DNA of 42,528 nt from a virus: positions 1-42,528 of the IMG/VR virus record IMGVR_UViG_3300028809_000029. One strand, written 5' to 3'. Numbering within the stretch: position 1 is the first letter of the stretch; each line of letters opens with the position of its first letter. Shown piece after piece: positions 1 through 42,528 of this stretch. Below the pieces are notes generated by a model, which saw only the letters and a program-made list of their open reading frames with translations, was not told where the DNA came from and ran no database searches. The position numbers and the translations under genes are program-made.

Positions 1-132
1 TAAGGCGGCGGTCAGTGGAGGTTTTGCAGCCAAGGATTGGCACGACAAGCGATGGTACCGGAAAGCCGCGAACATCAGCTAGCAACCATCCAGTTTGATC
101 GCCGGGCCTCCTCCTCCCGCCCAGAGCGATCA
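1..132. repeat. Terminal direct repeat, left copy (contig circularises)
   Basis: Bases 1-132 repeat at 42397-42528 with a single difference (C at 127, A at 42523). The repeat cuts through the 3' part of a small gene, so it looks like the overlap of a circular assembly rather than a functional end. Joining the copies gives a 42,396-bp circle. This fits a circularly permuted, headful-packaged genome or a circular replication form. A true short terminal repeat cannot be excluded from sequence alone. Confidence 0.9.
2..82 (+). CDS. 3' fragment of the small early protein at 42227-42478
   Basis: These 27 codons (26 residues plus TAG) are the same bases as the end of the gene at 42227-42478 and are in its frame. 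The gene looks broken only because the contig was linearised here. On the circular genome it is one intact 83-residue gene at the end of a rightward early operon. Confidence 0.85.
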   Translation, partial: KAAVSGGFAAKDWHDKRWYRKAANIS

Positions 133-133
133 A
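95..133. terminator. Intergenic hairpin between convergent genes
   Basis: TTGATCGC (95-102) pairs perfectly with GCGATCAA (126-133), and GGGC (104-107) can pair with GCCC (119-122) inside it. The hairpin lies between the end of the rightward gene (82) and the end of the leftward gene (167), where a two-way terminator would be expected. No U-tract follows on either strand, so intrinsic termination is uncertain. The base that differs between the two terminal repeats (127) lies in this stem, and the copy here keeps it perfectly paired. Confidence 0.4.
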
Positions 134-166
134 GTGAGGTGATGCGGCGGGAACACGATCAGCCCC

Positions 167-415
167 CTATGACTGGTCCTGTCGCATCACCAACAATCTC
201 GGAAGCAAAAAGTTTCCGACGAGACGAACGGCGAGAGAGCCGATGGACTCAAAAGTATCATCGAACTCTCCCGCCTCATCATCCCACTCGGCGGCGGCGT
301 TACGCGGGATGAACTGAATTACGTTATCGGCCCAGGCGGACCGCAGAGACGACGGGGAATCAATCCCTGCAAGGACGGAAACTCCGTCGTCTCGATTTTC
401 ATGAGTGCTGTGCAT
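167..415 (-). CDS. Small acidic protein on the opposite strand, unknown function
   Basis: This is an 82-residue reading frame on the minus strand. The ATG at 415 was chosen because a strong GGAGG ribosome-binding site lies 8-9 bases upstream; longer in-frame starts lack one. The middle is acidic (EWDDEAGEFDD) and the C-terminus is hydrophobic and basic (LVGNFLLPRLLVMRQ). I recognise no family. It is the only leftward gene inside a long rightward early region and is divergent from the gene starting at 468. The roughly 50 bp between them must hold both start regions. It may be an independently expressed accessory gene, but this is inferred only from orientation. Confidence 0.6.
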   Translation of the reverse strand: MHSTHENRDDGVSVLAGIDSPSSLRSAWADNVIQFIPRNAAAEWDDEAGEFDDTFESIGSLAVRLVGNFLLPRLLVMRQDQS

Positions 416-467
416 TGAAAGCACCTCCGTTTTCACAAGGAGATCAATCGCACAGGAGTTTTCGGAA

Positions 468-854
468 ATGCCCAAAAAGGCTTCGGAGAAATCAGAAATG
501 TCTACTGTTGAGTTCTTTTGCCAGAAAACGTTGAGGACGGAAATTGCGCCGCCCAGCATCGGGAACGTGCAGGCGCGTATCAGATCCGCCGCCCGCGATC
601 TCGGATGGTCGTACACCCGAACCAAGGATGCTTGGTACGCCGACCCCAGAATTTCGATATCGCCCAAAGAGCTGTTTCGCGTCGAGGCGATCAGCGGACT
701 TACCTACGCACGAGAGGAGATGCGGGAACATGAACACGCAATCGAACGAGCCGACGCTCTCCTTGGGGGCAAGAATTCGCATCTCCTTGGCGAGATCGTT
801 GCTGCGATTGTCGAGAGACTTGGCCTATCGCATCGCGCCGGAAATCAAGGGTGA
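468..854 (+). CDS. Conserved phage protein of unknown function
   Basis: The product is 128 residues if started at ATG 468, which has AGGAG nine bases upstream; ATG 498 (GGAG nine bases upstream) is nearly as good. The central part (around ARIRSAARDLGWSYTRTK) resembles small proteins common in rhizobial prophages, though I cannot attach a function. The basic, aromatic Trp-Ser-Tyr-Thr segment followed by an acidic helical tail would suit a small DNA-binding protein, which is inference. The last 125 bases overlap the next gene in another frame. Confidence 0.65.
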   Translation: MPKKASEKSEMSTVEFFCQKTLRTEIAPPSIGNVQARIRSAARDLGWSYTRTKDAWYADPRISISPKELFRVEAISGLTYAREEMREHEHAIERADALLGGKNSHLLGEIVAAIVERLGLSHRAGNQG

Positions 855-867
855 GGACGAGAAGTGA
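730..867 (+). CDS. Short basic helical protein overlapping its neighbours
   Basis: This 45-residue frame starts at ATG 730 behind a purine-rich AGGAGATGCGGG stretch. It overlaps the previous gene by 125 bases, and its TGA stop overlaps the GTG start of the methyltransferase gene by 4 bases, which suggests translational coupling. The product is an amphipathic, Arg/Leu-rich helix (ARSLLRLSRDLAYRIAP) with an acidic end. No family is recognised. Both overlapping frames read like protein, so I keep both, but this one is less secure. Confidence 0.5.
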   Translation: MNTQSNEPTLSLGARIRISLARSLLRLSRDLAYRIAPEIKGEDEK

Positions 868-1895
868 CGGCTTGGTACAACGAGAACAACCTCGCCGCGG
901 CCCACATCCTTCGCCAGCAAATAGAAGACGGCGTCATAGCGCCTGGCATCGTGGACACCAGATCAATCAAGGACGTGCAACCGGATGACCTTATCGGCTT
1001 CACTCAATGCCATTTCTTCGCTGGAGGCGGTCTCTGGTCCGTCGCAGCTCGACTTGCTGGCTGGCCTGACCACGAACCAATCTGGACCGGAAGCTGCCCC
1101 TGCCAGCCGTTCTCGGCGGCCGGTAAAGGAGCCGGAACAGATGATCCAAGGCATCTGTGGCCGGACCTACATCGCCTCACCCGTGCCAGACGGCCCCCTG
1201 TCCTCATGGGAGAGCAGGTTGCGGGAGCGGCTGGCTACGGTTGGTTCGACGGAGTCCGCGCTGATCTGGAGAACGAAGGTTTCGCCGCAAGGACGATCGA
1301 TTTCCCGGCTTGCAGTGTCGACGCGCCACACCAACGGAACCGGCAATACTGGTGCGCCCTCGATCTGGTCTACGCCGAGGGCGTCGGATGGGGAGAAGGG
1401 CGGCCCGAACCAGAGCTTCGGAGCTGGTGGCCAACCCCTGCCGGCGCAGATGCATCAGGCCGCATCCTATCATCCCACGCCTCTTTCTCTGTCGTTCAAG
1501 GACAGCCATCAGCCAGGGACAAACAGGACGCTGGAGAAGATGAAGGCGTACATGCCGACGCCGGTAGCCAGCCCCGACAACAAATCGCCAGAAGCGCATT
1601 TGGCTATGAAGGGACGCATGGGCGGCGGCCGCAAGGCAATCACGGACATCCAAGTCATGATGAAAGCCATCGCCGGAACGGAACCTACTGGTCAGACGCC
1701 GAATGGATCGAATGCCACGACGACAAAGCGCGGCGCGCCAAATCCGGTCTTCGCTTTCTGGTTGATGGGCTTCCCGGACGAGTGGATCTCTGGCGCGTTG
1801 GCGGCAATGCAATCGTACCGGAAGCCGCGAAAGAAGTGATCGCAGCATTCATCGATGTCTACGGGCTCCCGAGCCAATGGCGCGCCGCCGCCTAG
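864..1895 (+). CDS. Phage C5 cytosine DNA methyltransferase
   Basis: The 343-residue product should transfer a methyl group from S-adenosylmethionine to C5 of cytosine in DNA, a usual way for phages to escape restriction. Motif I (FFAGGG) is near residue 51, motif IV with the catalytic Cys near 80 (GSCPCQPFSAAGKG), the motif VI-like GEQV near 116, the motif VIII-like HQRNRQYW near 156, and motif X (GGNAIVP) near 313. As in the short phage branch of the family, motifs I and IV lie only about 20 residues apart. Residues 170-280 are variable in composition and are the part that most overlaps the nested gene. The GTG start at 864 follows GAGGA. Target sequence is unknown. Confidence 0.9.
   Translation: MTAWYNENNLAAAHILRQQIEDGVIAPGIVDTRSIKDVQPDDLIGFTQCHFFAGGGLWSVAARLAGWPDHEPIWTGSCPCQPFSAAGKGAGTDDPRHLWPDLHRLTRARRPPVLMGEQVAGAAGYGWFDGVRADLENEGFAARTIDFPACSVDAPHQRNRQYWCALDLVYAEGVGWGEGRPEPELRSWWPTPAGADASGRILSSHASFSVVQGQPSARDKQDAGEDEGVHADAGSQPRQQIARSAFGYEGTHGRRPQGNHGHPSHDESHRRNGTYWSDAEWIECHDDKARRAKSGLRFLVDGLPGRVDLWRVGGNAIVPEAAKEVIAAFIDVYGLPSQWRAAA
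985..1839 (+). CDS. Nested gene: PTP-repeat / WLMGFP-type phage protein
   Basis: This 284-residue frame lies wholly inside the methyltransferase gene, in the +1 frame. It carries features of a phage protein family I recognise from prophages. These are an ESRLRERLATVGSTE segment (75-90) followed by IWRTK, three repeats of a (P/S)T-P-x-x-x-D type (STPRASD near 129, HPTPLSLSFKD near 163, MPTPVASPD near 190), and a C-terminal NPVFAFWLMGFPDEW (253-267) followed by a basic tail. Function is unknown. Genes of this kind tend to accompany phage C5 methyltransferases, which suggests a linked role in modification. The start at 985 is the earliest reasonable one. Confidence 0.7.
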   Translation: MTLSASLNAISSLEAVSGPSQLDLLAGLTTNQSGPEAAPASRSRRPVKEPEQMIQGICGRTYIASPVPDGPLSSWESRLRERLATVGSTESALIWRTKVSPQGRSISRLAVSTRHTNGTGNTGAPSIWSTPRASDGEKGGPNQSFGAGGQPLPAQMHQAASYHPTPLSLSFKDSHQPGTNRTLEKMKAYMPTPVASPDNKSPEAHLAMKGRMGGGRKAITDIQVMMKAIAGTEPTGQTPNGSNATTTKRGAPNPVFAFWLMGFPDEWISGALAAMQSYRKPRKK

Positions 1896-1920
1896 CCCCA
1901 CAGAACAAGGAACCAAGACA

Positions 1921-2163
1921 ATGACCGATAAGCAAGAGCAAGACACAGCTGGCGTCAGGGTGAAGCCGCTGGAGTGGGATGAGTATGTAACCGCCCTCAC
2001 GCCTCTCGGCACTCGGTACGCTGTTTATCGGGAGCACGGTCGCGATCGGGAATGCTGGGCAGTGAACGTCCTTGACGGTTCCTTCGATACCCCAAAACTC
2101 GCCCAGGCTGCCGCTCAAGCCGACTACGAGCAACGCATCCTATCCGCTCTCACCACTTCCTAA
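1921..2163 (+). CDS. Small KPLEW-motif phage protein
   Basis: The product is 80 residues, starting at ATG 1921 with AAGGA upstream. It begins with the VKPLEW motif found at the N-terminus of many small early proteins of proteobacterial phages. It ends with LAQAAAQADYEQRILSAL, an amphipathic helix. The 192-residue protein at 35765-36343 shares both the motif and the LAQ-AAQ-D-E-R helix, so the phage carries two versions in opposite early operons. Role unknown. Confidence 0.75.
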   Translation: MTDKQEQDTAGVRVKPLEWDEYVTALTPLGTRYAVYREHGRDRECWAVNVLDGSFDTPKLAQAAAQADYEQRILSALTTS

Positions 2164-2194
2164 CCCCACCCCTCAAACAGCATATCAACGAGGC

Positions 2195-2410
2195 ATGAGG
2201 ATGAAGACCCCGGATCAAATTTTGAACTGGATGGATCGAAAGATCTGGTCCGCCAACACATGGCTTGAAACGTTTGGCCGCGGCACGAAGAAGCAGCGCC
2301 CGGAGTTGGATATCGAGCATCGTGAGGAAGACATCGAGTGCTTTGCTGAGCTTCGCGGCGCCTATGTGAAAGCGCTGGAGCGCAGGCAATCTCAGGGAGG
2401 CGCAGCATGA
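2195..2410 (+). CDS. Small hypothetical protein
   Basis: This is a 71-residue charged protein. ATG 2195 and ATG 2201 are both in frame and preceded by purine-rich sequence (GAGG). The gene overlaps the next start by 4 bases (ATGA), typical of a translationally coupled phage operon. The sequence is helical and rich in Glu and Arg, with a Trp-rich first third (WMDRKIWSANTW). No family or function is recognised. Confidence 0.6.
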   Translation: MRMKTPDQILNWMDRKIWSANTWLETFGRGTKKQRPELDIEHREEDIECFAELRGAYVKALERRQSQGGAA

Positions 2411-2631
2411 CCCTCTCCACCACAGAGACAGCCAAGACGGACACCGCGCGGATCCTGAACCTTTGGCACGACGGTTTCGACACCTACGACATCGCCAGAA
2501 AGCTGAAGGTGCATGAATCCGTCGTCTATAACGCTCTCGCATCGATGGGCAGCCAGAAGACGGAATCATACCGATATTCACGGGAAGAAGCCAGAACCAG
2601 CTTTGAGAGCTGGGGAGGGTGGAACCGATGA
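2407..2631 (+). CDS. Small helix-turn-helix protein
   Basis: The 74-residue product contains a helix-turn-helix pattern at about residues 15-50: ARILNLWHDGFDTYDIARKL followed by VHESVVYNALAS. This resembles sigma-region-4 or resolvase-type DNA-binding motifs. It overlaps its upstream and downstream genes by 4 bases each. A regulatory or DNA-processing role is likely, but no target is visible. Confidence 0.65.
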   Translation: MTLSTTETAKTDTARILNLWHDGFDTYDIARKLKVHESVVYNALASMGSQKTESYRYSREEARTSFESWGGWNR

Positions 2632-2924
2632 GGAGAGCCGCCAAGCGCGATGCTGCTGAACCGGAGATCGTGTCCACGCTAATCCAATGCGGCTTCAGCG
2701 TCTACCGGCTCAATCAGCCAGTGGATTTGCTCGTCGGGCATCGGGGCAAGAATTTTCTCGTCGAGGTCAAGACCGGCCGCAAGGGCTACGGCAAGAGCCT
2801 CAACGAGAACCAGCATGAATTCAACGAGGGTTGGCGCGGTTCCAAGGTGGTGATGCTGCACAGTGCGCAGGACGCCATGGATTTCGCTGTCATGGTTTCA
2901 TCAGGAGAGTTCCGTGAGGGCTAA
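2628..2924 (+). CDS. Small PD-(D/E)XK-type nuclease (resolvase/VRR-NUC-like)
   Basis: The 98-residue product shows a short nuclease core. An N-terminal acidic helix (EPEIVSTLIQCGFSVYRL) is followed by PVDLLVG and LVEVKTG, which give the D...E-x-K arrangement of Holliday-junction resolvase-like and VRR-NUC enzymes, near residues 33-52. The remainder (NENQHEF, KVVMLHS) fits the fold. It probably cuts branched or nicked DNA in phage replication or recombination. ATG 2628 has GGAGGG upstream and overlaps the previous stop; an upstream GTG at 2619 is possible. Its last residues (AVMVSSGE) recur at the end of the next gene. Confidence 0.7.
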   Translation: MRRAAKRDAAEPEIVSTLIQCGFSVYRLNQPVDLLVGHRGKNFLVEVKTGRKGYGKSLNENQHEFNEGWRGSKVVMLHSAQDAMDFAVMVSSGEFREG

Positions 2925-3426
2925 TGATCCGGAAATTTGCCGCCGGTGGGCGTCTGATAATTTCAGCTACGACCCGTCAACCGGTGTGATCACCCATTCT
3001 TTCTCTAGGGCGTCTGTAAAGGCCGGTCAGGTAGCCGGAAGCGCTGAGAAAAACGGATACACAAGGATCAAGGTGAGGGGCACAAAAATCTTGGCCCATC
3101 GCTTTGCATGGTTCCTTCATTACGGTCGCTGGCCCGAAAACCAACTGGACCACATTAACCGTGACAGGTCCGACAACCGGCTTCTCAACCTCCGGGAGGT
3201 GAGTGCCGAAGGAAATGCCCACAATAAGGGCGTCCGAAAGAATAACCAGTCGGGCGTCTCTGGCGTCAGGTGGAGACCACATCTCAGCAAGTGGCAGGCG
3301 ACAATTTCACGGCGCGGGCGGCGTATCAGCTTGGGCCATTTTGCGAAAATAGAAGAGGCCGAATTGGCTAGGCGTGAGGCAGAGCGCGATTGGGCCGTGA
3401 TGGTTTCGAGCGGAGAAAAGGCATGA
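2914..3426 (+). CDS. HNH homing endonuclease with AP2-type DNA-binding domain
   Basis: The GTG at 2914 follows GGAG and gives 170 residues. An HNH core lies around residues 55-95 (AHRFAWFLHYGRWP, then LDHINRDRSDNRLLNLR). Asn-rich NKGVRKNNQSGVSGVRW leads into an AP2-like domain (WQATISRRGRRISLGHF). This is the standard layout of free-standing phage HNH endonucleases that spread by cutting cognate sites. It overlaps the preceding gene by 11 bases. Its C-terminus (WAVMVSSGE) copies that of the preceding gene, and the same bases supply the ribosome-binding site for the following gene. It therefore seems to have been inserted without breaking translation of its neighbours. Confidence 0.85.
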   Translation: MRANDPEICRRWASDNFSYDPSTGVITHSFSRASVKAGQVAGSAEKNGYTRIKVRGTKILAHRFAWFLHYGRWPENQLDHINRDRSDNRLLNLREVSAEGNAHNKGVRKNNQSGVSGVRWRPHLSKWQATISRRGRRISLGHFAKIEEAELARREAERDWAVMVSSGEKA

Positions 3427-3755
3427 GCGCATTCGAAGACTTTTACGGAGCATACCCACGGAAGAAGGCCCGCGGCGATGCGGAGAAGGCATTCGGCCAA
3501 GCCCTTAAGAAGGGCCATACCGTCGAGGACATCATGAACGGTCTGGCGCGCAACCTGGCGGATCTCAGCCGGCGCGATCCTCAGTTCGTTCCATACCCGG
3601 CTTCATGGCTCCGAGCGGAAAGCTATTGGGACGAGCCCGACCCCATCACGAACAGAAACGGCAAAAGGACTGTGGCCGATGCGGCAAGAGATTTCAACGC
3701 CAGCTACGATCGTTTCAGCGATGCTCTCGGGCTTCCCGGCCTCGTCCATCACTGA
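3423..3755 (+). CDS. Replication protein, helicase-loader / DnaT-like C-terminal module
   Basis: The product is 110 residues. The first 75 (EDFYGAYPRKKARGDAEKAF ... PYPASWLRAESYWDE) match the module common at the C-terminus of phage replication initiators and DnaT-like proteins, with the characteristic FY-x-AYPRK and P-ASWL---W-DE. Here it stands almost alone, without the usual N-terminal winged helix. It probably helps recruit the host replicative helicase. The start overlaps the HNH stop (ATGA), with GGAG upstream. The 3' end overlaps the next gene by 77 bases. Confidence 0.6.
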   Translation: MSAFEDFYGAYPRKKARGDAEKAFGQALKKGHTVEDIMNGLARNLADLSRRDPQFVPYPASWLRAESYWDEPDPITNRNGKRTVADAARDFNASYDRFSDALGLPGLVHH

Positions 3756-4077
3756 TCCTGACGCACAGGTCGGGGCCTACATCCTCGCGGTTCACGGTAT
3801 CGAACTGGAGGCAGTCAGGAACGCGGCGGTCGCCTTCATCCAGGGGAAGGTCAAGCGGGAAGACAATCGTTTCGCCCCGTCGTGTGCAGAGTTCGCCGAT
3901 CGATGCAGGGACGAGGCCAACATGATTGCCGCCCAGCGCCGGCCGAAGATAGAGCCCCCCGCTCCAAAGCCAAAGGCCCCCACGGTCGCCCCGGAGAAGA
4001 TGAAGCTCCTCACCTTGGCAATCAAGGGCGACGAGCGGGCCCAGCAGAAGCTTAGACACCTCGGAGTATGGAAATGA
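3679..4077 (+). CDS. Putative replication accessory protein
   Basis: This 132-residue protein starts at ATG 3679 inside the previous gene, with AAAGGA about nine bases upstream. The N-terminal half is helical (GAYILAVHGIELEAVRNAAV, then FAPSCAEFADRCRDE). A Pro/Lys-rich linker (PPAPKPKAPTVAPEK) leads to a short C-terminal helix. The FxPSxAEF-type segment resembles small helicase-loading or replication proteins of phages, but the family is not certain. No DnaB-like helicase or primase is present, so the phage must use the host replisome. Confidence 0.55.
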   Translation: MRQEISTPATIVSAMLSGFPASSITDPDAQVGAYILAVHGIELEAVRNAAVAFIQGKVKREDNRFAPSCAEFADRCRDEANMIAAQRRPKIEPPAPKPKAPTVAPEKMKLLTLAIKGDERAQQKLRHLGVWK

Positions 4078-4112
4078 GCGCAACAACTCAAACAGCAAAG
4101 GATGATGGTTAG
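4074..4112 (+). CDS. Possible 12-residue leader peptide
   Basis: A tiny frame (MSATTQTAKDDG) starts at ATGA overlapping the previous stop and ends directly before the ATG at 4113. It may serve only to couple translation of the two larger genes. There is no independent evidence that the peptide matters. Confidence 0.2.
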   Translation: MSATTQTAKDDG

Positions 4113-4457
4113 ATGGGTGTTCGGCATATTATCTGGACGGCTGAAAACATCGTCGCGGCGTCAGAGCTTTATCGCAAGGGCCTTTCCTTCGGAAGGATCG
4201 CATCGAAGTTCGGCACGACGCGGGATTCCGTAATCGGGATAGCCTTCCGCAATCGAGACCTCTTCCCGAAGAGGCTTATCATAACGCCGGTCAAGAAGAA
4301 CCAGCCGCCCATGCCGAAGAGGCCCAAGCGCCCACCGGCCGTGCCAACGCCCCACATCGACAGGGTGGTGAGAACCACGTTCTCGGGTGCCAAGGTCACG
4401 ATGCCGCGGGTTGTCTTCATCGACGGTCCGGCGCCAGAACAGTCGGTGGCGGCATGA
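4113..4457 (+). CDS. GcrA-like regulator
   Basis: The first 45 residues (WTAENIVAASELYRKGLSFG, then RIASKFGTTRDSVIGIAFR) match the N-terminal DNA-binding part of GcrA. GcrA is an alphaproteobacterial cell-cycle regulator that binds the housekeeping sigma factor and methylated GANTC promoters. The rest is Pro/Lys-rich and then ends differently from host GcrA. At 114 residues it is shorter than host GcrA (about 170). Phage copies may redirect host transcription or sense methylation; that is inference. It sits in the early operon and overlaps the next gene by 4 bases. Confidence 0.7.
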   Translation: MGVRHIIWTAENIVAASELYRKGLSFGRIASKFGTTRDSVIGIAFRNRDLFPKRLIITPVKKNQPPMPKRPKRPPAVPTPHIDRVVRTTFSGAKVTMPRVVFIDGPAPEQSVAA

Positions 4458-4705
4458 AGGAGGGTATCAACAAACCAGACACTCTGACTGTCCGACTTGA
4501 ATCTGGCGTCAAAGAGCGCATGGAGATCGTCCGCAATGCGATGCCTTACAAGCCATCGATTACGGCGATTGTTGACCGTGGCATTGAGCTTGCGCTGGCC
4601 GAGCTCGAATTCATGACGGGCGTATCCGCTGATTACCTAATCAAGATGCGAGAAACGGGCATGAGAGACAAAGCCCCCGCTCTACAGCCCAAGGAAGGAG
4701 AGTGA
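4454..4705 (+). CDS. Small ribbon-helix-helix-like protein
   Basis: This is an 83-residue protein. After a short N-terminus, DTLTVRLESGVKERMEIVR gives a beta strand followed by a helix, then SITAIVDRGIELALAELE gives a second helix. This is the pattern of Arc/CopG/MetJ-type ribbon-helix-helix repressors. It would bind DNA as a dimer. It overlaps the previous gene by 4 bases. The assignment rests on secondary-structure pattern only. Confidence 0.55.
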   Translation: MKEGINKPDTLTVRLESGVKERMEIVRNAMPYKPSITAIVDRGIELALAELEFMTGVSADYLIKMRETGMRDKAPALQPKEGE

Positions 4706-4706
4706 G

Positions 4707-4910
4707 ATGAGCGCTGGGAGCGTAGAGTTCATCGCCTTCATGGCCGCCGTCTGCTTCATCGCGTGGCTCATCTCCAAGGGGCACCGCCACAAGTGGAAAG
4801 AGACTTCGAGACAGGAAGTCGTTCGGACGCGCGATAAGGTGTTGATTGGATTTCGATCTTATTGCGTGTGCGAAGAATGCGGCGAGCCACGTAGCTTTAA
4901 CTTGGAATAA
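4707..4910 (+). CDS. Small membrane-anchored zinc-ribbon-like protein
   Basis: The product is 67 residues. Residues 7-23 (EFIAFMAAVCFIAWLIS) form one membrane segment. A cytoplasmic basic stretch containing HKW follows, then YCVCEECGEPR, a Cys pair suited to metal binding. Similar His-Trp...Cys-x-x-Cys mini-proteins are frequent in phage early regions. The start has GGAGAGTGAG just upstream. Role unknown. Confidence 0.6.
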   Translation: MSAGSVEFIAFMAAVCFIAWLISKGHRHKWKETSRQEVVRTRDKVLIGFRSYCVCEECGEPRSFNLE

Positions 4911-4925
4911 CAGCGAGGGAACACC

Positions 4926-5480
4926 ATGGCGGCGGCAAAACCCAAACGACCGAAGAAGATTGTGACGACCTGGCAGTCAAAGGAACGGCTGGAGAGCGTC
5001 TATGTCGACAACCCCTACTATTCCAAGGCCCACGACGGTGAGGGCGCCAACCCGATCAAGATCAAGGCCAGCCTCAATATCAGGGAAAGCGCGATCGTCA
5101 CTCTTGCGGCTCGGAAGCATATCGACGAATCCCAACTGGCAGCCGCCAATAAATTCCGGTCTCTGTGGGAATCCATGGGCGGCGCTGGGGCTGGGTCATT
5201 TGATTACAGTCGCGAGCACGTCGATGGAGGGGGCGCCCGAGAACCATTGACGGAACGGCAGATCCGCGCCGGCCTTGAACTGAAGCGCGCACAGCAGGCC
5301 CTCGGCAATCGAGCATACGATATCATGAGCAAGGTCGCCGGCCAAGGATACGCTATCCAGGAGCTTGCCAAGACCCATCGCGAGCGCACAACGCTTACAG
5401 ATTATCTAAAGGATGGTCTCGACGAACTGGCTCGCAATTGGGGCTATGCAAGCGGTGGGAATAAACGTAAGAGCGCTTGA
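4926..5480 (+). CDS. DUF6456-like protein, possible late-gene regulator (Q position)
   Basis: The 184-residue product has the pattern of alphaproteobacterial DUF6456-type proteins. It reads IRESAIVTLAARKHIDESQL, then AANKFRSLWE, then LTERQIRAGLELKRAQQALG and a C-terminal helix-turn-helix-like part (TTLTDYLKDGLDELARNWG). It is the last gene of the rightward early operon and lies just before the late promoter region, where lambda-like phages keep Q. A role as activator or antiterminator of late transcription is therefore plausible but is inferred from position. AGGGA precedes the ATG. Confidence 0.55.
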   Translation: MAAAKPKRPKKIVTTWQSKERLESVYVDNPYYSKAHDGEGANPIKIKASLNIRESAIVTLAARKHIDESQLAAANKFRSLWESMGGAGAGSFDYSREHVDGGGAREPLTERQIRAGLELKRAQQALGNRAYDIMSKVAGQGYAIQELAKTHRERTTLTDYLKDGLDELARNWGYASGGNKRKSA

Positions 5481-5486
5481 CGCCTA

Positions 5487-5515
5487 TTGCTCCGTTACAA
5501 CGAACAGGCTATAGA
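5487..5515 (+). promoter_or_regulatory. Putative promoter upstream of the tRNA-like RNA
   Basis: TTGCTC (5487-5492), 17 bases, then TATAGA (5510-5515). The expected start, near 5522, is about 30 bases before the tRNA-like structure. CTATAG occurs twice (5509-5514 and 5519-5524), giving a second possible -10. No activity evidence. Confidence 0.45.
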
Positions 5516-5552
5516 TTAGCTATAGTGGTGATTTGCGCAAGGCGCACAGTCA

Positions 5553-5670
5553 TTTGGAATGAGCGTTGCGTGAGTGGTTTAAACGTGAGCTCAAGCTACA
5601 GGCTCCCGGTTGCGGCTTAGACGCGATAACTGCGGAGTCCATGGGTTCGAATCCCATACGCCATTCCAAA
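5553..5670 (+). ncRNA. tRNA-like structured RNA, anticodon arm atypical
   Basis: The RNA has a textbook T-arm: ATGGG (5641-5645), loop TTCGAAT, CCCAT (5653-5657). It also has a Ser/Leu-like D-arm: CGT (5569-5571), loop GAGTGGTTTAA, ACG (5583-5585). The acceptor-like helix is GCGT/ACGC plus ATG/CAT with a bulged A at 5562, followed by T and an encoded CCA (5666-5668). That helix continues beyond a normal tRNA: TTTGGAATG (5553-5561) pairs perfectly with CATTCCAAA (5662-5670). From the acceptor to CCA it is 110 nt, too long for a type II tRNA. The candidate anticodon stem GAGC/GCTC (5587-5590/5602-5605) has an 11-nt loop. The large variable region forms its own hairpin (CGGTT/AACTG and GCG/CGC, loop GCTTAGA). 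Its identity cannot be assigned, and it may be a degenerate tRNA or a tRNA mimic. Confidence 0.65.
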
Positions 5671-6011
5671 GCCAATCGGGAAGACGGCACAGGCTGCATC
5701 GCCGCTGGGACAAACGACTTACTGCCAGCCGGCACGGATGAAGCAGCGGGGAGCGAAAATGCTTCTTGGGCGCTGTGGACGAAACCGGCATCGTCGCCCA
5801 GTCCTTCCCGAGCCCATTCACAGGTACAACGGCAAGCCCCGACGGAATGACTGTCTTTTCGTCGACTTGAGCCAAATTGCTTATAAATATCATAGCGCTG
5901 CTCTCGCCGACGGTACAATCGGTAATTCCGATCCTATCTCTTCCCAAGCCCCTTAGACGGAACGGTCCTCCAGGCTAGGCACACCGAAACCCTTCACCTT
6001 CGGAGAATAAC
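5671..6011 (+). other. Untranslated stretch before the late operon
   Basis: This 341-bp stretch follows the tRNA-like RNA and has no convincing gene. Reading frames crossing it on both strands lack ribosome-binding sites or depend on tRNA-derived sequence. It contains an AT-rich segment near 5880 that may be the late promoter. A ribosome-binding site (GGAG) lies nine bases before the ATG at 6012. In a lambda-like layout this is where a Q-type regulator would act. Confidence 0.5.
5858..5893 (+). promoter_or_regulatory. Candidate late promoter
   Basis: An AT-rich segment contains TTGAGC (5867-5872), TATAAA (5882-5887) and TATCAT (5888-5893). Spacing is short of the ideal 17 for any pair (15 at best). 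It could depend on an activator. It is chosen mainly because it is the only promoter-like sequence before the 23-kb late operon. Confidence 0.3.
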
Positions 6012-7970
6012 ATGAGCCCCATGGGTATCTCCATAGGCATAGGGATAGGCATCGGCCAAGGTAAGGGCGGTGGGGGTGGTCCTGCTCCGACAGAGCGGCT
6101 TGCGGCACACGCCATCGTCGTAGATTTCGGGGATGGTCTTCACCACAAGGGCACAACCAAAGGCCTGTCAAACCCGCTCGATCGGGCGCTTATGGCGAGT
6201 TCAGCGGTATTCCGACAGTTGGAGGGTGGCAACCAGGCCATCTCCGGCGATAATATGGATGATCACCAGACCATCCGGCAGGGCTACACAGACGCTCTGA
6301 ACCCGTCAGTCTTGCTCTCTTCCATGGGCCACAACCCGCCTTACACCCTGTCCAAGGGCGGCGGCGAGACGCAGCAACAGTTCGTTGACCGGTTTATCGC
6401 CCGCTGGGGCGCCGACCTGATCGCCAATCGTTTCGTTGCGAACGCCGACCTTCGCTATGTGATCGGCACGACACCGCCGTCCAACATTGCCGAATCTGAT
6501 GCCGCCGCGATATGGGCTGCGCAAGAGGCCTTCATCGATGATCTCATCGCGGACGGAAAGAGCGCCTACAAGGTAGCGTGGCAGGCCGGGTTCAATACCG
6601 CCACCATGTATTGGGACGGGGTTCACTTCAACGAAAAGGGCGGGGACTACACCGGGCCACTGATCGCGGCTCATCTGGATCAGATCGGCACGATCATGAC
6701 GGCCGATGAGGTTCTGGATCAGGTCGCCGCAATCCCTGACGCGGGTATTGGCGCGAACCTTGAAACGAACCATAGCCTGGTTTCCAGCGGATTTTCCGCA
6801 ACCCTCGCATTCACGGTCAACCCGGCCAACGGCGATACAGTCACGATCAACGGTGCGACATGCACCTTCGTCACTTCCGGCGCGGCTGGTGCCAACCAGT
6901 GCAATATCGGTGCTGCCGCCACCAACACGGCTACAAACCTGCGGACGCTCCTGAACGCCAATCTGGCGACATACGGACTGTCGGCGGCAACGTTGGTGCA
7001 AAGCGTGGCTGCCGTCCGGCTCGATGCGGCGCTGGCCCTCACTCTGGCGCGCTCGGCGGCTCAACCGCTCTTCGCAAATGGCAGGATGGCGACCGGCTGG
7101 GCCGTTTGCAACTTCTGCACCGGCATCGACGCAGTTTCCTGCGACGTTGTCTCGGGTGAGCAGTCTGCGGCGATTACCGGGGTTCCTTCGGCAGAGGGAA
7201 CGGTCACATGGAACCGGCTCACAAACCTCGCCCATACCGGGCAGCCTTACGGCGCTCGCAATGAGTGGATGGGCGGTCTTCGCATCGACGATGGGGCCGG
7301 CGGCAATACCGATGGCCTCAAGACATTCGGCGCAACACAGGGCGGCGGAAATCAGGGTGTCTGGCTCAACGGCGGCGCTGCTGATGCCAACGTTGGAAAC
7401 TGGAACGGGCAGTTCGATGGCTTCTGGCGCACGGTGCCCAAGTACATCCAGGCGCTGGCTCTCAACTACACGATGGCCTTTACGGCTAGGTTGTCCACGA
7501 CGGTAAGTAATTCGGCCCGAACTATCCGACTGCGGTTCCGTAAGCCGACCGAACGGCAGGTCGATACCAAGGCCTTTGCCCGCCCGATCTACCTCGGAGA
7601 CGATTGGGTACAGGGCGGCGCTACCAGCAACCCGCATGTTCCGACCAATCAATCGGCCCAGATGGGTCCGATCGCTGTTCCTGCAAATGGCGGAAGTATC
7701 ACAGCTCGGCCAGGCATTGTTCAAGGCGGAAACGTCACATTCGCGCCCGCCTGGTACAAGAACGTGCCATCCGATCTCGCGGCCGATCTCCTGCCGGAGG
7801 AACACCCGACGACACCGGTTTCCCCGTTCGCCACGGCCTTCGCGTCTGGAACGTTCGCGGGCTTGGTCTCAGGCGACAAGCTGCGGTTCTATTCTCGGCC
7901 GACGAATGACTTCCTCGGAGCAGGCACCCGCCCGCTGCTGCAGCCTTACATCGAGTACACGGTCGCCTAA
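6012..7970 (+). CDS. SGNH-hydrolase-fold virion protein lacking the catalytic serine
   Basis: The 652-residue product starts with a Gly/Ile-rich segment. An SGNH/GDSL-like domain follows at about 34-220: block I reads VVDFGDG (36-42), block III G-H-N (106-108), block V WDGVHFNEKG (201-210, Asp202 and His205). In active enzymes block I is G-D-S; here Gly42 (codon GGT at 6135) replaces the nucleophile Ser. The C-terminal 400 residues are beta-rich and look like a carbohydrate-binding or virion part. It may bind host polysaccharide without cleaving it, or use another residue. As first gene of the late operon it is probably a spike or adhesion component. Confidence 0.6.
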   Translation: MSPMGISIGIGIGIGQGKGGGGGPAPTERLAAHAIVVDFGDGLHHKGTTKGLSNPLDRALMASSAVFRQLEGGNQAISGDNMDDHQTIRQGYTDALNPSVLLSSMGHNPPYTLSKGGGETQQQFVDRFIARWGADLIANRFVANADLRYVIGTTPPSNIAESDAAAIWAAQEAFIDDLIADGKSAYKVAWQAGFNTATMYWDGVHFNEKGGDYTGPLIAAHLDQIGTIMTADEVLDQVAAIPDAGIGANLETNHSLVSSGFSATLAFTVNPANGDTVTINGATCTFVTSGAAGANQCNIGAAATNTATNLRTLLNANLATYGLSAATLVQSVAAVRLDAALALTLARSAAQPLFANGRMATGWAVCNFCTGIDAVSCDVVSGEQSAAITGVPSAEGTVTWNRLTNLAHTGQPYGARNEWMGGLRIDDGAGGNTDGLKTFGATQGGGNQGVWLNGGAADANVGNWNGQFDGFWRTVPKYIQALALNYTMAFTARLSTTVSNSARTIRLRFRKPTERQVDTKAFARPIYLGDDWVQGGATSNPHVPTNQSAQMGPIAVPANGGSITARPGIVQGGNVTFAPAWYKNVPSDLAADLLPEEHPTTPVSPFATAFASGTFAGLVSGDKLRFYSRPTNDFLGAGTRPLLQPYIEYTVA

Positions 7971-8011
7971 CCCCACCGCCCCATCATCAAAAGCTAGGAT
8001 AGGATCAACCC

Positions 8012-8272
8012 ATGGCCGCTACAAATCCTTACGGCGCTGATGTTGCTGTTCTGGGGCCTGCCTCCAATGGTGAGGAAGTCACCCCAAGCGACTCCGCAGA
8101 CCTGACCCACGTCTCCCGAGGCCTGTATATAGGTGTAGCAGGCACGATCTCGGTCGTCATGCGTGGCGGTCAGACCCTCTCGCTCACCGTAGAGGCAGGA
8201 TTGCACCCTCTGGCAGTTTCCAGGGTGAGGGCCACAGGGACCACGGCGACGGGAATTGTCGCTGTCTGGTAG
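8012..8272 (+). CDS. Small beta-rich virion-associated protein
   Basis: This 86-residue protein belongs in pattern to a small conserved phage family. It has Pro-Ser-Asp-Ser-Ala-Asp near residue 25, then ALYVG-like RGLYIGVAGTISVVMRGG, and a VRATGTTATGIVAVW end. Such proteins occur beside terminase or spike genes and are presumed structural (decoration or spike tip), but no biochemical role is established to my knowledge. It follows the SGNH-fold gene by 41 bp with AGGAT upstream of the ATG. Confidence 0.65.
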   Translation: MAATNPYGADVAVLGPASNGEEVTPSDSADLTHVSRGLYIGVAGTISVVMRGGQTLSLTVEAGLHPLAVSRVRATGTTATGIVAVW

Positions 8273-8313
8273 AAGATTCGTATCGCCAAATGCTCAGGGA
8301 GAACAGGCAAAGC

Positions 8314-8856
8314 ATGAGTTCTGTAGTCTATAACGTCGTATGCTCGAAGTGCCTACAGCAGACTGGTTACTCCCACGCCCCGTTCTCTCATGAATTCGTT
8401 TGCGCGGTTTGCCTTAATCTGAAGAAGCCGTCGCTTCCGAGCAAGCCGCGGATGACGAAGTCAGAGGCGCGCAGGGCTCAGCGGCAAGCAGAAATAAGAC
8501 CAGTCACGAAGCTTATTACGGACTTTTCCCCCAGCGGTAGATCTGGTCTCTACATCTACGCGGTGGTGATCAAGCAGCATCCCGACAAGGTAAAGATTGG
8601 CATGACTCGGAAATGGGTTAACCGCCGCCGGTCCTATGCCAATTGGGATTTGTCACCTGGCGATGCGATCATTGACGAACGCGTCTTCTGCATCAGCGAA
8701 GAGTTTATCGACCTCGAAAAGCTTGAGGCACACATTTTGTCTACGTTCGGCGAACCGAGAGCGTTTGGCGCTGAGTGGTTCCGATCTGACATCGACACGG
8801 CATGTCAGCACATCGACCGTATCATGTGCGCCAATGACATTAGCTACACTCTCTAG
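8314..8856 (+). CDS. GIY-YIG (T5orf172-like) nuclease with zinc ribbon
   Basis: The product is 180 residues from ATG 8314 (188 from ATG 8290). An N-terminal Cys-x-x-Cys pair (CSKC near 10, CAVC near 31) suggests a zinc ribbon. After a basic linker, GLYIYAVVI and VKIGMTRKWVNRRRSYA (about 85-115) match the GIY-YIG core of the T5orf172/Mug113 family. Further C-terminal motifs include LEKLEAHILSTFG and EWFRSD. It is probably a mobile, homing-type endonuclease. The gene looks less GC-rich than its neighbours and interrupts an otherwise structural block just before terminase, which is consistent with insertion. Confidence 0.75.
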   Translation: MSSVVYNVVCSKCLQQTGYSHAPFSHEFVCAVCLNLKKPSLPSKPRMTKSEARRAQRQAEIRPVTKLITDFSPSGRSGLYIYAVVIKQHPDKVKIGMTRKWVNRRRSYANWDLSPGDAIIDERVFCISEEFIDLEKLEAHILSTFGEPRAFGAEWFRSDIDTACQHIDRIMCANDISYTL

Positions 8857-8865
8857 GAGGTTGAA

Positions 8866-9021
8866 ATGATAACCACCATCCTAATTATTTTCCTCGTTCT
8901 GGTTCTCGTCGGTGCATTCCCGTCGTGGCCTCATAGCCAAGGCTGGGGCTACGGCCCATCGGGAGGCATCGGCCTTCTGGTGATCATCCTCGTCGTTCTG
9001 CTGCTAATGGGCAGGCTGTAG
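8866..9021 (+). CDS. DUF3309-type small membrane protein
   Basis: The product is 51 residues, with a near-perfect ribosome-binding site (TAGGAGGTTGAA) before ATG 8866. Two hydrophobic segments flank a conserved middle: TTILIIFLVLVLVGAFPSWP, then HSQGWGYGPSGGIG, then LLVIILVVLLLMGRL. This is the DUF3309 pattern (PSWPHS...WGYGPSGG), common in alphaproteobacteria. Function unknown. Its place between a nuclease gene and terminase is unusual. It may be a host-derived passenger or act at the membrane during infection. Confidence 0.85.
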   Translation: MITTILIIFLVLVLVGAFPSWPHSQGWGYGPSGGIGLLVIILVVLLLMGRL

Positions 9022-9035
9022 GAGGCACTAAAGAA

Positions 9036-9332
9036 GTGACCGATACAGCTAGGAAGCCACCACGCGCCGGCATGGGCAGACCGAAGGGCGCGGTGAACAA
9101 AACAACTGCACTGCTCAAGGACGCCATTCTGCAGGCGGCTACGGAGGCTGGCAACAAGGTCGGCAAGGACGGGCTGGTTTCATACCTGGAGCAGCAAGCG
9201 TCAGAGAACCCCGGACCATTCCTCGCCCTCCTGGGTAAAGTGCTTCCGATGCAAGTTGATGCAAGTGTCAACGGAGAACTGTCCGTGACCTTCAAGACCA
9301 TTTACGAAGCCATCCCCGATAACAATGGCTGA
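9036..9332 (+). CDS. Terminase small subunit (putative)
   Basis: This 98-residue protein starts at GTG 9036 with GGAGGC upstream and overlaps the large terminase gene by 8 bases. It opens with a basic GRPKGAVNKTT segment typical of small terminase or DUF5681-like proteins, followed by helices (ALLKDAILQAATEAG, YLEQQASENPGPFLALLGKV). It should recognise the packaging site and hand DNA to the large subunit. The assignment depends partly on position; the DNA-binding part is short. Confidence 0.75.
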   Translation: MTDTARKPPRAGMGRPKGAVNKTTALLKDAILQAATEAGNKVGKDGLVSYLEQQASENPGPFLALLGKVLPMQVDASVNGELSVTFKTIYEAIPDNNG

Positions 9333-10683
9333 ATACCAATTCCGGGTGCGTTGGTATCAGCGCGGCTTTCACGAGGCTCTGGTCAACCAGAAGAAGAAGA
9401 GGCTGATCGAGATTGCCCATCGACGCTGGGGCAAGGATGAGATCGTCCTCAACGGCTTCAGGGAGCTTTCACAGAAGCGCGTCGGCACATACTGGCATTG
9501 CTTCCCGGAATACGCTCAGGCCCGCAAGGCGATCTGGAACGGGGTAAACGGCCATACGGGCAAGCGAAGGATCGACGAGGCATTCCCTCCCGAGATCCGC
9601 AAGCGCGTCAACGACAATGACATGTTCATCGAAACCGTCTGGGGCTCTACCTGGCAGCTTCTCGGTTCCGATCGGTATGATGCAACGGTCGGCTCTGGCC
9701 CTGTTGGAATAGCGTATTCGGAATGGGCTCTCTGCAATCCTGCAGCCTGGGCCTATCACAAGCCGATGATCGAGGAGTCGGGCGGAACCGCGGCGTTCAT
9801 CACCACACCCCGCGGCAACAACCACGCCAAGACGATGTACGATCGGGCGGTTGGCAATGACAACTGGTTCGCTGAACTGTCCAGCATCACGGATACCGGT
9901 GCTCTTACTCCTGCGCAGCTCGCGGAAAGCCTTTCGGAATATCAGGACATGTTCGGCCTTGAGCTTGGCCGCGCGATGTTCGAACAGGAGTATTACTGCT
10001 CGTTTGCTGGAGCCATGGTCGGGGCCTATTGGGGCGCTGAGATGGCGCAGGCCGAACGACAGGGCCGGTTGCTGGATGTCGAGATCGACAAGCGTTACCC
10101 GGTCCATACGGCCTGGGACCTCGGCAAGGCGGTCAACAACCCGATCTGGTGTTTCCAGGTCATCAAGGGCGCTCCCCGCATCGTGGATTTCTACCGGCCG
10201 GAGTCGGAAGACGTAAGCGATTGGTGCCGCTGGCTTGATGAGCGGGGCTATCACGGCAACGACTACGTTCCTCATGACGCGATGTACACCGAATGGGGAT
10301 CAAAGCGCACTCGCATCGAGATCCTGCATTCCCTGAAGCGGAAACCCTGCAGGGTCGGCAAGGTCTCGGTAGCAGACGGTCTGACCGCCGGCCGCGAGAC
10401 GATCAAGGTTGCTCAATTCCACAAGGGCAACGATGAGCGCGGCGATCGTATGGAACTTGGCACCAACGGTCTGAAGAACTACCGCCGCGAATGGGATGAC
10501 GAACTCAAGACCTTCCGGGAAAACCCCGTGAAGGATTGGGCAGAGCATATCGGTTCCGCCTTCCGGTATCTGGGGCTTGCCTGGCGTGAAGCCGCCAAGG
10601 AAGAACCGCCGGAAAAGAAGATCAATCAGGATTATCGCCCTGCTCGTGAACCGGCTGATGCTGGGGACTGGATGACCTACTGA
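9325..10683 (+). CDS. terL: Terminase large subunit
   Basis: The 452-residue product is the DNA-packaging motor and nuclease. The ATPase has a Walker A variant (HRRWGKDE, 32-39), the Walker B/catalytic Glu at about 133 (GIAYSEWAL), and a following ITTPRGNNH segment (coupling motif). The C-terminal RNase H-like nuclease begins at TAWDLG (Asp265), with further acidic residues (VPHDA near 315, DGLT). The size suits a P22/lambda-type large terminase. Downstream portal and scaffold genes confirm the context. Confidence 0.92.
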   Translation: MAEYQFRVRWYQRGFHEALVNQKKKRLIEIAHRRWGKDEIVLNGFRELSQKRVGTYWHCFPEYAQARKAIWNGVNGHTGKRRIDEAFPPEIRKRVNDNDMFIETVWGSTWQLLGSDRYDATVGSGPVGIAYSEWALCNPAAWAYHKPMIEESGGTAAFITTPRGNNHAKTMYDRAVGNDNWFAELSSITDTGALTPAQLAESLSEYQDMFGLELGRAMFEQEYYCSFAGAMVGAYWGAEMAQAERQGRLLDVEIDKRYPVHTAWDLGKAVNNPIWCFQVIKGAPRIVDFYRPESEDVSDWCRWLDERGYHGNDYVPHDAMYTEWGSKRTRIEILHSLKRKPCRVGKVSVADGLTAGRETIKVAQFHKGNDERGDRMELGTNGLKNYRREWDDELKTFRENPVKDWAEHIGSAFRYLGLAWREAAKEEPPEKKINQDYRPAREPADAGDWMTY

Positions 10684-10880
10684 TGCGCACGTTTTACGCT
10701 CATACATGGACGGGCCGCAGCAATGATTGGCCGATGATCGTTATCGGGAAATACCCGTATGTGGTCCTTCGCCTTGGCTATGATGACAACGCCTGTGTGT
10801 ACGGCGTGTTTGCCTACTTCTTCGGCCATACGTTCTCGCGCTGGATCAAGACCAAAGCGCAAATGTGCGGGGCTCTTTGA
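10683..10880 (+). CDS. Small hypothetical protein between terminase and portal
   Basis: This 65-residue frame overlaps the terminase stop by one base (TGATG), and its own stop overlaps the portal start in the same way, so all three are translationally coupled. The sequence is aromatic-rich (YPYVVLRLGY, GVFAYFFGHTFSRW) and may sit at a membrane or protein interface. No family recognised. Confidence 0.6.
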   Translation: MRTFYAHTWTGRSNDWPMIVIGKYPYVVLRLGYDDNACVYGVFAYFFGHTFSRWIKTKAQMCGAL

Positions 10881-12874
10881 TGCTTGCAGCCAATCACACA
10901 GGTTATGTTCAGGGGAGCGGACCGGCGCAAGGCCCCACAGAGGCTATTGCGACCACGGATCACCTTGCGCTCAAGAAGGGCTATCTGTCCTATCTCGAAA
11001 CCAAGAACGAGGAAATAAAGGAGCAGCAGAACGCGCGGCGCTATTACCATGGCGTCCAGTACACGGCCAAGCAGATCAAGGTGTTCAACGACCGCAAGCA
11101 ACCTGTCGTCACCTACAATCGCATCGGCCGCAAGATCAACGCCGTCGTCGGGCTGCTGGAGCGCCAGAAGCAGGACCCTCGCGGCTTTCCCCGCACTCCA
11201 AAGCATGAGGAAGGCGCGGAGATCGCGACTGCCGTGCTGCGGTATATCTGCGACGAACAGGAATGGGGCACGAAATCACCAATCTGCGGCATGAACGGCG
11301 CCGTTGATGGCATTGCCGGCGTTGAAATGCTGCTGGAGCAGGGTGATAACGGAGATATCGAAGTCGGATTTGATGTCGTCGATCCGTCGTCCTTCTTTTA
11401 CGATCCGCGTTCCCTGCAGTGGGATTTCTCCGATGCTCGTTTCATGGGCATTGGCAAATGGGCAGACGTTGACGCGCTGGTCGAACAGTTCCCCGATAAG
11501 GAAGACGAGATCCGGGCATCGCTCGAAACCGGCTCAGAACTGACCAGCAACCCCGACACGGACAACAAGTGGTACTCGACGGGCGAGAACGGCAACCGTA
11601 TTCGCGTCATCGACCATTGGTACATCAAGGGCGGAGAATGGCGCTATTGCGTCTACACCGGCTCGACGATTCTTGCTGAAGGCGTCTCTCCGTTCAAGGA
11701 CGAGAAGGGCAAGACGCAGTGCAAGTACATCATGTACTCGGCCAACATCGACCACGAGGGCGATCGTTACGGCTTCGTGCGCAACATGCAGTCAAGCCAG
11801 GACGAGATCAACCAGCGCCGCGCCAAGGGCCTGCATCAGCTCAATACCCGTCGCCTCATCATCCCGGAAGGGACTGGCGCCAACATCGAGAAGATCCGCA
11901 AGGAAGCAGCTCGCCCCGATGGCGTTATCCTGTATCCGCAAGGCTCGGAACCTCCGCAGTTCGACGATGCGTCCAAAAGCACCGAATTGCAGGGTCAATT
12001 GGCCTTCCTCGAAGATGCAAAGAACGAGATCGAGAACTACGGCTTCAATCCTGCCCTGATGGGGCAGGGCGTCGATAACCTGTCTGGTCGCGCGATGCAG
12101 ATCCAGCAGCAGGCAGGCATTGCCGAGCTTGGTCCGTATCTGCTGGCCTTCAAGGGCTGGAAGATCCGCGTTTACCGGGCGCTCTGGAACGCTGTGCGTC
12201 TGCATTGGACATCCGAGCGCTGGATTCGCGTGACCGATGACAACCAGGTGGCGCAGTTCTTTGCGGTCAACCAGATGGGCGTCGATCCGAACACGGGCGC
12301 TCCGGCGCTGGTCAACGCACTCGGCTCCCTCGACGTTGATATCATCATCGACGAAGGCCCAGACACGATCAACGTTCAGCAGGATGTTTACGACACTCTC
12401 ACGCTCATGGCGAGGAACGGTGTCGACACGCCGCCGGAATTGATTATCGAGGCCTCTACGCTGCCTGGGTCAACAAAGAAGCGGATGTTGGAGACGCTAG
12501 AAAAGAAAGCGCAGTCCAACCCACTCGCCCAGGCCGGAGCGGAAGCGGAAGTCATGGAGCGGCGCGCATCCGCCAAGCTCAAGGAAGCGCAGGCCATAAA
12601 AGCCATGGCCGACGCTTCTGCAGCCGGCATGCAGCAGCCCGGTCAAGGCCCGAACATGATCGACGCTGCCAAGACAGAGGCCGAGATCCGCAACAAGGAT
12701 GCCGGAACTGTCAAGCTCATGGCGGAAACCGACAAGATCAGGACCGAGACGGCACTTGCCCCGGTCGAAATGGCAAACCAGCAGGCCGAGCAGGAGCGGA
12801 GCCGCGAAGAGAGATTTGCGTTCAAGGGTGCCGACCTTCGTCAAGCGAGGGACGGCGCCACAGCGCAAAAATAA
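10880..12874 (+). CDS. P22-type portal protein
   Basis: The 664-residue product starts at ATG 10880 (TGATG overlap). It forms the dodecameric ring through which DNA enters and leaves the head. The N-terminal part (NARRYYHGVQYTAKQIK, PVVTYNRIGRKINAVVG, KQDPRGFPRTP) is typical of the P22/T7-like portal family that uses RxPxYNxI-type core motifs. The clip and stem follow, and the last 130 residues are Ala/Glu/Gln-rich coiled coil, suited to a barrel. Length is close to P22 gp1 (725). Confidence 0.88.
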   Translation: MLAANHTGYVQGSGPAQGPTEAIATTDHLALKKGYLSYLETKNEEIKEQQNARRYYHGVQYTAKQIKVFNDRKQPVVTYNRIGRKINAVVGLLERQKQDPRGFPRTPKHEEGAEIATAVLRYICDEQEWGTKSPICGMNGAVDGIAGVEMLLEQGDNGDIEVGFDVVDPSSFFYDPRSLQWDFSDARFMGIGKWADVDALVEQFPDKEDEIRASLETGSELTSNPDTDNKWYSTGENGNRIRVIDHWYIKGGEWRYCVYTGSTILAEGVSPFKDEKGKTQCKYIMYSANIDHEGDRYGFVRNMQSSQDEINQRRAKGLHQLNTRRLIIPEGTGANIEKIRKEAARPDGVILYPQGSEPPQFDDASKSTELQGQLAFLEDAKNEIENYGFNPALMGQGVDNLSGRAMQIQQQAGIAELGPYLLAFKGWKIRVYRALWNAVRLHWTSERWIRVTDDNQVAQFFAVNQMGVDPNTGAPALVNALGSLDVDIIIDEGPDTINVQQDVYDTLTLMARNGVDTPPELIIEASTLPGSTKKRMLETLEKKAQSNPLAQAGAEAEVMERRASAKLKEAQAIKAMADASAAGMQQPGQGPNMIDAAKTEAEIRNKDAGTVKLMAETDKIRTETALAPVEMANQQAEQERSREERFAFKGADLRQARDGATAQK

Positions 12875-13003
12875 GAGCCGCCATCTTCAAGGGCGATTTC
12901 GGCCGCTTGTCCGTAACAAGCAGAGTGCCGCCGACTAGACGGGCGAAAGCCGCCGCCAGGCATAAGGGCGATCCGTGAAACCTCCCACGATCAGGAGACT
13001 ACA

Positions 13004-13837
13004 GTGAACGAACTGGACGAAATCATGTCCGGTAGCGACGGTGTCGTGCCGGAAGTCAGCAACGAACCAGCAGCCAAACCCCGCGATGAAATCGGACGAT
13101 TTGCACCGAAGGTTGAAGAACCGGCGGCAATTGTCGAGCCGATCGCAGAAGCACAGCCAGGCCCGGAAGAAGCCCACCCACAGGGCGGCATTCCCCAGGC
13201 TCGGTTGAAGGCCGAAGCGGAAAAGCGCCGTGAAGCCGAAGCAGATGCAGCGGCCCTACGTCGTGAGATCGCGGAACTCCGCGGAATGGTCCAGGCAACC
13301 CGCCAGCCCGCTCCGCAGCCACAGCAGGAACAGCCGCCGGCCAGCCTTTGGGATGACCCGGATGCCTACCTCAAGAGCCAGATCAGCCCATTGGAACAGA
13401 GGCTTCTCGCGCAAGCGGCAAACTTCTCCATGCGCATGGCCATCAAGGAACACGGCAAGGAAGTATTCGATGCAGCCGAACAGGCACTCGCGCAAGCCGC
13501 GAACACGCCAGACGGCCAGCAGTTCATTTCCAAGCTTCGCGCCTCCGATGATCCTGCCGAAGAGCTGATCAAGTGGCACAAACAGCAGCAGGCCTTTGCC
13601 CGCGTCGGCAACGATCCTGATGCATGGCTGAATGCTGAAATCGAAAAGCGCCTCAGTGATCCGGCCGAGCAGGCCAAGATCATGGAGCGCATCCGCAGTG
13701 GTGCGGCGTCCAACACCAATCGTTCACAGCCCCTAACCAGCCTGCCTCCGTCCCTCTCCCGCATGCCTGCCGGCGGCAATACCGCTGCGGACAGCGACAT
13801 GAGCGACGGGGCGCTTTTCAGCCACGCAATGCGGTGA
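13004..13837 (+). CDS. Capsid scaffolding protein
   Basis: This 277-residue protein starts at GTG 13004 behind AGGAG. It is acidic and Pro/Ala-rich at the N-terminus (AAKPRDEIGRFAPK motif). A coiled coil lies at about 65-100 (ARLKAEAEKRREAEADAAAL). The rest is helical with Gln/Pro-rich linkers. Position between portal and coat, charge and helicity are those of a scaffold that guides procapsid assembly. No protease gene is visible, so it may be released intact as in P22. Confidence 0.8.
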   Translation: MNELDEIMSGSDGVVPEVSNEPAAKPRDEIGRFAPKVEEPAAIVEPIAEAQPGPEEAHPQGGIPQARLKAEAEKRREAEADAAALRREIAELRGMVQATRQPAPQPQQEQPPASLWDDPDAYLKSQISPLEQRLLAQAANFSMRMAIKEHGKEVFDAAEQALAQAANTPDGQQFISKLRASDDPAEELIKWHKQQQAFARVGNDPDAWLNAEIEKRLSDPAEQAKIMERIRSGAASNTNRSQPLTSLPPSLSRMPAGGNTAADSDMSDGALFSHAMR

Positions 13838-13874
13838 CCTCGACAGGCATCGCCCGTCAAAAGGATAGACCTCC

Positions 13875-15035
13875 ATGGCCTTGACTACGGTCCAGGACAA
13901 CAACAAGCTTGTTGTCTATACCAAGGAAATCAACCGCGAATTCGTTCGCGAGAACCTGTTCTCCCCCTACATGGGGCAGGACCTTACCTCCATCATCAGG
14001 ATCAAGCAGGAACTGAAGTCCGGCGGCGATCAGATGAACATCCCGCTCGTGACCAAGCTTCGCGGTCGCGGCACGGGTACCGGCACCCTCGTCGGCAACG
14101 AGGAGAAAATCGACAACTACGGCTTCCGGCTGTGGATCGATTGGGCTCGCCACGCCGTCGTCACCAAGAAGAGCGAAACGCAGAAGGAGTCTGCCGACAT
14201 CTTCGGTGAGGCCAAGCCCCTGCTGTCCGATTGGGGCAAGGAACGTCAGCGCGACGACATCGTGTCCGCGTTCATGTCCCTCCCGAAGGAAAGCGCTCCT
14301 GCCGGCCTCGGATCCGACCCGGGCAATACCGTTAACGGCATTCTCTACGAGGACGCCACCGCAGCGGAAAGAAACACCTGGAACGCGGCCAACTCCGATC
14401 GCGTTCTCTATGGCAAGCTTGTCAGCAACTACAACGCCACCCACGCAACCGCGCTGGCGAACGTCGATACCACCGACGACAAGCTGTCTGCAGCCATCGT
14501 TTCCCTCGCCAAGCGTCGGGCCATGAATGCCAACCCGGCAATCCGCCCCTACAAGACGCGCGATGGTTACGAATACTACGTCATGTTCGCGGGAACGAAT
14601 TCCTTCCGCGATCTGTCCCAGGATGCGACGATCATCGCTGCCAACAAGGACGCTCGCGCCCGTGAAGGCAACGGCATGGACAAGAACCCGATCTTCCAGG
14701 ACGGCGACTTGATCTATAACGGCGTCATCATCCGTCAGGTGCCGGAGATCTCCTCCTACGTGACCAACGTCTGGACCACCCTCAAGACGGCCGGCGCCTC
14801 GTCTGCCCGTGTCGAGCCGGTGTTCCTCTGCGGTCAACAGGCGCTCGTTCTCGGCTGGGGACAGATGGCAAAGCCGACCTTCCGCAAGGAAGACGACTAC
14901 GGGTTCATCACCGGCGTCGGTACGGAAATGGCCTACGGCGTTGCCAAGCTCGCCAAAAAGCACCCGATGGACGGTTCCAACCTCGTCCAGTGGGGCGTTG
15001 TCACGGTCTTCGTAGCCGCGGCTGAAGACGCTTAA
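13875..15035 (+). CDS. Major capsid protein (DUF4043 / N4 gp56-like)
   Basis: The 386-residue product is the coat subunit of the head. The opening (KLVVYTKEINREFVREN, LFSPYMGQDLTSIIR) and the conserved GDQMNIPLVTKLRGRGTGTG segment followed by LVGNEEKIDNYGF are typical of the DUF4043/N4 gp56-like HK97-fold coat family found in short-tailed phages. The N-terminus has no cleavable delta domain. A strong intrinsic terminator lies directly downstream, so the mRNA for this most abundant protein can end here. Confidence 0.88.
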   Translation: MALTTVQDNNKLVVYTKEINREFVRENLFSPYMGQDLTSIIRIKQELKSGGDQMNIPLVTKLRGRGTGTGTLVGNEEKIDNYGFRLWIDWARHAVVTKKSETQKESADIFGEAKPLLSDWGKERQRDDIVSAFMSLPKESAPAGLGSDPGNTVNGILYEDATAAERNTWNAANSDRVLYGKLVSNYNATHATALANVDTTDDKLSAAIVSLAKRRAMNANPAIRPYKTRDGYEYYVMFAGTNSFRDLSQDATIIAANKDARAREGNGMDKNPIFQDGDLIYNGVIIRQVPEISSYVTNVWTTLKTAGASSARVEPVFLCGQQALVLGWGQMAKPTFRKEDDYGFITGVGTEMAYGVAKLAKKHPMDGSNLVQWGVVTVFVAAAEDA

Positions 15036-15044
15036 TCCAGGCAT

Positions 15045-15068
15045 GGGGCGGGGAAACCTGCCCCTTTT
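15045..15068 (+). terminator. Intrinsic terminator after the coat gene
   Basis: GGGGCGGG (15045-15052), loop GAAA, CCTGCCCC (15057-15064), followed by TTTT. The 8-bp stem has one G-U pair and a stable GNRA loop. It lies between the coat gene and the next structural gene and probably sets a high ratio of coat to downstream proteins. Confidence 0.85.
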
Positions 15069-15097
15069 CTCATTCATCATCAGGAAAGGGCAAGACC

Positions 15098-15493
15098 ATG
15101 CCTCTCAACAACACCATTCCCGCGCGGAATGACCTCTACCAGTGCATTCAGTATCTTCGGAAGGACTTCGTGTTCGGTGACAATGGCAAGGTGCTGAAAG
15201 TCGGCACCTTGCCGGCTCATGCCGTGATCATGAAGGCCATTTCCGGCGTCAACGTCTCGACCGTCTTCAACGCCGGCACTGGCAACGTGCTCGACATCGG
15301 CACGGCGGCTGACGACGACCTGTTCGGGACCGACATCGCTCTCGGTACGGCGGGCCTCATCCCGCTCGACGAGGCGGTCTCCGAATATGTCGGCACCTCC
15401 GACACGGAAATCACGGCTACCGTCGTGCTCACGGGCACTGCGGCAACCACGGGTGTAGGTCAGATCATCATCGCCTACTGCACCCGCAACTAA
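15098..15493 (+). CDS. Small head protein, possible decoration protein
   Basis: This 131-residue protein is rich in Gly, Thr, Val and Ala and predicted to be all beta (LPAHAVIMKAISGVNVSTVF, TEITATVVLTGTAATTG). It follows the coat gene and its terminator and has AGGAAAGG upstream. Proteins of this size and composition next to a DUF4043 coat are usually capsid-associated. No specific fold motif is visible. Confidence 0.6.
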   Translation: MPLNNTIPARNDLYQCIQYLRKDFVFGDNGKVLKVGTLPAHAVIMKAISGVNVSTVFNAGTGNVLDIGTAADDDLFGTDIALGTAGLIPLDEAVSEYVGTSDTEITATVVLTGTAATTGVGQIIIAYCTRN

Positions 15494-15503
15494 GGAGGAA
15501 GCA

Positions 15504-15836
15504 ATGGCACAGGTAAAATACAAGCCGGAACCGGGCGCCTCGGATGAAACCGAGCAGTTCGGATACGACTTCAAGGGCGGCAAGCCTGTCGAGGTCACCG
15601 ACCCCGCCCATCTCACGAAGTTCCGGGGAAACCGGTTCTTCGAAGTCTCGGAGAAAGCAAAAGCCGAGAAGAAGGACGACAAGCCGGCGGATGAAGGCCT
15701 GAAAGCTGTTCACGTCGCTGGCGGCCGGTTCGTCATCAAGAAGGACGGTGAGACCATCAAGGAAGGCCTGAACAAGGCGGACTCGGATGCTTTCAATCAG
15801 CTTTCTGATGCCGATAAGGCCGAATACGTCAAGTGA
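15504..15836 (+). CDS. Hypothetical structural-module protein
   Basis: The product is 110 residues. The N-terminal 50 residues form a small domain (VKYKPEPGASDETEQFGYDF, GGKPVEV), then a Lys/Glu/Asp-rich linker (KAKAEKKDDKPADE) precedes a second small domain (VAGGRFVIKKDGETIKEG). An excellent AAGGAGG ribosome-binding site precedes ATG 15504. Placement between head protein and head-tail adaptor suggests a minor virion role. Family not recognised. Confidence 0.6.
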   Translation: MAQVKYKPEPGASDETEQFGYDFKGGKPVEVTDPAHLTKFRGNRFFEVSEKAKAEKKDDKPADEGLKAVHVAGGRFVIKKDGETIKEGLNKADSDAFNQLSDADKAEYVK

Positions 15837-15855
15837 GACTCGAGGAGTGGCGGAT

Positions 15856-16194
15856 ATGAAGACCAGAGCGGACCTGATTACCGCCACCCTCAAACTCCTG
15901 AACACCATCGGTGCGGGCCAATCGCCTGAAGCCGAGGACGTGCAGGAAATCGATGATGTCATTGACGGCAAGCTGGCAGAGCTGAACGAGCGTGACATCT
16001 ACTGGTCGGCCGATACTGAAGAGTTCGAAGACCAGTATATCGATCCTCTCGCCACCATTCTCGGCGATCTCGCCGCCCCGTCCTTCGGGCAGGCTCGTGA
16101 TCCGGGCCGGGTGGCTGATGCCATCGCGCGTATCCGGGCAATGAAGCCGTCAACCTTCGTAGACGGTTCCGTTCTCGCGGTTGACTATTTCTGA
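15856..16194 (+). CDS. Head-to-tail adaptor, P22 gp4-like
   Basis: The 112-residue product starts at ATG 15856 with GAGGAG upstream. Helices TRADLITATLKLLNTIGAG and DVIDGKLAELNERDIYW match the gp4-like adaptor family (xADLIxxALRxLGxLxxGxxP). Members close the portal after packaging and form the neck of short-tailed phages. The stop overlaps the start of the gp10-like gene by one base, another hint of a shared complex. Confidence 0.72.
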   Translation: MKTRADLITATLKLLNTIGAGQSPEAEDVQEIDDVIDGKLAELNERDIYWSADTEEFEDQYIDPLATILGDLAAPSFGQARDPGRVADAIARIRAMKPSTFVDGSVLAVDYF

Positions 16195-17621
16195 TGGTAG
16201 AGATCCCATTCCCGATCACGACCGCGCCGGGTGCTCGCCCGGGTGAAGGCGCAGGGCGCTTAATAAACGCTTACGCCGAAAAGCTCGGGGACGGAGCAAG
16301 AGCGCCATTCGTGCGCCGCCGCGTTCCTGGCCTCGATGTCATGGGCGTGAGTGCCCACGTTGGCATGCGGGGCATGCACTACGACGGCAGCAGCACCCTT
16401 TACATCGCCCAGGCCGAGCGGTTGCTGAAGGTGACCGTTGTTCTAGGCGCTTATGTCATCACCGACCTTGGCGAGTTGCCGGGTGAGGGAAGGGTGACGT
16501 TCGCCCGCAACAACAAGGCCCCGGTCCCGGATATCCTTTGCGTGACCGAAAACGACGTTTATGTTGTCGATGACAGTTCGCCGCCGGTTTCGCTTGGTGA
16601 ACCTGACCTTCCGCAGCCAATCACCGGCTGTTTTCTGGCGGGCTACTTCATCTTCGGTATTCGCGACGGTCGAGTGTTCTTCTCCGGCATCAATGATACG
16701 ACCGTCTCGGCTCTGGACTTCGGGAAGGCCGAAAACAGACCGGGCGGTATCCTTGGCGCCTATCCCTACGGTGAAATGCTGCTGCTCTGCGGTCCTTCGT
16801 CAATCGAGGTCTGGCAGAACTCCGGTAACGCTACGGGATCGCCATTCTCCCGCGCTGCGGTCATTCCCCGCGGTATCGCCTCCACATTCGCAATCGCCGG
16901 CTTTGAGGACGGCTTCTCGTCGATCGTCTTCGTCGGTGATGACAACGGCGTCTATCTGCTTGGGGGCGGCTATTCCCCGACCAAGATTTCCACGCCTGAT
17001 CTTGATCGGCTGATCGAGCAGGTATCGGACAAGACTACGCTTGATGTCACCGTTTCGGTCACCTCCGGGCACAATTGGGTATCGGTCACCGGCCCTGAAT
17101 TCACATGGGAATATGAGGTTCAGACCGGCCTCTGGCATGAGCGCAAGAGCTACGAGCGCGACAACTGGCGGGCGATCTGCTCCGCCCAGGCGTTCGGCGG
17201 TTGGGTTCTTGGCGATCGGGAAACCGGACAGGTGTGGATGCTCAACCCGAATACCCAGCGGGAGGGGCTGGAACCTCTGGTCATGACCGTGATTTCGCAG
17301 CCGATGAGCGGCTTTCCGAACCGGGTATCCATCCCAAGGGCGGATTTCGACTTCATCGTCGGCCAGGGCCTCGTCACCGGGGAAGAGCCGATCGAAACCG
17401 ATCCCGTCGTGTTCATCTCGTGGTCTGACGACGGCGGCGTGACATACAACACCCCGTTGATGCGAAAGCTTGGCGGTATCGGCCGCTTCGGAAACCGAGT
17501 GTCGGTCAATCGTTGTGGAACAGCCGGTCCTTACGGGCGAACCTGGAAAGCCGATATCTCTGATCCCGTCTATGCCGGCCTGCAGTCCGGTCAAATGGAT
17601 ATCGAGGGGCGGTCGAGATAA
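16194..17621 (+). CDS. Packaged-DNA stabilisation protein, P22 gp10-like
   Basis: This 475-residue, beta-rich protein resembles P22 gp10, the plug/hub that sits below gp4 and holds DNA in the head. The N-terminus (NAYAEKLGDGARAPFVRRRV PG) and repeated beta segments (FLAGYFIFGIRDGRVFFS, GPSSIEVWQNSG) are the typical pattern, and its length equals that of P22 gp10 (472). It is coupled to both the gp4-like gene and the small downstream gene by one- to three-base overlaps. Confidence 0.82.
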   Translation: MVEIPFPITTAPGARPGEGAGRLINAYAEKLGDGARAPFVRRRVPGLDVMGVSAHVGMRGMHYDGSSTLYIAQAERLLKVTVVLGAYVITDLGELPGEGRVTFARNNKAPVPDILCVTENDVYVVDDSSPPVSLGEPDLPQPITGCFLAGYFIFGIRDGRVFFSGINDTTVSALDFGKAENRPGGILGAYPYGEMLLLCGPSSIEVWQNSGNATGSPFSRAAVIPRGIASTFAIAGFEDGFSSIVFVGDDNGVYLLGGGYSPTKISTPDLDRLIEQVSDKTTLDVTVSVTSGHNWVSVTGPEFTWEYEVQTGLWHERKSYERDNWRAICSAQAFGGWVLGDRETGQVWMLNPNTQREGLEPLVMTVISQPMSGFPNRVSIPRADFDFIVGQGLVTGEEPIETDPVVFISWSDDGGVTYNTPLMRKLGGIGRFGNRVSVNRCGTAGPYGRTWKADISDPVYAGLQSGQMDIEGRSR

Positions 17622-17785
17622 TGGCGACGACCCTCGATCCGCTTCCTCCTATCCCGCCACCCACGGAACCGCTCGTAGACCCCAAGACGGGCTTCGTGAC
17701 CCGCACCTGGTATCTCTGGTTCAAGCGTCTTGACGATCACATGCGCGATGTAGAGCGCCGCACCTATGATTTGGAGAACCCCTGA
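17621..17785 (+). CDS. Short Pro-rich structural-module protein
   Basis: This 54-residue gene sits between the gp10-like and ejection-protein genes, with its start overlapping the upstream stop (TAATG) and its stop overlapping the downstream start (TGATG). The sequence is Pro-rich then aromatic (LDPLPPIPPPTEPLVD, TRTWYLWFKRLDDHM), with a WYLWF core. Small Pro-rich proteins with a TxxWYxWF motif are common at this place in short-tailed phages. Function unknown. Confidence 0.7.
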   Translation: MATTLDPLPPIPPPTEPLVDPKTGFVTRTWYLWFKRLDDHMRDVERRTYDLENP

Positions 17786-18462
17786 TGGGCTTTTTGTCTG
17801 GCATCCTTGGTCTTGACGCTGGCAAGGCGGTAATCAAGGCTTCGAAGAAGAACGACGAGCTGCTGACCGGTCTGGAGACCAAGGGCAACCAGTTCATCGA
17901 TACAGGTGAGAAGAAGTCCGAAGGCGCTCTCAACAGCGCGATCGGCGTCTATGACCCGTATGCAAAGGCCGGGACCGGCGCGGTCAACATGTATTCGAAC
18001 GCCCTTGGCCTCAATGGCGAGGCAGGAAATGCAGCCGCAACCGGAGCTTTCCAGACCGGTCCCGGATATGACTTTGCGCTGAAGCAGGGCGAGCAATCGG
18101 CTCTTCGGGGGGCGTCAGCAGCGGGCATGCTCAACAGCGGCAACACGCTTACGGCTCTCAACGAATACGGACAAGGTGTCGCCAACCAGGAATACGGCTC
18201 ATGGCTGGACCGGCTCAACGGCCTCACCGCAACCGGCATGAACGCGGCTGCAGGGCAGGCAAACGGCTATGGCGGTCTTGCGAGCCTCTACCAGGGCACG
18301 ACGGATGACCGGCTTGGCCTCGCCAGCGGCGTTGTTCAGGGCAGGATGGGCGTCAACAACCAGATGGCAAGCGGCCAGGAAGCCAACAAGGCGGCCGGTG
18401 CTGGCCTGTTCGGCAACATCCTGAGCGGCGGTATGAAACTTGCGACTGGAGGCCTGTTCTAA
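17785..18462 (+). CDS. DNA ejection protein, P22 gp7-like
   Basis: The product is 225 residues, rich in Gly, Ala and Asn. It has a hydrophobic start (MGFLSGILGLDAGKAVI) and a repetitive middle (GVYDPYAKAGTGAVNMYSNA, FQTGPGYDFALKQGEQSALR, GMLNSGNTLTALNEYGQGVA). These are standard features of gp7-like ejection proteins, which leave the virion with the DNA and help cross the host envelope. It is translationally coupled on both sides. Confidence 0.78.
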   Translation: MGFLSGILGLDAGKAVIKASKKNDELLTGLETKGNQFIDTGEKKSEGALNSAIGVYDPYAKAGTGAVNMYSNALGLNGEAGNAAATGAFQTGPGYDFALKQGEQSALRGASAAGMLNSGNTLTALNEYGQGVANQEYGSWLDRLNGLTATGMNAAAGQANGYGGLASLYQGTTDDRLGLASGVVQGRMGVNNQMASGQEANKAAGAGLFGNILSGGMKLATGGLF

Positions 18463-20429
18463 TGCCGATTGCAAACCTTCTCGTCCCCAGCGCGCAAATC
18501 CCGCAGTCCGATTTCTCGTGGGTTGGCGATGTCTTCGGCTCCATCGGCAAGGGCATCGAGCAGCATAAGGAAAACAAGTCGTTCAACACGCTTGCCGACC
18601 TGATTGCCGGCGGCCAGACATCCGCACCGTCCGCCCCTACGTCCCCGGCTCCGGTGACCTCAACGGCTTCCTCCTATGCCGCGGCGCCCGTTGGCCCGGT
18701 CTCCCGTGGGCCGGCACAGGGCAGCACCTATCAGCCTTTCATCGATACCGTTCGCGGCAAGATCACCAACCCTTACGGCTTGGCAGCAGTCGCAGCGACG
18801 GGCCGGGCGGAAAGCGGCTGGTCTCAGGCAAATGCCGACCGGACTTGGTCCGACCCGTCGCAGTCAGGTAGCCCAGGCACTGCGGGGGGCGCAATGTCTT
18901 GGCGTGGTCCCCGCCTGGCAAGTCTTCAGGCTTACGCAAAGAGCAAGGGTGAGACCGGGAACGGATCGCCTAAGACGCAAGGCGAATTTCTGTTGGTCGA
19001 GAACCCTCAACTGATTGAACGTCTGAACAGTGCAAAATCGACTGATGAGGCCGCCAACATCATGGCGGATGCTTGGCGGTTTGCCGGGTATGACCAGCAG
19101 GGCGGAGAGGCGGCCCGTCGTCGAGCACTGGCCCAGAACTACTATGCGCAGGAGTTTGGCAAGGGCAATCAGGCTTCCGCAGCCATTGACCAGGCAGCAC
19201 CGCGTTCCGGCTATGTCGATCCTATGGTGTCGGCTCCAAACTCCCGACCGCAGGGCTTCGATGCTGGCCGGTTCGCGTCCGGTCCTGAAGTCCAAGGCGA
19301 GGAAGCTCTTATCGCGCAACTGGCAGCCACCAACGCCCCATCGCCCGCTCCGGCTCCCGCTGCCCCTCCTGCAGCCGCCTTCGCTCCCCAGCCGTCACAA
19401 CAGCCTCAGATGCAGCCGCAAGCACCGCAGGAGCAATCCAACCTGCTCGCGGCCGGCGTCACGCCTATCCAGCGCGGCGGTGTCGATCCGAAGCTTATTC
19501 AGTTCATGCTCCGGGACAAGAACCTCCGTCAGGCTGGCTTGCAGCTCTGGCAGCAGAACGCCACCGGCAAGACCTCAGAGCCGTGGCAGTTCGTCAATCT
19601 TCCCGATGGAACGCTCGCCCGTGCTAATCAGCAGACCGGCGCTATCGAGAAGGTCGGCAACTTCGCCAAGCCCGATAACGATACGGCTGTCGTCGGCAAC
19701 GATCTCGTGCGCAAGAGCGACGGGACGGTCATTTACAACGGCACGGCAAAGGCTCCCCAGATCGTCGAGCTATTCGACGAGGCGACCGGCCAGCCCTACA
19801 AGGCGCAGTACAACCCCCAGACCCGCAGCTATGACCGCGTAGGCGGCGTCAAGGCGCGCTCCGGCATGTCCTTGACCACAAACCCGGACGGCACGGTTAC
19901 GCTCACTGAGGGGACGATCGGCAACATGCCGAAGCTCACCGAGTCCGAAGGACGCAATACCGGCTTCTATGGCCGAGGCATTGAAAGCCACAAGACGCTG
20001 AACACGCTCGAAGACGAGGGGACCAGCGTTGCGAACAAGGTTGCGGATGCTGTTCCGATCTTCGGCAACTTCGCCAAATCCGACGATGCGCAGAAGTACA
20101 CCCAGGCAAAGCGCGACTTCATCAACGCTGTGCTTCGCAGGGAAAGCGGCGCAGTCATCTCGCCTGAAGAGTTCGCGAACGCCGACCAGCAGTATTTCCC
20201 CCAGCCTGGAGACGGTAAAGAAGTCATCGGCCAGAAGCGCCGGAACCGCGAAACGACCATTCAGGGCCTGAAGGTCAGCTCGGGTCAGGGCGCAGCGTTC
20301 GCGCTCCCGCCGAACTCTCCATCTGCACAATCCCCGTCCAATGCTCCCAAAGCAGGCATGGTGGAAGACGGATACCGGTTCAAGGGCGGCAACCCGGCTG
20401 ACCCGAAAAGCTGGGAGAAGGTGAAGTAA
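18462..20429 (+). CDS. DNA ejection protein with lysozyme-like domain
   Basis: This 655-residue protein has a muralytic domain at about 88-235. It contains AAVAATGRAESGW (Glu117 as likely catalytic acid) and later FLLVENPQLIERL and IMADAWRFAGY, as in phage tail-lysozyme domains. A Pro/Ala/Gln-rich linker follows (about 280-330). The C-terminal part includes RDFINAVLRRESGAVISPEE and QQYFPQPGDG, a motif shared by ejection proteins of short-tailed phages. It probably opens peptidoglycan locally during DNA entry. The gene is coupled by one-base overlaps to both neighbours. Confidence 0.8.
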   Translation: MPIANLLVPSAQIPQSDFSWVGDVFGSIGKGIEQHKENKSFNTLADLIAGGQTSAPSAPTSPAPVTSTASSYAAAPVGPVSRGPAQGSTYQPFIDTVRGKITNPYGLAAVAATGRAESGWSQANADRTWSDPSQSGSPGTAGGAMSWRGPRLASLQAYAKSKGETGNGSPKTQGEFLLVENPQLIERLNSAKSTDEAANIMADAWRFAGYDQQGGEAARRRALAQNYYAQEFGKGNQASAAIDQAAPRSGYVDPMVSAPNSRPQGFDAGRFASGPEVQGEEALIAQLAATNAPSPAPAPAAPPAAAFAPQPSQQPQMQPQAPQEQSNLLAAGVTPIQRGGVDPKLIQFMLRDKNLRQAGLQLWQQNATGKTSEPWQFVNLPDGTLARANQQTGAIEKVGNFAKPDNDTAVVGNDLVRKSDGTVIYNGTAKAPQIVELFDEATGQPYKAQYNPQTRSYDRVGGVKARSGMSLTTNPDGTVTLTEGTIGNMPKLTESEGRNTGFYGRGIESHKTLNTLEDEGTSVANKVADAVPIFGNFAKSDDAQKYTQAKRDFINAVLRRESGAVISPEEFANADQQYFPQPGDGKEVIGQKRRNRETTIQGLKVSSGQGAAFALPPNSPSAQSPSNAPKAGMVEDGYRFKGGNPADPKSWEKVK

Positions 20430-22213
20430 TGGCCGGACCCTGGGAAAAATACGCCACCCCGGCTCCTGCAGCCGCTCCCGGCCCGTGGTCCAAGTACGCC
20501 GCTCCTGAACAGCCTGCAGCACCACAAGTTGAGCAGGAACCATCGCAAGGCTATTCCGGCTCAATCCTGCCGCTTTCCAAGGACGCGGAGGGCAACGTCA
20601 GCTTTGACAGCAATGCCGGTATCGTCGGCGCCATCAAGCGCGCCGTGATGCTTCCTGGCGAGGCGATGGCCGGCAACATCGATCCTGGCAGCCAAGAGGC
20701 TATCGAGCGTTCCGCTGAATTTGCCGGCGTCTTCGGGCCTATGAGCGCGGCCTCCGGTACTGGCAAGGCTATTGCAGCCAACGCCCCCCGCGTCGAACGC
20801 CCCGGCATGGAAGCGGCTGCGGCTGCAGAACGCCTCAACATCCCATTGCCCCGCGCCGTTGCCAGCGACTCCACGTCCGTACAGCAGACTGGCAAGATCC
20901 TCACGAACGTTCCGATCGGCGGCACTCCGCTGCGCAAAGCGTCTCAGACCGCGATCGAGCAGCTTGGTCAGGCGGCAGACGACGTGCAGAAGAGCGTCGG
21001 CACGGGCAATGTCGCTAATGCTGGGGCCGCGGCACGTGAGGGCATCGCGGCCCATACCAAGGCTCTCGGCAGCAGAGTTTCCGATGCCTACAATAATGTT
21101 GACAGCCTGGTCACCCAGAACGTCACCACGCCCCTTTCCGAGACGGCAAAGGTCGCCCTTGATATCTCGGGTCGTCGGGCGAATGCCAAGCTGCCGGAGA
21201 GTGCCGCGATTGGCCGCGTTCGTCAGGCGCTCGATACGCCCGATGGCCTCAACTACCAGGGCATCAAGGATCTCCGCACCTCAGTCGGTGAAATCCTCGA
21301 CAACCCGTCGCTTCTCCCGGCCGATATGTCAGAGGCAGAGCTTCGCCGCATCTATGGCAGCCTGACCGCAGACCTGAAGAACGCAGTTTCTCGCAGCGGT
21401 GGCGAAAAGGCATCCCAGGCTTTCGAAGCCGCCAACCAGCTTGCAGCCAAGACGGCCCGCGAGCGCGAGGGGCTTCAGAAGGTGTTGGGCCGGGATATCT
21501 CGGATGAGCGCCTGTTCGACCGCGTCACGGCCATGGCCGGCGGTAATTCTCGGGCCGATCGGGTTTCGCTCGCACGGGTCAAGGGCGCCGTAGGCGATGA
21601 CACATGGAAGGAGATTTCCTCCGGCGTCATCTCGCGCCTTGGCAGGGATGCAGACGGCAATTTCTCTCCCGATCGGTTTATCTCCGGCTACGGCAAGATT
21701 TCACCGGAAGGCAAGCAAGCCCTGTTCGGAAAGGGCGAACTGGCATCATCGCTTGACGATATCGCTGCTGTCTCCCGGCGCTTCAAGCAGATGAACCAGT
21801 ATGCCAACCCATCCGGGACAGGACAGACCGTCATCGGCGGCGCGTTGATTCCCGGCCTCTATGCCGAGCCCATGACGACTATCTCAACGGTGGTCGGTTC
21901 GCGGCTGCTGTCCTCGGCTCTTGCCAAGCCTGTATCGGCCAAGGCGCTGGCTGCCTATTCGAGAGCCTATTCGGCCCACGCCACAACGCCGTCAAATGCC
22001 TCTCTTCGGGCGCTTGAAAACACGTCTCGCGCCGTTGCGGCACTGATCGCCAATGAAGCCGGTGACCGCAGTGTAGCGGCGCAGATATTCCCGGCGATTT
22101 CCAGGGTCCAGGAACTGCCAGCAGAGCAGGGGAACGAAAATCAACGGGCTCCAGAAGGTCAGCAGACCGGTGTACAGGGCCAACCGCGCATGTTGTTGCC
22201 GAACGAGCTTTAG
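20429..22213 (+). CDS. Large DNA ejection protein, gp16/gp20-like
   Basis: The product is 594 residues. It opens with two GPW-x-KYA repeats (AGPWEKYA, PGPWSKYA), a signature at the N-terminus of many ejection proteins. The rest is long and helical (about 150-480), with many Ala, Glu and Asn, and ends in a Gln/Glu/Pro-rich tail. It is the third ejection-type protein in a row, as in P22 (gp7, gp20, gp16). An intrinsic terminator follows, closing this part of the late operon. Confidence 0.75.
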   Translation: MAGPWEKYATPAPAAAPGPWSKYAAPEQPAAPQVEQEPSQGYSGSILPLSKDAEGNVSFDSNAGIVGAIKRAVMLPGEAMAGNIDPGSQEAIERSAEFAGVFGPMSAASGTGKAIAANAPRVERPGMEAAAAAERLNIPLPRAVASDSTSVQQTGKILTNVPIGGTPLRKASQTAIEQLGQAADDVQKSVGTGNVANAGAAAREGIAAHTKALGSRVSDAYNNVDSLVTQNVTTPLSETAKVALDISGRRANAKLPESAAIGRVRQALDTPDGLNYQGIKDLRTSVGEILDNPSLLPADMSEAELRRIYGSLTADLKNAVSRSGGEKASQAFEAANQLAAKTAREREGLQKVLGRDISDERLFDRVTAMAGGNSRADRVSLARVKGAVGDDTWKEISSGVISRLGRDADGNFSPDRFISGYGKISPEGKQALFGKGELASSLDDIAAVSRRFKQMNQYANPSGTGQTVIGGALIPGLYAEPMTTISTVVGSRLLSSALAKPVSAKALAAYSRAYSAHATTPSNASLRALENTSRAVAALIANEAGDRSVAAQIFPAISRVQELPAEQGNENQRAPEGQQTGVQGQPRMLLPNEL

Positions 22214-22251
22214 CATCGGCCGAATCTTTCACCTCAGAACAATCTTTTTGC

Positions 22252-22275
22252 AAGGCCCTCCGGGGCCTTTTTCCA
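22252..22275 (+). terminator. Intrinsic terminator after the ejection genes
   Basis: AAGGCCC, loop TCCG, GGGCCTT and then TTT. The 7-bp perfect stem with a T-run separates the head/ejection block from the tail-fibre block. Confidence 0.85.
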
Positions 22276-22287
22276 TGAGGAATCCAC

Positions 22288-23223
22288 ATGTCAGGGTTTT
22301 GGCCGCAGTCCTCTTCACAGGTCAATGACCTGAACGGCAAGCCGATCGTCGGCGCCAAAGCCTTCTTCTATGAGGGCGGCACCAGTACGCCGATCAGCGT
22401 CTATCAGGACTATGGCCTGCTGACGCCGCACTCGAACCCGCTTTCGACGGACGGATATGGCCGGTGGCCGGTCGTCTTCCTCGACGACGTTGCCGAGACT
22501 TTCTATCGGGTCCGCGTGACCACGGCGAGCGGCGTCATCATCTACGATACCGACCAGATACCGATCATCGGCCCGAACGAGGGAAGCGGGGGCGGGGATG
22601 CGCCGGTCGATCCGAATGCCGTATTCAAGACCGGCGACCTCAAACCCCGCTATGGCGAAGGTTTCCTTGACGGGTTTGTCAGGGCAAACGCCAGGTCGAT
22701 CGGCACGGCAACCAGCGGCGCGACGGAACGGGCCAACTCTGATTGTCAGCCGCTTTATGAATTTCTCTGGAACGCCGATCCCAACCTTGCCGTAGCCGGC
22801 GGCCGGGGCGGAAGTGCAGCGGCGGATTGGGCGGCAAACAAGCCCTTGACCCTGCCGGACTTGCGCGGTCGTGTCTTGGTCGGCCTGGATGACATGGGCA
22901 ACTTGGCGGCCGGCAACCTCACTGGCGCTACAGATCTCGGTTATACGGTCGGCGCTCAGTCAGTCGTTCTCACAGTCGCGCAGATCCCGTCGCACGATCA
23001 CGGCGGCACGACATCGACCGCAGGCGCCCATACCCACACATACACTAGAGCAGTGGCGGGCGGCTCTGTCGGCGGCGGCAGCCCTGACGACATCGAGTTG
23101 AACGGGGCCGGCGTGACTGGCTCGTCTGGCGACCACGCGCACACGATCACGGCCCAAGGCGGCGGCACGGCCCACTCCAACGTTCAGCCATCCATAGCGG
23201 TCACGATGTACATCCGCCTCTAG
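22288..23223 (+). CDS. Tail fibre/collar protein with His-rich receptor tip
   Basis: The 311-residue protein begins with a short beta domain (QVNDLNGKPIVGAKAFFYEG) seen in virion-anchoring parts of rhizobial phage fibres. A collar-like region follows (LTLPDLRGRVLVGLDDMG, the PDLRGR signature of phage tail-collar domains). The C-terminus has spaced HxH motifs (PSHDHGG, AHTHTY, GDHAHTI) and ends HSNVQPSIAVTMYIRL. In T4 gp12 and related tips such His pairs bind metal. It is a likely receptor-binding protein. Confidence 0.82.
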   Translation: MSGFWPQSSSQVNDLNGKPIVGAKAFFYEGGTSTPISVYQDYGLLTPHSNPLSTDGYGRWPVVFLDDVAETFYRVRVTTASGVIIYDTDQIPIIGPNEGSGGGDAPVDPNAVFKTGDLKPRYGEGFLDGFVRANARSIGTATSGATERANSDCQPLYEFLWNADPNLAVAGGRGGSAAADWAANKPLTLPDLRGRVLVGLDDMGNLAAGNLTGATDLGYTVGAQSVVLTVAQIPSHDHGGTTSTAGAHTHTYTRAVAGGSVGGGSPDDIELNGAGVTGSSGDHAHTITAQGGGTAHSNVQPSIAVTMYIRL

Positions 23224-23248
23224 AGCCCACGCTCGGGAAGAACCCCAC

Positions 23249-23596
23249 ATGTATCAGGCCACACTTTCACCCGTTTCAAACCGGGCCGATTGGTCCATGT
23301 CGTTCGAGATCGTCAATGACGATACGGACGAGACGATTACCGATCTCACGGGCGTTTCCGTCACAATCGAGGTTCGCGAAAGCCGCTGTTATTCCCCCAG
23401 GCTGACGGCCAGCACCGCCAACGGCAAGATCGTCGATCTGGGCAATGGCGTCCTTGAGATGCAATTCACCCGATCGGACATGACCGGGCTTTGCGCCGGC
23501 ACCTATGAAATCGGCGTGACGATCGAGCGCGACGACTACACCTCTCAATACCTGATCGGCACACTGCCTGTCCTAAATGGGATCGTTTCACGATGA
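23249..23596 (+). CDS. Small beta-sandwich tail protein
   Basis: The product is 115 residues and predicted to be entirely beta (ADWSMSFEIVNDDTDETI, GVSVTIEVRES, GTYEIGVTIERDD). It is suited to an Ig-like or adaptor domain linking fibres to the tail. It overlaps the next fibre gene by 4 bases. Genes of this kind regularly pair with the following fibre type in rhizobial prophages. No direct function is known. Confidence 0.65.
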   Translation: MYQATLSPVSNRADWSMSFEIVNDDTDETITDLTGVSVTIEVRESRCYSPRLTASTANGKIVDLGNGVLEMQFTRSDMTGLCAGTYEIGVTIERDDYTSQYLIGTLPVLNGIVSR

Positions 23597-24840
23597 CCAA
23601 TCTTCGACTTCGCGTCCTCCCCCGCTATCCGGCCCGTATCACCGGCACGGGCGGCATCACTGTCGAAAGAGAGGATGTTGACCTTATCGTCAGCCCCGAT
23701 TTCGGCCAGTTAGCCATTGTCGAGGCCGTGCCCGACGAGAACGAGACGTTTTTCCAGGCATGGACACGGGACGTTGATACTTACAGTATCATTCCGTTCT
23801 CTGCCGTTGTTGATGCGGCGGCAGCAATCATTGGTGGCGACATCCAGCCCTTGAGCCCCGCTCTCACCTCCATTGCGGGGCTGACGACTTCCGCCAACAA
23901 GATGATCTATACGACCGCCTCGAATACATACGCGGTCGCGGACCTGTCGCCGTATGCTCGCACGTTGCTGGACGACGCGACTGCCGGCGATGCACTGACA
24001 ACCTTGGGCGTCTCGCCCTTCATCCAGACCCTACTTGACGATGCGAATGCTGCTGCGGCGCGCGCCACGCTCGGCATTACCGATGCGACGGGGGATGCCA
24101 TCAACACCGCCGCGGCTCTAACCGGCGCCAACCTCGCAGATGGCGACAAGTGGGGCGTCTATGACATCTCGGCCGCCGGCCTGAGAAGCATGACGACCTC
24201 GGAAGTCGTCTTGGGTTTATTCAAGACCTCCCGCACGATCTCGAACGCGCAGTTCGCATCCGCTACGTTCAAGCTGTTCAACGCAGCCGGTACGCCTCGC
24301 GCCGCGCTGTTCGACAATACCGCCATGACCGCCGATCGGACCCTGACGCTCCAGGACCGATCTATGACGGTTGGCATGGTCCAACTTTCGACAGGCACTA
24401 TCCCGACGACCGCAGCCGTTGATTTCGCTATCCCATCTGGGGCGCGGCGTCTGACCCTGGTTCTGTCGGCATTCAGCACAAGCGGTTCATCCGCCCCCAT
24501 CATCCAACTTAAGACGGGAGGCGCGGCGGAAACATCCGGCTATGTCGGCGGTATCTTTATCTACACTACCAGCGGGGCGAGCGGAAACTTTTCCGTTGGC
24601 TTTTCTCTTACCACTGGCGGCGCGGCGGCCAGTGTCTATCACATGGTTATCGATATCATTCTTCAGGACGGCAATACGTGGGAGGCCCGCATTAATGGGG
24701 GATTCAGCAATGCGGCAGGGGCTATCTTAGGAGTTGGCACAAAGACATTGGCGGGCGTCCTAGATGGAATTCGCCTGACGACGGTCGGCGGAACAGAAGT
24801 CCCCGATGCAGGGATCTACTCACTCTATGCGGAGTATTAA
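23593..24840 (+). CDS. Tail fibre protein
   Basis: The 415-residue protein has an N-terminal anchor (RLRVLPRYPARITGTGGITV). Helical repeats at about 110-165 (YARTLLDDATAGDALTTLGV, FIQTLLDDANAAAARATLGI) are typical of fibre shafts. The C-terminal beta part is rich in Gly, Thr and Ser (LTTGGAAASVYHMVIDIIL) and probably contacts the receptor. The adjacent small gene at 24843 looks like its assembly factor. Confidence 0.75.
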   Translation: MTNLRLRVLPRYPARITGTGGITVEREDVDLIVSPDFGQLAIVEAVPDENETFFQAWTRDVDTYSIIPFSAVVDAAAAIIGGDIQPLSPALTSIAGLTTSANKMIYTTASNTYAVADLSPYARTLLDDATAGDALTTLGVSPFIQTLLDDANAAAARATLGITDATGDAINTAAALTGANLADGDKWGVYDISAAGLRSMTTSEVVLGLFKTSRTISNAQFASATFKLFNAAGTPRAALFDNTAMTADRTLTLQDRSMTVGMVQLSTGTIPTTAAVDFAIPSGARRLTLVLSAFSTSGSSAPIIQLKTGGAAETSGYVGGIFIYTTSGASGNFSVGFSLTTGGAAASVYHMVIDIILQDGNTWEARINGGFSNAAGAILGVGTKTLAGVLDGIRLTTVGGTEVPDAGIYSLYAEY

Positions 24841-24842
24841 GA

Positions 24843-25187
24843 ATGGCGCGCGTTGCTAAAATTGCCATAGACGGCAAGTCCACATACCGCGAAGAAACGC
24901 TGCCGGATCTCACCCCGGAGCCCACGCTGCAGGACTACCAATCCGCAGTTCAGGGCGTAATCGACGCCGCCGCCATATCGCGTAGATATGCAGACGGTAA
25001 ATCGATGGATGGCTACGTCACTTCAACAGTTCCCTCATGGGCTAGTGAGGCGCAGGCCTTCGTTGCGTGGCGCGATGCTGTCTGGCAGTACGCCTATTCC
25101 GAGCTTTCCAAGGTTGAGGCGAAGAAGCGAAAGCAGCCAAGTGTTGCAGATTTCCTGCTTGAGTTGCCGGAAATTGTCTGGCCGTGA
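24843..25187 (+). CDS. Tail fibre assembly-like protein
   Basis: The product is 114 residues. It follows the fibre gene by two bases, as tail-fibre chaperones do. The middle (YADGKSMDGYVTSTVPSWAS, EAQAFVAWRDAVWQYAYSEL) resembles the C-terminal helix pattern of phage fibre assembly proteins and of small fibre-linked proteins in rhizobial phages (WRDAVW, P-x-ELPxxxWP end). Family assignment is approximate. Confidence 0.6.
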   Translation: MARVAKIAIDGKSTYREETLPDLTPEPTLQDYQSAVQGVIDAAAISRRYADGKSMDGYVTSTVPSWASEAQAFVAWRDAVWQYAYSELSKVEAKKRKQPSVADFLLELPEIVWP

Positions 25188-25257
25188 ATGAGCTATTGGC
25201 GTGAGTCCACGAATATGCAAGAACGCCCCTTTAGGTTGAAAATTTGGACTGGGGTCT

Positions 25258-25905
25258 ATGCGCGTACTTCCGTGGTTTACTGACGATACTGTAACTTTCC
25301 TGATCAATTTCATCGACGGCTTCAAGAAGGAACACGGAAGATTTCCGGCAGTTCTTGAGTTCGGAATGGGTTCAAGCTCGCTTTATTTCGGGAACCGGTC
25401 CTCGGAGCTTGTCAGCTTCGAGCATGACGCCGATTGGTTCGCCAAGACGACGGCAATCATGGACCTGCAAGGATGGGATCACGAGTCCCATCTGTTCGAG
25501 CGCCCCTATTCGGTGAAGATTGCCGAGATCGTCGGGGACAGGAAATTTGACCTCATCCTCATCGACGGCCGGGACCGGGTAGCCTGCCTATCGGAACTGA
25601 TCCGCATCGATGCCTTGCGTGAGGACGGCGTGTTCGTCATCGACAACACGGAACGGATGTTCGACCGGGAGAAGGAATACGGGCCGATGCTCGATATTCT
25701 CCGTCCTGACTACAAGGTCGTCCACTTCGAGCAGAACGGCCGGGATCGCACAGGCTGGCATTCAGGACACAGGTGGCTGTCTACGGTTGCCTGGAGACGG
25801 GATGGCCGGCAGTATCGCAAGAACGGAACCTCGACGGATTCCCTGCATGGCCTCCGTGGGCTTCCCAAGCGGCTGAAGCGCTCCATCGCAAGACGGCTGA
25901 AGTAA
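25258..25905 (+). CDS. Class I SAM-dependent methyltransferase in the tail module
   Basis: This 215-residue protein has the Rossmann methyltransferase signature. AVLEFGMGSSSLYFG (31-45) is motif I, LVSFEHD (51-57) gives the acidic residue binding the ribose, DLILIDGRDR (about 98-107) is motif IV, and VFVIDNTER follows. No DNA-methyltransferase NPPY or PC motif is present, so a small molecule, sugar or protein is the likely substrate. Similar enzymes modify surface polysaccharide. Next to fibre genes it might alter the receptor or the fibre. The C-terminus is basic. A terminator follows. Confidence 0.7.
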   Translation: MRVLPWFTDDTVTFLINFIDGFKKEHGRFPAVLEFGMGSSSLYFGNRSSELVSFEHDADWFAKTTAIMDLQGWDHESHLFERPYSVKIAEIVGDRKFDLILIDGRDRVACLSELIRIDALREDGVFVIDNTERMFDREKEYGPMLDILRPDYKVVHFEQNGRDRTGWHSGHRWLSTVAWRRDGRQYRKNGTSTDSLHGLRGLPKRLKRSIARRLK

Positions 25906-25935
25906 GCCACCCAAACGCATCACTGACCACATGAG

Positions 25936-25955
25936 CCCCGCTTCGGCGGGGTTTT
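25936..25955 (+). terminator. Intrinsic terminator after the methyltransferase gene
   Basis: CCCCGC (25936-25941), loop TTCG, GCGGGG (25946-25951), then TTTT. The UUCG tetraloop and GC-only stem make this a strong terminator separating tail and lysis genes. Confidence 0.88.
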
Positions 25956-25979
25956 CGCTGTTCTGTATAAAGGACCACC

Positions 25980-26480
25980 ATGTTCTGGACAATCTTTCGG
26001 CTCGCACCTTTGTCGGTCGCGATCTTCCTCCCGCTTGCCGTCCTGCTTTGGCTGGCGACCTTGCTCGCGTTCATCTTATCGCCGTTCATTGCCGCCATCT
26101 CTATCGCCACAGGTAAGAACATTGTCGGCGGCCCGCTGTCCTACCTCACAACCCACAACGCCACGCTTGACGGCGGTATCGACCAGGGCGTGATCGGGTA
26201 CGAACCAAACCTGAGCGGCTGGCGTCTGTGGTGGCAGCGCACATGCTGGGTTTGTCGCAACCCGGCCTACAAGTTCGCGGCCCTCGTGCTCGGCTTTCCG
26301 ACTGAGGGTTCCAAAGTTGTGTTCGAGGCCGGCAGCAAGGACAAGCCTTATTCCTACTGGTCCGTCGTCCAGGCGGCGAACGGCCGTCGATATTTCGGCT
26401 ACCGCGGCGGCGGCACGTGGATTGGCTGGAATTACCGGCCCTATGGCGGCTGGCATCAGCTTCAGGCCAAGCCTTTCTGA
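25980..26480 (+). CDS. Conserved membrane protein before the lysis genes
   Basis: The product is 166 residues. The N-terminal 45 hold two closely spaced hydrophobic segments (LSVAIFLPLAVLLWLATLLA, FILSPFIAAISIA). The remaining part is soluble, with CWVCRNPAYKFA and a Trp/Gly-rich C-terminus (YFGYRGGGTWIGWNYRPYGG). Proteins of this build (DUF7338-like) are frequent just upstream of holin and endolysin genes in phages. Function unknown, perhaps membrane-related in lysis. Confidence 0.65.
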   Translation: MFWTIFRLAPLSVAIFLPLAVLLWLATLLAFILSPFIAAISIATGKNIVGGPLSYLTTHNATLDGGIDQGVIGYEPNLSGWRLWWQRTCWVCRNPAYKFAALVLGFPTEGSKVVFEAGSKDKPYSYWSVVQAANGRRYFGYRGGGTWIGWNYRPYGGWHQLQAKPF

Positions 26481-26502
26481 TCTAACCAACAAGGACATAC
26501 TC

Positions 26503-26733
26503 ATGAAGCTCGTAACGGACTGGCGCCGGGTGCTTAAGCGCGCCTGGTCGATCCGGCTGATGATCCTTGCCGGCATCCTGTCCGGCCTAGAGGTCATCTT
26601 CTCCCTTCCAGATATAGCCGATCGCCTCGACTGGCCGCAAGGCATCTTTGCAGCGCTGTCCGGCCTCACCACCGCGGCGGCCTTTGTCGCTCGCCTTGTC
26701 GCTCAAACCGGAGTTTCCGATGCAGAAAAGTAA
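26503..26733 (+). CDS. Putative holin
   Basis: This 76-residue protein carries two membrane segments (RLMILAGILSGLEVIFSL at about 18-35 and IFAALSGLTTAAAFVARLVA at about 48-67). It has a basic N-terminus and lies directly upstream of, and overlapping, the endolysin gene by 14 bases. This is the DUF7940-like holin pattern of rhizobial phages. It would depolarise the membrane and so time lysis. Confidence 0.75.
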   Translation: MKLVTDWRRVLKRAWSIRLMILAGILSGLEVIFSLPDIADRLDWPQGIFAALSGLTTAAAFVARLVAQTGVSDAEK

Positions 26734-27193
26734 TCGCCTGAAGAAAGGCGGCGCTGTTGCTGCTATGACAGTGGCGCTGGTCGGCGGCTTCGAAGGCCTG
26801 CGCCAGAACGCCTATCCAGATCCGGCCACCAAAGGCCCCCCGTGGACCGTCTGTTACGGAGAGACCAAAGGCGTCCAACCCGGTGATCACTATTCCGTCG
26901 CTCAATGCAAGGCCATGCTGGAGGATTCGCTTCAGGAATACGCGGCCGGCATCGAGCGCTGCGTCACGGTTCAACTGCCTGACAAGCGGTATGTGGCCCT
27001 CATCTCCTTCGCCTATAACGTCGGCACGAAAGCGGCCTGCAACTCCAGCGTCGTGAAGCTGATCAACGCTGGTGCGACCAAACAAGGCTGCGATGCCCTG
27101 CTCAAGTGGGACCGCGCGGCTGGAGTTCGGTTTCCTGGCTTGACGAGGAGAAGGGTTAAAGAGAGAGAGTTTTGCCTCGACGGAATAGGGTAG
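26720..27193 (+). CDS. SAR-type endolysin, GH24 lysozyme
   Basis: The 157-residue protein cleaves peptidoglycan. The N-terminus (KKGGAVAAMTVALVGG) is a weakly hydrophobic, Ala/Gly-rich signal-arrest-release segment, so secretion needs no holin pore. The catalytic Glu25 (GFEGLR) is followed eight residues later by Asp34, and WTVCYGET carries the Thr/Cys of the GH24 site. An insertion of about three residues (PATKGPP) lengthens the D-to-T loop compared with P21-type enzymes. Cys residues (C45 and others) may take part in disulfide switching. Its last 38 bases overlap an HNH gene on the other strand. Confidence 0.88.
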   Translation: MQKSNRLKKGGAVAAMTVALVGGFEGLRQNAYPDPATKGPPWTVCYGETKGVQPGDHYSVAQCKAMLEDSLQEYAAGIERCVTVQLPDKRYVALISFAYNVGTKAACNSSVVKLINAGATKQGCDALLKWDRAAGVRFPGLTRRRVKEREFCLDGIG

Positions 27194-27737
27194 GTTTCTC
27201 CGCCCACCTGTCCTCCGGCCAGCCGCTCCTTATCCTGTACTTTAGCGTCGTCCATGTCAGTCCGAGCTTTCTAGCTAATCCTCCAAGGTGATACGTTTCC
27301 CCCCGGTAGAGGACGATCACGTTGTTTTTCAGGTGAGAAGATTGCTGCCGAGGCGTTGCCCACACGCAGTTCTCCTTCGAATACCCAAGAGCGCCGTTGG
27401 TTCTATCAAGAGTCGTGCCTGCGGGCCTCTCCCCCATGTCGGACAGAAAGTTCTCAAAAGAATTCCACTCATCACACACAGTGATGCCGACTGCCCCATA
27501 CCGCGCATATTTTTTGGCGGCCTGATTTGTGCATCTCTGCAGCATCATGGCCCACGAATTGTACGTCTTGCTTTGACCCGTCTTCGTAGTGTGCCCGTGC
27601 TTTCTGCTCGTTGTCTTGGCGTTGCAAGATCGCGAGCAGAACCGCCCCCTACCGCGAGCAATCTGCGGCTCCGTCGCCTTAAAAGGCAGCCCGCAAGTCT
27701 GACAATGCACATCAATTCTAGGGATCCTGGCAGCCAT
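27156..27737 (-). CDS. HNH endonuclease inside the lysis cassette (first)
   Basis: The product is 193 residues from ATG 27737, which has GGAGGG upstream. It has an N-terminal Cys-pair zinc motif (CQTCGLPF and CSRSC, about 12-38). The HNH core pattern of phage homing enzymes follows: YNSWAMMLQRC, YGAVGITVCDEW, FLSDMGERP, LDRTNGALGYSKENCVWATP. A C-terminal DNA-binding tail includes GLARKLGLTWTTLKYRIRSG. It lies on the opposite strand between endolysin and spanin genes and overlaps the endolysin 3' end by 38 bases. It is probably a selfish homing gene. Confidence 0.85.
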   Translation of the reverse strand: MAARIPRIDVHCQTCGLPFKATEPQIARGRGRFCSRSCNAKTTSRKHGHTTKTGQSKTYNSWAMMLQRCTNQAAKKYARYGAVGITVCDEWNSFENFLSDMGERPAGTTLDRTNGALGYSKENCVWATPRQQSSHLKNNVIVLYRGETYHLGGLARKLGLTWTTLKYRIRSGWPEDRWAEKPTLFRRGKTLSL

Positions 27738-27819
27738 CAAACCCTCCAATCTTTACAAGAGGTTATACCATGATTCGTGATGGAAATAAAGCTGCCGGCA
27801 AGATATTTCTGGAGGGAGC

Positions 27820-28164
27820 ATGATCCTTTCCCTCATCCCCGACGTGATCAAGCTGCCGATCGCCGTGGCTCTTGGCGCGGCTATTGCCTTCTACCCGGCT
27901 AAGTGGATCGGCGCGGCTGGAGAGAGGCAGGTTGTCGCTACCGAAGCCCTCAAAACCTCCGTTACCGTCCTTCGTGAAAGGAACACGATCAATGAAGAAG
28001 TCACCGCTTCTGATGTTGGGGCTCTGTGCGCTGCTCTCGGCCTGTCAGACGACGAAACCACAGAGTGTATGCGACGGTTGGATGAAGCTCCGGGCGAAGC
28101 CGGACACAGCGGTATTCCTCATCCAGAAGGATCGATCGCTTGCGAACGGGATCGCCAGCCATAA
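27820..28164 (+). CDS. Inner-membrane spanin (Rz-like)
   Basis: This 114-residue protein has an N-terminal membrane anchor (IKLPIAVALGAAIAFYPA) and a helical periplasmic part, ending in an acidic, less ordered tail. A lipoprotein gene is embedded in another frame in its 3' half, as in Rz/Rz1 pairs. Together they would bridge inner and outer membranes and fuse them in the last step of lysis. GGAGGGAGC precedes the ATG. Confidence 0.75.
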   Translation: MILSLIPDVIKLPIAVALGAAIAFYPAKWIGAAGERQVVATEALKTSVTVLRERNTINEEVTASDVGALCAALGLSDDETTECMRRLDEAPGEAGHSGIPHPEGSIACERDRQP

Positions 28165-28198
28165 CATCTTCGGGAAGAGCAAGGGATGCTGGGGTTAA
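27992..28198 (+). CDS. Outer-membrane spanin lipoprotein (Rz1-like)
   Basis: The product is 68 residues with a clear lipoprotein signal: MKKSPLLMLGLCALLSAC, lipobox LSAC with Cys18. The mature part (TTKPQSVCDGWMKLRAKP, then HNIFGKSKGCW) is typical of Rz1-like o-spanins in rhizobial phages. It starts inside the Rz-like gene in the +1 frame with GTGAAAGGA upstream and runs 34 bases past its end. Its stop overlaps the end of an opposite-strand HNH gene by 4 bases. Confidence 0.8.
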   Translation: MKKSPLLMLGLCALLSACQTTKPQSVCDGWMKLRAKPDTAVFLIQKDRSLANGIASHNIFGKSKGCWG

Positions 28199-28764
28199 AG
28201 GTCCGGCCAGAAGCGGCCGGTTCGAAGACCGGCGATGTGGCCTCTAGAAACTCCAAACATCTCGGCAAGTTCTCGCTGTTTCTTGTCTGAGCAAGCCCGA
28301 ATGAAGACCACATCGGCAGATGTAAGTTTGGCAGCCCCGCAACGCTCGCCCCTGTTGGACCTCCCGTGCATGAGCTTGTCTGCTTCATTCTGAGATTGGG
28401 TTTTCCACGAAAGATGACCTGGATTGCAGCAAGATCGCACTCCGCATGAATGAGCCGCTTGATGCCTCTTTGAGGGGGCCGCGCCTTTCGAAAGCGCGCA
28501 CATAAACCGATGCGCGTGCGTTTTCTTCCCGCCAACACTTATGGGCGCATAGCCTGTGTCGTCTGTCTGGAACGGGAATATGAGACAGTCGTCGCCGCAG
28601 TGCTGGCTATTCGATTTCAGCCATTCCAGCCGGTCACTTCCCCATGGCTCCCTAGTTGGGTCTCCATGGCGCATCATTCTCTGGTAGTGGACACCGCACA
28701 TGCCTTTACGGCCGCCGTTTACTCGATCCACAGTGGCAGAACATCCTTCAACTGAGCAAATCAT
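28195..28764 (-). CDS. HNH endonuclease flanking the lysis cassette (second)
   Basis: The 189-residue product starts at ATG 28764 (AAAGGATGG upstream). An N-terminal zinc knuckle (CSVEGCSATV, GMCGVHYQRMM RHG) leads to an HNH core (KTHAHRFMCALSKG, AAHSCGVRSCCNPGHLSW, NEADKLMHGR). The end is a sigma-like helix-turn-helix (AKLTSADVVFIRACSDKKQR, LAEMFGVSRGHIAGL). This layout is that of phage HNH homing endonucleases with a DNA-reading tail. It lies opposite to the late genes and ends 4 bases into the Rz1-like gene. Confidence 0.85.
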   Translation of the reverse strand: MICSVEGCSATVDRVNGGRKGMCGVHYQRMMRHGDPTREPWGSDRLEWLKSNSQHCGDDCLIFPFQTDDTGYAPISVGGKKTHAHRFMCALSKGAAPSKRHQAAHSCGVRSCCNPGHLSWKTQSQNEADKLMHGRSNRGERCGAAKLTSADVVFIRACSDKKQRELAEMFGVSRGHIAGLRTGRFWPDL

Positions 28765-28847
28765 ATCACCATCCTTTCTAGGGAGAATAGCAAAATGCGT
28801 GCACCATTTCATCAAATGACGCCAGATTTACACAGGAAATAGCATGC

Positions 28848-28883
28848 GAGCCAGAGCCTCGTTGTGACCCGAGGCACTGGCTC
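28848..28883. other. Long intergenic hairpin
   Basis: GAGCCAG (28848-28854), A, GCCTCG pairs with CGAGGC, A, CTGGCTC (28877-28883) around an 8-nt loop, 13 base pairs with one A-A mismatch. No U-tract follows on either strand. It lies upstream of both the HNH gene (leftward) and the small coiled-coil gene (rightward). It may be an RNA stability element or a protein-binding site. Confidence 0.5.
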
Positions 28884-28935
28884 TAACCACGAAACGATCT
28901 TACCAGGGATCGCCATGGCTTCGCATACGTTATGC

Positions 28936-28964
28936 TTGACAGGTTCCCGAAAGATTAATTGCAA
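28936..28964 (+). promoter_or_regulatory. Weak promoter candidate
   Basis: TTGACA at 28936-28941, preceded by C as in the alphaproteobacterial CTTGAC box, is a consensus -35. The only -10-like sequence, TAATTG (28956-28961), is at a short spacing of 14. It would serve the gene at 28988. Confidence 0.3.
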
Positions 28965-28987
28965 ATGCCAACGGGGATCAATTGCTG

Positions 28988-29218
28988 ATGGAAATGCTGA
29001 AGGAATATTGGGGGCTCATCGTAGCAGGAGTTACGCTCGTGATATGGTCTATTCGATTAGAGGCGAAAGCCAATGAGAACTCAAAGGAAATCCGCAGGAT
29101 ATGGAACCAGAGAGCCGAGGATCTTGCCGCGCACAGGGAAGCTCGTGAAGCTACGAACTCTTTGCTAACAGAGTTGCGAAATGACGTGAAGACATTGCTG
29201 GGGCGCGTCCGGCATTAG
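28988..29218 (+). CDS. Small membrane-anchored coiled-coil protein
   Basis: The product is 76 residues. Residues 6-22 (EYWGLIVAGVTLVIWSIRLE) make one membrane segment; the remainder is a charged coiled coil (NENSKEIRRIWNQRAEDL, HREAREATNSLLTELRNDVK). The build resembles small haemolysin XhlA-like or holin-associated proteins. It is the last rightward late gene, and its stop overlaps the end of a leftward 27-residue gene. TTG 28982 is an alternative start. Confidence 0.6.
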   Translation: MEMLKEYWGLIVAGVTLVIWSIRLEAKANENSKEIRRIWNQRAEDLAAHREAREATNSLLTELRNDVKTLLGRVRH

Positions 29219-29298
29219 AGCCATCCGAACAGGTACGCAATACCCACCCCTGCAATCATAAGCAGGGCTATGGAGAGCTGGAGGGATACTCGGGTCAT
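29215..29298 (-). CDS. 27-residue membrane peptide
   Basis: The start (ATGA) overlaps the stop of the upstream leftward gene by 4 bases, indicating translational coupling. The sequence is basic, then wholly hydrophobic (LQLSIALLMIAGVGIAYLFG). It is the last gene of the accessory leftward cluster. A single-pass membrane peptide of this size could be a small regulator, toxin or exclusion factor, but nothing further can be read from it. Confidence 0.5.
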   Translation of the reverse strand: MTRVSLQLSIALLMIAGVGIAYLFGWL

Positions 29299-29543
29299 TT
29301 GAACCCCGGGTTTATCCACTCGATCAGCCGCAGAACTCGCTCGGAAGGAACGTTTTTCGACCATCTCCAATACTGCCACCACCTCGGCCTGGAATATCCC
29401 AAGCTGACCAGGGCCTCTGCGAACTCTCCCTCTCCCTGCGCCTTGTCGACATAAGGTCCCAGGGACACCCTCGTCTCGGAGTTTGGAGAATCCTTCCAGA
29501 CAAGCCCAAATCTATACCATATGGATCCGGATGTGTCGCTCAT
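29295..29543 (-). CDS. Small Trp-rich hypothetical protein
   Basis: This 82-residue protein is rich in Trp and Tyr (SIWYRFGLVWKD, RPRWWQYWRWSKNVPSERVL). It belongs to the leftward cluster 30940-29215 and overlaps the 27-residue gene downstream. No family recognised. Confidence 0.55.
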   Translation of the reverse strand: MSDTSGSIWYRFGLVWKDSPNSETRVSLGPYVDKAQGEGEFAEALVSLGYSRPRWWQYWRWSKNVPSERVLRLIEWINPGFK

Positions 29544-29546
29544 GTC

Positions 29547-29882
29547 CTACTCCTTCAGAGCCGCGTCGATCGCGCTATTCCACAGCGAAAGCCAAGCGCC
29601 GGAATCGCCGTAGAACTCCCTGCGGCCAGCAATCTCGTCTGCTTCGGTGCGAGGCTCAAGAACGGCATAGACGAGATTGGCGTTTCGCATGGCCTCGATC
29701 GCGAATCCTGCCGCATGCTCATGCTCTTTCCAATGCGCTTCAATATATTTGCGCATGAAGTCATGATCCGGGTCCCATCCGAATTCATCGGTAGCGCGGC
29801 TCCGGGACGGACCGGTTATTTTCCCGCCGTGGCTGCAGGCAATCGCCCGCGCCACTTCCTCGATCTTGCTCATCTCACCCAT
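29547..29882 (-). CDS. Hypothetical early-type phage protein
   Basis: The product is 111 residues. It begins KIEEVARAIACSHG, as do many small phage proteins with an EEVARAI- start. It has a central H-rich helix (HWKEHEHAAGFAIEAMR) and a C-terminal SLWNSAIDAALKE. The start overlaps the preceding gene by 8 bases. No function known. Confidence 0.6.
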   Translation of the reverse strand: MGEMSKIEEVARAIACSHGGKITGPSRSRATDEFGWDPDHDFMRKYIEAHWKEHEHAAGFAIEAMRNANLVYAVLEPRTEADEIAGRREFYGDSGAWLSLWNSAIDAALKE

Positions 29883-30123
29883 CCGTATTCCCTTCCTCTA
29901 GCTTGGGTAGATCCGGTATTGCCATAAAATGCGTCGGCTCATCACCCTCGACCTGAGCCCACTGCGAGCGCTCGTTGGTCCCGGAATAATACCAGCGTTT
30001 GACCTCTGGATAAAACTTCCCGAACCGGATCCACTTCTTTTCGGAATGCGCGCAAAGGCAGTGATAGGCGAGAGCCCATTTCGTCCCGTATGGATATTCG
30101 GAGATGGGTTGCCACTCGCTCAT
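29875..30123 (-). CDS. DUF551-like small phage protein
   Basis: This 82-residue protein opens with WQPISEYPYGTKWALAYH and contains KRWYYSG and PTHFMAIPDLP near the end. This matches the DUF551-type pattern (W.PIsE.P....V........PTHWmpLP) seen in phage early regions. The function of that family is not known. It lies one base downstream of the previous gene's stop. Confidence 0.7.
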   Translation of the reverse strand: MSEWQPISEYPYGTKWALAYHCLCAHSEKKWIRFGKFYPEVKRWYYSGTNERSQWAQVEGDEPTHFMAIPDLPKLEEGNTDG

Positions 30124-30124
30124 T

Positions 30125-30367
30125 CTATTCTCCTATAAGGCCCTCCGAAGAGGGGAGAGTTACGGCTCTCGAAGGGACGGTCACTACACAATCAGCCCGT
30201 TTCAAAAGCTCTTCGGCCTCGGCCATATAGCCGAGGTAGGTCCCATGCATTTCTTCAAATTCCTCGTTCACCTTGGCGATCTTGAATTCTGCAAGTTTCC
30301 CGTCTATCGACGCCCACGCTCGGGCGAAGCGTTCGATTATCTCGGGAGTGAATTGGACGTTACTCAT
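30125..30367 (-). CDS. Small helical hypothetical protein
   Basis: An 80-residue protein, mainly helical in its first 60 residues (PEIIERFARAWASIDG, EEFEEMHGTYLGYMAEAEEL). No domain recognised. It overlaps the upstream gene by 8 bases within the leftward cluster. Confidence 0.6.
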   Translation of the reverse strand: MSNVQFTPEIIERFARAWASIDGKLAEFKIAKVNEEFEEMHGTYLGYMAEAEELLKRADCVVTVPSRAVTLPSSEGLIGE

Positions 30368-30734
30368 CCTTCGCCCCTTCCTTCATCAGGTCCGCAGCTT
30401 CCTGCCCCTGCTTATCAAGGGAGGCCAGATATCGGCGGCGGGTGTCCAATTCCGACCGCTTCGGGGCGTTTGCTTTTGCCTTTTGACGTAACTCAAGCCG
30501 CTCACCTTGTTCGGGCCACCTGATGATTTCCGGTGGAAAGAACCAGCCAAGCCAAAAGGTCGTCTCGTCCTCATCGGTTTCCGCTTCGTCTTCCATGTTG
30601 TACCAGCGGAACACGCCATCAAGGCCCTCGGCAAATCGGACTGCCTCGACGCCGCCGGCATCTATGTTGACCACGATGATGACCGTCCCGTCTTTCGGGG
30701 CGTAGGACATCGGCATAAAGTGCGGCTTGTTCAT
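30360..30734 (-). CDS. Hypothetical protein with PKDGT-type N-terminus
   Basis: The product is 124 residues. The first 70 (MPMSYAPKDGTVIIVVNI, DETTFWLGWFFPPEIIRWPE) follow a frequent phage pattern in which a 'PKDGT..I' start is followed by an acidic loop and a W-rich end, related to DUF551-like proteins. The rest is a Lys/Arg/Glu-rich helix. It overlaps both neighbours by 4-8 bases. Confidence 0.62.
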   Translation of the reverse strand: MNKPHFMPMSYAPKDGTVIIVVNIDAGGVEAVRFAEGLDGVFRWYNMEDEAETDEDETTFWLGWFFPPEIIRWPEQGERLELRQKAKANAPKRSELDTRRRYLASLDKQGQEAADLMKEGAKDE

Positions 30735-30940
30735 TGGTCATCTCCGTTGATGTGGCGCTGCAACTGCGCCTCCTTGATCGTCTTCAAGTCCTTGAGGAGA
30801 ACCTTCCGGCACATCTGCCGGATAGCGTCACCTCGTGATCGTATGCGGTTGGCGAACATCCAGTCGTCGATCAGGCCGAGTTCGCTCTTGGTCATCATGA
30901 CCGTTACGCGCTGGTCCTTCAGTTCTGGTTCCGGGTCCAT
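30731..30940 (-). CDS. Ribbon-helix-helix (Arc/CopG-like) regulator
   Basis: The 69-residue protein has the Arc-type pattern: a strand KDQRVTVMMTKSEL, helix LGLIDDWMFANRI and helix RGDAIRQMCRKVLLKDL. It is the first gene of the leftward cluster 30940-29215 and starts at ATG 30940 with AGGAA upstream. Two direct repeats of GTTTATA lie just before the start (30955-30970) and are a plausible autoregulatory operator. Confidence 0.72.
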   Translation of the reverse strand: MDPEPELKDQRVTVMMTKSELGLIDDWMFANRIRSRGDAIRQMCRKVLLKDLKTIKEAQLQRHINGDDQ

Positions 30941-30954
30941 ATGGATTTCCTAAT

Positions 30955-30970
30955 GTTTATAACGTTTATA
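30955..30970. promoter_or_regulatory. Direct-repeat operator candidate for the RHH protein
   Basis: GTTTATA occurs at 30955-30961 and 30964-30970 with a 9-bp period, 15-30 bases upstream of the regulator's start. RHH dimers commonly bind tandem repeats like these. Read leftward, each repeat gives TATAAAC, a possible -10, so binding would block transcription. Confidence 0.4.
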
Positions 30971-31108
30971 CAATTGCACAACGTGGTAACTATGTAAATC
31001 TGTTTCTTCTTTCCGGAACGCTCAATGAACAGATTTTGCAAAACGCGAAAGAAAGCCTGCAAAACACCCTATTGCTTTTTCCCCATAACCCGTTGAAAAG
31101 ACTTCGGC

Positions 31109-31149
31109 GCGGACGTGGCGAAACTGGTAGACGCAAGAGACTTAAAATC
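31109..31149 (+). other. attP: attP core: 5' half of a tRNA-Leu(UAA) gene
   Basis: Bases 31109-31149 read as the 5' half of a tRNA-Leu: acceptor strand GCGGACG, the leucine-type D-arm TGGCGAAACTGGTAGACG, the anticodon stem start CAAGAGA, and the loop with anticodon TTAA-type sequence (CTTAAAATC). From 31150 the pairing partner of the anticodon stem is lost, so no complete tRNA exists. The integrase gene lies about 95 bp away. This is therefore the likely crossover region, and the host tRNA-Leu(UAA) gene is the probable attB. Exact host sequence is not available here. Confidence 0.8.
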
Positions 31150-31154
31150 AGTTG

Positions 31155-31221
31155 GTTCCGTTGTTTTTGTTTATCTATCTCTGCAAACGCAAGGTATTTA
31201 GGCTACTGAAAACGACGGAAC
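31155..31221. repeat. Inverted repeat next to the attP core
   Basis: GTTCCGTTGTTTT (31155-31167) is the inverse complement of AAAACGACGGAAC (31209-31221) apart from one base, with a 41-bp spacer. It may bind integrase, excisionase or host factors, or form a stem in leftward mRNA. It does not look like a terminator. Confidence 0.45.
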
Positions 31222-31242
31222 AAAATGAGATTTGCAAAACAT

Positions 31243-32310
31243 TCAGGGCTTCTTTTTCCCCTCGAACGCCCTGATCACCCGAGCCTCGTTTTCTACGTGT
31301 CTCGTATAGTGCGCGCCCATCCGCTCGGACTTGTCCCCCAGCGCCGCTGCCACGTCTCCCGCATCCGCGCCGGAGCGTCTTAGCCCAGCAGCATAACTCG
31401 TGCGCAGGCCGTGCAGCGTTGTCCCGGCGCCGATCTTCCCCTCGCTTTCCAGATCCCGCAGATAATGGCTGACCGCCGTTTGCATCTGTACTTCCGATTC
31501 CCACGGCGTTCCGTCCTGCCGGGTGCAAATCTCCAGAGCAGTCTTGTCGAGTCCGTCGAGATACGTCTGCAGCTCGGAGGTTGCGGGTATCCATGTCTGC
31601 TCATCGTTCTTGCGCGTCACCACCCGGAAGCACCGACCGAACGCGGCGTCGGGCTGATAGTTCTGCCAACGCAGCTTGACGATCGTCTGCCCACGGTATC
31701 CGGCATGGCGCGCGATCATCATCGGCGTAAGGAGATAGGCGGGGGCGTTCGAGGAGACATATTCCCATTCGTGGGCTTGCCATTCGCGATTGGCGTTAGG
31801 GTCAGCCTTGTGGCATTTGTCCATGCCGAGGGCAGGGTTGCCGCGCATCTTCCGGCGTTTGACCGCCTGGCTGAACATGGAGGACAGCGCCGAAATCATC
31901 AGGTCGGCAAATCGCGGCCATTTTTCCATGGCGCATTTGTCGCGCAAATCGTAGAGGTCTGCCTGGGAAATGTCCGACAGATCGATGTCGAACGCTGGGC
32001 GAAGGTATCGGAAAGCGTTGCTGTATTGGGTTCTGGTCGCCTCTGCCAAGGTCTGGTACTTCGGGCATTCGCTCTCGAACCACTCGACCAGAGAGCCGAG
32101 CGTGCCGTCCGGGTATGTCCGCTTCAGGTCTCTCAGCCTACGGGCGTTGTAGGCCGCGATGAAGTCCGGCATCTCCATCCGCTTCATCAGGTCGGCGCGG
32201 CTGCCGACGAAACCGCCGATCAATTTTTCCTTGGTGTCGCGGACATAGACATACCACTTCCCGCGCGCCTGGACGACGTTAAGCCCTTCGAGCTTCACTT
32301 TGACCACCAT
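31243..32310 (-). CDS. int: Tyrosine-family site-specific integrase
   Basis: The 355-residue product from ATG 32310 (GGAG seven bases upstream) integrates and excises the phage. The C-terminal catalytic domain has the box I Arg in HAGYRGQTIVKLRW, box II LHGLRTSYA (His301, Arg304), a later His (GAHYTRHV, H334) and the nucleophile Tyr335. The N-terminal part holds a core-binding domain (TQYSNAFRYLRPAFDIDLSD). An upstream in-frame ATG at 32346 is less likely. It lies beside attP, with the excisionase-like gene overlapping upstream. Confidence 0.93.
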   Translation of the reverse strand: MVVKVKLEGLNVVQARGKWYVYVRDTKEKLIGGFVGSRADLMKRMEMPDFIAAYNARRLRDLKRTYPDGTLGSLVEWFESECPKYQTLAEATRTQYSNAFRYLRPAFDIDLSDISQADLYDLRDKCAMEKWPRFADLMISALSSMFSQAVKRRKMRGNPALGMDKCHKADPNANREWQAHEWEYVSSNAPAYLLTPMMIARHAGYRGQTIVKLRWQNYQPDAAFGRCFRVVTRKNDEQTWIPATSELQTYLDGLDKTALEICTRQDGTPWESEVQMQTAVSHYLRDLESEGKIGAGTTLHGLRTSYAAGLRRSGADAGDVAAALGDKSERMGAHYTRHVENEARVIRAFEGKKKP

Positions 32311-32545
32311 ATAGACGCTCCACCAGACTGCGCTTCGGGGAGGCATCCTGCTTGTTTGGATCGAGTTTATCCAGCCATTCGTCGAGGCGCTGGCGAAGAT
32401 ATCGCTCGCCCCTTGTGGATTCCGTGAATCGCAGCGGTTTTACTGGACACACCTTCTTGAACGTGTCGGCACAACAGCCGCAATATGCCGCGGCCGTCTT
32501 TAGGTCCATGGCTGCAGGCCAGTATGGGAGAGCCGGTGTAGTCAT
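32279..32545 (-). CDS. Excisionase-like winged-helix/AlpA-type protein
   Basis: This 88-residue protein has a MerR/AlpA-like helix-turn-helix (MDLKTAAAYCGCCADTFKKV, then VKPLRF, TRGERYLRQRLDEWLDKL) that matches phage excisionases and tape-measure-free xis proteins in size and layout. It overlaps the integrase start by 32 bases, which would couple Int and Xis synthesis. It probably directs integrase toward excision on induction. Confidence 0.75.
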   Translation of the reverse strand: MTTPALPYWPAAMDLKTAAAYCGCCADTFKKVCPVKPLRFTESTRGERYLRQRLDEWLDKLDPNKQDASPKRSLVERLYGGQSEARRA

Positions 32546-32895
32546 CTACTCCTCCTCGCGAATGGAGCCGGCGCCTTCCGCAGCGCATCTCTTTCAGCCT
32601 TCAGCGTCGCAAAGTCCTCATTCATACAATGGACGACGCCCTGGAGATCGGTTATCTCGGCAAGGAGGGCGGCGATGTTTTGAGGGCTGCAAGCGGCGAT
32701 GAACTGACCGTTTTGTTTCGCATTGTCATGCGCCACAATGTGGCATACTACCGGCCCCATACTGCCATCTGGAGAGCAAACATTATATGTCAGCTTCGGC
32801 ATATAAGCAGACCCGAATGAATTCTCCCACGGTCCCGGCGTCGGCCCTGCTTCCAAAGCCTCCCGGATCTTCTCTATGATATGGTCTGCTGTCAT
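32542..32895 (-). CDS. Ead/Ea22-like early protein
   Basis: The product is 117 residues. The opening IREALEAGPTPGPWE and the middle HIVAHDNAKQNGQFIAACSP followed by NIAALLAEI fit the Ead/Ea22-type phage proteins (GPTPGPW..., FIAACSPxNI..LL). A coiled coil ends it. The function of that family is not known. It overlaps both neighbours by 4 bases. Confidence 0.75.
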   Translation of the reverse strand: MTADHIIEKIREALEAGPTPGPWENSFGSAYMPKLTYNVCSPDGSMGPVVCHIVAHDNAKQNGQFIAACSPQNIAALLAEITDLQGVVHCMNEDFATLKAERDALRKAPAPFARRSR

Positions 32896-33113
32896 GGCTG
32901 CTGCTCCAATGCTGCGATGATACGCAGCTCAAATTCACTGCGTTCCGATGGGCGCCAGATCTGCCACCACTTTTCACGGAGCTTTGGAAGCTGATACACG
33001 CCATCGCGCATAGCGTCCGAATAGATGGAAAGCAGCGCTTCCTCCTTGGTCTCAGCACCATCGACGGTGTACATGGATGTGCCGAATACGCGCGTTACGG
33101 TCCAATGCGTCAT
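32892..33113 (-). CDS. Small early protein, unknown
   Basis: A 73-residue protein with basic and aromatic residues (LREKWWQIWRPSERSEFELR). It overlaps its neighbours by 4 bases. No family recognised. Confidence 0.55.
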   Translation of the reverse strand: MTHWTVTRVFGTSMYTVDGAETKEEALLSIYSDAMRDGVYQLPKLREKWWQIWRPSERSEFELRIIAALEQQP

Positions 33114-33511
33114 GGCTTAGCCTCGTAGAGTGACCGATACGGCAACGCCTGTTTCGGCTGGCGCGCGGCGGATTTTTCGGATATCGGGAAGCCAGCGGAT
33201 TTCAGCTTGCCGGCCGGCTGCGTAATGCCGATGTGTTTTTTGCGAACCGCGGCGATCTTGGCCTTGGCCTTCATCTCGACCGCCGTCTTTTCCTTGTGAG
33301 GATCGACGAGGGCCGGGAAGAGATTGGATTCTCGGTGCTGACCGCCAAGGATGAGAGCTTGCTTATGTTCAAGCTCCCATTTCTCGCTGGGGCCGATCTT
33401 TCGTCCGCTGATATGGCAGGTGCCATTCTCGCGATCGAAGATGCGAAGCCTGACGCGGGGCGGGACTTTGGTGTCATCGGTCTTGCCGATCCATTCCTCA
33501 ACCGATCGCAT
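33110..33511 (-). CDS. HNH nuclease, McrA-like phage type
   Basis: The 133-residue product carries an HNH core: RLRIFDRENGTCHISGRKI, then KWELEHKQALILGGQH with the first His, and NLFPALVDPHKEKT with the final His. The whole pattern (R.RIFDR..G.CHiSGRKI....W.LEH..AL.LGG.HRESNL.PAL) is common in rhizobial phage early regions. It might act in recombination, packaging or against competing DNA. It looks domesticated, since it sits in a coupled operon, unlike the opposite-strand HNH genes. Confidence 0.82.
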   Translation of the reverse strand: MRSVEEWIGKTDDTKVPPRVRLRIFDRENGTCHISGRKIGPSEKWELEHKQALILGGQHRESNLFPALVDPHKEKTAVEMKAKAKIAAVRKKHIGITQPAGKLKSAGFPISEKSAARQPKQALPYRSLYEAKP

Positions 33512-33870
33512 CAGAGCTCCTCCACTTCGTAATGGAAAGGCAGGCCTTTGATGTCCTTGGCGAACTTACTCGATATGCAGTTCTTGAGCCTTGATCCCCG
33601 ATAGGAAGATCCGTCAGGGAGAAAGAACTGGCGAGTGAAGAAAACCCGCGTAGGATATCCCGGCGGCTTATGAACCGATATTACCGTGTACTTGACTAGC
33701 CCCACCCCATTTGCCAGCGGGGAAGCATATTCAGGGTCCTCGTCGGTGACATCCCACGCCCCGGGGCGCCAGCGTTCTGTTTCGAATTCAGGATCTCCGA
33801 TGTTCTCGCGGACGATCGTGAAGGGATGGGGGCGCTCGAAAACCTGCCCTGGTTCAAAGATAGCCACCAT
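33511..33870 (-). CDS. Hypothetical early protein
   Basis: The product is 119 residues from ATG 33870, chosen because GGAG lies six bases upstream and the start overlaps the previous stop (TGATG). It is beta-rich (HPFTIVRENIGDPEFE, GLVKYTVISVHKPPGYPTRV, FHYEVEEL). No family recognised. Confidence 0.6.
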   Translation of the reverse strand: MVAIFEPGQVFERPHPFTIVRENIGDPEFETERWRPGAWDVTDEDPEYASPLANGVGLVKYTVISVHKPPGYPTRVFFTRQFFLPDGSSYRGSRLKNCISSKFAKDIKGLPFHYEVEEL

Positions 33871-34058
33871 CACGCGCTCCATATCCGGCCAAGCCAGAAC
33901 AACGTCCGGCGAAGTACCGTCAACTTGGCACGCTCGCGCTTATCGGCCTGCAGCTCCTTCTGAAGCTGTTTTGTCCTCTCGTCCCTCAGGATCAGGTAGG
34001 AGAGCGTTGTTGCCCGGGCCTTTGGATACCGGATGATATGCTTTTGAACCGTGTTCAT
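33870..34058 (-). CDS. Small basic protein
   Basis: A 62-residue protein, strongly basic and helical (RDERTKQLQKELQADKRERA). The start overlaps the upstream stop by 4 bases and the stop overlaps the next start by one, so it is embedded in the operon. A nucleic-acid-binding role is possible from charge alone. Confidence 0.55.
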   Translation of the reverse strand: MNTVQKHIIRYPKARATTLSYLILRDERTKQLQKELQADKRERAKLTVLRRTLFWLGRIWSA

Positions 34059-34492
34059 GCTGTCCTCCGATTGCTGTTGGCGGGCTCCCGTTCCGGGGCG
34101 AAATATCCGAAGTCTCGGGCCAGCAATTCGGTAGCGGCTTCGAAGAACCGGATCATTTCCGGCTCGTCGCATTCCCGGGTATTGATGGCGCGGGGGACCC
34201 CGACGAGGAAGCCGTTCGCAAGCCTGATCGTGTCCACGAACTTGACGGCTGGGCGGATGTACGCGTCCAGCGCTTCCTTCGTGGGCGCGCACCCGGTTGC
34301 GTCTATGCAGTCCTGCAAGGTCGCCCAATAGGCGCGGAGCCGATCAAGGTTGCGCCACTGGCGTATTTCCAGTTTCACGCGCTGTCCCTGCTCGATACCA
34401 TCGAGAGCCTGAAGGTCGTATTCCATCTCCGGCGCGAGTGAATTTCCTCGACGGACAAAGGCATATACCGGTTTCTCGGCTCGCTTCGCCAT
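34055..34492 (-). CDS. DUF1367-like protein
   Basis: The product is 145 residues. The middle (EIRQWRNLDRLRAYWATLQD) and the later VDTIRLANGFLVGVPRAIN and DEPEMIRFFEAATELL follow the DUF1367-type pattern of lambda-like early proteins (..R.LrkyWalL..., SI.F..m...eF..Fy..a..ll). Proteins of this kind lie in recombination modules, as here next to recT. Precise activity unknown. Confidence 0.65.
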   Translation of the reverse strand: MAKRAEKPVYAFVRRGNSLAPEMEYDLQALDGIEQGQRVKLEIRQWRNLDRLRAYWATLQDCIDATGCAPTKEALDAYIRPAVKFVDTIRLANGFLVGVPRAINTRECDEPEMIRFFEAATELLARDFGYFAPEREPANSNRRTA

Positions 34493-34494
34493 GA

Positions 34495-35337
34495 TCAGCC
34501 CCCCGCTACTTCAGCGAACTTGACCAGAGCGCGGTCGCGGATCGAATAGGCCACATCGATCATGTCGGCATGCCCAGCAGTCTCCAGCGTTGCCGGAGCG
34601 TCGTAATCATTCCAGATCGTGGCGACTTCTTCTGCGTTTTTGGCGCTGCTGATCGACGTCTCCAGCTCTTCCAGGAAGGCGCCGAAGTCGAACTCGTTCT
34701 CTTGCTCGCCCGTCACATCGACGGCCTGCGCGTCCTCGAAATCGTATGTCTTCCCGACTGTTGGGGGCGGCGGCGCAACCACGTTCTGAGACGTGATGAC
34801 CTCCGGCGACCGCTCAGCCTCGTCAGGATCGATGATGCCGGCAAACCCGAAGGCATAGCGGGCGCACTGGATCGCCGCCTTGTGGCGCAGCATGCGCTTC
34901 GGCCACTTCTGCCAAGGCTCGGTCGGACGCTTGCACTCGTCCATGTATTCGGTGACAACGGTCGGCCGGTTGCGGTCCTTCCGGTAGATCGAGCAGACGA
35001 CCGCGGTCAGGTTGCCCTTGCTGTCGAACTCGTCCTTGAAGTCCACGCCGTCGCACTGCGGATGCGAGTTGACCAGATTGAGCCAGCCGTCTACGCCGAC
35101 GATCGGCTGGACGCCGCCGCCCTTCTTCGGGAAGGCGTAGATTTCCCGGGTGATCGGGTTCAGGCCGTAATCCTTGGCGACCATCAGGAACGCTGCGAAT
35201 TCCTCGTTGGTGGCGTTGGCCGGCATGCAGGTCGCCTTGACCGTGGCGGCGAACGCCTTCGGGTCCATGTTATACTGGCTCGCCATAGAGGCGATGAGCG
35301 ATTGACGCTCGACTGGCAATGTTGCAACGTTGGTCAT
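34495..35337 (-). CDS. recT: RecT-family single-strand annealing protein
   Basis: The 280-residue product begins at ATG 35337, overlapping the upstream stop by 4 bases. It has the Bet/RecT core: EFAAFLMVAKDYGLNPITRE, IYAFPKKGGGVQPIVGVDGW, and KRMLRHKAAIQCARYAFGFA. It anneals complementary single strands during recombination and circularisation. The C-terminal third is acidic, as is usual for contacts with single-strand-binding protein. No obvious 5'-3' exonuclease partner is nearby. Confidence 0.9.
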   Translation of the reverse strand: MTNVATLPVERQSLIASMASQYNMDPKAFAATVKATCMPANATNEEFAAFLMVAKDYGLNPITREIYAFPKKGGGVQPIVGVDGWLNLVNSHPQCDGVDFKDEFDSKGNLTAVVCSIYRKDRNRPTVVTEYMDECKRPTEPWQKWPKRMLRHKAAIQCARYAFGFAGIIDPDEAERSPEVITSQNVVAPPPPTVGKTYDFEDAQAVDVTGEQENEFDFGAFLEELETSISSAKNAEEVATIWNDYDAPATLETAGHADMIDVAYSIRDRALVKFAEVAGG

Positions 35338-35645
35338 GCTGCCTCCTCGGGCCACTTCTCGTTCGAGTGCCAAAACTGATAGGTTTCGTAGGGGATCGGG
35401 TATTTCGCGACGTAGGGCCAAGCGTGGTCTATGTTGGCCGGCGATCCGGCGATTTCCGCCTTGAACTCGTCGCCGTCTTTCCAGATCGCCGCAGCCACGA
35501 AAGGCCGCTTGATCGGTGCCAGGTCCTTGTTAAGACCGCGTCGGTCGCGTACTTTGAAGTATCCGCACTGCGGGTCACTGTCGTGGATCGGCGGCTTCTC
35601 GCCTCTAAGCGATTTCTGCCACCAGTCGAAATCATCGGCGCGCAT
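35334..35645 (-). CDS. Hypothetical protein beside recT
   Basis: A 103-residue protein with a short aromatic pattern (DFDWWQKSLRGEKP, YETYQFWHSNEKWPE). The segment PFVAAAIWKDGDEFKAEIAG suggests a small beta sheet. It is coupled to recT by a 4-base overlap, so it may work with RecT, but it shows no nuclease motif. Confidence 0.6.
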   Translation of the reverse strand: MRADDFDWWQKSLRGEKPPIHDSDPQCGYFKVRDRRGLNKDLAPIKRPFVAAAIWKDGDEFKAEIAGSPANIDHAWPYVAKYPIPYETYQFWHSNEKWPEEAA

Positions 35646-35775
35646 AGGCTGTTACCTCTTGATTGATCTTTGCCATCCTGTCGTCCACCGGCTTTCCGAA
35701 AAGCACGTATGAGGACATGATCAGGGCGAACATTCCGACGAGAGCTAGCGGTGTTGTGACGGAATCACGGGGCAT
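35632..35775 (-). CDS. Small single-pass membrane protein
   Basis: The 47-residue frame starts at ATG 35775 and ends inside the start of the next gene. One hydrophobic segment (TPLALVGMFALIMSSYVLFG) is followed by a charged tail (KPVDDRMAKINQEVTAYARR). It overlaps both neighbours, 11 and 14 bases, as the other genes here do. Function unknown. Confidence 0.55.
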   Translation of the reverse strand: MPRDSVTTPLALVGMFALIMSSYVLFGKPVDDRMAKINQEVTAYARR

Positions 35776-36343
35776 CGGAGCCTCCATTGAGGGCGGCGCG
35801 GGCAGCTATTACAGCCGGGATGTCATCGGCGAATTCATCGCCAACTAACGTATCCAAGAGCCCCTGAACGGATCGGGACAGTTCCGCGGCGTATTCCCGC
35901 GCCTTCTCCAAGGCTCTCTCTAGGCGCTCAATATCGGCCTCCCTGTCGGAAAGCTTGGCAGCGAGATAGACCATGGAGAACGGGTCATCGCCGGTAGTCT
36001 CGGCGCAAAGCTCCTCCTCGTCAGATAGGCGCTTGATGCCAGTCTGGAGCCGGACGAGTTCCGCATCCTTGGCGGCGATCTCTGCCTTGTGGGCTTCGAG
36101 ATTGATGGCGGAGCGGACTCGGCTTTCGTGGTCCCGTTGAGCTGCCTCCTGCGCCAACTCAAGCGTCTCGAACTGATCAGACACCTTCGGGCAATAGTAC
36201 CGGTTGTCAGTCGGGTACTTTTCCGAGACGTCATGGATCGAGTATGTTTCCCAAGGGGTGTTGGCGTCCCACGACCCACGGCCGTATTCGTGCTTCAAAT
36301 CCCAGAAGCGCCATTCCAGCGGCTTGATGGTGATCTCAGTCAT
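35765..36343 (-). CDS. KPLEW-motif protein with coiled coil
   Basis: The product is 192 residues. The N-terminal 80 (ITIKPLEW start, LELAQEAAQRDHESRVRSAI end) resemble the 80-residue protein at 1921-2163; a long coiled coil follows (AHKAEIAAKDAELVRLQTGI and DREADIERLERALEKAREYA). This two-part build is frequent in rhizobial phage early regions. Function unknown. Confidence 0.72.
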   Translation of the reverse strand: MTEITIKPLEWRFWDLKHEYGRGSWDANTPWETYSIHDVSEKYPTDNRYYCPKVSDQFETLELAQEAAQRDHESRVRSAINLEAHKAEIAAKDAELVRLQTGIKRLSDEEELCAETTGDDPFSMVYLAAKLSDREADIERLERALEKAREYAAELSRSVQGLLDTLVGDEFADDIPAVIAARAALNGGSDAP

Positions 36344-36668
36344 TCCCCCTTACTCCTTCTTCGCGGGTGGGAGGGGAGAGGCGATCTAAGCGCTCGATTT
36401 CTGCTATGATGAGTGCCGCCGCTTTGACGAGGTTGCGCCGGTTTGTAGTCGGCTTGAACCAATCCTCATCCCAAGACCAATAAGTCCGATGGACACCAAT
36501 GTGAGCGACGGACGGGAGGCCATGGACCGCATAGCAGACAGCGGCGCCGGCCATTTCTCCGAAGACGTGTCGATCGTCGTGCTCTGGAGACCAACCCTCA
36601 GCCGTAACCTGTCGGCGGCGCTCTGCAATAACGTCCAGTTCTGCCCGCGTCTGCTTGCTCTCACTCAT
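36336..36668 (-). CDS. Conserved early phage protein (AERRRQ...EIERLDR type)
   Basis: This 110-residue protein belongs to a widespread phage family by its pattern: IAERRRQVTAEGWSPEHDD, then GEMAGAAVCYA, a W-rich middle with DWFKPTTNRRNLVKAAALI and AEIERLDR at the end. I know no assigned function for the family. The start overlaps the upstream gene by 8 bases. Confidence 0.78.
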   Translation of the reverse strand: MSESKQTRAELDVIAERRRQVTAEGWSPEHDDRHVFGEMAGAAVCYAVHGLPSVAHIGVHRTYWSWDEDWFKPTTNRRNLVKAAALIIAEIERLDRLSPPTREEGVRGND

Positions 36669-36939
36669 GGAGGTTAGCCCCTACTGGATGGCCTGCGCGA
36701 TTGAAGCCGTAACCCGGAGGAGAAACAGCGGGCTTGACCCACGCCGTATCGAAATCAGCCATTGCCTCGGCTGGCGTCGGGCCGGTTCCGACAACGCCAG
36801 TCGGCAGATCTCCATAGATCGCCAACCACGCATTTCCGTCCTGAATGAGCGTAGGCCGCATCAGGACATGCGGCAGGCACCGCATGATTTCGGTATTGAA
36901 CTGTGAGTTCAGAACGCCTTGTTCGGATACGTAGCTCAT
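36661..36939 (-). CDS. Small early protein, HicB-like fold possible
   Basis: The product is 92 residues. LIQDGNAWLAIYGDLPTGVV followed by GTGPTPAEAMADFDTAW resembles the HicB-type partial RNase-fold pattern (W.A..gdLp....G.G.Tp.EA..dl..a). No HicA toxin gene is adjacent, so it is more likely a stand-alone phage protein with this fold. Confidence 0.6.
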   Translation of the reverse strand: MSYVSEQGVLNSQFNTEIMRCLPHVLMRPTLIQDGNAWLAIYGDLPTGVVGTGPTPAEAMADFDTAWVKPAVSPPGYGFNRAGHPVGANLHE

Positions 36940-37274
36940 TCTGCAGCCTCCAAAGACGAGTAAATCCGGTTCTCTGCCCGAACATGGTCATAGTCTGGCT
37001 CGGACAGGCCTTCCTCGTGATCGCGCCAGTCCATCTGGGCATCAGACCGGCATTCGATTTCACGGGCGAGGTGCTGGAACAGATAGCGCTCCAGAGACGG
37101 AGGCTTTTTCAGGATGCCGCGGCGGATCGTCGGTCCATGATCAAGCTGGATCTCGGAGACGAAGAACTCGCCCTTGTAATCGTCATCGCCCTCAAGGATA
37201 GCCTTGCCGGAAGCCAGCAAGCCTTCACCGAGAACTCGGATTTCTTCGAAGATGTATTCGATGCTGTCTGCCAT
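36936..37274 (-). CDS. Hypothetical early protein
   Basis: The product is 112 residues from ATG 37274; a longer start lacks a good ribosome-binding site. It is acidic and mixed alpha/beta (SIEYIFEEIRVLGEGLLASG, KPPSLERYLFQHLAREIE). It overlaps the next gene by 4 bases. No family recognised. Confidence 0.58.
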   Translation of the reverse strand: MADSIEYIFEEIRVLGEGLLASGKAILEGDDDYKGEFFVSEIQLDHGPTIRRGILKKPPSLERYLFQHLAREIECRSDAQMDWRDHEEGLSEPDYDHVRAENRIYSSLEAAE

Positions 37275-37303
37275 TTTGGTTTCCTTACTAGGGTAGGGAG
37301 GGA

Positions 37304-37507
37304 TCAAGCTTCATCGAGATCGGAGAGAGCCTCTTTGAGATCGGCAGAGGCTTCAGTGATAATTTCCTTGAGGCGCTTCAGCTCTTCTGCGAGCGTGTCG
37401 TAATCGTCGGCACTGACCCAATCGCCGTTGCTGACTTCGGTCATCACACCCTCGGTCTGGCTGTAGTCGCCTTCCTGCTTCAGGTCGTATCGCTTCACGT
37501 CTGCCAT
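37304..37507 (-). CDS. Small acidic early protein
   Basis: A 67-residue protein. The first half (VKRYDLKQEGDYSQTEGVMT followed by GDWVSADDYD) resembles the start of the protein at 38002-38484 (IKRY...M-E--DGDWV--ED), suggesting duplication. An acidic coiled coil ends it. Function unknown. Confidence 0.6.
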   Translation of the reverse strand: MADVKRYDLKQEGDYSQTEGVMTEVSNGDWVSADDYDTLAEELKRLKEIITEASADLKEALSDLDEA

Positions 37508-37543
37508 TTCCGTACCCTCATGTTCCGCGTCGGCCCTGTGCCG

Positions 37544-37951
37544 TTACCGCTGGGTTTGATCTTGGATGGTTAGGGTGGTAGCTTTGGCGATGGCGTCATG
37601 AAGATGCTTCACCGCCTCGACAGGGTTTCCCGAGAAGCCCGCTTCGCTTTCCTGCAGGTTGATGAACCCCGGCATTACGGCGCACCACATAGGCCGACCC
37701 TGTTCTGTCAGACCATCTTGGAAAATGATGGGGTCTTCCTGCTTTGGGCCTCCGTGGGCCGGGCAGCAGGGGCCGAAGCAGTACGGCGGGTTGTTGATCA
37801 AGAACCGCGCGTTGACCTTTTCGGCGAAATACTGGCGCGGGTACTGAGGCCCGAAAGCTTCTTCACCACAGAAGCCGGACGGGGTTCCGCCCATCCACAT
37901 CGGGACGCAGCATTTGCCGCCTTCCCATGCAAGTCGCTTCCCGTCTGCCAT
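37544..37951 (-). CDS. Cys-rich hypothetical early protein
   Basis: The 135-residue product has several Cys and Gly motifs (GGKCCVPMWMGG, YCFGPCCPAHGGPK) that may bind zinc, and an ordered C-terminal helix (GNPVEAVKHLHDAIAKA). No family is recognised. Confidence 0.6.
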   Translation of the reverse strand: MADGKRLAWEGGKCCVPMWMGGTPSGFCGEEAFGPQYPRQYFAEKVNARFLINNPPYCFGPCCPAHGGPKQEDPIIFQDGLTEQGRPMWCAVMPGFINLQESEAGFSGNPVEAVKHLHDAIAKATTLTIQDQTQR

Positions 37952-38001
37952 CTTCTTCTTCCCTCTATCTGAGACTAGGTTGTCTCTGTGGTGGTAGGTT
38001 G

Positions 38002-38484
38002 CTATGCTTGGGAGGTGGTGGACAGCGCCGCGTCGATCTCGGTTATTGCTCGCGACAACGTGCCGAGAACGTCTTTGTCCACGACCTGATTACTCTCTAC
38101 AGCGCCACGAGCGTTACGCAGCCTTACCCACGCAACAGACAGAACAGATCGCAAACGGGCGTTGTCCGCGCCTAGTTTTTTAGCCGCCTGACGTAGGGTC
38201 TCTTCATTCTTGACCCATTCGTCTTTGGGTGCCTGTGAGTAAGCAGTTCTTTTCAGACACCTTGGGCACTCGTAGTAGATCCTTGAACTAAGCTTGCCTC
38301 CAAACTTCATCACCATCTGCTTGCCGCAAGAACATATTGGCGATGAAGGAGGCGAAGCCTCGTTACCTGCGACGGCCGTCATGGCATCCTCATATCGGAC
38401 CCAGTCACCATCAGGCTCTTCCGCCATGTTGACGCTGTTCAATCCGTACTCGCCGACGATCTCGGGGTGATATCTCTTGATCAT
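38002..38484 (-). CDS. Ead-like protein with zinc ribbon
   Basis: This 160-residue protein has an N-terminal IKRY...DGDWVRYEDAM segment. A four-Cys zinc ribbon follows (ICSCGKQMVMKFGGKL, YYECPRCLKR), then a helical part. The layout is typical of phage early proteins that carry a small zinc domain. It is coupled by 4 bases to the first gene of the operon. Confidence 0.62.
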   Translation of the reverse strand: MIKRYHPEIVGEYGLNSVNMAEEPDGDWVRYEDAMTAVAGNEASPPSSPICSCGKQMVMKFGGKLSSRIYYECPRCLKRTAYSQAPKDEWVKNEETLRQAAKKLGADNARLRSVLSVAWVRLRNARGAVESNQVVDKDVLGTLSRAITEIDAALSTTSQA

Positions 38485-38684
38485 GCGGCGGCCTTCAGGA
38501 TCTCGCGGCGTTCGCGCTTGCGGTCGTAGGTGGCTGCTTCCTTCGTGCCGTGTCCGACGTTGACCGCGATCTCCTTACCGACGCAGCCGCGAGTGCGGAG
38601 AAGGTCGATGAAAGCCTGCGTTTCGGCCAGGGTGGTGAAGACGCCGGTGAAGCCATCGCAGTAGACGTGGTAAACTTTGGTCAT
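38481..38684 (-). CDS. First gene of the leftward early operon, unknown
   Basis: A 67-residue protein starting at ATG 38684 with GAGGA upstream. A short beta-alpha pattern (TKVYHVYCDGFTGVFTTLA, ETQAFIDLLRTRGC) is followed by a basic tail. It is the promoter-proximal gene after the operator-controlled leftward promoter, the place of N or Kil-type proteins in lambda, but no similarity to those is seen. Confidence 0.58.
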   Translation of the reverse strand: MTKVYHVYCDGFTGVFTTLAETQAFIDLLRTRGCVGKEIAVNVGHGTKEAATYDRKRERREILKAAA

Positions 38685-38720
38685 TCGTTCGTCCTCATGT
38701 GTGCTTTTCTCTGAGGACCG

Positions 38721-38749
38721 TTATAGGACGTTTCCTATCGTTTGGTCAA
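38721..38749 (-). promoter_or_regulatory. Leftward early promoter (PL) with operator OL1
   Basis: Reading leftward: TTGACC (38749-38744), 17 bases, CTATAA (38726-38721), a near-consensus alphaproteobacterial promoter. The perfect inverted repeat ATAGGA-CGTT-TCCTAT (38723-38738) fills the spacer and overlaps the -10, so a repressor bound there would block transcription of the leftward operon that starts at 38684. Confidence 0.8.
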
Positions 38750-38792
38750 TAGGGAAAATCCGATTTCGCGGTTATGATAGGAAAAAAATGAT
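38749..38792. promoter_or_regulatory. Additional operator-like sites OL2 and OL3
   Basis: ATAGGG-AAAA-TCCGAT (38749-38764) and the weaker ATAGGA-AAAA-AATGAT (38777-38792) follow the OL1 pattern ATAGG(A)-N4-TCC-AT. They are spaced by 26-28 bp from start to start. Clustered operators like these allow cooperative repressor binding as in lambda. Confidence 0.5.
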
Positions 38793-38827
38793 TGCTTGGG
38801 AGAGAATCAGGGCGTAGAAAATAGAAA

Positions 38828-38857
38828 GCCCCGGTCAGGAAGTGATCCTGCCGGGGC
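38828..38857 (-). terminator. Terminator for leftward transcription downstream of cI
   Basis: GCCCCGG-T-CAGGA (38828-38840) pairs with TCCTG-CCGGGGC (38846-38857) around a short loop. Read leftward the stem is followed by TTTCTATTTTC. It would end transcripts coming from cI or from any RNA in the interval before they run into the PL region. Confidence 0.7.
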
Positions 38858-39279
38858 GTTGGTAGCGGTTTTGACCGTCGGAAGTTTTCTCCGCTGCCAA
38901 ATGACAACCGGTTGTAACATAAAACCAGTTGCAGTCAAACTCAAAACCTCCGAACGAGTTCCCGATCTCCAGAAATCGGAGCCAACGTGCAGGGATGCCG
39001 CGAATGTGATCGGGCTAAACTGTATAGGGAAGGCATGTAGCAGGACACGCGGTCTTTGAGACGGACCTGAACGCCCCGCAAGGGTGGATAAACGACGAAA
39101 GCGGAGAGGTTGGCGCAAATGCCATCTGCCGGGAGTGCAGGCCCCTAAGAGGAACCCGAGGGCATTCGGAGACTCAGCCTGGTCGATAAAGCGTGTTTGG
39201 CTAGATAAGCTCTGTCTACGGAATACGACGGGAAGTGGTTACCTCTCCCTCCGTCTCTAGTGACAGCTATGTCTTTAGA
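38858..39279. other. Unassigned interval between PL and cI, possibly structured RNA
   Basis: I see no convincing gene in these 422 bp; frames on both strands lack ribosome-binding sites. It contains a perfect 12-bp palindrome ACAACCGGTTGT (38904-38915) with a related AACCAGTTG 17 bp further (38923-38931). There is a CCGAT/ATCGG hairpin near 38963-38978 and a TAGATA/TGTCTA hairpin near 39202-39220, plus several G/C-rich stems. With the leftward terminator at 38828 it could encode a small RNA or a long cI 3' untranslated region. Confidence 0.45.
38904..38931. promoter_or_regulatory. Paired AACCRGTTG sites
   Basis: A palindrome ACAACCGGTTGT (38904-38915) and a related AACCAGTTG (38923-38931) lie 17 bp apart start to start. 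They differ from the ATAGGA operators and could be the target of another regulator, for example the RHH or HTH proteins coded here. Confidence 0.4.
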
Positions 39280-39948
39280 TCACTCGCCACTCTTCAGAAT
39301 GTAGTGGACCGATTCAACCAATCGAGCATCAAACTCCAGCTCTTTCGCGGGGTTGAATTGCCAGAGAACCAGCCTTTCCGAGTTCCAGCGAACAAACTTC
39401 TTGATGAAGGCGAGGGGAGGCCCATTCTCCTCTTCCCGGATCTGCGCGACCACATAGTCATTTCTGGTCGGGCGCCGTTCGGGATTGACGAAAACGGTCT
39501 CGCCATCTTCGTACCTGGGCTCCATGGATTCTCCGCTCACGCGGACGGCGTATGCGTTCTTGACGCCAATCAAACTAACCGGCGCTTTTACTCGATCTAA
39601 CAAGTTGCCATTCAATTCGAATTGTCCATCCACCCCACCCACTACCGTACCATAAAGTGGTATAGCGGGCCCTACTTCTGGCTTTTGTGACAGTATCGTG
39701 GCATTCGCCGGGTGCGTTTGCAATACGCTTATATTAGGTCCGGCTGAAGGAGCGCCTAGTTCGGTCTCCGGGATTCCGAGCAGGTGGGAGATGGTAGCTC
39801 GGTCATCTGCATGCAGCCGTTTGGGCGTATTCTTGTGGATGTATTGGTGCATATAGGCGTGATTTTTGCCTAGCTTGAGGGATATCTCCTTCAAGTCCAC
39901 ACCCTTGTCCTTCGCGGCATCGAATATGATTTTTCTTATCGCATCCAT
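39280..39948 (-). CDS. CI-like repressor, S24/LexA family
   Basis: The 222-residue protein maintains lysogeny. The N-terminal HTH is at about 18-60 (VDLKEISLKLGKNHAYMHQY). The C-terminal S24 autopeptidase domain has the nucleophile Ser141 (RVSGESMEPRYEDGE) and the general base Lys at 183/184 (LAFIKKF). The self-cleavage loop YGTVVGGVDG (about 99-108) has Val-Gly/Gly-Gly rather than the usual Ala-Gly, so the cut site is not certain. DNA damage should trigger RecA-assisted cleavage. It reads opposite to the Cro-like gene, and operator sites flank it. Confidence 0.9.
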   Translation of the reverse strand: MDAIRKIIFDAAKDKGVDLKEISLKLGKNHAYMHQYIHKNTPKRLHADDRATISHLLGIPETELGAPSAGPNISVLQTHPANATILSQKPEVGPAIPLYGTVVGGVDGQFELNGNLLDRVKAPVSLIGVKNAYAVRVSGESMEPRYEDGETVFVNPERRPTRNDYVVAQIREEENGPPLAFIKKFVRWNSERLVLWQFNPAKELEFDARLVESVHYILKSGE

Positions 39949-39984
39949 ACTGAATTCATTCGCATTTTATGATTTCGTGGTCCA

Positions 39985-40022
39985 ATAGGAAGTTACCTCT
40001 TGCGTGATAGGCCGTTTCCTAT
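39985..40022. promoter_or_regulatory. Right operators OR (two sites)
   Basis: ATAGGA-AGTT-ACCTCT (39985-40000) and ATAGGC-CGTT-TCCTAT (40007-40022) match the leftward operator ATAGGA-CGTT-TCCTAT at the same 16-bp length and lie 22 bp apart. A further half-site (CCTAT, 40027-40031) abuts the second. They lie between cI and cro start codons, as in lambda OR. Confidence 0.72.
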
Positions 40023-40028
40023 TATACC
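40000..40028 (+). promoter_or_regulatory. Rightward early promoter (PR)
   Basis: TTGCGT (40000-40005), exactly 17 bases, TATACC (40023-40028). The strongest right operator (40007-40022) lies in the spacer. The transcription start would fall at about 40035, one or two bases before the ATG at 40037, so the first message is probably leaderless. Confidence 0.65.
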
Positions 40029-40036
40029 TATCTCTC

Positions 40037-40231
40037 ATGAGCGAAATCGAAGCCTTCAAAGCCACTGTTGAGACCTTCATTGCGAAGAAGGGGATTAAGC
40101 CGACGAACTTCGGAAAGGAGTACGTCGGGGACCCTCGGTTCGTCTTCCAGCTCAGAGAAGGGCGGGAGCCAAGGACGCGAATTCGGGAACGGGTTCTGGA
40201 AGCGATCAAGCAGGCAGAGGCGGCACAGTAA
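40037..40231 (+). CDS. Cro-like small repressor
   Basis: The 64-residue product begins at ATG 40037; there is no Shine-Dalgarno sequence, in line with a leaderless message from PR. It is a small helical protein (FKATVETFIAKKGIKPTNFG then GDPRFVFQLREGREPRTRIR), with a helix-turn-helix near 17-45. The place opposite cI, the size and the family common in rhizobial genomes support a Cro role. Its stop overlaps the next start (TAATG). Confidence 0.75.
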   Translation: MSEIEAFKATVETFIAKKGIKPTNFGKEYVGDPRFVFQLREGREPRTRIRERVLEAIKQAEAAQ

Positions 40232-40773
40232 TGTTGAACGTCTCCGCCTATCCGCTCTGCGCCACCCGTCTGCGTTTCCAGAACGCGAACCTGAACGATC
40301 CGGCGATGACGCCGTATTGGGCCGCGGTATCCGTAGCCTTCGATATCAGAGACGCTGAACTTGCCGAGCATGGCGGGTTCAACTTCAACAGCCAGACCGA
40401 CGAGAACGGGCGCAGGCTCCTCTCCGAACTGGAAAAGCTGCTGGCAACGCGTGCGCAGCGCAGGGCGGCAAACTCCACCTTCGCTCATGACGGTCTCCGA
40501 TCGATGCTTGGGGCGAGGGGCGTGAAAACCTCCCTGCTCAAGGGTGAGGATGATTACTGGACGGCGGCGGAAACGCTCTTTCCGGGGTGCATCAAACGCA
40601 CTGGCGGCATGGCTGCGCTCTACGTGCAGATCAACTCCATACCGAAAAAGCGGCGTCAGGCTCTCGGGTTTTCCAACCTTAAGAGCCTCCCAGCCGACTG
40701 GATTTCGGACGCGACTAATCATCAGGCCAAGCTCGCCCCTTCCAAACCCAAGCATGTAGAGGAACACAGATGA
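40231..40773 (+). CDS. Hypothetical early protein, unknown
   Basis: This 180-residue protein follows cro in a coupled operon. It is mixed alpha/beta (PYWAAVSVAFDIRDAELAEH, RRLLSELEKLLATRAQRRAA) with a C-terminal helix (IPKKRRQALGFSNLKSLPAD). Position is that of cII or replication genes in lambda-like phages, but I see no helix-turn-helix pattern of CII. No family recognised. Confidence 0.6.
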   Translation: MLNVSAYPLCATRLRFQNANLNDPAMTPYWAAVSVAFDIRDAELAEHGGFNFNSQTDENGRRLLSELEKLLATRAQRRAANSTFAHDGLRSMLGARGVKTSLLKGEDDYWTAAETLFPGCIKRTGGMAALYVQINSIPKKRRQALGFSNLKSLPADWISDATNHQAKLAPSKPKHVEEHR

Positions 40774-41030
40774 GCGAGTACACCGACGACTTGGTGAAAT
40801 CGACGTTCGTGCCGAACCGTCCATCTGTTGGGGTTGTGTCTCCCGAGGAGACGCTTCCGTTCGAGGAAGAGGCGATCTCCCTGCTGGTGAAGCTTGGAGT
40901 TCAGAATTGGGGCAGGGCGTCTCTGGCTATTGCCAGCGTCTATCTTCGCAACGCTTTCAACGATGGGTGGGTGGCAGGGCTCAATCATCATGGTCCTTCC
41001 AAAGCAAAGCAAGCAGAGGAGACCAGATGA
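40770..41030 (+). CDS. Small early protein
   Basis: An 86-residue protein overlapping the previous gene by 4 bases. It is acidic, with a hydrophobic central helix (EEEAISLLVKLGVQNWGRAS followed by LAIASVYLRNAFNDGWVAGL). No family recognised. Confidence 0.58.
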   Translation: MSEYTDDLVKSTFVPNRPSVGVVSPEETLPFEEEAISLLVKLGVQNWGRASLAIASVYLRNAFNDGWVAGLNHHGPSKAKQAEETR

Positions 41031-41120
41031 GCGCGGAACAAGCGAAATGAAGGTCGGCAAAGGGTCCGGCTGGATGATCTCATCGTGTCTCCCTCCATCT
41101 CAACCAAGGCAGGAAATCCC

Positions 41121-41324
41121 ATGCAGCACAAAGAAAGCATTCTCCCGCGCACCAAGGCTCTCGACTGCTACTGCGGCGGCGTCCCCAACTGGCGCGTTGC
41201 CCTTGTCCACTATGCCGCAAAGTTCGCCGGCCTCCACGTCAAGCTTGAAGGGATGCCAATCGGAACGAACAGAAACCTCGACAGGAACAGTGTCGATGCC
41301 AGTTCGCGCCAGATCGCCGGCTGA
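41121..41324 (+). CDS. Small hypothetical protein
   Basis: The product is 67 residues from ATG 41121 with AGGCAGGAA upstream; an in-frame GTG at 41085 is possible. It contains a Cys pair (LDCYCGGVPNW) and a helical end (ALVHYAAKFAGLHVKL). The 90 bases upstream hold only a seven-codon frame (41027-41050). No family recognised. Confidence 0.55.
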   Translation: MQHKESILPRTKALDCYCGGVPNWRVALVHYAAKFAGLHVKLEGMPIGTNRNLDRNSVDASSRQIAG

Positions 41325-41356
41325 CCCACAACCCCAAGAACACAGGAAAGCAAACG

Positions 41357-41752
41357 ATGCCTGAGGGGAAGATCGAGATACCGGCATACGGCAGCAAAGA
41401 GTTTCGCGCCGAGCTGTTGAAGATCATGCCCGGTTACAAATGGACGGTGCATGGTTCTCGGAACGACGCCGTACTGAGAGCCACAGGAATCCAGAGCAGC
41501 GGATTCAACCGCCTCTCTACCCTCGAAGTCAAGCGCATTGCAGTTGGCGATATGAAGCCGGTCTATGAGGCGAGATCGGCTGGCTACGGGATGCGCGCCA
41601 GATGGCTCCATACCCATTCTGACGGGACGCTGGCGAGAGCCCTTCGCGGTCTCCAGGATCACTACGAGTGGCATTCTAACAACTTCAGAAGCCATGCCGC
41701 CTCCCTGAAAATCGGCCGCGAAGCTCCACCATCCTCCACAGAGGAGCGCTGA
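41357..41752 (+). CDS. Hypothetical early protein
   Basis: This 131-residue protein has an N-terminal alpha/beta part (FRAELLKIMPGYKWTVHGS, then LSTLEVKRIAVG) and an aromatic, His-rich helix (RALRGLQDHYEWHSNNFRSH). It may bind nucleic acid. It belongs to the rightward early operon; no family recognised. Confidence 0.6.
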   Translation: MPEGKIEIPAYGSKEFRAELLKIMPGYKWTVHGSRNDAVLRATGIQSSGFNRLSTLEVKRIAVGDMKPVYEARSAGYGMRARWLHTHSDGTLARALRGLQDHYEWHSNNFRSHAASLKIGREAPPSSTEER

Positions 41753-41755
41753 ACC

Positions 41756-42031
41756 ATGACTAACGAGAGACACGAGAAGGCGCTCGAAGCTGCCTGCGGC
41801 AAGCACCCGATGCACGTGCGCCCTGAGATCCTTGAGGAGATGTTCGCCACATATCTCGAAGCCATGGATGCAGTGATCGTTCCGAAGCGGCCGACTGACG
41901 AGATGGGCCGGGCGAGCAGGATCGTAATTGATTGCCGCGGCCTGGACGTCGGTCGCGTCACGACCTGGGGCGTCAACGCTTGGGACTCCATGCTCGCAGC
42001 CGCCCCCAACCACTTCACCAACGGAGAGTAA
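41756..42031 (+). CDS. Small early protein
   Basis: The product is 91 residues (ERHEKALEAACGKHPMHVRP, EEMFATYLEAMDAVIVPKRP). It starts four bases after the previous stop. Similar AACG-type, helix-rich proteins occur in phage early operons. Function unknown. Confidence 0.6.
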   Translation: MTNERHEKALEAACGKHPMHVRPEILEEMFATYLEAMDAVIVPKRPTDEMGRASRIVIDCRGLDVGRVTTWGVNAWDSMLAAAPNHFTNGE

Positions 42032-42035
42032 CACC

Positions 42036-42230
42036 ATGAACATTATTCTCGCATGCGCTGTAGGAATGGTTCTCGTGATCGGTGGCCTCACGATGGCGCT
42101 GTGCCGGTCAGCCTCTCCGAAGACTACGGCATCACGCCGGTCCGAAGACGACGAGCAGATGGAATACCTCTGCGAATGGAGCGCCATCCGGGCAATCGAG
42201 CGTGAGCTCTCCTTGGAGGACGCCCGATGA
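42036..42230 (+). CDS. Small membrane-anchored protein
   Basis: The product is 64 residues from ATG 42036 with GGAG upstream. The first 22 residues form one membrane segment (NIILACAVGMVLVIGGLTMA); the rest is a charged tail (EWSAIRAIERELSLED). It overlaps the next gene by 4 bases. Function unknown. Confidence 0.6.
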   Translation: MNIILACAVGMVLVIGGLTMALCRSASPKTTASRRSEDDEQMEYLCEWSAIRAIERELSLEDAR

Positions 42231-42478
42231 GCTACAGCGATAACCCTATCCATAAAAACGAATGCCTCATGCAGCTATTTGTTTTCGGCCCGACGTGGGA
42301 CGGGAATGTCGTGTCCAAGTCTGAGAGGGACGCCCTAGTCGATGCCGGCCTCTGCGACAGGTGGGAAGGCTGGAATTTCCTGAACGAAGCCGGAGTTAAG
42401 GCGGCGGTCAGTGGAGGTTTTGCAGCCAAGGATTGGCACGACAAGCGATGGTACCGGAAAGCCGCGAACATCAGCTAG
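42227..42478 (+). CDS. Small hypothetical early protein (contig cut lies here)
   Basis: This 83-residue protein (ALVDAGLCDRWEGWNFLNEA then GFAAKDWHDKRWYRKA) is complete here and repeated in part at 2-82. It is the last gene of this rightward cluster before the opposite-strand gene at 167-415. The pattern of a short winged helix (LVDAGLCDR..GWNFLNEAG) is reminiscent of small DNA-binding proteins. No family assigned. Confidence 0.62.
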   Translation: MSYSDNPIHKNECLMQLFVFGPTWDGNVVSKSERDALVDAGLCDRWEGWNFLNEAGVKAAVSGGFAAKDWHDKRWYRKAANIS

Positions 42479-42528
42479 CAACCATCCAGTTTGATCGCCG
42501 GGCCTCCTCCTCCCGCCCAGAGAGATCA
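42397..42528. repeat. Terminal direct repeat, right copy
   Basis: Copy of bases 1-132 with one change (A at 42523 in place of C127). The change weakens the intergenic hairpin present in the left copy, so the right copy is more likely to carry an error. It marks the join of a circular assembly. Confidence 0.9.

Follow-up and report, generated by a model that had tools for sequence, protein, structure and literature searches.

A second gene nested in the +1 frame of a phage C5-cytosine methyltransferase gene, and its possible role as the target-recognition polypeptide of the enzyme

Introduction

In the 42,528-base IMG/VR virus record IMGVR_UViG_3300028809_000029, the whole of which is called the window here, a phage cytosine methyltransferase gene is also open for 284 codons in its +1 frame, which raises the question of whether one stretch of DNA encodes two proteins and, if it does, what the second one is for. 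A preliminary description of the window had placed the methyltransferase frame (MT) at 864-1895 and the nested frame (NE) at 985-1839, and had inferred real dual coding by a functional, co-evolved pair of unknown purpose. Both frames are present at these positions. A lone frame of this length in one gene of 62% GC is only suggestive, and weak evidence by itself: for the window gene alone, ~3% of synonymous shuffles are free of stops.

The two frames and their start sites

The MT product matches PF00145 (8e-12) and phrog_363 (2.5e-60) in profile searches, and with motifs I, IV (PCQ), VI, VIII and X in order and a Rossmann catalytic fold it meets the criterion for a C5-cytosine DNA methyltransferase (Table 1). 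All five of the motifs previously claimed for it were found, motif I in a weak form (HFFAGGGLW) and the others as CPCQPFS, GEQVA, PHQRNR and GNAIVP. The family matched by NE is phrog_1008 (7e-23), which carries the label 'DNA methyltransferase'; no relative of NE was found in Pfam, NCBIfam, PADLOC or PDB. The features that had been read from it, ESRLRERLATVGSTE and a WLMGFPDEW end, are there, as are its three (P/S)TPxxxD repeats, although these are looser than first written (WSTPRASD, HPTPLSLSFKD and MPTPVASPD).

Table 1. Positions of features of the MT and NE frames in the window
Feature	Position	Strand	Remarks
MT, C5-cytosine methyltransferase large polypeptide	864..1895	+	343 aa, GTG start
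NE, nested ORF in the +1 frame of MT	985..1839	+	284 aa, ATG; phrog_1008
AAGGA, Shine-Dalgarno-like	969..973	+	11 nt upstream of ATG 985; from sequence
TAAAGGAG + 9 nt + ATG 1141	1124..1143	+	possible second, internal NE start (M53, 232 aa)
MT motif I (CHFFAGGGLW)	1008..1037	+	weak form HFFAGGGLW
MT motif IV, catalytic Cys (GSCPCQPFS)	1089..1115	+	P79, C80 and Q81 invariant
MT motif VI (GEQVA)	1209..1223	+	G116, E117 and V119 invariant
MT motif VIII (APHQRNRQYW)	1323..1352	+	P155, R158 and R160 invariant
MT variable region	1371..1688	+	disordered linker in MT frame, module array in NE frame
MT conserved segment (WSDAEWIECHDDKARR) preceding motif X	1689..1736	+	W276, W281, D286, K288 and R290 invariant or nearly so
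MT motif X (GGNAIVPEAA)	1800..1829	+	G314, N315 and A316 invariant
NE motif IX-like segment (NPVFAFWLMGFPDEW)	1741..1785	+	not in MT frame
NE module 1 (WSTPRASDGEKGGPNQSFGAGGQPLPAQMHQAASY)	1366..1470	+	33 residues identical in Sphingomonas locus
NE module 2 (HPTPLSLSFKDSHQPGTNRTLEKMKAY)	1471..1551	+	from module comparison
NE module 3 (MPTPVASPDNKSPEAHLAMKGRMGGGRKAITDIQVMMKA)	1552..1668	+	72% identical in Lysobacter locus, MT catalytic domain 51%

The GTG of MT overlaps the TGA of an upstream ORF. For NE, a Shine-Dalgarno sequence is found more often than in synonymous shuffles at aligned start -176 (0.55 vs 0.20) and at aligned start -164, which is the NE start of the window (0.52 vs 0.37), and enrichment over the shuffles is absent at some other aligned start positions. 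The ATG at 1141 was considered as the main NE start and rejected, as the strong Shine-Dalgarno sequence before it is merely dictated by GKG in the MT protein (frequency 0.84, vs 0.86 forced); ATG 985 is therefore kept, with 1141 as a possible second start. Just downstream, at 1145-1155 in the window and in relatives, the Arg of the MT sequence RHLW is often encoded by AGG in these GC-rich loci, and a Gln is thereby kept in NE, one frame fixing the codon choice of the other.

Evidence for dual coding

To avoid circularity, we collected 50 non-redundant viral loci through MT alone, using patterns in motifs I and IV. The +1 frame is free of stops across the overlap in 48 of these loci; 4.0 would be expected from synonymous codon shuffles, in which the MT protein is unchanged. 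None of the 50 has an open +2 frame, and the stops in that frame are at expectation; the three antisense frames are open in 3, 0 and 0, which is near expectation. In canonical C5 methyltransferases encoded by the same bacterial genomes the +1 frame was open in 0/23 and stop counts equalled expectation. Homologous methyltransferases with the nested frame full of stops would have refuted the original inference of real dual coding, and this is not what the loci found through MT contain. An antisense ORF at 1204-1848 (214 aa) was rejected as a gene, being unconserved and in an antisense frame that behaves as expected by chance.

A search for homologues, which had been proposed as a check, found 122 annotated phage records with NE and 384 with MT. 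Of 262 loci, 261 have NE overlapping an MT homologue in the +1 register and one, which has an insertion, does not (L072, described below); in none of the 262 is NE seen without MT. Since the loci are related and each collection scan keeps its best 80, these counts are not independent events. The nested frame is also open in gene 58 of phage N15, epsilon15, BASEL Bas72, a Krischvirus, the Paenibacillus phages Diva and Rani, and gp75 of Mycobacterium phage Royals2015, with no more than 0.7% of synonymous shuffles equally open in each, and phrog_1008 matched all six nested products scanned, namely those of Diva (its internal gene, 1e-73), Royals2015, JKSyngboy, Bas72 (8e-53), N15 and L072. The bacterial loci come from Proteobacteria, Planctomycetota, Acidobacteria, Bacteroidetes and Verrucomicrobia, among others. 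Nested dual coding across the family is thus far beyond chance, and that MT and NE are a true case of it is near certain.

Some annotators have noticed the overlap, and both ORFs are entered in some records. The 'Mte8-like protein' of K1 phages, the 'g49 internal gene' of a Paenibacillus phage and phrog_1008 are the nested protein itself, but the 'DNA methyltransferase' label of phrog_1008 gives NE no distinct role, and no function or explanation is recorded there; we found no description or explanation of the nested family in the literature searched.

Selection along the gene

The two frames are not constrained equally along their length. We compared substitution rates at the three MT codon positions (MT1/2/3) in 73 disjoint pairs of relatives, with bootstrapping, and also ran an all-pairs version. 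Before the overlap the rates are 0.133/0.106/0.410 and in the catalytic part 0.143/0.104/0.300. Beyond motif VIII, in the variable region, the order reverses to 0.299/0.128/0.099, with MT1 above MT3 in 2000 of 2000 bootstraps, so that the fastest site is MT position 1, which is the third (wobble) position of NE. In the last part of the gene both frames are constrained (0.148/0.075/0.190). With an MT1 rate of 0.30 against 0.10 for MT3, the variable region evolves as NE codons, and the dominant frame switches along the gene, from MT codons in the catalytic domain to NE codons in the variable region. Purifying selection on NE codons is thereby demonstrated. The preliminary description had noted that the NE repeats lie in the variable part of MT, as would be expected if one frame constrained the other; they do, and the constraint runs from NE to MT, as substitution rates follow NE codons.

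An AlphaFold model of MT agrees with this switch in having an ordered catalytic domain and a disordered linker. Residues 1-175, the catalytic domain, are mostly predicted with high confidence, pLDDT is below 50 over most of 192-273, where the NE modules lie, and the end is partly ordered. The best PDB matches of the model are M.HaeIII and M.HhaI, and these and its other matches cover the catalytic domain only. The alignments used for structure prediction were built without the loci from phage records.

Division of the conserved motifs

A pattern search of frame 0 found no motif IX in the MT of any of 159 family members, and MT alone is thus not a complete canonical enzyme. The pattern NPxxxxWLMGFPxxW is present in the +1 frame of 42/50 of the loci found through MT, and in frame 0 or +2 of 0/50; the canonical form of motif IX (RECxRLQGFP-like) was found by pattern in frame 0 of 17 of the 23 canonical controls. 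In a profile alignment the end of NE falls on canonical motif IX, although the support is modest (E 0.002, probability 14%). Homology between the two may be suspected on these grounds, but with a pattern so short and a single weak profile alignment the case for it is weak.

A structural model of NE is of little help here, being poor overall (pLDDT 58, pTM 0.25), in which residues 73-86 and 254-277 form helices and 93-111 a hairpin; a fold search with it against solved structures gave no match, and neither did a sequence search against PDB. A profile hint of likeness between NE 70-112 and the motif VIII region (E 0.014) was not taken as significant.

Exchange of modules between phages

Between a conserved N-terminal part and the motif IX-like end, NE carries 0-7 units, mostly 2-4, of ~33 aa with the pattern [W/Y/M/H]xT[P/A]xxx[D/S]...L, and recurrent families of these modules occupy different positions in different arrays. 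Module boundaries were set by a regular expression and are rough, some differences between arrays being artefacts of segmentation (L046/L054, for example), and for this reason the claim of exchange rests on alignment identities. The first module of the window is identical over 33 residues to a Sphingomonas module, although the catalytic domains of the two loci share only 72%; with a Lysobacter module its identity is 90%, where the catalytic domains share 51%. The converse is seen in the pair L141/L176, in which the MT catalytic domain and the NE motif IX segment are each 98% identical and the NE variable region 29%. Among pairs with 80-90% catalytic identity the median identity of the NE variable region is 26%, and cassettes have been exchanged between phages with catalytic domains up to 98-100% identical.

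As in a multispecific methyltransferase, interchangeable units stand in tandem from motif VIII to motif IX. In such an enzyme, however, the units belong to the catalytic chain, and here the modules sit in the nested frame. Exchange of this kind is as would be expected of target-recognition parts, although the reading of DNA by the modules is inferred from sequence comparison. The 'unknown purpose' of the pair can thus be narrowed, if not settled: the inference of a functional, co-evolved pair is supported, NE has a motif IX-like segment that MT lacks, and its exchangeable modules lie at the target-recognition position of C5 methyltransferases.

A proposed enzyme of two polypeptides

Given that the parts of the enzyme are divided between the two frames, the most economical interpretation is that two polypeptides make up one enzyme, and we consider it probable that MT and NE are the two chains of a single phage C5-cytosine methyltransferase, encoded in two frames of the same DNA. 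Motif X and the catalytic domain that binds S-adenosylmethionine would come from MT. NE, initiating at its own ATG within MT, would provide motif IX and, as the target-recognition part, the tandem exchangeable modules of ~33 residues, and the two, once assembled into an enzyme, would shield the phage genome against restriction by the host. The assignment of NE as a target-recognition and motif IX subunit, like that of M.EcoHK31I, is inferred by analogy, with no expression or activity data behind it; equally inferred are the binding of NE to MT, the reading of DNA by the modules, the need for the NE product in methylation and the anti-restriction purpose. As for origins, and as inference only, an ancestral region for target recognition and motif IX may have come into the +1 frame through two compensating frame changes, and that frame could then have been extended upstream, overprinting the catalytic domain.

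We are evenly divided over a more specific proposal, in which the nested frame serves as an interchangeable cartridge for specificity and phages alter the sequences they methylate by exchanging or adding ~33-residue NE modules. Under that proposal, the DNA would have to remain open in two frames with MT's own reading there an unselected linker, and a target-recognition region would have been frameshifted into a separate overlapping subunit in phages of several bacterial phyla.

As an instance of same-strand dual coding in double-stranded DNA phages the locus is large and clear, with the selected frame switching along the gene, and the nested gene is carried by the model phages N15, epsilon15 and BASEL Bas72. 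If the two-polypeptide reading is true, hundreds of phage and prophage methyltransferase genes are half-annotated, with the specificity polypeptide possibly hidden by single-ORF calls, and cloning or predicting MT alone would yield an inactive or misread enzyme. The module content of NE should then predict the methylated motif.

Comparison with known systems

M.EcoHK31I recognises YGGCCR, and M.EaeI is said to be alike. The ORF for the small subunit of M.EcoHK31I reportedly lies inside that for the large one in another frame (a report attributed to Lee, Kam and Shaw in 1995), and NE, wholly within MT and in another frame, would share this feature. Should that report of nesting be correct, what is added here is the breadth of the arrangement, the evidence of selection and the exchangeable module array. 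The large polypeptide of M.EcoHK31I has motifs I-VIII and X and the small one motif IX only (PMC3404938). The present pair is alike in that the motif IX pattern is on the small polypeptide only, with the caveat that homology to canonical motif IX is weak, and differs in that M.EcoHK31I has one known specificity, with its target-recognition domain predicted on the large subunit, whereas the exchangeable modules, numbering 0-7 in an array that varies, are here on NE. M.AquI is a C5 methyltransferase naturally split in the variable region, with motifs IX and X on the small subunit (PMC3404938). It resembles what we propose for MT and NE in being one enzyme made from two polypeptides, but its small subunit has IX and X together, whereas NE has a motif IX-like segment alone. 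The Bacillus phages SPR, phi3T and SPbeta encode multispecific C5 methyltransferases with tandem interchangeable target-recognition units of ~40 residues. Tandem interchangeable units in an orphan phage methyltransferase are common to these enzymes and the present family; there, however, units and catalytic domain form one chain in one frame. Finally, out-of-frame HNH insertions of the ShiLan type in phage methylases are mobile endonucleases with their own start and stop (PMC11855218). They too use a second frame within a phage methylase gene, but as a mobile insertion, whereas NE belongs to the methylase locus in the family as a whole; the NE of the window had no HNH match in profile searches and is not an insertion of this type, and among the nested products scanned only that of L072 had such a match.

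Alternative explanations

Dual coding is silent on function, and NE could be a real nested gene without being a methyltransferase subunit, acting instead as an anti-restriction protein, a regulator of MT or a DNA-binding accessory factor. The lack of any relative in Pfam, NCBIfam, PADLOC or PDB leaves room for this, as does the N-terminal third of NE (the first ~110 residues), which is unexplained. We nevertheless think it improbable: motif IX is missing from MT exactly where NE has its motif IX-like segment, NE is never found without MT, and modules are swapped between motifs VIII and IX, which is the place for target recognition.

There is also only a small chance, in our estimation, that the M.EcoHK31I arrangement applies exactly, with motif IX on NE as a structural completion, DNA recognition on MT and the modules serving as a spacer or in some other capacity. 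The target-recognition domain of M.EcoHK31I is predicted on the large subunit (PMC3404938), and MT does retain a conserved WSDAEWIxCHDGKxRR (residues 276-291) ahead of motif X. Yet the MT chain is predicted to be disordered in the variable region, substitutions there track NE codons and not those of MT, and one would expect specificity parts, rather than a spacer, to be exchanged as cassettes.

A programmed +1 frameshift that fuses the MT catalytic domain to the NE variable region in one transframe protein would account for the movement of selection from MT to NE codons near motif VIII, where a frameshift site would be expected to give it. Such a product would lose motif X, however, and the annotators of K1ind2, PhiXhv-5 and Paenibacillus phages call a separate ORF. 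Moreover, the +1 frame is open well upstream of motif VIII: from MT codon 45 to motif VIII it is open in 49 of the 50 loci (13.9 expected), and 49 as well have an ATG no later than MT codon 60 from which the frame stays open to motif VIII (9.7 expected). This combination of upstream ATG and open frame argues that NE has a start of its own and is no mere frameshift extension, and we regard a programmed frameshift as very improbable.

That the nested frame is an untranslated by-product of high GC or of MT codon usage, conceivable for a single gene of 62% GC in which chance can leave a long second frame open, is virtually ruled out, being refuted at family level by the synonymous shuffles, the canonical and six-frame controls and the codon-position reversal, and by the presence of the nested frame at 48-50% GC also (Diva, KMB43).

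Variants and neighbouring features

The division of labour between MT and NE appears to vary within the family, as Gordonia phage JKSyngboy (L264; MT 2333-3397, nested ORF 2589-3122) has motif IX (LSPVFVEWMMGLPRGW) in the MT frame and a shorter nested ORF that retains the module part only (phrog_1008, 5e-24). In L072 (IMGVR_UViG_3300010885_042296) an insertion of ~550 bases at ~1954-2500 lies inside the dual-coding gene with both frames open; in the NE frame, and continuous with NE, it encodes an HNH/endonuclease VII-like sequence (phrog_3322, 5e-28; phrog_1035, 2.5e-26), comparable to the ShiLan insertion (PMC11855218). Decayed copies also occur. MT residues 36-167 (motifs I-VIII) are missing from those at L008 375-1016 and L009 2892-3533, in which both frames remain open downstream of the gap, and ~MT 105-259 is missing in both frames from that at L010 2730-3413.

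Elsewhere in the window, three ORFs look by eye like HNH homing endonucleases (2863-3426 on the + strand, which has an AP2-like tail, and 27156-27749 and 28195-28815 on the - strand). Two small proteins at opposite ends of the phage (1921-2163, +, and 35765-36343, -) have a KPLEW-type start in common and are, again by eye, possible paralogues.
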